Below, piece after piece: positions 1 through 33,094 of a stretch of 33,094 nt of DNA. The stretch comes from a virus. Every line of letters starts with the position of its first letter. Position 1 is the first letter of the stretch. The translations under genes were made by a program, and so were the position numbers. The stretch spans positions 1 through 33,094 of the IMG/VR virus record IMGVR_UViG_3300047551_001796. The stretch is one strand, 5' to 3'. Under the pieces are notes generated by a model that was given only the letters and a program-made list of their open reading frames with translations, was not told the DNA's origin and searched no databases.

Positions 1-3000
1 AGTTTTTTCTGAGAGTTCTGCCTCTGAGCATGTAGGATTAACAACTGTTCAAAATTTAAGTTCTTTATTTCTAAAGGAATTTTATAAAAAAATTAAATAT
101 TCTTTAACACCTGGATTAGAAAATAAAGATTTTACTCCAGAATTAAATGTTGGTAATTTTATAAAAGAAGCAAGAACGCTTTACCAAACAAAAGGAACAC
201 CAGAATCATTTAGAATTTTATTCAATATATTATTTAATGAAACACCAAAGATTGTTGATTTAGAACAATTTTTACTTAAACCATCATATGCAACGTTTAT
301 TAGAAGAGATGTAGTTGTCGCGGAAGTAATTTCTGGAGATCCACTAAAATTAGAAGGTCAAACGATATTTAAAACAACAGATCCTAACACTACAGCATCA
401 GTATCTGAAGTAGAATTAATTAGAAGAAAGGGTCAATCATACTATAAATTATTACTTTTTGTTGGATATGATGACTCTGCCCCAACCATCACTGGAACAT
501 TTAATATTACAGGATCTACTAAAAGTATAGACTATGTTTCTGCGGGAAGTTCCACTATAATTGTAGATTCTACAATTGGATTTCCAGATAGCGGAATTGT
601 TTATACAGACAATAATACTATCACATATACTGATAAAAGTATTAATCAATTTTTTGGATGCTCCGGAGTAAATTCAGGCATTTCTACCGCAGAGACAATA
701 TATTCTAATGAAACATATTACGGATATGAAGATGGAAATCTTGACAGTAAAGTCGTAATTAGAATTTCTGGAGTTTTATCTAGTTTTGATCCAGATCAAT
801 CAAACTCTGCACTAAGTGTTGGTGAGCAAATATACGTAAAAAATATTGGAGAAAAAGTTAAAAATCCAACTTCAAATAAATCATACAAAGAAATTTTTGC
901 TAATAGTTGGATTTATAATACTAGTTCAAGATATCAAATAGATACATTCGCTCCAACATCAACACCGAATGGAACTGTTGTAACCACCAACCAATGCATA
1001 TTAAAAAGTTCTATTGATAAGTCTAGTTTAAAGATAGGAGACTATATTGATGTTCTAAACAGAGGATCACAAACAAAAATTGCATCTAATTTGAGAATTA
1101 ATGCAATTTCTGGAAACCAGATCACTACCAATTCATCATTCACTTTGACACAAGGATCTAGTTATGATATCAGAAGAAAAATCAAAACTGCAAGTAGTTC
1201 TGTTGTTCCACTTGAATTTAATAAAATAACATCAGACATTCAAAATTTTTATAATGGAAATGATGATTATGTTTATATTGCATCAAATTCTTTTCCATCC
1301 TATACAATTACTAAAAAGATTTTTTCATATAATATAGTTAATGTTGCTAGTTTTGATGCAGAAACTGGAACTTATTCTAGATTAGTTTTTTCCCAACAAG
1401 TTTCTTTCTTAACTGGAAGTGAAGTATATTACACGTATACTGGGTCTCCCTTAGGATCACTAGTTGAGGGAATATATTATGTTGAAGTTTTACCAGGAAA
1501 TACACAAGTTAGACTATATGCATCTAGATCTGTAATAGGATCTTCAAATTATCTAACATTTGGTGAACTCCCAGCAGGAACTCATAACTTAACTTTAAGT
1601 TCTCAAAGAGAAAGAATTTTATCTCCACAAAAAATATTGAGAAAATTTCCATTAACAATAAATTATGATACTGGAGATCAAGATATTGATTTCACAGAAC
1701 CAGGTCCTGTGGGAATGTTAATTAATGGAGTTGAAGTTTATGGATATAAATCTGACAATAAAATTTACTATGGTCCATTAGAATCAGTAAAAATTCTGAA
1801 TGGAGGATCAGATTATGATGTTATTAATCCACCAGCTCTTGCAATTTCGTCAGGTATTGCATCTGTGCGTCCAGTTGTAAGTGGAAAAGTTGAAAGAATT
1901 TTTGTTGATCCTCAAGAATTTGATGTTGATGTTATAGTATCTGTTGCAATTACTGGTGGAAATGGTAAAGCAGCTTCTTTTGATCCTATCCTAGAAAGGA
2001 GAAGAAGAGAAATTTCTTTTGATGCTAGAATATTGGATGATGAGGGTGGTGTTGATGTCGATAATGATACAATTACATTTTTAACTCCACATGGGTTAAT
2101 TAATGGTCAACCAATTACTTATAGACCTGGTTCTAATCAACCTTTAGGTATAGCAACTTATTTGGGTGGAAATAGCATTATTCCTGATAATAATTTAAGA
2201 GAAGAAACTGTTTATTATACAAAATTTATTAGTGATAGAACAATTCAACTTTATGCATCCTTAAATGATTATAAAATTGGAATCAATACGATTGGATTTT
2301 CTACTGCGGGAACATCTGGAGTGCATAAATTTGCAACTGAACCAAGAAAAACTCTAACAGAAATTAAAGTAGTTGATTCTGGATTTGATTATACTAACAG
2401 AAAATTAAGTGTTCTTAGATCTGGTATATCAACGGTAGAAAATATAGTTTTATATAAAAATCATGGATTTAGTGATGGTGATTTGATTGTTTATTCAAAT
2501 ACTGCTATTGGATCTTCGGTCGCAAGTCCTCTTTCTGGATTAACAACAACAAAACAGTATTATGTTCTTAAGTTAGATAATGATAGATTTCAATTGTCTG
2601 ATGCTGGAATAGGTGCAACCACCACAGTAAATTTCCTCAGAAGAAAACCAGTAAGTTTTGGATCAACTGGAAATGGTTATCATAATTTTGCATATCCAGA
2701 TATAAATTTAAAAGTAGAATATACTGCAGTTGGTTTGGGCAGTACTCAATTTAGGGGCGTAATATCTGCTACTCCAATCGTAAAAGGTAGTATTATTGAT
2801 GCATATACATTTGTTTCTGGAGTTGGTTATGGATCAACCATTATAAATTATCATTTAAAACCATCAATAAGAATAATAAATGGAAAAAATGCCGAGATTA
2901 GACCAATTATAACCGATGGAGAAATAACGGACGTTTCAATTTCATATGGTGGTTTAGAGTACTATTCAACCCCAACAATTGAAATTTCTGGAACAGGAAA

Positions 3001-3412
3001 TGGTGCTGTTTTAAAACCTGTAATTAATAATTATAAATTGACAGATGTTGTAATTATTAATGGTGGAAGTGGATACGATTCAACAACAAAACTAAAAGTA
3101 GTATCTTCTGGAAAAAATGCATCATTTGACCCTCAAGTCAGATCAATTACTGTTAATAATAATATTATTAATGATGATATTACAGATAATCTTACTTCTG
3201 CCAATGAACTAATTGTTTCATCTTATAATAATCTACAATATGGAATATGTGGATATTCTGGGATAGTTCAAACTGAATTTGGAGATACTGGAACAGCACA
3301 TTCTCCTATTATTGGATGGGCATATGATGGAAATCCAATATACGGTGCTTATGGATATTCCAATCCACAAAATAAAAACTCAATTATTAAAAAATTAGTT
3401 TATCTAATATAA
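1..3412 (+). CDS. gp7-like giant baseplate wedge protein, 5' part (open at left edge, ends at frame break)
   Basis: The frame is open from base 2 with no start in the window, so the gene begins upstream. About 1,136 codons are visible before a TAA at 3410-3412. Near residues 45-65 of the visible part, a helical segment with LYQTKGTPESFRILF resembles the KGTP motif region of the phage tail protein I / gp7 family, the wedge subunit that pairs with gp6. Its place directly before gp8 matches T4 gene 7. After this come beta-rich repeats: three YYV-type modules (about 1378-1612, 2058-2340, 2420-2692) and GSGY-type modules (about 1781-1990 and 2801-3140). The segment ends in the first half of a YHYH domain (GWAYDGNPIYGAYGY, about 3316-3360), whose second half is in another frame from 3391. 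The TTG at 1091 is not a credible start, because the frame is open upstream with equally protein-like sequence. The gp7 assignment rests on synteny plus one motif. Confidence 0.7.
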   Translation, partial: VFSESSASEHVGLTTVQNLSSLFLKEFYKKIKYSLTPGLENKDFTPELNVGNFIKEARTLYQTKGTPESFRILFNILFNETPKIVDLEQFLLKPSYATFIRRDVVVAEVISGDPLKLEGQTIFKTTDPNTTASVSEVELIRRKGQSYYKLLLFVGYDDSAPTITGTFNITGSTKSIDYVSAGSSTIIVDSTIGFPDSGIVYTDNNTITYTDKSINQFFGCSGVNSGISTAETIYSNETYYGYEDGNLDSKVVIRISGVLSSFDPDQSNSALSVGEQIYVKNIGEKVKNPTSNKSYKEIFANSWIYNTSSRYQIDTFAPTSTPNGTVVTTNQCILKSSIDKSSLKIGDYIDVLNRGSQTKIASNLRINAISGNQITTNSSFTLTQGSSYDIRRKIKTASSSVVPLEFNKITSDIQNFYNGNDDYVYIASNSFPSYTITKKIFSYNIVNVASFDAETGTYSRLVFSQQVSFLTGSEVYYTYTGSPLGSLVEGIYYVEVLPGNTQVRLYASRSVIGSSNYLTFGELPAGTHNLTLSSQRERILSPQKILRKFPLTINYDTGDQDIDFTEPGPVGMLINGVEVYGYKSDNKIYYGPLESVKILNGGSDYDVINPPALAISSGIASVRPVVSGKVERIFVDPQEFDVDVIVSVAITGGNGKAASFDPILERRRREISFDARILDDEGGVDVDNDTITFLTPHGLINGQPITYRPGSNQPLGIATYLGGNSIIPDNNLREETVYYTKFISDRTIQLYASLNDYKIGINTIGFSTAGTSGVHKFATEPRKTLTEIKVVDSGFDYTNRKLSVLRSGISTVENIVLYKNHGFSDGDLIVYSNTAIGSSVASPLSGLTTTKQYYVLKLDNDRFQLSDAGIGATTTVNFLRRKPVSFGSTGNGYHNFAYPDINLKVEYTAVGLGSTQFRGVISATPIVKGSIIDAYTFVSGVGYGSTIINYHLKPSIRIINGKNAEIRPIITDGEITDVSISYGGLEYYSTPTIEISGTGNGAVLKPVINNYKLTDVVIINGGSGYDSTTKLKVVSSGKNASFDPQVRSITVNNNIINDDITDNLTSANELIVSSYNNLQYGICGYSGIVQTEFGDTGTAHSPIIGWAYDGNPIYGAYGYSNPQNKNSIIKKLVYLI
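3389..3394 (+). other. A6 run at the -1 frame break inside the YHYH domain
   Basis: The codons ATT AAA AAA TTA lie in the upstream frame. One extra A in this run would give ATT AAA AAA ATT AGT and join the two open frames without a stop. The downstream frame has a TAA at 3388-3390 and the upstream frame a TAA at 3410-3412, so any frame change must occur between them, and the A run is the only homopolymer there. A one-base undercall or a genuine deletion is the simplest reading. Slippage is possible but the heptamer T AAA AAA is not an ideal slip site. Confidence 0.8.
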
Positions 3413-6400
3413 TAAACAGACCAACTGGATTCAATCTTGGATTTTTTGTAGAAGATTACACATTTACTGGAGGTGGAGATTTAGATCCATCTAATGGAAG
3501 GTATTGTGTCACTCCAGAATTTCCAAATGGAGTTTATGCTTATTTTGCAACTTCTGTTATAGATTCCAATAATAACAAAGTTGGAAGTTTTCCATATTTT
3601 GTAGGAGATCGCTATAAATCAAAATTTATTACGGAAAATAAAACATTAGATCAATCTATAGATTTTAATAATTCTGGATTTATTAGAAACACATTTCCAT
3701 ATAAAGTTTCAGACCCATATGCAGATAATGATTTCTTAACCGAATCAAATGAAATTGTAAATCAAACAACTATTGTCGAATCAGTAACTTCTGGTCCAGT
3801 AGAAAATATTGAAATTATTTCGTCAGGTGATAATTATAAAGTTGGAGATAACATTATATTTGATAATAGTAATACTGATGGTGGGGGATTAATTGCAGAA
3901 GTATCGCAAGTTAAGGGTGAAATAATTAATAATATTGAAACAAGCACTTTAACATATACTGATGCAGTATTTACTTGGAATAATGATGATACTGTAAGTG
4001 TAAAAGTATCACCAAAACATGATTTAAAAAATTTAGATTACGTAAGTATATCAGGATTTTCAACTGAACTCAGTTCTTTAAATGGATTTTATCAGGTTGG
4101 TATAAATTCATATACAACAGTTCTTATTCAAGAGATACCAGAATATCAATTTACTGGATTCGTTACTGATATTGTTTTATCTACTTTGCCTTCAAATCTT
4201 TCGATAGGAAGCAGTATTGGAATTGGTACAGAAACACTTTCAATTTTAAATATTTTTAATAGTCAAAATATTCTTAGAGTTAGGAGAGGAACAACAGGAA
4301 CTTCTCATACTGCGGGAAAAATAGTTTCTTTTAATCCTGATACTTTTACATTTAGTAAATCTGTTGCATCTTTTAATTCTACTGATAAAAAAATAGTTTA
4401 TTTTAATCCTCAGCAATCTGTTGGAATTGGGACAACACCAGGAACTGCTACAACTGTTTTTTACAATGTCGGATTATCAACTAATACTACGGTATCAATC
4501 CCAAGTCAATCAATTTATTTACCAAATCATCCATTTGAAACCAATGAAAGGGTAATTTTAAGAAGAGTATCAAGTGCTTCATCTATTACAGTAACAAATT
4601 CTGGAGTTGGAATAACTACATCTACATTCCAATTAATAGCAGGTATTGCTAGAACTGCATTTGTAATTAAAAAATCCGTAGATTATATCGGTATAGTCAC
4701 TAGCGTTGGTTTAACAACATCTACAAACGGATTATTTTTTAATGATAATGGATCAGATGATTATGAATATTCAATTGAATCAACTTCAACTCAAGTAGTG
4801 GGGACTGTACAAAAGATTACTTCAACTATATCAATATCAACTTCTCATAATTTAACAACTGGCGATAGGATACATCTTTCAGTTAAACCAAATATTAATG
4901 TTGGAATAGGAACTTCTGGTTCCATAAGAATACAACGAGATACTCTTTCTGGGTTTATTTTAGTAAATCCAATTCTCTTTGGATCAGCATCTGTTAATGC
5001 AACAAATGATATTTTCACATTAGCAAATCATAATTTAAACACAGGAGATAAGATAAGATATTCTGCAACTACTGCTGCGGGAGGATTGGCAAATAATACG
5101 TTTTATTTTGTTTACAAAGTAGATAACAATAGAATTAAACTATCAGAAACTTTGGAGGATGTTTTTTCAAATCCACCAACCACCGTAAATATTACTAGCG
5201 GTGGTAGTGCAGGAGCTACGACTCAGAGTATTTCTTTAATTAACCCACCATTGAATGCAATTAAAAATAATAATCTTTTATTTGATTTAAGAAACTCTTC
5301 TTTAAATGGATATGAATTTCAATTATTCTACGATCCTGGATTTAAAAATAGATTTGTTTCTGCAGGCGGAACTAGCATCTTTTCAACATTAGGAATTGGA
5401 ACTGCAGGGATATCTACAAATGCTTCATTGCAAATTAATTTCAACGAAAATGTACCTACAAAATTATATTATGCTTTGAGTAGAACTGGATTTATTAGCA
5501 CGGCAGACGTTTCTGTTAAAAATTATTCTCAAATTAATTTTATTGATAGCTATTACACTGGGGATTATCAAATTACATCTATTGGGTCTACACAATTTGC
5601 ATTATCTTTAAAAAATAATCCAGAAAGACCATCATATAACACAAGTGAATGCGACACATTAGAATATAAAACAGACTCCTCAACCGCAAATGGTGGAGTT
5701 TCGAAAATAAAAATATTGTCTGGAGGATTTAACTATAAAAAATTACCAATATTTTCCACGATTGAATCTAATGATGGAACTGGAGCATATCTTGTTGCAA
5801 ATTCAACTAAAGTTGGAAAAATCAATCAAAGTAGAATTTTAAATGAAGGATTTGGGTATGCTTCCGATAAAACGTTAAAACCAGAAGCTAATGTTTCAAA
5901 ATTATTAAATTTAGATGATCTATTTACAATAGAAAGGGTTGATATTTTAAATGGTGGAAAAAATTACACAGCATCTCCAAATTTAATCATTGTAAATACG
6001 ACTACTGGAGAAAAAATAAATTCTGGATATTTATTCCCAGAGTTTTTTGGAAATTCAATCAGATCTGTTTCAGTTGAAGTCCCACCAAAAGGTTTACCTG
6101 CTACCATAGTTACAATAAAATCTATTAACAACACTAATGGAGTAGGTATAAATTCAATTTCTTCCTCTAACTCTGGAATAATTACTTGTCAACTAATAAC
6201 ACCTTTAACTGGATTTTCTGAAGAACCATTTGAAGTTGGAGATAAAATTTATGTTGAAGGAATTGAGAAATATGGAACTGAAGGGCAGGGATTTAATTCA
6301 GAAAATTATGGATATCAATTTTTTACAATTACTGACTATGAAAATGCAGGAACTTCTTTACCAAGAAACTTAAAGTTTAGCGTTGTCGGATTGGGGACAA

Positions 6401-9400
6401 CTACAAACCCAGGTATAGCAAAAACATCCTTAGATATTTACGGATTTATAGTAAATTATAAAAATTATCCACAATTTAATGTTGTACAAACATATGCACC
6501 TTTTATAACTGGCGAATATTTGGAAGTAGAAAATACTAGTGGAATTTACGAACTACAGGATTTAAAAATTACAGAAAATTCTGGAAGTACAATTAAAGTT
6601 GTTGGGAGTTATGATATTTTATTAAATGATAATATAAGAGGATCTCAGTCTGGAACTAAAGCTAAAGTTAATAATATTAATGCTTCAACTGGTATTTTCA
6701 GTGTTGATTATGCATCAAGACAAAAGTTAGGATGGTCAGATAATATTGGAAAACTTAGTGAAGATACTCAGGTAATATCTAATAATGACTATTATCAAAA
6801 TCTTTCATATAGTATAAAAAGTAAGCAAACTTGGTCCGATATTGTAAGTCCCGTTAATAATATTTTACACTCGGTTGGATTAAAAAATTTCTCGGATACT
6901 GAAATTTTTAGTAATGTTGGTGTCGGATCAACTGCAACTGAAGAGCTTCTATCAATTCTATATGATATCATAAATCTAGAAAATGTCACTACTATTTCAA
7001 ATTTCGATACAGTCAAAGATATTGATACAAATATAGAAGAAAGCACATCTAGATTTATAATTTTTGATACTAAAAAATTAGCCAACTATGTGGCAGCAGA
7101 AAGCAATAGGGTTTTGAGTATTGATGATATTAGTTCTCTGTTTTCGAGTACAAATCAAGAAGTTGCAACATCTTCAAAAATTGCATCAATAGTTCCCTCC
7201 GATAAAATTAACTGCTATTTGATTCAAATTAGAAAAAAAGATGATTCAACAAGTCAAATAACAGAAGTTATTGTATTAACTGATAATGCTGGCATAACTG
7301 GCGAACCAAATCTATATTCTTTCGAACGAGGATCATTATCTACAGGAATTACTACAGAAGTTGGATATACTTCTAATTTATTAGGAGAAATTTATGGAGA
7401 AGTTGATGAACTAAATGAGCATTATTTGAAATTTGTACCAAATGATCCATATGATAGCACATATGATATAAAAATATTAAACACAAAATTTCCAACCTCA
7501 GATGTTGGTGTTGGATCTACTTCAATTGGATTTATTACATTATCTGGTATTACATCAACAGTTGGAGCTGGATCCACATTTACTTTAATTAACCAGCCAG
7601 AATCTACAATAAGATCTGCATTTTCTCAAATTCATTTAATTGATAATATAACCAATAAAATGAATTATTATGAATTTTTCTTAGATAATACAAATGGAGT
7701 TGATACCAATTTAGGAGAATTTTATTTTGATACTGAAGAAGATAGCAGCACTCAATTCATAGGAACATTTACCGCATCGTTATCGAGTGGTATTGTCTCA
7801 TTTAGATATACAAATACTTCTCCAAATTCAGTTACGATTAGATCAAAAATTGTTGGATTTGGATCAACGGCACTTGGAATAGGAACATATAGATTCAAAT
7901 CAGATGGTCAACCAGATGGAGATGAAAGAACTATTACATTGGGATCAAGTTTTAGAAGAGTTTCTTCAGCGTCCACAGTATTTTCTTATGATACAGATAT
8001 ATTTTCTTCTTCAAAATCAATTATTAAGATAAGTGTCGGATCAACAAGTGCATTACATCAAGTATTGACTACAGTAGATTTGAGTGATATGTATACGTAC
8101 CAATATCCATTTATATCTGCAGGAAGTACAAATGGAATTGGAACTTTTGGTGGAAGAAAAAATGGAAATATTGCTTCATTGATTTTTTATCCAGATACAA
8201 ATCTTTCCGGAACTAGCACTGCAACAACTTATGAAATACTAAGTTATAATCAGATTTTTTATGACGAAAATGATTATATTAATTTATCTCAAAATTTAAC
8301 ATATCAAAATGTTTCTGAATCTGTAGGTATTAGTAGATTTTTTGCAGTTAATGACAAAGAAGTTAATAGACTTGACTTCGAAGCATTTTATAATGAAACT
8401 CCAATATTTATGAAAACGTTTAATCCAGCCAATTCAACAATTCTTAATCAATCAACAGGAACATTTTCTATTGCAAATCACTTCTTCCAAACTGCGGAAA
8501 AATTGTATTATAGACCTAACTCCTCATTCATTTCAGTTCCAGCAATTGCGCCAGGTATCGGAGCAACAACTGATTACTTAGGATTCACTACAACTATATT
8601 GCCCCCAGTTGTATGGGCAATTAGACTGGATAATGATAGATTTAGATTGGCAGCAACACTAGAGAATGCATATTCTGGAATTGCCATAACATTTACATCT
8701 ACAGGATCTGGAAATGCACATGAATTAGAAATGGAGAAGAAAAATGAAAAAACTATTATTTCAATTAACAATATAATTCAGTCTCCATTATCTTATGCAA
8801 AATTAAATTACACTCTTGATAATTACGGATCTATTGGAACAGCTTCCACAATTTTCAAATTGAGTGGTATAGGTTCAATGCGTATCAATGACGTATTGAA
8901 GATTGATGATGAATATATGAAAGTGGTAAATCTTGGTCTTTCAACCAACCTTACTGGTCCAATTTCTTTTGCAGGGACTTTCCCACTCGTACAAGTGGAC
9001 AGAGGATTTGTAGGTAGTTCAATTACAAGTCATGTAGATTTTAGTAATGTAAACCTTTATAGGGGATCTTATAATATTAGTAAAAATACCATTTGGTTCA
9101 CTGAACAACCAGAAGGTAATTTAGAAGATCAATTATTTTCAGATCTCGATAATTTACCAGAAGCTAGAGCATATTTTAATGGAAGAGTCTTCTTAAGAAA
9201 AAATTACAGTACAAATATTATATACGATGATGTATCAGAAACTTTTAATGGTATAGGAAGAACTTATACGTTAACTATAAATGGAATTAATACTTCTGGA
9301 TTGGGATCTGATGGATCTAATGGAATTGTTATCCTTAATGGAATATTCCAAACACCTACTACACAAAACAATCCAGCAAATAATTATTCCATTGTAGATA

Positions 9401-12018
9401 ACACAACCTTTACTCAAGATCCATTTGCACCATATTATCTCAGACCAGATGAATATTCTGGATTTGCTGCTGGTATTACGACTAATCCAGAATTTACTTC
9501 TGAAGTTGGAATTAGTAGTATTGTTTTTGCGGGAATTACTTCAGCTGGAACAGGAGAATATATAACCTCACCATCAGATATTAACTTGAATCAAGTCCCT
9601 AGAGGTGGTATTATAGTATCACTCGGATCTACTCCAGGACTTGGTTATGCACCTTTAGTAGGAGCAAAGGTTAAAGCTACAGTTGGAACTGGAGGAACTA
9701 TAACAAGTGTTGTTGGTATTTCCTATACAGGAGCTTCTGTAGCAGTTAGCACTGCATCTTACGACAATGAAACTGGTGTAATTACAATAAGAACTAGCAC
9801 AGATCATGGATTATCCGGAAATGATCGTGTTAGACTGGCAGGATTAGCTTTTACTTGCCCATCTGGCGCAGGTGTAGTTTCATATTTCCCATCACCTAAA
9901 TTCGGGGCATATTTATTCGAAGTTACAGGAATTCTTTCATCTAGAGGGTTTACTGCCAACGTTGGCACTAGCACACTACCCCATAGATATGTCGGATCTG
10001 CTTCTCTTGGATTTGGGACGGTATTTCCTTGGTATACTCTAAGTATTGGTTCTGGATACAGATCGCCAGTATCCATAGCAATATCCGCATCTGTTGGATC
10101 AGGTGCAACAATAACCGCAACAGTTGGTGCAGGTGGTACTCTAGCGTTTACTGTAGTTAATCCTGGATCTGGTTATACTTCTATTGGTTCAAGTGCTCCT
10201 AGATTTACAATTCCACCACCAAATTATGAAAATCTTGAGGTAATTGGAGTTTCTAGATTAAGTATGGGATCAACAACAGATTGTGGAGTTGGTTTACTAT
10301 TAAATCTAGAAGTTGGAGCAGCTTCAACAACTGGAGTTGGATCATCTGATTTGTTTGAAGTGAAGAATTTTAAAGTTGCAAGAAACGGATATGGATTCCA
10401 AAGAGGAGATGTTGTTAAAGCTGTTGGACTTGTGACTGCTAAAGGATTAGCATCACCAATAAAAGAATTCCAGTTAACTATTTTGAAGACTTTTTCGGAT
10501 TCATTCTCATGTTGGCAATTTGGTGAGATGGATTACATAGATTCCATTGCCAGTTATCAGGATGGGACCAGAACAAGATTCCCATTATACTATAACAATG
10601 AATTGGTAAGTATTGAGCCAGGAGAATCTCCAGATGCAGCATTGATTGACTTTGATTCACTATTAATTATTTTTATTAATGGCATACTACAAGAACCAAA
10701 AGTTGCATATGTTTTTGAAGGTGGAAGTAGTGTAGAATTTACACAACCTCCTAAAGTTGAAGACAAAATAGCAATATTTTTCTACAGAGGAAGTGCGGCA
10801 GATAGTGCAATATTTAATGTAAGAGAAACCGTAAAAGATGGCGATATTGTTCAAATATATTCAAATAATACTTTATCTGGAATAACAACCACACAAAATG
10901 AAAGAACTGTAACAGAAATTTTATTTTCGGATAAAATTCAAACAGATCTTTATATTGATCAGGGAGTTGATATTGTAAATGCCAAACCAATTTCTTGGAC
11001 AAAACAAAATACTGACAAAATAATAGATGGTAAAATTATTTCAAAAGCACGAGATTCTTTAGAACCACAAATCTACCCAACAGCAAGAATCATCAAAGAT
11101 TTTGATACAGCATCAAATGAATTATGGGTGGACAATGCAGAATTTTTCAATTACGAAAATGTTGATGTTAATGAATTTCAATGCTCAGCACTAATAATTT
11201 CTGGAGAAGATGATCCCGTTGGAGCTGCAGCTAGTGCAACAGTTAATGCTGCGGGTAGAATTACTGGAATTACAATAACAAACGCAGGTAGTGGATATTT
11301 TGCTTTAGGACCAGCAGGAACAACAGTTCAACTTGAAATTGCTGCACCTAAAAAAGTTGGAGTTGGTATTGGATCAACAGCCATAGGGTTTGCTGTAGTT
11401 AGTTCTACAGGAACAGTTAGTGGTCCTGTTGTATCTTTCAGTGGTCTTGGATATACATCCACAAATCCACCAAGAATTATCGTTGAAAGACCAGTTCCAA
11501 AACAAGAATTTATTACCGAAATAACCACTGTTGAAGGATTTTCTGGAATTATAAGAAATATTTCAACTTGTCCAGGTGTTGGAACAGCACCGTTAGCAAT
11601 TCAATTTATTTTAGATCCTGTAATGGCACCATTCCCAAATCTAAATGTAGGAAATCCAGTATATATTTTTGATACATATGTTGGACGAGGAGTAACTTCA
11701 ATTTATAATAATGATAGTGAAAGAATTGGAATAGGAACAACTTTTGCAGATTGCATTTATAATGTAAGTGCCTTTAATGCTAGCAGTGGAATATTGACAT
11801 GTAATGTTTTATCGACAACGAATGTATCTGGTCTGAATACTACAGGACCTGTTGCAGGAAAAATTTCTTGGGGAAGACTAGCAGGATTCAAACGTGCATC
11901 TAGTCCAATTGCAATTGGTTTAACTGGATTTAGGGTTTCTGGACTTTCTACATATCCAACAGTGCAAAGGAGAGGAAATGGATTGCGTAATGTGGGAGCT
12001 TTAAAAAAGATTTTATAA
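3391..12018 (+). CDS. gp7-like giant baseplate wedge protein, 3' part (continues 5' part after -1 frame break)
   Basis: The frame opens just after a TAA at 3388-3390 and runs about 2,875 codons to TAA 12016-12018. Its first residues (RPTGFNLGFFVEDY at 3418, then CVTPEFPNGVYAYFAT) complete the YHYH domain begun in the preceding frame, so the two are halves of one gene. No plausible start with a ribosome site exists near 3391; a TTG at 4186 would cut the domain. The rest is a chain of short beta-rich modules. YYV-type units lie at about 4987-5230 and 8464-8730. GSGY-type units lie at about 3799-3930, 5693-6030, 9640-10230 and 11227-11490. An SGT/GD-type unit is at about 6610-6720. Near 10530-10790 is a segment typical of marine phage structural proteins (FPLYYNNELVSIEP, then FINGILQEP). 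No enzyme motif was seen. T4 gp7 has about 1,030 residues, so this version is roughly four times larger; the extra length probably forms exposed baseplate decoration (inference). Confidence 0.7.
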   Translation, partial: KISLSNIINRPTGFNLGFFVEDYTFTGGGDLDPSNGRYCVTPEFPNGVYAYFATSVIDSNNNKVGSFPYFVGDRYKSKFITENKTLDQSIDFNNSGFIRNTFPYKVSDPYADNDFLTESNEIVNQTTIVESVTSGPVENIEIISSGDNYKVGDNIIFDNSNTDGGGLIAEVSQVKGEIINNIETSTLTYTDAVFTWNNDDTVSVKVSPKHDLKNLDYVSISGFSTELSSLNGFYQVGINSYTTVLIQEIPEYQFTGFVTDIVLSTLPSNLSIGSSIGIGTETLSILNIFNSQNILRVRRGTTGTSHTAGKIVSFNPDTFTFSKSVASFNSTDKKIVYFNPQQSVGIGTTPGTATTVFYNVGLSTNTTVSIPSQSIYLPNHPFETNERVILRRVSSASSITVTNSGVGITTSTFQLIAGIARTAFVIKKSVDYIGIVTSVGLTTSTNGLFFNDNGSDDYEYSIESTSTQVVGTVQKITSTISISTSHNLTTGDRIHLSVKPNINVGIGTSGSIRIQRDTLSGFILVNPILFGSASVNATNDIFTLANHNLNTGDKIRYSATTAAGGLANNTFYFVYKVDNNRIKLSETLEDVFSNPPTTVNITSGGSAGATTQSISLINPPLNAIKNNNLLFDLRNSSLNGYEFQLFYDPGFKNRFVSAGGTSIFSTLGIGTAGISTNASLQINFNENVPTKLYYALSRTGFISTADVSVKNYSQINFIDSYYTGDYQITSIGSTQFALSLKNNPERPSYNTSECDTLEYKTDSSTANGGVSKIKILSGGFNYKKLPIFSTIESNDGTGAYLVANSTKVGKINQSRILNEGFGYASDKTLKPEANVSKLLNLDDLFTIERVDILNGGKNYTASPNLIIVNTTTGEKINSGYLFPEFFGNSIRSVSVEVPPKGLPATIVTIKSINNTNGVGINSISSSNSGIITCQLITPLTGFSEEPFEVGDKIYVEGIEKYGTEGQGFNSENYGYQFFTITDYENAGTSLPRNLKFSVVGLGTTTNPGIAKTSLDIYGFIVNYKNYPQFNVVQTYAPFITGEYLEVENTSGIYELQDLKITENSGSTIKVVGSYDILLNDNIRGSQSGTKAKVNNINASTGIFSVDYASRQKLGWSDNIGKLSEDTQVISNNDYYQNLSYSIKSKQTWSDIVSPVNNILHSVGLKNFSDTEIFSNVGVGSTATEELLSILYDIINLENVTTISNFDTVKDIDTNIEESTSRFIIFDTKKLANYVAAESNRVLSIDDISSLFSSTNQEVATSSKIASIVPSDKINCYLIQIRKKDDSTSQITEVIVLTDNAGITGEPNLYSFERGSLSTGITTEVGYTSNLLGEIYGEVDELNEHYLKFVPNDPYDSTYDIKILNTKFPTSDVGVGSTSIGFITLSGITSTVGAGSTFTLINQPESTIRSAFSQIHLIDNITNKMNYYEFFLDNTNGVDTNLGEFYFDTEEDSSTQFIGTFTASLSSGIVSFRYTNTSPNSVTIRSKIVGFGSTALGIGTYRFKSDGQPDGDERTITLGSSFRRVSSASTVFSYDTDIFSSSKSIIKISVGSTSALHQVLTTVDLSDMYTYQYPFISAGSTNGIGTFGGRKNGNIASLIFYPDTNLSGTSTATTYEILSYNQIFYDENDYINLSQNLTYQNVSESVGISRFFAVNDKEVNRLDFEAFYNETPIFMKTFNPANSTILNQSTGTFSIANHFFQTAEKLYYRPNSSFISVPAIAPGIGATTDYLGFTTTILPPVVWAIRLDNDRFRLAATLENAYSGIAITFTSTGSGNAHELEMEKKNEKTIISINNIIQSPLSYAKLNYTLDNYGSIGTASTIFKLSGIGSMRINDVLKIDDEYMKVVNLGLSTNLTGPISFAGTFPLVQVDRGFVGSSITSHVDFSNVNLYRGSYNISKNTIWFTEQPEGNLEDQLFSDLDNLPEARAYFNGRVFLRKNYSTNIIYDDVSETFNGIGRTYTLTINGINTSGLGSDGSNGIVILNGIFQTPTTQNNPANNYSIVDNTTFTQDPFAPYYLRPDEYSGFAAGITTNPEFTSEVGISSIVFAGITSAGTGEYITSPSDINLNQVPRGGIIVSLGSTPGLGYAPLVGAKVKATVGTGGTITSVVGISYTGASVAVSTASYDNETGVITIRTSTDHGLSGNDRVRLAGLAFTCPSGAGVVSYFPSPKFGAYLFEVTGILSSRGFTANVGTSTLPHRYVGSASLGFGTVFPWYTLSIGSGYRSPVSIAISASVGSGATITATVGAGGTLAFTVVNPGSGYTSIGSSAPRFTIPPPNYENLEVIGVSRLSMGSTTDCGVGLLLNLEVGAASTTGVGSSDLFEVKNFKVARNGYGFQRGDVVKAVGLVTAKGLASPIKEFQLTILKTFSDSFSCWQFGEMDYIDSIASYQDGTRTRFPLYYNNELVSIEPGESPDAALIDFDSLLIIFINGILQEPKVAYVFEGGSSVEFTQPPKVEDKIAIFFYRGSAADSAIFNVRETVKDGDIVQIYSNNTLSGITTTQNERTVTEILFSDKIQTDLYIDQGVDIVNAKPISWTKQNTDKIIDGKIISKARDSLEPQIYPTARIIKDFDTASNELWVDNAEFFNYENVDVNEFQCSALIISGEDDPVGAAASATVNAAGRITGITITNAGSGYFALGPAGTTVQLEIAAPKKVGVGIGSTAIGFAVVSSTGTVSGPVVSFSGLGYTSTNPPRIIVERPVPKQEFITEITTVEGFSGIIRNISTCPGVGTAPLAIQFILDPVMAPFPNLNVGNPVYIFDTYVGRGVTSIYNNDSERIGIGTTFADCIYNVSAFNASSGILTCNVLSTTNVSGLNTTGPVAGKISWGRLAGFKRASSPIAIGLTGFRVSGLSTYPTVQRRGNGLRNVGALKKIL

Positions 12019-12023
12019 CCTAG

Positions 12024-12031
12024 TATAAATA
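12024..12031 (+). promoter_or_regulatory. T4-type late promoter TATAAATA before gp8
   Basis: An exact match to the T4 late promoter consensus TATAAATA lies in the 32-base gap between the gp7-like stop and the gp8 ATG. In T4 this octamer is read by the gp55 sigma-like factor with gp33 and the gp45 clamp, and transcription starts about six bases after it. That would give a leader of roughly 13 bases before 12051. The local context AGTATAAATA is shared with the promoter at 21181. Confidence 0.8.
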
Positions 12032-12050
12032 TAGAAAAAACTATATCCAA

Positions 12051-13625
12051 ATGTCTGCACTTGTAACGGATCAACTTAGAATATTAAATGCATCAAATTT
12101 GGTAGATTCTGTAGCAAACTCTTCAAATTCATATTATGTTTTTGTAGGGCTCTCAAATCCATCTTCACCATCTAGTGGATTTGGAAGATCTAGCACTTGG
12201 GATACCAATCCACCAAACCCAACAGATAATTATGACTATCTAAATCATTACAAGTCTACTATTTTATATGGAAAAAAGATAACCAGTGCCAATCTCAGAA
12301 GAGTAATAAGAAGAATTGATTGGACTTCTGGACAACAATATGATATGTATCGACCAGATTATAGCCTTGATAATAGGTCTTCTTCTGGCGCATTAAGATT
12401 ATATGATTCAAATTTTTATGTTTTAAATTCAGATTACAGAGTTTATATTTGTCTTAATAATGGATCTTCTGGAATTAAAACCTCAGGAAATTCTTCTCAA
12501 ATTGAACCAACTTTTACTGATTTAGAGCCAACTGAACTTTCTGATGGATATGTTTGGAAATTTTTATATACAATTGCTCCAAGTGATATTATTAAATTCG
12601 ATTCGACAGAATATATAACAGTTCCAAATGACTGGGCAACATCTACAGATTCCCAAATAACTGCTGTTAGAGAAAATGGCGATTCAACAGTAAATGAAAA
12701 TCAAATAAAACAAGTTTTTATTAAAAGTACCGGAAATGGTTATCCAACACAGTCTGGTAAAATATGCAATATAGTTGGTGATGGTAGTGGAGGGCAAGTT
12801 TCTGTTGATATTGATGTTGAAGGTAAGATTTCTGATGTAGTTGTTACTGCGGGTGGGAAAAATTACACTTATGCATTAATTGATTTGGGAACGACAGCTA
12901 CAAATATTCCAGCATCTTATGCAAATTTAATACCAATTATTCCACCCTCAAACGGACATGGTTATGATATATATCAAGAGTTAGGTGCAGATAAAGTTCT
13001 AGTTTATGTAAGATTTGATGACTCTACAAAGGACTTTCCAATCGATACAAAATTCGCTCAGGTTGGAATTATAAAAAATCCGTTTGTTTTTAGTACTACT
13101 GGAACTGGAACAACTATTTTTAGTGGAAATGAATTTTCTTCAGTTTATGCAATAAAATTTACTGGCACACCTACAGGAACAGTTTCTATAGGAGATAAGA
13201 TTGAACAAACTGTAAGTGGTGGAAAAGCATATGGTTATGTTGTCTCATATGACACAGAAACAAAAGTTTTAAAATATTACAGAGATCGTTCAATTTATTA
13301 CAATGGTGGTAGCGGATCAACTAATGCAGATTTTGTTGGAATGTCTTCATTTTTTGGATCAACTGGCACTCAACTTGTCTTTAATTCTACTGCTCAGATT
13401 AGTAAATCTGGTGGGGGATTTAATGCCACAATTGATAGTGGATTTAGTGGAATTACAACAACACTTGGAACTAAAATAATTAATCTTGGAGTTAATTTTA
13501 CAAATGGATTGGCAGATCCTGAGATAAATAGTAAGTCTGGTGATGTAATTTACATAGATAATAGACCAACTGTAACGAGAAATTCTAGACAAAAAGAAGA
13601 CGTTAAAATTATCCTGGAATTTTAA
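12051..13625 (+). CDS. 8: baseplate wedge protein gp8
   Basis: This 524-residue protein forms part of the baseplate wedge, where gp8 binds the gp6/gp7 core (family knowledge from T4). The N-terminus is diagnostic of marine T4-like gp8: TDQLRILNASN, then SNSYYVFVGLSNPS near residues 26-40, and a W..NPPNPTDNY stretch near 58-65. The middle has FTDLEPTELSDGYVWKF and FDSTEYITVPNDW, also typical. T4 gp8 is about 334 residues; the extra length here includes a GSGY-type module (about residues 220-280, with TAGGKNYTY) and an SGG/GD-type module (about residues 370-410). The ATG lies 20 bases after a late promoter, without a strong Shine-Dalgarno sequence. The stop is followed after three bases by the next gene, implying a shared transcript. 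Confidence 0.93.
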   Translation: MSALVTDQLRILNASNLVDSVANSSNSYYVFVGLSNPSSPSSGFGRSSTWDTNPPNPTDNYDYLNHYKSTILYGKKITSANLRRVIRRIDWTSGQQYDMYRPDYSLDNRSSSGALRLYDSNFYVLNSDYRVYICLNNGSSGIKTSGNSSQIEPTFTDLEPTELSDGYVWKFLYTIAPSDIIKFDSTEYITVPNDWATSTDSQITAVRENGDSTVNENQIKQVFIKSTGNGYPTQSGKICNIVGDGSGGQVSVDIDVEGKISDVVVTAGGKNYTYALIDLGTTATNIPASYANLIPIIPPSNGHGYDIYQELGADKVLVYVRFDDSTKDFPIDTKFAQVGIIKNPFVFSTTGTGTTIFSGNEFSSVYAIKFTGTPTGTVSIGDKIEQTVSGGKAYGYVVSYDTETKVLKYYRDRSIYYNGGSGSTNADFVGMSSFFGSTGTQLVFNSTAQISKSGGGFNATIDSGFSGITTTLGTKIINLGVNFTNGLADPEINSKSGDVIYIDNRPTVTRNSRQKEDVKIILEF

Positions 13626-13628
13626 AAA

Positions 13629-16600
13629 ATGGCTCAAAAAACTAATTTAAATGTAAGTCCTTATTTTGATGATTTTAATGAACCTACTAGTGGGGCTAGA
13701 GATAAAAACTATTATAAAGTATTATTTAATCCAGGTAAGCCAATACAGGCAAGAGAATTAAATACATTACAGTCAATATTACAAGATCAAGTAGAATCAT
13801 TTGGTAGTCATATTTTTAAAGAGGGATCATTAGTTATTCCAGGAAATATCGCATATGATAATCAATTTAATGCAGTAAAACTTAAACCAACACAATACGG
13901 AGTAGACATAACTTCATATCTTTCAGACTTTATTGGAAAAACAATTATAGGACAAGTTTCTGGAATTACTGCAAGGGTTGTATATGTTCAAACTACTAAT
14001 TCTGAAGTTGAATATCCAACCATTTATGTAAAATACCTAGATTCTGATGCTAATAATTTAATTTCTCCTTTTGAGGATGATGAATCCTTATATGTAGAAG
14101 AAGCAGTTGGATCCATAGGGTCTGGAGTTCCATTTGCAACTACAATTGTTTCAGATGCGACTTCAATAGGATCTGCAGCATCTATTGGAGAAGGTGTCTA
14201 TTTTGTTAGGGGCACTTTTGTAAGGGTAGCAAAACAAACTTTAGTATTAGACTACTACACAAATATGCCTACTTATAGAGTAGGTTTATCGATTGTAGAA
14301 GAAATTATTACTGCAAAAGATGATGAGAATTTATATGATAACGCAAGCGGATTTACAAATTATGCGGCACCGGGTGCAGATAGATTTAAAATATCTTTAA
14401 TTCTTACTAAAAAATCTATAGATGATATTAATGATGTTGATTTTGTTGAATTATTAAGAATTAGAGATGGTTCTATACAAAAAATGGATGTTCAATCATC
14501 TTACAACATAATTAGAGATTGGATTGCAAAAAGAACTTTTGATGAATCTGGAAATTATGTAGTGGATCCATTTGAATTTTCACTAAACAATTCTTTGAAT
14601 GATAGAATTGGCAATGATGGATTATATTTCGATACAGAAAAAACAGATCAAGGAAATATTCCTAGTGATAATTTAATGTGCTTAAAATTGTCTCCAGGTA
14701 AAGCCTATGTTGAAGGATATGATGTAGAAAAAACGGGTGTAGAAGTAATTGATGCGGAAAAACCAAGAACTACTCAGACTGTTTCTTCGGTAAGTATCCC
14801 ATTTCAAATGGGAAATATATTAAGAGTTAATAATGTTTCTGGTGCTCCTTCTTTGAAGGGCGCAGTTTTTCTTCAAAACAGGAGAAAAAATAGTACCATA
14901 GCTGGAACAGGAACAACAATTGGAGTCGCAAGAGTTTATAACTTTAGTGTCACTGATGCAGCATATACGGGGTCTCCAACTCAATGGGATTTATATTTGT
15001 ATGATGTTCAGACATTTACAGAAATTACTTTAAATCAATCAGTTTCTTCTGTAGAATTGCCAGCGACTTCTTTTATAAAGGGTAAAAGTAGTGGAGCTTC
15101 TGGATATGCAATTTCTTCAGGTGGCACTGGAACTAATGTTATATCTATTAGACAAACCTCTGGAAGTTTTGTAATTGGTGAGCAAATTTTAATCAATGGT
15201 ATTGAACTATATCCAAGATCTATTTCTGGAATAAAAATTTATAATGCAAATGATATTAAATCAATTTTTCAACCAACGAGTATCAGTGGATTCTCAACAG
15301 CGTTTATAGCAGATTCACTTTTAGATAAATCTGTAAGACCAGAAATAATTACAATTACTCCCGGATCTGGTGGAATAGCAACTGCAACGGTAGCATCTCC
15401 ATCAACTTTTACCGGCATAAAAACAGATGATATTATTAGATATCAAAGACCAGGTATAACATCGGAAATTTATAATAGAGTTAGTGGAATTTCAAGTTCT
15501 CTAACTTCTCTAACACTTGTAGCAGAAACTAGTGTTAGTGGTATTTGTGATGGCACCTTAGGAATTGCAACTTTATATAGTGGTCCATATTCTATTGGTC
15601 TTGCAAGAATAAGAAATGATCAACAAGGATTTTTATATGCAAGATTGCCAAATGACAATATTTCATCAGTTAACTTAGATTCTTCAAATATAACATTTAC
15701 AGCACAAAATAATGTATCATTTACACCTACCGTATCTGGAAATACTTTAACAGTTGATGTTGGTAATTTTAATATTGGTATTACTTCTGCTGTTATAAAT
15801 TTTGCAGCATTTGATGAAGAAAGATATTCAATTGCATATAGTGATGGTAGTATTGAAACATTAACTTCAGATAAAGTTTTAATTACGTCAAATCCAAGTA
15901 GAGTGACATTTTCTGGTATAGCAAACAAACAGATATCAGTGATAAATGCCACATTTATCAAAAATAATCTTCAAAGCAAAATTAAGCAGTTTACTAGAAG
16001 TAGAACCCTCAATGTAGTTTATTCAAGAAATCCAGAATCTGGTATTGGAATCAACACCACAACAAATGATGGACTCACTTATAATCAGTTTTATGGATTG
16101 AGAGTGCAAGATGAAGAAATTTCTCTGAATTATCCAGATGTAGTATCAGTTCTTGCTGTATATGAATCACTAGATACTACTGCTCCTAGTTTGGATCAAT
16201 TGGCATTTAGTGCAGTTGTTAATGTAGATGCTAATGCTATTATTGGAGAAAAAATTACAGGAAGTACAAGTAAAGCAGTTGCTAGAATTGTATCAAAACC
16301 ATCTAGTAATAATTTAGGAATAGTATATTTAAATTCCTCAAAATTTGTTGCTGGCGAAACTGTAACCTTTAGTGAGTCTGACATTATTACAACAATAGCA
16401 TCAATAAGTTTAGGAAAATATAGTGATATTACAAGTAAATTTACTTTAGATAAAGGTCAAAAAGAACAATATTATGATTACTCTAAAATTGTAAGAAAAA
16501 GTGGAGAAAATCCACCTGCAAGACAATTATTAATTGTATTTGACCATTATAGTGTAGCATCATCAGATACTGGTGATATTTTTACAGTTAATAGTTATTC

Positions 16601-19600
16601 TGAAGAAAGGTTTTTAAAAGATATTCCATCAATAGGCAACAATAATGTCAGAGCATCTGATGCACTAGATTTTAGACCTCTAGTTGGTGTATTTTCTGGG
16701 ACAACATCATCACCTTTTGAATTTTCTTCTAGATCATTTGGAACAGAACCAAAATTAATAGTTGCACCAGACGAAAGTGGTTTAGTAGGATATCAATTTT
16801 ATTTGGGAAGAATTGATAAACTTTATATAGATAAGACTGGAACTTTTACCCTTCTTCAAGGAACACCAGGTACGGATCCAAAAGAACCTAACAATCCAAA
16901 CAACGTAATGGAAATTGCAACTATTACGTTGCCACCATATCTGTATAATCCAGCAGATGCTCAGGTTTCTCTAAATGATAATAGACGATACACAATGCGA
17001 GATATTGGAAAACTTGAGGATAGGATAGAAAATTTAGAAAGAACAACTTCATTAAGTTTATTAGAACTCAATACATCCACATTACAAATTCAAGATGCCA
17101 ATGGGTTAAGTAGATTTAAATCTGGATTTTTTGTAGATGACTTTAAAAACTATGATTTAATTGATAATCAATATTCAAAAATAAGAATAGATGAACAAAA
17201 TACTGAACTATGTACTCAAAATACAAGAAATAGTTTGAACCTAAGACCAAGCCCCGCAACAAATGCTCCAGATAGCACAATTGATTTAAGTTCAAATTAT
17301 GCTTTAGTAGATAGTAATGTAAGAAAAGTTGGCGATGGTATACTTTTAAATTATGAATCGGTTCCTTGGTTAAATCAACTTTTTGCAACTAAAGTAGAAA
17401 ATGTTAACCCTTTCCACGTAATATCATACAGTGGAACTGTAAAACTAAATCCAGCTCAAGACAGTTGGGTTAGAACAATTAGATTAGCGGATTTAACAAT
17501 AAATCAAACAAATTGGGTTTGGTTGAGAGCAACTGGAACATTTTCAATTGTTGGGAGAAGTACAAGTACCAGTGTTCAAGATGTTTTAAGGGCAAGTGGA
17601 AAAGAAACCTACATGAGGTCTCGTAATACTGGATTTACTGCTGTGAATATGAAACCTTTTACAAGATTATATCAATTTTTAGATGGTGTTAGTGGCGTAG
17701 ACTTTATTCCCAAACTCATTGAAATTGCATCAGATACATCTTTACAGAACTATGGAGCATCTGGAGCATTTACTGTAGGTGAGACTGTAAAGGGATATTT
17801 AAATGGTGTAGGACAAATTACCTTTAGAGTTGCAAAATCAAATCATAAAGAAGGATCGTTTGATAACCCTTCAGTCACTTATAGTGCCAATCCATATTCA
17901 ACAAATGAAAGTGTACCAGCAGCATATAGTGCTTCTTCTAAAATATTGAATGTTGATATCAACTCTTTATGCACTACCGCTCAAGGTCTTTATAATGGAT
18001 ATCTAACAATTGGTATGAAATTAGTTGGACAATCTAGTGGTACAGTTGCATATGTAAAAGATTTAAGATTAATCACAGATGCAAATGGATTTATTTCTGG
18101 TTCATTCTTTTTAAGAGATCCAAACACAACGCCTCCCCCTGCAGTAAGAATTGCAGTGGGATCAAAAGTATATAAGTTAACTTCAAGTTCCACAAATGCA
18201 ACGCCATTACCTGGAAGTACACTAATTTGTTCTGGAGAAACGATTTACAAAGCAGAAGGTACTTGGGAAGAAAGACAAAAAGTAACTACAGTTACAACAA
18301 CAATTTACTTCGTAGATCCATTGGCACAATCATTTTCAGTTGGTGGAAATGTTGAAGTTACAGGTGGAAATGTTCCGGGTGAAGATGATAATGGTGCATT
18401 TTTAACCGCAGTAGATTTATATTTTGCTAGTAAAGATGGTGGCAACGCACCATTAACAGTCGAAGTTAGAACAGTAAGTCTTGGTACTCCAACTAAAGAA
18501 ATATTGGGATCTAAAACTCTTACACCCAATGACATTCAAACCTCTAACGATTCATCGATAGCAACAAATGTTGTTTTTGATACTCCAATATACCTAAAAC
18601 CTTTTGAAGAATACGCCATTGTTCTTCTTGCACCTCAAACTGATCAATATGAAGTTTGGATTGCAGAAATGGGGCAGAAGACAATTAATACTGCTTCATT
18701 GCCAGATTCTCAAGCCGTTAGATACACTCAACAGTTTGCTATTGGTAGCTTGTTCAAATCCCAAAATGGTACAATTTGGACAGCAAACCAATATCAGGAT
18801 TTGAAATTTAAACTTTATAAGGCTAAATTTACTTCCACAACTGGCAGTGCATTATTTGTAAATCCAACTTTACATCAAAGTAATGGGTATATACCAACTT
18901 TATCTGCTAATCCAATAACAGTATTGTCTAGAAAATTAAAAGTTGGAATTACGACAACAGATAATAGTTCAATTATTGGAATTTTAACAACCGGCAGAAA
19001 GATTTCTGTTCAGTCTGCTACTTATCTTTCAGGAACAATTGCAGGAACTGGATCTTCTGCAGTAAATGTAGCGATTACCACAGGTGGATTTAATTATACA
19101 ACTGGATCCGTTCAAACGTTCAATTATAATGGAAATGGTAGTGGATTGAGATTGAATATTACTGCCACTGGTGGAGCAATCACTGGTGTAGGAGTTTCTC
19201 AACTATTTCCAGGTAATGGATACCAAGTTGGTGATGTAGTTGGAATCGTAACTAGTTCTGTATCTCCAGCATCTGGATTTGGAGCTCGTATTACTATAAC
19301 TGGTATCGCAAATAAAATAGATACTTTGTATCTTACAAATGTCCAGGGCGATTCACTCAATGTTGGTATTGCAACTTTAGGATATTATAATCCTGCTGGA
19401 ACATTAATATCTCTTGGATCCACTACAATTTTATCATCTGCAAATTACGGAAACTATAGTACTGGAAACTATTTCCAAGTAAATCATTATGATCATAGTA
19501 TGTACTCTAAAAATAATAAGATTACTCTTTATAATGTACAATCAGATATTCCACCTACAACATTATCTCTAAAACTAATAACATCAGATTCTGCAATCAG

Positions 19601-20819
19601 TGTTGCATCCACTTCTAATTTTGATACCTTTGAAGGATTATCAGTAAGTAATATAAATCCTGGATTTGTAATTATTGAAGATGAAATAATTAAGTATACT
19701 AGTGTTGGAGTGGGGCAACTATTAGGAATTACAAGAGGTATAGATTCAACAGTCATTGTTGACCATGATTTATCCACTTTAGTTTACAAATATGAACTTT
19801 CTGGTGTCTCATTAAAGAGAATTAATAAAACCCATACTATTGCCGATACTGGAATTGATATTGATAGTTATTACATTCAATTTGATAGGACAAATTTTGA
19901 TTCCAATACAACAAATAGAATTATAGATCAAGGACCTACTGGAACACCAGCAAATGCTCCACAAATTTCATTTAATCGTGAGGATATATGTGGCGGATCT
20001 ATGGTTGAATCTACAGAAAATATTCAGTATGAATTTGTGAATCCACATGTACCATCCATATCCCCAGAAGTTGGTACTTCTTTATCCGCCGAAGTGAGAA
20101 CAACAAGCGGAACAAGCGTAAATGGAACAGAAACTTCATTTACAGATCTGCAGTATGAACCAGTTAAACTAGATGTACCAAATGCCTTAACGTCAACAAG
20201 ACTAGTTTGCTCCAGAATTAATGAGCAAACATATTTAAGTTCCAGAAAATCATTTACATTGAAAGTTAATTTAGCAACAGAAGATCCTAACGTATCTCCA
20301 ATGCTTCTTTGGAAGAATGCATCATCAGAATTTATTGGAAATAGATTAAATAGTCCTATCGCAGACTATGCTTTAGATCCTCGTGTAAATGGATTCGTAG
20401 GAGATCCACATGCTGCAATATACGTTTCAAATATTGTAAGACTTCAACAAGCGGCAACTTCTTTAAAGGTAATCGTAAGTGCATATAGGCATAATTCTGC
20501 AGACTTTAGAGTTCTTTATAGTTTAATTAGACCAGATTCTAGTGAAGTTGGTCAAGCGTTTGAACTATTCCCAGGTTATACAAACTTAACTACAGATAAA
20601 AGTTTGGATGGATTCTTAGATGTGGTAGATCCTGCAAAAAATAATGGATTACCAGATGTTTTAGTTACACCAAGTTTACAAGATGAATTTAGAGATTATG
20701 AGTTTAGTGCAAATAATTTGGGAATTTTTACGGGATACCAAATAAAAATAGTAATGTCTGGTACAAACTCAGCATATCCGCCAAGATTTAAAGATCTAAG
20801 AAGTATTGCTTTAGCATAA
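13629..20819 (+). CDS. giant DUF4815-domain baseplate/fibre structural protein (2,396 residues)
   Basis: The N-terminus (YFDDFNEPTSGARDKNYYKV, then NPGKPIQARELNTLQSI) is the start of a DUF4815 domain, common in marine phage tail and fibre proteins. Around residues 1125-1165 lies the family's conserved helical segment (KLEDRIENLERTTSLSLLE, then QDANGLSRFKSGFFVDDF), likely a short coiled coil. Around 1300-1370 comes the WVWLRATGTF / TRLYQFLDGV region, and near 1563 DPLAQSF followed by a lectin-like beta segment (LTAVDLYFASKDGG). The C-terminus (GYQIKIVMSGTN, PRFKDLRSIAL) is family-typical. Two SGA...GE modules (about 15085-15200, 16232-16370) and a GSGY-type module (about 19027-19320) are inserted. 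It occupies the position of T4 gp9-gp12. A role as peripheral baseplate or receptor-binding layer is inferred; no catalytic motif is visible. It ends in a TAATG overlap with the next gene. Confidence 0.85.
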   Translation: MAQKTNLNVSPYFDDFNEPTSGARDKNYYKVLFNPGKPIQARELNTLQSILQDQVESFGSHIFKEGSLVIPGNIAYDNQFNAVKLKPTQYGVDITSYLSDFIGKTIIGQVSGITARVVYVQTTNSEVEYPTIYVKYLDSDANNLISPFEDDESLYVEEAVGSIGSGVPFATTIVSDATSIGSAASIGEGVYFVRGTFVRVAKQTLVLDYYTNMPTYRVGLSIVEEIITAKDDENLYDNASGFTNYAAPGADRFKISLILTKKSIDDINDVDFVELLRIRDGSIQKMDVQSSYNIIRDWIAKRTFDESGNYVVDPFEFSLNNSLNDRIGNDGLYFDTEKTDQGNIPSDNLMCLKLSPGKAYVEGYDVEKTGVEVIDAEKPRTTQTVSSVSIPFQMGNILRVNNVSGAPSLKGAVFLQNRRKNSTIAGTGTTIGVARVYNFSVTDAAYTGSPTQWDLYLYDVQTFTEITLNQSVSSVELPATSFIKGKSSGASGYAISSGGTGTNVISIRQTSGSFVIGEQILINGIELYPRSISGIKIYNANDIKSIFQPTSISGFSTAFIADSLLDKSVRPEIITITPGSGGIATATVASPSTFTGIKTDDIIRYQRPGITSEIYNRVSGISSSLTSLTLVAETSVSGICDGTLGIATLYSGPYSIGLARIRNDQQGFLYARLPNDNISSVNLDSSNITFTAQNNVSFTPTVSGNTLTVDVGNFNIGITSAVINFAAFDEERYSIAYSDGSIETLTSDKVLITSNPSRVTFSGIANKQISVINATFIKNNLQSKIKQFTRSRTLNVVYSRNPESGIGINTTTNDGLTYNQFYGLRVQDEEISLNYPDVVSVLAVYESLDTTAPSLDQLAFSAVVNVDANAIIGEKITGSTSKAVARIVSKPSSNNLGIVYLNSSKFVAGETVTFSESDIITTIASISLGKYSDITSKFTLDKGQKEQYYDYSKIVRKSGENPPARQLLIVFDHYSVASSDTGDIFTVNSYSEERFLKDIPSIGNNNVRASDALDFRPLVGVFSGTTSSPFEFSSRSFGTEPKLIVAPDESGLVGYQFYLGRIDKLYIDKTGTFTLLQGTPGTDPKEPNNPNNVMEIATITLPPYLYNPADAQVSLNDNRRYTMRDIGKLEDRIENLERTTSLSLLELNTSTLQIQDANGLSRFKSGFFVDDFKNYDLIDNQYSKIRIDEQNTELCTQNTRNSLNLRPSPATNAPDSTIDLSSNYALVDSNVRKVGDGILLNYESVPWLNQLFATKVENVNPFHVISYSGTVKLNPAQDSWVRTIRLADLTINQTNWVWLRATGTFSIVGRSTSTSVQDVLRASGKETYMRSRNTGFTAVNMKPFTRLYQFLDGVSGVDFIPKLIEIASDTSLQNYGASGAFTVGETVKGYLNGVGQITFRVAKSNHKEGSFDNPSVTYSANPYSTNESVPAAYSASSKILNVDINSLCTTAQGLYNGYLTIGMKLVGQSSGTVAYVKDLRLITDANGFISGSFFLRDPNTTPPPAVRIAVGSKVYKLTSSSTNATPLPGSTLICSGETIYKAEGTWEERQKVTTVTTTIYFVDPLAQSFSVGGNVEVTGGNVPGEDDNGAFLTAVDLYFASKDGGNAPLTVEVRTVSLGTPTKEILGSKTLTPNDIQTSNDSSIATNVVFDTPIYLKPFEEYAIVLLAPQTDQYEVWIAEMGQKTINTASLPDSQAVRYTQQFAIGSLFKSQNGTIWTANQYQDLKFKLYKAKFTSTTGSALFVNPTLHQSNGYIPTLSANPITVLSRKLKVGITTTDNSSIIGILTTGRKISVQSATYLSGTIAGTGSSAVNVAITTGGFNYTTGSVQTFNYNGNGSGLRLNITATGGAITGVGVSQLFPGNGYQVGDVVGIVTSSVSPASGFGARITITGIANKIDTLYLTNVQGDSLNVGIATLGYYNPAGTLISLGSTTILSSANYGNYSTGNYFQVNHYDHSMYSKNNKITLYNVQSDIPPTTLSLKLITSDSAISVASTSNFDTFEGLSVSNINPGFVIIEDEIIKYTSVGVGQLLGITRGIDSTVIVDHDLSTLVYKYELSGVSLKRINKTHTIADTGIDIDSYYIQFDRTNFDSNTTNRIIDQGPTGTPANAPQISFNREDICGGSMVESTENIQYEFVNPHVPSISPEVGTSLSAEVRTTSGTSVNGTETSFTDLQYEPVKLDVPNALTSTRLVCSRINEQTYLSSRKSFTLKVNLATEDPNVSPMLLWKNASSEFIGNRLNSPIADYALDPRVNGFVGDPHAAIYVSNIVRLQQAATSLKVIVSAYRHNSADFRVLYSLIRPDSSEVGQAFELFPGYTNLTTDKSLDGFLDVVDPAKNNGLPDVLVTPSLQDEFRDYEFSANNLGIFTGYQIKIVMSGTNSAYPPRFKDLRSIALA

Positions 20820-21019
20820 TGATACCAGTAGAAGGACATCCAAATTTGTACCGAGATGAAAAATCTGGTGCTATAATAAATTGTGATACCATTGGATACA
20901 ACCAATATCAAAGACTAGCACAAAATAAAATATTAGAAAGACAAGAAATTGATAAAATTAAAAATGATATTGCTGAGATTAAATCTTTACTTAAGGAGAT
21001 GATTAATGGATCCCGATAA
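20819..21019 (+). CDS. small conserved phage protein with C-terminal coiled coil
   Basis: This 66-residue protein starts at an ATG overlapping the previous stop by one base (TAATG), so it is probably translationally coupled. The N-terminal half contains LYRDEKSGAIINCDTIGY, a motif I recognise from small proteins in tail gene clusters of T4-like and marine phages. The C-terminal half (ERQEIDKIKNDIAEIKSLLKEM) has isoleucine/leucine spacing of a short coiled coil. Function is unknown. Its position right after a giant fibre-like protein suggests a baseplate accessory, adaptor or assembly factor. It overlaps the following small gene by 14 bases. Confidence 0.75.
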   Translation: MIPVEGHPNLYRDEKSGAIINCDTIGYNQYQRLAQNKILERQEIDKIKNDIAEIKSLLKEMINGSR

Positions 21020-21179
21020 AATTGAATTAGAAAATTTAACCAAAAATTTTGAATATTTTAAATATGCATCTGAAATTGATAAAATAGATGATATCGATGA
21101 CTTAAAAAATATAGCTAAATCTTATTTTAAATTATACCTCAAACAACAAGAAGTTATCAGTTCTTTGGCAAAACTCTAA
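21006..21179 (+). CDS. 57-residue acidic helical protein
   Basis: ATG at 21006 begins a 57-codon frame ending at TAA 21177-21179, overlapping the end of the preceding gene by 14 bases in another frame. GGAG at 20995-20998 is a reasonable ribosome site. The product (MDPDKIELENLTKNFEYFKY at the start, SYFKLYLKQQEVIS near the end) is acidic, rich in Leu/Ile/Lys/Glu, lacks Pro after residue 3, and should be almost wholly helical. Very similar small proteins occur at this place in marine T4-like phages, as I recall them. Function is unknown; a chaperone or adaptor working with the neighbouring 66-residue protein is a guess. The next late promoter begins two bases after its stop. Confidence 0.7.
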   Translation: MDPDKIELENLTKNFEYFKYASEIDKIDDIDDLKNIAKSYFKLYLKQQEVISSLAKL

Positions 21180-21180
21180 G

Positions 21181-21188
21181 TATAAATA
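21181..21188 (+). promoter_or_regulatory. T4-type late promoter TATAAATA before the small virion/neck gene group
   Basis: Exact TATAAATA in the 31-base gap between the 57-residue gene and the ATG at 21211, again in an AGTATAAATA context. By the T4 rule the transcript would start near 21194 and carry a leader of about 16 bases. The genes from 21211 to 30573 follow with no comparable exact match in the short gaps between them, so this promoter may serve the neck, completion and terminase genes. Confidence 0.8.
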
Positions 21189-21210
21189 AGAAGTAGAGCT
21201 TAAAAAATAA

Positions 21211-21552
21211 ATGGCGGCAGTATATGTAAGTAATCTAATTATTAATGCTGGTGCTACGTTTTCACAAACTTTTAACCTGGAAGATACTGCCACAAATGCA
21301 CCATTAAGCTTAACAGGATACACCGCTGCAGCTCAAATGAGAAAATGGGCAGGCAGTTCTTCTTCCACAAGTTTTACATGTACAATTGAAAGTCCAGCAA
21401 CTGCAGGAAAAGTTACCATTTCTTTAACTAGCAGTCAAACAGCAAATTTAAAACCAGGAAGATATGTTTATGATATTTTGATTACAAGTGGTAATATTAA
21501 AAATAGAGTTATAGAAGGAATGGTTCTAGTAACAGAGGGAGTTACTAAGTAA
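21211..21552 (+). CDS. small virion structural protein, Ig-like beta fold
   Basis: The product has 113 residues. The pattern (NLIINAGATFSQTFNLED near residues 6-23, LSLTGYTAAAQMRKW near 29-43, then SLTSSQTANLKPGRYVYDI) resembles small beta-sandwich proteins of marine phage structural clusters, similar to N-terminal domains of receptor-binding or baseplate-upper proteins. No signal peptide, membrane segment or enzyme motif is seen. It sits between the DUF4815 protein and the neck genes, where T4 has gp11, gp12 and wac, and is probably a fibre or collar component (inference). It ends in a TAATG overlap with the next gene. Confidence 0.7.
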   Translation: MAAVYVSNLIINAGATFSQTFNLEDTATNAPLSLTGYTAAAQMRKWAGSSSSTSFTCTIESPATAGKVTISLTSSQTANLKPGRYVYDILITSGNIKNRVIEGMVLVTEGVTK

Positions 21553-22031
21553 TGGCAGACATTAGAGTCAGAGTTGGTCAACAAAACGGAATAAAAATTG
21601 TTTCTAGCAACTCTGGTCTCGCTAATGCGGTAGAGGCAACTAATGTAGTAGGAGGCATAGCATCCGTAACTGCATTGAATGTTAGTGGACTCTCCACATT
21701 CGTCGGTGTCGCCACTTTTTACAATGATGTATATATTACAGGAAACTTAAATGTTTCAAATGATCTTACATTTGATGAATTTAATGCGACAAATGCAAAT
21801 ATCACCGGTTTTACAACCACAACAAATTTAAATGTAGGTGTATCTACTGTAACTGGTTCTTTTTATTATGTTCCTTCATATACTAGTGGAATTGCATATT
21901 TTAATCCTAATGGATTAATGGTATCAACTGGAGCAACAAGTTCCGCAATAACTTATACAAACTATATACTAACAACAGATGATAATGGTATTCCAACCTG
22001 GACAAGTGTAATAGATGGAGGATCCTATTAA
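21552..22031 (+). CDS. small fibre-like virion protein
   Basis: The product has 159 residues. The N-terminus (ADIRVRVGQQNGIKIVSS) and the middle repeat style (TALNVSGLSTFVGVATFYND, then VYITGNLNVSNDLTF) are typical of beta-structured phage fibre shafts and of marine T4-like virion proteins. The C-terminus (YILTTDDNGIPTWTSV) resembles the tip segment of small fibre proteins. T4 carries wac (fibritin) just before gene 13, and this protein is in the same place, but no fibritin coiled coil or foldon is visible, so it is at most a positional counterpart. It overlaps stop/start with both neighbours (TAATG), indicating coupled translation with gp13. Confidence 0.7.
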   Translation: MADIRVRVGQQNGIKIVSSNSGLANAVEATNVVGGIASVTALNVSGLSTFVGVATFYNDVYITGNLNVSNDLTFDEFNATNANITGFTTTTNLNVGVSTVTGSFYYVPSYTSGIAYFNPNGLMVSTGATSSAITYTNYILTTDDNGIPTWTSVIDGGSY

Positions 22032-22873
22032 TGTCAAAACCAACAACTAGACAAGAACTTGTCGATTATTGTTTAAGAAGACTAGGAGCTCCTATTCTTG
22101 AGATTAACTTGGATGATGATCAAATTGATGACATGGTTGATGATGCATTGCAATATTTTCAGGAAAGACACTTTGATGGTGTCGAGAGAATGTATTTAAA
22201 ATATAAAATTACTGAAGAAGATTTGAATAGGGGGCGTGCTCAAGCACCAAATGGAGTTGGAATTGTTACCACAACAGGATCTGCAAATATTTCTGGTATC
22301 GGAACAACTTCTTTTAATTTTTATGAGTCATCAAATTTTATTCAAATTCCAGATTCCGTAATTGGTATTGAAAAAGTTTTTAAATTTGATACGAGTTCAA
22401 TTTCTGGTGGAATGTTTAGTATTAAATATCAATTATTTTTAAATGATTTATATTACTTCAATTCCGTTGAACTTTTGCAATATGCAATGGTAAAAACTTA
22501 TTTGGAAGATATTGACTTTTTGCTGACAACCGATAAACAAATAAGATATAACAAGAGGCAAAATAGATTATATCTAGATATTGAGTGGGGTGCAAAATCT
22601 AAAGATACGTATCTTATAATTGATTGCTATAGGATTCTAGATCCAAATGATTTTACTAAAGTTTATAACGATAGTTTTTTGAAAAAATATTTAACAGCTT
22701 TAATGAAACGACAATGGGGGCAAAATTTAATTAAATTTAGAGGAGTTAAACTACCAGGTGGTATTGAATTAAATGGTAGGGAATTGTATGAGGATGCCGA
22801 AAGGGAAATAGAAAGCATTAGGCAAAGAATGTCTATGGATTATGAATTACCACCTTACGATTTCATAGGATAA
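22031..22873 (+). CDS. 13: neck protein gp13
   Basis: This 280-residue protein (T4 gp13 about 309) builds the upper neck ring that closes the portal after packaging and receives the tail. The N-terminus is diagnostic: LVDYCLRRLGAPILEINLDD followed by DQIDDMVDDALQYFQERHFDG. The C-terminal region (KKYLTALMKRQWGQNLIKF, KLPGGIELNGRELYEDAE, ending MDYELPPYDFIG) is also gp13-like. A small Gly/Thr-rich loop near residues 75-95 (VTTTGSANISGIGTTSF) separates the two helical parts. The start overlaps the preceding stop (TAATG) and gp14 follows after one base. Confidence 0.95.
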   Translation: MSKPTTRQELVDYCLRRLGAPILEINLDDDQIDDMVDDALQYFQERHFDGVERMYLKYKITEEDLNRGRAQAPNGVGIVTTTGSANISGIGTTSFNFYESSNFIQIPDSVIGIEKVFKFDTSSISGGMFSIKYQLFLNDLYYFNSVELLQYAMVKTYLEDIDFLLTTDKQIRYNKRQNRLYLDIEWGAKSKDTYLIIDCYRILDPNDFTKVYNDSFLKKYLTALMKRQWGQNLIKFRGVKLPGGIELNGRELYEDAEREIESIRQRMSMDYELPPYDFIG

Positions 22874-22874
22874 T

Positions 22875-24278
22875 ATGGCACTTAATCCATTTTTTCTACA
22901 AGGATCCCCAAGTGAGCAGAGACTTGTTCAAAGTTTAATTAATGAACAATTGAAAATTTATGGGGTTGAAGTTGTATACATACCCAGAAAATTTGTTCGA
23001 AAAGAAACTATAATAAGAGAAGTCACAACTTCTAAATTTGATGATAATTTTGCTATCGAAGCATATGTCAATAACTATGAGGGATATAGTGGTCAAGGAG
23101 ATATTTTAACAAAATTTGGAATGAATTTAAAAGATGAATTAAATTTAATCATTTCAAAAGAAAGATTTGAGGACTTTATATCTCCATTTATAACAAATGA
23201 TGAGCAAGCAGCATCAGAAATTAGTACTAGACCAAGAGAGGGTGATATTATCTATTTTCCTTTAGGTCAAAGAATATTTGAAGTCAAATTTGTAGAACAT
23301 GAGCAACCATTTTATCAACTTGGAAAAACCTATGTTTATGAACTTAAATGTGAATTATTCCAGTACGAGGATGAAATGGGAGGATGGAGCAATATTAATA
23401 CAAGTGAAGAAGAAATTGATACTTTATTAGAAAATGTTGGATATATTACTAAGTTGCAACTCATATCTGTTGGAACGCAAGCTCTTGCAACAGCAACAGT
23501 AGATTCAGGATACATTAGAAAAATAGTAATATTAAATGATGGATATGATTACACTTCTACTCCAACTGTATCTATTTCTACAGCACCTTCTGGTGGTAAA
23601 AATGCTCAAGCTGTTGCTATTACCACTTCTATTAATGGAGTTCATTCCATTAAAGAAATTTTATTAGTAAATGCCGGAGCAGGATATACAGTTTCGCCAG
23701 GAATAGCAATCACTGGTGGAGGAGGATCTGGAGTTGCAATAACTTGTGTTCTTGTCACTGGATACTCTGGAATATCCAGCGTAAGTATTGCATCTACAGC
23801 ACTTGGATCTGGATATCCAACATCACCAACAATTTCGTTCAGTTCCCCTACTGCAGGATTAGCTGTGACAGCAGTTGGTAGAGTTTCAATCGCAGAAACT
23901 GGAATCGTCACTGGAGTTTTACTTTCGGATGCTGGTATTGGATATACAACAACTCCTACCGCCACAATATCCCCACCACCTTTAATCACTGGGATTGGAA
24001 CATTTGTATTTAATGAAGTGGTTAATGGATCAATTTCAGGTGCTTCTGGAAGAGTGAAGACTTGGAATTCTGTTACCAATGTTCTTAAGGTTGGCACAAC
24101 AGATGGAACTTTTGTTCCTGGAGATATAATTGTGGGAGAAACATCTAATGCAACATATTCTCTAGATTATGTTGAAGAATCTAAATTTAGTGATAAATAT
24201 GAAGATAATGACCAAATTGAAGAAGAGGCAGATCTTATTGTCGATTTTTCAGAATCAAATCCATTCGGTAATTACTAA
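22875..24278 (+). CDS. 14: neck protein gp14 with enlarged C-terminal module block
   Basis: Residues 1-195 are a clear gp14: NPFFLQGSPSEQRLVQSLIN, then YGVEVVYIPRKFV, DILTKFGMNLKDELNLI and PREGDIIYFPLGQRIFEVKF. T4 gp14 has about 256 residues and this protein has 467. The added part (about residues 200-430) contains four GSGY-type units (NDGYDYTSTP, NAGAGYTVSP, ALGSGYPTSP, DAGIGYTTTP) and one SGA...GD unit (SGASGRVKTW, then FVPGDIIVGE). The protein closes with an acidic tail (DKYEDNDQIEEEADLIVDF). The conserved core should join gp13 at the neck; the added block probably projects from the collar as decoration (inference). It ends in a TAATG overlap with gp15. Confidence 0.94.
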   Translation: MALNPFFLQGSPSEQRLVQSLINEQLKIYGVEVVYIPRKFVRKETIIREVTTSKFDDNFAIEAYVNNYEGYSGQGDILTKFGMNLKDELNLIISKERFEDFISPFITNDEQAASEISTRPREGDIIYFPLGQRIFEVKFVEHEQPFYQLGKTYVYELKCELFQYEDEMGGWSNINTSEEEIDTLLENVGYITKLQLISVGTQALATATVDSGYIRKIVILNDGYDYTSTPTVSISTAPSGGKNAQAVAITTSINGVHSIKEILLVNAGAGYTVSPGIAITGGGGSGVAITCVLVTGYSGISSVSIASTALGSGYPTSPTISFSSPTAGLAVTAVGRVSIAETGIVTGVLLSDAGIGYTTTPTATISPPPLITGIGTFVFNEVVNGSISGASGRVKTWNSVTNVLKVGTTDGTFVPGDIIVGETSNATYSLDYVEESKFSDKYEDNDQIEEEADLIVDFSESNPFGNY

Positions 24279-25075
24279 TGTTAGGAACTTATTATTATCA
24301 TCAAATTATTAGAAAGACAATTATTGCTTTTGGAACTCTTTTTAATCAAATTTATATCAAACATTTAGATGAAAATGGAAGCACCTACAATGAAATGCGT
24401 GTTCCTTTGGCATATGGTCCTATGCAAAAATTTCTTGCTAGATTGCAACAGCAAGCCGAATTGAATAAACCAGTAGCAATTACATTACCAAGATTATCAT
24501 TTGAAATGACATCAATTGCTTACGATCCTACAAGAAAAGCAAATGTCACTCAATCTTTTAAAGCAATAGATGGAAGTAATCTTAAAAAAGTATTTTTACC
24601 AGTTCCATACAATATTGGATTTCAACTTTCGGTAATGAGTAAACTGCAAGATGATGCATTGCAAATTGTGGAGCAAATTCTACCTTATTTTCAACCAGCA
24701 TTCAATCTTACAGTTGATCTAGTAGACTCTATTGGAGAAAAAAGAGATATAGCAGTTGTTTTAGATAATGTATCATTTACAGATGATTATGAAGGAGATT
24801 TTTCGACAAGAAGGGTTTTAATTTATACTTTTAACTTTACTGCAAAAACTTATCTGTTTGGTCCTATTGCTGATACAACCGATGGACTGATTCGTAAAGT
24901 TCAAGTAGATATGTATAATAGCACAGATACACAAACTGCAAAGAGGGAAATGAGATATACTGTTGTGCCAGATCCAATTGATGCACAAGCAGATGATGAT
25001 TTTGGATTTACAGAAGAATGGTTAAATTTTGATGATTCTAAAACTTACAGTCCAACTCAACAATCCGATATTTAA
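24278..25075 (+). CDS. 15: tail sheath stabiliser / tail completion protein gp15
   Basis: This 265-residue protein (T4 gp15 about 272) forms the hexameric cap on the finished tube and sheath and docks to the gp13/gp14 neck. The N-terminus GTYYYHQIIRKTIIAFGTLF, then IYIKHLD and MRVPLAYGPMQKFLARLQQQ, are hallmark gp15 sequences; PRLSFEMTSIAYDPTRK and VPYNIGFQLSVMSK follow, also conserved. No insertion of the beta modules seen in its neighbours is visible. The start overlaps the gp14 stop, and gp16 begins seven bases after its TAA. Confidence 0.96.
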   Translation: MLGTYYYHQIIRKTIIAFGTLFNQIYIKHLDENGSTYNEMRVPLAYGPMQKFLARLQQQAELNKPVAITLPRLSFEMTSIAYDPTRKANVTQSFKAIDGSNLKKVFLPVPYNIGFQLSVMSKLQDDALQIVEQILPYFQPAFNLTVDLVDSIGEKRDIAVVLDNVSFTDDYEGDFSTRRVLIYTFNFTAKTYLFGPIADTTDGLIRKVQVDMYNSTDTQTAKREMRYTVVPDPIDAQADDDFGFTEEWLNFDDSKTYSPTQQSDI

Positions 25076-25081
25076 TAAATT

Positions 25082-25504
25082 ATGAAAAATAATTATGATA
25101 AATTAGATTCAACATTAAATGTGGAAAGTAAAATTGTTGAGGTAGATAAATCTATTAATGATCTAAATATTACTCCCGTTAAATCAGATGATATAAAAAA
25201 AGATTATGAATATACTCGTGCAAATTTATATTCTTTGATTGAAAAAGGTCAAGAAGCAATTAATGGAATAATGGAACTTGCTGGTGAAGGAGGAAGTCCA
25301 AGAGCATATGAGGTTGCTGGACAACTCATAAAAAGTGTTGGAGATGTCACTGATAAATTAATTGATCTTCAAAAAAAATTAAAAGATGTTGAAGAAGACA
25401 ATACTAAAACTACAAATAATGTTACTAATAATGCAGTCTTCGTCGGATCTACTTCGGATCTTTCAAAATTACTCAAGCAAGGTTTTCTAAATAATAAAGA
25501 ATAG
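25082..25504 (+). CDS. 16: terminase small subunit gp16
   Basis: This 140-residue protein (T4 gp16 about 164) regulates the gp17 packaging motor. The centre (YTRANLYSLIEKGQEAINGI, then SPRAYEVAGQLIKSVGDVT and LIDLQKKLKDVEED, residues about 43-106) is the helical oligomerisation core. The C-terminal NAVFVGSTSDLSKLLK is the conserved tail found in marine T4-like gp16. It ends with TAG, one of only two TAG stops in this window; the other ends gp17. Immediately downstream, the same frame stays open through the mosaic protein. Confidence 0.93.
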   Translation: MKNNYDKLDSTLNVESKIVEVDKSINDLNITPVKSDDIKKDYEYTRANLYSLIEKGQEAINGIMELAGEGGSPRAYEVAGQLIKSVGDVTDKLIDLQKKLKDVEEDNTKTTNNVTNNAVFVGSTSDLSKLLKQGFLNNKE

Positions 25505-25516
25505 AAATATATTGTC

Positions 25517-27061
25517 TTGGATAAACTTAAACCCCATAAATCAGTTGAACAGATTGCAAAGAAGCATCGTCTTGATGTTTCTTTTGTGAGAAATCAACTT
25601 GAAATGGGAATTCCTATTGAACATGAGCATACCAAAGATAAAGTCTTGGCAACTGATATTGCCCTCCAACATCTTGATGAAATTCCAGATTATTATACTC
25701 GCTTGAAAAAAATGGAAGCAGATGCTAAAAAGCATCATAAAAAATTCAAAGATGTAAAAGAGGCGACAGACGGTGTTGGAGCAAAATCTAAAAATTACAA
25801 TTTGAAGAAATGGTTTGATGATGGTGGTTGGGTTCAAGCAGGTGGTAAATATGATGGAAAACCATGCGCTAAACAACCAGGGCAAACAACAAAACCATTC
25901 TGCCGCGATCCCGATGATCGTAAAAATATGAGTAAAGAAGAGAGAAATAAAAGAGCTGCTAAAAAACGTAGAGAAGATCCAAATCCAAACAGATCAGGAG
26001 CCGCAAAAATCGTGTCAAAGGAAGAATACATTCAAGAAAAAGAAGGTGAAAAGGATGCTTGTTATCATAAAGTAAAAAGTAGATATAAAATTTGGCCAAG
26101 TGCTTATGCATCAGGAGCACTTGTTAAATGCCGTAAGGTTGGTGCCGATAATTGGGGAACAAAGTCTGAAGAAGCAATTATTGACGAAGCAAAAAAATGT
26201 TGGAAGGGATATAAAAAGGAAGGAACTCAAACACTTTTTGGTAAAACTTATAATCGCTGTGTAAAAGCAAATGAGGAAACGGAAATGATTAGATATTGTC
26301 CCAAGTGTCAAAAAGATGAAACCCGTAGAGAATGCAAATATGGTCCAAAGTATTGGGATATGTTCTCAATTCCATCGGCACTCACAACCAATCAATTAAA
26401 ATACAATATTGCTACGGTTCATCCTGGCAATTTCCCAGAATCATATGACCACGAGTATTCAATGGCTCGTTCGGAACTTTCCACAATCATCTCTGCTGCA
26501 AAGAGACTTCGTAAAAAAATGAAAGGCGAAGGTAATATTGAAGCGTGGGTTCAATCAAAAATTACTAAAGCAGCAGATTATATTGATACTGCAGCAGATT
26601 ATGTAGATAGTGGTGAAATGAAATCTGAAAGTGTTGAGAGTGGTCCAATTCTTCCCAAAGAAAGGGGTAAAAGAATATTTCCTAAAGGACAAGAACCAAA
26701 ACCAACTGGTGCAAAATTACCACCTCTTCAAAATGCACACTATGAACCAGAAGGTGATCTAGTTGAATATTCTAACTGGAGAGCAGATTTTGGATTATCC
26801 GAGGATTGGCAAAAAGTAAATCGTCGAGATAAGACTGATGGATTGAGTCCAGCTGCAGTAAAAGCATACCGTCGTGAAAATCCTGGATCAAAACTTCAGA
26901 CTGCAGTGACAGAAAAGAAACCAAAAGGTAAAAGAGCGAAACGCCGTGCTAACTTCTGCCGTCGTATGAAAGGCATGAAAGATAAACTTACTTCTGCAGA
27001 AACCGCGAGAGATCCAGATTCAAGAATCAACAGAGCATTACGTCGCTGGAGGTGCAGATAA
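25517..27061 (+). CDS. multi-module basic, Cys-containing phage protein (DUF5661-like N-terminus)
   Basis: The frame encodes 514 residues if TTG 25517 is the start. No ATG and no clear Shine-Dalgarno sequence occur between the gp16 stop and this point, and the gp16 frame is identical. Recognisable units in order: 1-70, DUF5661-like helical domain (IEHEHTKDK, HLDEIPDYYTRLKKME); 94-160, GGWVQAGGKYDGKPCAKQPG with PFCRDPDDR; 178-215, DACYHKVKSRY...ASGALVKCRKVG; 227-250, KCWKGYKKEG...NRCVK; 258-275, CPKC with ECKYG; 308-366, helical unit YDHEYSMARSEL...EAWVQSKITKAADYI; 415-465, NWRADFGLSEDWQKVNRRDK and YRRENPGSKL; 470-513, KGKRAKRRANFCRRMKGM...INRALRRW. I recall these as small units occurring singly or in other combinations in marine phages. 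Function is unknown; DNA-binding or a packaged internal protein is plausible from charge and position. Arg codons CGT/CGC are frequent, unlike the AGA-rich baseplate genes. Confidence 0.8.
   Translation: MDKLKPHKSVEQIAKKHRLDVSFVRNQLEMGIPIEHEHTKDKVLATDIALQHLDEIPDYYTRLKKMEADAKKHHKKFKDVKEATDGVGAKSKNYNLKKWFDDGGWVQAGGKYDGKPCAKQPGQTTKPFCRDPDDRKNMSKEERNKRAAKKRREDPNPNRSGAAKIVSKEEYIQEKEGEKDACYHKVKSRYKIWPSAYASGALVKCRKVGADNWGTKSEEAIIDEAKKCWKGYKKEGTQTLFGKTYNRCVKANEETEMIRYCPKCQKDETRRECKYGPKYWDMFSIPSALTTNQLKYNIATVHPGNFPESYDHEYSMARSELSTIISAAKRLRKKMKGEGNIEAWVQSKITKAADYIDTAADYVDSGEMKSESVESGPILPKERGKRIFPKGQEPKPTGAKLPPLQNAHYEPEGDLVEYSNWRADFGLSEDWQKVNRRDKTDGLSPAAVKAYRRENPGSKLQTAVTEKKPKGKRAKRRANFCRRMKGMKDKLTSAETARDPDSRINRALRRWRCR
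27048..27052 (+). promoter_or_regulatory. strong Shine-Dalgarno GGAGG for the 102-residue gene
   Basis: GGAGG lies eight bases before ATG 27061 and inside the end of the mosaic gene. It fixes ATG 27061 as the start rather than the in-frame GTG at 27052, which overlaps the GGAGG itself. Confidence 0.8.
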
Positions 27062-27369
27062 TGAAAAGTTTCAAGCAGTTTATTTCTGAAAGTGTCAATA
27101 TTGCTGGAGATTTCAATGGCAATCTTTATATGAATGCATCTCAACCAGAGACAACAAGTGAATCCTTTCTTGCAGATGTAGTTTGGCAAGGAAGATTATA
27201 TCGTATGGAAGTTGAAGGTAAGATGATGGATAAAAATCAACTTGCGGAACAATTGCAAAAAGAATATCCTGGAGCAATTGTTCATAACATTTATCCGGCA
27301 GAATCTACTTCTATAAAAGTTAAAAACGCAGAAAGATATAGACCAGAAAGATTATCTTGGAGTGATTGA
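27061..27369 (+). CDS. conserved marine T4-like phage protein (MKSFKQF family)
   Basis: The product has 102 residues from ATG 27061, chosen for its GGAGG eight bases upstream and its TAATG overlap with the mosaic gene. The N-terminus (MKSFKQFISESVNIAGDFNG) and centre (FLADVVWQGRLYRMEVEGK, then QLAEQLQKEYPGAIVHNIYP) match a conserved hypothetical family I recognise near the terminase genes of marine T4-like phages. The MKSF.QF.SE start recurs at N-termini of many proteins of this phage group and may be a virion-targeting or head-associated tag (inference). No enzyme motif is visible. It overlaps the next gene region by sharing TTGATAATG. Confidence 0.8.
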   Translation: MKSFKQFISESVNIAGDFNGNLYMNASQPETTSESFLADVVWQGRLYRMEVEGKMMDKNQLAEQLQKEYPGAIVHNIYPAESTSIKVKNAERYRPERLSWSD

Positions 27370-27371
27370 TA

Positions 27372-28646
27372 ATGGCTCAGTGGAATAAAAACGAACAAGA
27401 CTTCCTAAATCAGGAAAGGTCTTTATTTGAAGTTTTCAATATCGCAGATCACTGGGGAAACCAGACAGACTGGAGACCTCAGTTTTCTAATAACAACAGA
27501 TTAAAAGTTGCTCCGTTCCAAACAGTTTTCTTTAATACCTTCCAGTATGGTAAAGAAACTGATGTTTGGGATGAGAGAATCGTTGGAGTTGGAACTGCAA
27601 CTCATAATGTTTCTGCTAGTAATATAATCATGCAAGTTGGTTCTACTATGGGTAGTAAAGTCATCAGGCAAACCAAGAATGTGATGAGATACATTCCTGG
27701 AAGACCAGCAACACTCGCATTTGCAATTCGTCTTGATACTCCACAGGTAGGTATTCGTAGAAGATTTGGATTGTTTGATGATTATAATGGTGCATACTTT
27801 GAGGATAATGGGGGAACATATTCATATGTAATTCGCACATCTACATCTGGTATCACTACAGAAATAGCAGTAGGTAGAGATAACTGGAATGGTGAAAAGT
27901 TTGATGGTAATGGTTGGACTGGTATAACTGCAGACCCAACAAAACAACAAATGATTTCTATTAATTATGAGTGGTATGGTGCAGGAACTGTAGATTTTGC
28001 TTGGTTAATGGCAGGCGAAACTGTTAAGAGTCATACCTTTTATAACTCAAACATTAATGATAAGGTTTGGTGTTCTACTCCATTCCTTCCCATTCGTCTT
28101 GAAATTGAGAACATAACTGGTGTTGCAGGAACCCATTATCTTTATCAAGGTTCTAATTCTCTGATTCAGGAAGGAGAACCAGAAAAACTTGGAACTCTTT
28201 TGAGTATTGCAAATCCCATCACGGGAACAACGATGACATCTGCAAATACATTTTATCCAATTGTAAGTATTCGTTTGAAGAGTACTAATTTAACTGGTGT
28301 GATGCTTTTGAGATCATTGCAGGCAGCAACGAATGATAATACGAATGTTTATTGGAAACTTATTGAGAATGCAACAAATACAGGTGGAACTTGGGTAGAT
28401 CATCCAGATCCAAACTCTTTTATGCAATATAATATTACTGAAACTGCAACGACTGGTGGATCTACTTTGTTAAATGGATTTGTTGTTGGTGGTGGTGCAG
28501 CATTGATTAATATTGATGATAAAGCAGCCCTTCAGATAGGTAGAAGTGGTATTGGAACAATTAGTGATACTTATACTCTTGCTTGTGCATCTCCCAATAC
28601 TAACAAAGCAGCACTTGCAGTATTGAACTGGATTGAACAGAGGTAA
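27372..28646 (+). CDS. conserved marine phage virion structural protein (beta-rich, 424 residues)
   Basis: ATG 27372 is preferred to the in-frame TTG at 27366, which overlaps the previous stop; the protein then begins MAQWNKNEQDFLNQERSLFE. Around residues 95-250 is a beta-sandwich style region (RPATLAFAIRLDTPQVGIRR, FGLFDDYNGAYFEDNGG, then QQMISINYEWYGAGTVDFAW and FLPIRLEIENITG) that I recognise from several marine phage structural proteins. It recurs as a module rather than as an enzyme. The C-terminal part (LLNGFVVGGGAALINIDDKA) looks like a surface-exposed domain. No signal peptide or membrane segment is visible. It lies between the 102-residue gene and gp17, a place where T4 has no gene, so a head or neck decoration role is inferred only. 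Confidence 0.75.
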   Translation: MAQWNKNEQDFLNQERSLFEVFNIADHWGNQTDWRPQFSNNNRLKVAPFQTVFFNTFQYGKETDVWDERIVGVGTATHNVSASNIIMQVGSTMGSKVIRQTKNVMRYIPGRPATLAFAIRLDTPQVGIRRRFGLFDDYNGAYFEDNGGTYSYVIRTSTSGITTEIAVGRDNWNGEKFDGNGWTGITADPTKQQMISINYEWYGAGTVDFAWLMAGETVKSHTFYNSNINDKVWCSTPFLPIRLEIENITGVAGTHYLYQGSNSLIQEGEPEKLGTLLSIANPITGTTMTSANTFYPIVSIRLKSTNLTGVMLLRSLQAATNDNTNVYWKLIENATNTGGTWVDHPDPNSFMQYNITETATTGGSTLLNGFVVGGGAALINIDDKAALQIGRSGIGTISDTYTLACASPNTNKAALAVLNWIEQR

Positions 28647-28651
28647 TTTTT

Positions 28652-30349
28652 ATGTCTGATAATGTATATCTTGGCAATCCCAATTTAAAAAAAGCAAATA
28701 CACAAATTCAATTCACTGAAGAACAAATCATTGAGTTCTTAAAGTGTAAGGAAGACCCCGTATATTTCGCAAAGAATTATATTAAAATTGTTTCTCTAGA
28801 CCACGGTCTTGTTCCTTTTGAGATGTATCCATTTCAAGAGAAACTTGTAAGAAACTTCCATGAAAATAGATTTAATATCTGCAAAATGCCCCGTCAGACG
28901 GGTAAGTCAACGACAGTTGTTTCATATTTGTTACATTATGCAGTATTCAATGATAATGTTAATATAGCTATTCTAGCAAACAAAGCATCCACTGCTAGAG
29001 ATCTGCTTGGAAGATTACAACTTGCTTATGAGAATCTACCAAAGTGGATGCAGCAGGGTATTATATCCTGGAACAAAGGTAGTTTAGAATTAGAAAATGG
29101 CTCCAAGATTTCATCTAACTCTACTTCTTCATCTGCTGTCCGAGGCGGATCCTATAATGTCATCTTTCTTGACGAGTTCGCTTTCATCCCGAATCACATT
29201 GCTGATGACTTCTTTGCCTCTGTTTATCCTACTATTTCTTCTGGTCAAAGCACAAAGGTAATTATCGTATCTACGCCACGCGGTATGAATCACTTCTACC
29301 GCATGTGGCATGACTCTGAGCGAGGCAAGAACGAATATGTACCTACAGATGTCCATTGGTCTGAAGTACCTGGCAGAGACCAAGTATGGAAGGAGCAGAC
29401 GATTGCAAACACAAGTGAACAGCAGTTTAAGGTTGAGTTTGAATGCGAATTTTTAGGATCTGTTAATACTCTTATTAATGCATCAAAACTTCGCAATCTT
29501 GCTTATGATGATCCGATAAAAAGAAATGCTGGTCTAGATGTCTATGAACATCCAAAAGAAGAAAATAATTATCTAATTACAGTTGACGTTGCTCGTGGTT
29601 TAGGTAATGATTATTCAGCATTTATAGTTTTTGATATCACGAACTTTCCATATAAGGTCGTAGCAAAATATCGAAATAATGAAATTAAACCAATGCTTTT
29701 CCCAAGCATCATTCATGAAGTAGCAAAAGGATACAATGACGCTTGGTTATTAATTGAAGTTAATGATATTGGCGATCAAGTAGCGAATATACTACATTTT
29801 GATTTAGAATATGATAATGTTTTAATGTGTGCCATGCGTGGTCGTGCCGGTCAAATAGTCGGATCTGGATTTAGTGGCAAAAAATCACAACTTGGCGTAA
29901 GAATGACTGCAGCAGTCAAAAAACTTGGATGCTCAAACTTAAAAACACTATTAGAAGACGACAAATTATTAACGGTCGATTATGATATTATTTCAGAACT
30001 TACAACATTTGCACAACGCCATAACTCATTTGAAGCAGAGGAAGGTTGTAATGACGACCTTGCAATGTGCCTTGTTATTTTCTCTTGGCTAGTTGCTCAA
30101 GATTACTTTAAAGAGATGACGGACAATGATGTTCGTAAAAGAATCTATGAGGAACAAAAAAATCAAATAGAGCAGGACATGGCTCCATTCGGGTTTATAT
30201 CAGATGGTTTGGATGAAATGGAAGAATTTATTGAAAATGGAACAGGTGATCGATGGATGTCTGCGACGGACAGTAATAAAATTCAAACGCAAGATATTTG
30301 GAATGTAGATGAATATGGAGATAGATCTTATATGTGGGAATATCGATAG
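28652..30349 (+). CDS. 17: terminase large subunit gp17 (packaging ATPase and nuclease)
   Basis: This 565-residue motor (T4 gp17 about 610) pumps DNA into the prohead and cuts the concatemer. Visible ATPase motifs: Walker A RQTGKST at residues 81-87, Walker B VIFLDEFAF at 170-178 with D174 and E175, and coupling motif STPRG at 207-211. The C-terminal RNase H-like nuclease shows its acidic residues in LITVDVARGLGNDYSAF (D312), LLIEVNDIGDQ (E369) and EGCNDDLAM (D468/D469), so both activities look intact. The ATG follows AGAGGT by seven bases. The stop is TAG, overlapping the next gene's GTG. GC content rises sharply over about 29120-29420, as described in the findings. Confidence 0.97.
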   Translation: MSDNVYLGNPNLKKANTQIQFTEEQIIEFLKCKEDPVYFAKNYIKIVSLDHGLVPFEMYPFQEKLVRNFHENRFNICKMPRQTGKSTTVVSYLLHYAVFNDNVNIAILANKASTARDLLGRLQLAYENLPKWMQQGIISWNKGSLELENGSKISSNSTSSSAVRGGSYNVIFLDEFAFIPNHIADDFFASVYPTISSGQSTKVIIVSTPRGMNHFYRMWHDSERGKNEYVPTDVHWSEVPGRDQVWKEQTIANTSEQQFKVEFECEFLGSVNTLINASKLRNLAYDDPIKRNAGLDVYEHPKEENNYLITVDVARGLGNDYSAFIVFDITNFPYKVVAKYRNNEIKPMLFPSIIHEVAKGYNDAWLLIEVNDIGDQVANILHFDLEYDNVLMCAMRGRAGQIVGSGFSGKKSQLGVRMTAAVKKLGCSNLKTLLEDDKLLTVDYDIISELTTFAQRHNSFEAEEGCNDDLAMCLVIFSWLVAQDYFKEMTDNDVRKRIYEEQKNQIEQDMAPFGFISDGLDEMEEFIENGTGDRWMSATDSNKIQTQDIWNVDEYGDRSYMWEYR

Positions 30350-30573
30350 TGGATTTAGATGATCAGATAGAACTTGAACATATTTTATTTTTAGATAGAA
30401 AATGTAGAGTTTGTTTTCAAGTAAAAAATTTAATAGAAGATTTTTACCTAACACGTAAAGGTAGAGGAGCATTTCCTTCAGCATATTCATATGAATGTAA
30501 GGAATGTACTAAAAAAAGGATCATTAGTAAAAGAAAGGGAAAGATTGTAGAATGGTCATATCCTGACTGGTAA
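30349..30573 (+). CDS. small CxxC...CxxC zinc-ribbon protein after gp17
   Basis: The product has 74 residues from GTG 30349, which overlaps the gp17 TAG by one base; an in-frame GTG at 30334 would add five residues. Two cysteine pairs, CRVC and CKEC, are separated by 27 residues, a likely zinc-binding ribbon. Between them lies YLTRKGRGAFPSAYSYE, and the C-terminus is basic then aromatic (KRIISKRKGK, WSYPDW). Similar small proteins occur beside gp17 in marine T4-like phages, as I recall. The fold is reminiscent of the zinc ribbon of some HNH proteins, but no HNH catalytic residues are present. A role in packaging, nucleic-acid binding or late transcription is possible but unproven. Confidence 0.7.
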   Translation: MDLDDQIELEHILFLDRKCRVCFQVKNLIEDFYLTRKGRGAFPSAYSYECKECTKKRIISKRKGKIVEWSYPDW

Positions 30574-30614
30574 AGTTGTTCATGGATCGTTTCCCCAATC
30601 AAGATAGTCTTTTT

Positions 30615-30622
30615 AATAAATA
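30615..30622 (+). promoter_or_regulatory. late-promoter-like AATAAATA before gp18
   Basis: AATAAATA differs from TATAAATA by one base and lies in the 85-base gap between the zinc-ribbon gene and gp18, the longest gap in this window. A start about six bases downstream would leave a leader of about 30 bases containing the gp18 ribosome site. Strong late expression of the sheath and tube genes is expected, which supports a promoter here. Confidence 0.55.
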
Positions 30623-30636
30623 TTTCTAGAATAATT

Positions 30637-30692
30637 CTGGACTTGTAGGAGAATAAAGATGCCGCTAAATTTAGCATCTCCTGGACTTGTAG
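30637..30692 (+). repeat. 12-base direct repeat CTGGACTTGTAG spanning the gp18 start
   Basis: Exact copies occur at 30637-30648 (leader, running into AGGAGA) and 30681-30692 (within codons for SPGLVV of gp18), 44 bases apart. The second copy encodes a conserved sheath N-terminal segment; the first is noncoding. Confidence 0.85.
30647..30652 (+). promoter_or_regulatory. Shine-Dalgarno AGGAGA for gp18
   Basis: AGGAGA six bases before ATG 30659 is one of the best ribosome sites in the window, fitting the high copy number of the sheath protein. It directly follows the first copy of a 12-base direct repeat. Confidence 0.75.
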
Positions 30693-32815
30693 TAAGAGAA
30701 GTTGATTTAACAACAGGTAGAGTAACTCCATCATCCGATAAAGTTGGTGCAATTGTTGCTCCTTTTGTCAAGGGACCAGTTGAAGTCCCAATTTTAATTG
30801 AAAATGAGAATCAACTTCTTGAGACTTTTGGGGAACCACAAAATACAGACAAACAGTATGAAGATTGGTTAGTTTGTTCATCATATCTTGCATATGGTGG
30901 ATCTTTGAGAGTTGTAAGAGCAGACGATGTAGACTTAACTAACGCATTCGTAGGTTCTGGCAATAGCATTAGAATTAAGAGCCTTGATCATTATGGAGCA
31001 TTGGGATACAACGAAAATACAATCACTGGTGTTACCTTTGCCGCCAAAAACCCAGGATCTTGGGCAAATGGTATTAAAGTGGCAATCATTGATGGTAGAG
31101 CAGATCAAACTTTAACTGGTATTGCGACAGCATCTATTACGGTTGGTTTAGGTATAACTCAAACTTTTAGTGCAACTCTTCCAGGAGCAGGCACAACCAC
31201 TATTTTAGATGGATATCTAAAAGGTGTTGTCACTGGAGTTGGTGCAAGTTCAATAGATGTGAAGATTGTTTCTCAAGTTTCAAGTGGCAATACTGAAACT
31301 TTTGTAGAGTATCAACCATCTGGCGTATATGCCTTTAGCACTTCAGCAGTTAACTTTAATGCATCTGGAACTGGCGCTGGAGTCATAACTGCTCGATCAT
31401 TTGCTTCAAGACTAGACTGGTTTGATCAGCAAACTCTAGGATTAACTAGCACTTCAACAATTAGTTGGAATAATGTTGCTCCAAGACCAGGAACTTCAGC
31501 ATATGCTGCCGCAAGAAATGCAAAGAACGATGAACTTCATATTGTTGTGATTGATGCTTTAGGAACAGTAACTGGAAATGCTGGGACGATCTTAGAGAAG
31601 CATTTGGCACTTTCAAAAGCAACAGATGCACAGTTCTCTGTAGGAAATCCTTCTTATTGGAGAAAGTATCTGGCAAATAATTCCAGCTATGTATTTGGTG
31701 GATCTGCTCCTGCAGGGATTGTTACAACTGGATTTACAACTGCATTTACGTTAGCGTCCGATGTTGGATGGGATCAAGAAGCAGATGGTGCCGTTTTCTC
31801 AGCAAATGGATCATCAACTTACACATTAAATGGTGGTAAAGATTATCATGGTCTAGTTGGAATATCCACTACTGGAGCTTTAAGTGCATCACTTGGAAGT
31901 CTTTCTTCTGGATATGATCTATTTGAAAATACAGATAATTACACAGTTGATTTCTTATTGATGGGTTCTGCAGCGTATGATATTTCTACTACACAAGCAC
32001 TCGCAAATAAACTAATTTCTGTTGCCGAATTGAGAAAAGATGCAGTTGCATTTATTTCTCCATATAGAGCTGCTGCAATTACTGATACATCAAGTCAGAC
32101 ATCAGCGACTGTAAACTCAACTTCAGCAATCACTGATAATGTAATTAGTTTTTATTCTCCAATTACTTCTTCATCTTATGCAGTATTTGATAGTGGTTAT
32201 AAGTACATGTATGATAGATTTAGTGATACATTTAGATATGTACCTATGAATGGAGATCTTGCGGGTCTATGTGCTCGCAATGATATCAATAACTTCCCAT
32301 GGTATTCACCAGCAGGAACAACGAGAGGTGCAATTTTAAATGCAGTAAAATTAGCATATAATCCTTCCAAATCACAAAGAGATCGTTTGTATAGCAATAG
32401 AATTAATCCAGTTATCTTCTCACCTGGATCTGGAATTGTTCTTTTTGGCGATAAAACTGGTCTAGCAAAAGCGTCCGCGTTTGACCGAATTAACGTTCGT
32501 CGCCTATTTGTTTATCTTGAAAATGCGATTTCTAAAGCAGCAAGAGATCAACTTTTTGAATTTAATGATGAAATTACAAGAACAAATTTTGTAAATACAG
32601 TTGAACCTTTCCTTCGTGATGTTCAAGCAAAGAGAGGTATTTTTGATTACGTTGTTGTTTGCGATGAAACAAATAACACCGCTGCTGTAATTGACAATAA
32701 TGAATTTGTCGCTGACATTTATATCAAACCAGCAAGATCAATCAACTTCATTGGTCTTACCTTTGTTGCCACCAAGACTGGTGTTGATTTTGAAGAAGTA
32801 ATCGGAAACTTTTAA
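30659..32815 (+). CDS. 18: contractile tail sheath protein gp18
   Basis: This 718-residue protein (T4 gp18 about 659) forms the contractile sheath. The N-terminus is diagnostic: NLASPGLVVREVDLTTGR, then VGAIVAPFVKGPVEVP and NENQLLETFGEPQ. The C-terminal core (FPWYSPAGTTRGAILNAVKL, SQRDRLYSNRINPV, FLRDVQAKRGIFDYVVVCD, and a final IYIKPARSINFIGLTFVAT) is the conserved sheath fold that binds the tube. A Gly/Thr/Ser-rich region around residues 150-240 (LTGIATASITVG, then GAGTTTILDGYLKG) is the variable protruding domain on the sheath surface. The gene is preceded by a promoter-like AATAAATA and AGGAGA. Confidence 0.96.
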   Translation: MPLNLASPGLVVREVDLTTGRVTPSSDKVGAIVAPFVKGPVEVPILIENENQLLETFGEPQNTDKQYEDWLVCSSYLAYGGSLRVVRADDVDLTNAFVGSGNSIRIKSLDHYGALGYNENTITGVTFAAKNPGSWANGIKVAIIDGRADQTLTGIATASITVGLGITQTFSATLPGAGTTTILDGYLKGVVTGVGASSIDVKIVSQVSSGNTETFVEYQPSGVYAFSTSAVNFNASGTGAGVITARSFASRLDWFDQQTLGLTSTSTISWNNVAPRPGTSAYAAARNAKNDELHIVVIDALGTVTGNAGTILEKHLALSKATDAQFSVGNPSYWRKYLANNSSYVFGGSAPAGIVTTGFTTAFTLASDVGWDQEADGAVFSANGSSTYTLNGGKDYHGLVGISTTGALSASLGSLSSGYDLFENTDNYTVDFLLMGSAAYDISTTQALANKLISVAELRKDAVAFISPYRAAAITDTSSQTSATVNSTSAITDNVISFYSPITSSSYAVFDSGYKYMYDRFSDTFRYVPMNGDLAGLCARNDINNFPWYSPAGTTRGAILNAVKLAYNPSKSQRDRLYSNRINPVIFSPGSGIVLFGDKTGLAKASAFDRINVRRLFVYLENAISKAARDQLFEFNDEITRTNFVNTVEPFLRDVQAKRGIFDYVVVCDETNNTAAVIDNNEFVADIYIKPARSINFIGLTFVATKTGVDFEEVIGNF

Positions 32816-32837
32816 TTAACCTAGAGGTTTAAAAACT

Positions 32838-33094
32838 ATGGCAACCAGAAATCAAATCAATAATATTCCTTTAAGGAAGATTACAGATTTTAAAAGCAAA
32901 CTAGCAGGTGGTGGTACAAGAAGTAATCTTTTTGAAGTTGAGTTAGCATTTCCAGCAGCAGTTGGTGTTGATGCTAATGTTCTAGATAAATCTAGATTTC
33001 TTGTAAAGGCAGCAGCACTCCCAGCTTCTAATGTAACTCCTGTTGAAGTTGCTTTTAGAGGAAGAACTCTAAAATTAGCTGGAGATCGTTCATT
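32838..33094 (+). CDS. 19: tail tube protein gp19 (5' part, runs off right edge)
   Basis: ATG 32838 lies 10 bases after AGAGG (32823-32827) and opens a frame of 85 codons to the window end. The sequence RNQINNIPLRKITDFKSKL, then RSNLFEVELAFPAA and FLVKAAALPASNVTPVEVAF, is the typical N-terminus of the T4-like tube protein, which stacks in hexameric rings inside the sheath. T4 gp19 is 163 residues, so about half is visible. It follows gp18 after a 22-base gap without a clear promoter of its own, suggesting a shared transcript. Confidence 0.94.
   Translation, partial: MATRNQINNIPLRKITDFKSKLAGGGTRSNLFEVELAFPAAVGVDANVLDKSRFLVKAAALPASNVTPVEVAFRGRTLKLAGDRS

Follow-up and report, generated by a model that had tools for sequence, protein, structure and literature searches.

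What is the basic protein of 514 residues that a T4-like cyanophage encodes directly after the gene for its small terminase subunit, and what might such a chain of small units do for the phage? The DNA analyzed here is a 33-kb viral contig of a T4-like cyanophage (IMG/VR record IMGVR_UViG_3300047551_001796, 33,094 nucleotides in full), referred to as the window. We suspect that the protein is a head-cargo polyprotein of T4-like cyanophages, carried in the virion and cut by the prohead protease, and we give this reading a probability of about 0.55; the cleavage, its sites and the location inside the head are what we infer from the sequences.

The gene and its units

The mosaic gene lies among late head and tail genes:

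25082..25504, + strand: gp16, small terminase subunit, upstream neighbor of the mosaic gene
25517..27061, + strand: mosaic protein gene, 514 aa, phrog_727 / T4-GC119 / Syn9 gp114 family
27061..27369, + strand: next gene (H), 102 aa, start MKSFKQFISE, found inside the mosaic chain in some relatives
28652..30349, + strand: gp17, large terminase subunit, downstream neighbor of the mosaic gene

The reading frame named in the preliminary description is real: it is open over 514 codons from a TTG, the sole usual start codon past the gp16 stop, and its relatives begin at that codon or a few residues off, using ATG or GTG. Comparison with three relatives indicates purifying selection, with dN/dS of 0.09-0.19 in the units and 0.15-0.61 in the linkers between them. 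The product contains 11 Cys, 74 Lys and 38 Arg, with a calculated pI of 9.6 and a net charge of about +37. Among cultured phages, the one nearest to the window by this protein, at 62% identity, is Synechococcus phage S-SRM01, which came from a freshwater reservoir. The gene order in the window is gp15 (the tail sheath stabilizer), gp16, the mosaic gene, the 102-aa gene H, a 426-aa gene of the virion structural family phrog_1645, gp17, an endonuclease-VII-like gene and gp18, the last called from size and order. The gene had been placed between the terminase subunits; it does directly follow gp16, but two genes (102 aa and 426 aa) separate it from gp17. The start of gene H overlaps the stop of the mosaic gene (TAATG). 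Elsewhere in the window, a 79-aa Cys-rich open reading frame (30334-30573) overlaps the end of gp17 and matches phrog_4723 (endonuclease VII, E 1e-35), and a gp14-like neck protein of 467 aa (22875-24278; S-SM1 gp14 has 308 aa) includes a long stretch rich in Gly, Thr and Ser in which GYTSTPTVSIS-like segments recur.

Unit borders were drawn from an alignment of 62 close relatives as the limits between conserved blocks and variable linkers. Blocks A, B, C, E, F and G are clear in the 62-sequence alignment, and D is clear in most of its members:

25532..25756, + strand: unit A, residues 6-80, DUF5661 helical domain (Pfam E 3.7e-16; alignment)
25802..26008, + strand: unit B, residues 96-164, GGWVQ..GKPCAKQPG..PFC (matches the second half of DUF5872 via stand-alone relatives)
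26045..26167, + strand: unit C, residues 177-217, DACYHKVKSRYKIWPSAYASGALVKCRKVGA (matches the first half of DUF5872 via stand-alone relatives)
26192..26269, + strand: unit D, residues 226-251, KCWKGYKKEGTQTLFGKTYNRCVK (place varies among relatives)
26285..26371, + strand: unit E, residues 257-285, CPKC-x8-C (alignment and unit profiles)
26438..26620, + strand: unit F, residues 308-368, helical hairpin ..EAWVQSKITKAADYI.. (alignment, prediction)
26804..27055, + strand: unit G, residues 430-513, DUF6321, pI 11.3 (Pfam; last whenever present)

The mosaic of at least seven units proposed earlier is recovered as conserved blocks A to G separated by variable linkers, and all the motifs quoted for it were found in the order given. 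The DUF5661-like domain of that description scores 59.7 bits against a Pfam cut-off of 27, and DUF6321 scores 46.3 bits (E 6.7e-12) against a cut-off of 28.5; for DUF5872, the window protein has no Pfam match, and only the stand-alone relatives of B and C match that family. The cysteines are confined to B, C, D, E and G, and the positive charge is unevenly spread: +18 in G, +9 in B, +7 in D, +6 in C, about +3 in A and in E, and -2 in F.

An AlphaFold model of the full chain has low confidence (pLDDT 50.7, pTM 0.23), as would be expected of beads on a string. Unit D is predicted, with low confidence, to be a beta hairpin, and unit G alone is predicted to be a small all-helical domain (pLDDT 79). 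The unit G model matched no fold in the PDB (best E 5.7); in BFVD, at E <= 0.001, it retrieved DUF6321 proteins, unnamed entries and the virion protein of S-SCSM1 discussed below. A sequence search of the PDB found no relative of the mosaic protein, and Pfam, PHROGs, NCBIfam and PDB sequences held no known enzyme spanning its full length. No terminase family in Pfam or PHROGs was matched, and a terminase-related identity was dropped, there being no homology to gp16 or gp17. Our search of the literature on the DUFs found no functional paper.

Shuffled and free-standing units

The mosaic protein matches phrog_727 at E 2e-92 and so belongs to an already known family (phrog_727 / T4-GC119 / Syn9 gp114) of unassigned function, with matches in 469 records of sequenced phages, most of them cyanophages. 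Two T4-GC119 genes, SSM1_115 and SSM2_109, were compared unit by unit with the window protein, and profiles of the seven units and of gene H were searched over 332 loci. Across these loci the units form 65 arrangements. The order of the window, A-B-C-D-E-F-G, accounts for 63, followed by B-C-D-G (29), A-B-C-E-F-D-G (26), E-B-C-D-D-G (15), F-B-C-D-G (13) and many rare ones. Unit D, of which there are two sequence types, sits in either the C-E gap or the F-G gap, and H is mostly a gene of its own, being part of the chain in few relatives. Recombination in the linkers would reorder the units in this way.

The gene lies no more than 300 bp after TerS in 103 of the 111 relatives that bear unit A; the P-SSM5 homologue lies between gp15 and gp16. 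Some of the units also stand alone. Roseobacter phage CRP-7 encodes B, C and G as three adjacent separate genes beside TerL, and separate tiny B, C or G genes are present in contigs such as L258, L262, L279, L299, L304 and L308; they adjoin TerL in CRP-7, L258, L262 and others. Podovirus P-SCSP1c has a stand-alone G gene directly after its capsid gene, and Pelagibacter phage HTVC104P has one two tiny genes past the capsid gene. The units do exist singly or otherwise combined, in agreement with the preliminary description, and the phages that have them infect hosts ranging from cyanobacteria to roseobacters.

Stand-alone C-type proteins correspond to positions 1-39 of DUF5872 and B-type proteins to positions 53-99, so the window protein carries the two halves of that family in the opposite order. 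Among 84,980 cellular species, unit C gave 19 matches, all on contigs of metagenome-assembled genomes; these are probably misbinned phage contigs, and a cellular origin of unit C was rejected.

Further units came to light in relatives. Some of these (L013, L016, L023 and L025) have an additional short unit, for instance CPICQYDPCQCLE, ahead of unit C, possibly another metal-binding module. Many relatives (e.g., L082 4902-6731) have an extra N-terminal unit, KYKKSIDCNNPKGFSQRAHCQGR, ahead of DUF5661; a similar stretch ends S-SM2_108, a protein that starts with the capsid-targeting-like leader MKTLKQFLKE. Other long phage proteins (L353 2387-4912, L352 3815-4567, L354 3782-4900) contain one or two copies of unit F; they belong to Flavobacterium phage immuto, to S-B64, where the label is 'major head protein', and to Pelagibacter phage HTVC008M.

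Leaders and predicted protease sites in the linkers

The internal proteins of T4 reach the head by way of a short N-terminal leader, for which the first 10 residues of IPIII suffice, and the prohead protease gp21 cuts after L/I-x-E (PMC9026906). The T4 leader reads MKTYQEFIAE; with a slash for the cut, the T4 sequences have IAE10/A in IPII and IPIII and FLTE65/A in gp23, and at the like place gp23 has FLSE/A in S-SRM01 and FLAE/A in S-SCSM1. Two features of the S-SRM01 record bear mention here. Its 'primosomal protein' QPX48181.1 (L087 5734-6384), encoded between the portal and scaffold genes, resembles prohead protease gp21 of S-SCSM1, and this label is probably a misannotation; size and order also suggest that the products named 'tail sheath protein' (573 aa) and 'terminase large subunit' (725 aa) have exchanged labels.

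The window protein has no capsid-targeting leader at its N-terminus, which begins LDKLKPHKSVEQ. Gene H has a clear T4-like one, MKSFKQFISE/S, and among 108 stand-alone H homologues in the fetched loci nearly all have a leader of this kind (106 motif matches). A similar motif recurs within the mosaic chains, in 30 of 617 distinct linkers against 0.7 in shuffled ones, and 28 of these 30 lie within 3 residues of the following unit; examples are KTFSQFMED ahead of G, MKTFAEFQAE ahead of D, and KTFQDFIEE ahead of C in S-H34_006. Another leader-like motif, SNWR..(L/F), is present in 72 linkers (0.13 when shuffled), and in 41 of these it stands 2 or 4 residues ahead of a unit. These linker leaders look like the trace of separate head proteins that were joined head to tail.

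The window protein contains one such linker and further candidate cleavage sites:

26030..26038, + strand: predicted head-protease site IQE174/K, linker before unit C (motif, linker statistics)
26180..26188, + strand: predicted head-protease site IDE224/A, directly before unit D (motif, linker statistics)
26759..26803, + strand: leader-like linker LVE417/YSNWRADFGLSE429/ (YSNWRADFGLSE), two predicted sites, directly before unit G (SNWR and [IL]xE motifs)

Four of the five [IL]xE sites in the chain (LDE55, IQE174, IDE224, LVE417 and LSE429) are thus in the linkers before C, D and G; the fifth, LDE55, is a conserved site within unit A. Over 27 close representatives the linkers hold 79 such motifs against 37.5±5.5 in shuffles, and over 41 divergent representatives from other loci 160 against 97.6±8.9, figures whose z-scores are inflated and whose independence is overstated, since related linkers share ancestry. 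The control motifs E-x-[IL], [IL]E, [IL]xxE and [IL]xxxE are not enriched in the same 27, and ordinary long open reading frames of the same loci gave ratios of 1.25 and 0.98. In the divergent set the excess is 51 against 19.1 where the next residue is A, G or S, and the last 12 residues ahead of a unit contain 52 motifs against 18.5±3.8, the remaining spacings being at chance. The preliminary description had also entertained a precursor cut into several small proteins; the concentration of [IL]xE in linkers directly before units points the same way, as a prediction from the motif. In S-SCSM1_29, the relative considered next, [IL]xE is present at few boundaries and MTE, FNE and VSE at others; either the third motif residue is relaxed there or the chain is not cut everywhere.

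Virion association, competing explanations and known systems

Others have reported relatives of the mosaic protein in virions or labeled them as virion proteins. S-SCSM1_29 (517 aa) comprises units B, C, D, E and G and a weak H-like stretch, with the H gene directly after it as in the window; CsCl-purified virions of S-SCSM1 were analyzed by mass spectrometry (PMC9602691), and S-SCSM1_29 is labeled 'virion protein' in the GenBank record of the same authors. The H protein of S-SCSM1, clear leader and all, bears no virion label in that record. S-CREM2 ORF137 (490 aa), located between gp16 and gp17 with unit G at its end, yielded 4 unique virion peptides (PMC10665884, Table 3). The adjoining ORF136, which starts MQTFSMFFSED, yielded 8 (PMC10665884); it has none of the units, and we rejected it as a homologue and regard it as a neighbor only. 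S-SM1 virions were analyzed by mass spectrometry (PMC3037559), and the S-SM1 and Syn9 records list their homologues without a structural label. We left out the 'structural protein' labels of S-B43 and S-E7, their origin being unstated. As the earlier proposal of an internal protein would have it, then, presence in the virion is favored, by way of two homologues, and we consider it quite probable for the window protein.

With mostly basic modules in one chain, encoded beside packaging genes and separated by spacers with a cutting signal, the protein is probably head-borne and cut. The chain would be made alongside other late head genes and enter the prohead, where a gp21-type protease would cut the linkers after [I/L]-x-E, and the small, mostly basic products would either remain with the DNA inside the head or be ejected along with it. 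In the window protein, cuts after E174, E224, E417 and E429 would release A+B (1-174), C (175-224, 50 aa), D+E+F (225-417 or 429) and G (430-514, 85 aa, pI about 11); the linkers would also hold old targeting leaders. From their charge, association of the very basic G, C and D with DNA is plausible. It is also conceivable, though here we stop somewhat short of even odds, that the family is a shuffling cargo system, in which many small head-delivered proteins are fused in one chain and freed through prohead-protease sites. Several of the cargo units are separate genes in other phages, and with protease sites between fused cargo, recombination in the linkers would swap one unit for another with no need of a new promoter, start site or targeting signal.

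Detection in virions needs no cleavage, and the chain could instead be an uncut, flexible, basic, multi-domain protein of the head interior or surface (internal or decoration), its motifs functionless remnants of separate leader-bearing genes. Fusion alone predicts leader remnants at fusion points, and some boundaries have no site in some relatives. Yet fast-changing linkers keep [IL]xE above chance, next to where units start, in sets that are under 60% alike, decay of remnants should blur the exact spacing, and many sites (LQE, IDE, IQE) have no surrounding leader motif; we therefore regard the uncut protein as unlikely, while taking it seriously.

Two further explanations seem improbable to us. 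The protein might be a packaging accessory that acts with gp16 and gp17 through DNA binding, its presence in virions being that of a minor contaminant. Charge and position are the basis on which DNA binding and a packaging role had been suggested, and the closeness to TerS in the relatives that bear unit A, the stand-alone units beside TerL and the high positive charge fit such a role; late head and tail genes cluster anyway, which makes position weak evidence for it. The stand-alone G genes of P-SCSP1c and HTVC104P, near the capsid gene and away from the terminase, and the place of the P-SSM5 gene argue against it, and the protein resembles no packaging protein. Alternatively, the units might be host-takeover proteins that act early in the host after ejection, like T4 IPI or Alt, the head being their vehicle. 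This is compatible with the head-cargo polyprotein, sharing its route and differing in purpose. In T4, internal proteins bearing such a leader are ejected, and one of them, IPI, acts against a host nuclease (PMC9026906); the fast turnover of units would suit an arms race. The strong conservation within units (dN/dS as given above) and the range of hosts look more like a structural or DNA-binding role, and we give little credence to host takeover as the purpose.

If the head-cargo polyprotein is real, it shows a way for T4-type phages to load several internal proteins, and to swap them, by means of a single gene, and head cargo suggests itself as the role of DUF5661, DUF6321 and DUF5872. The cut-site model gives the 469-record family a concrete and cheap test at named glutamates.

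Among known systems, the nearest is the family itself, homologous to the window protein in B, C, D and G and usually encoded between gp16 and gp17; T4-GC119 was listed as hypothetical, within what may be a mobile gene cassette (Sullivan et al. 2010, PMC3037559). The branch represented by the window adds DUF5661, E and F in the order A-B-C-D-E-F-G, whereas marine members have other orders. DUF6321 (PF19846) is matched over its full length as the C-terminal unit of a long mosaic, and P-SCSP1c and HTVC104P encode it as a protein by itself, 84-94 aa long. DUF5872 (PF19197) is known from phages and an algal giant virus, its protein in Chrysochromulina parva virus being of unassigned function (PMC12085832); in the longer chain of the window its halves are swapped. 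T4 IPI, IPII and IPIII are small head proteins with a gp21-removed leader, and leaders of the same kind occur in gene H and as linker remnants; the window protein, in contrast, is multi-unit, does not match them in sequence and lacks a leader at its own N-terminus. T4-type internal proteins have [IL]xE at the ends of their mature parts, and the window protein has this motif at the ends of its predicted parts. Closest in the proposed manner of processing are the T4 scaffold core proteins gp67 and gp22, each one chain cut several times after L/I-x-E with some of the resulting pieces retained in the mature head (PMC9026906), from which the window protein differs in being basic, modular and Cys-rich.
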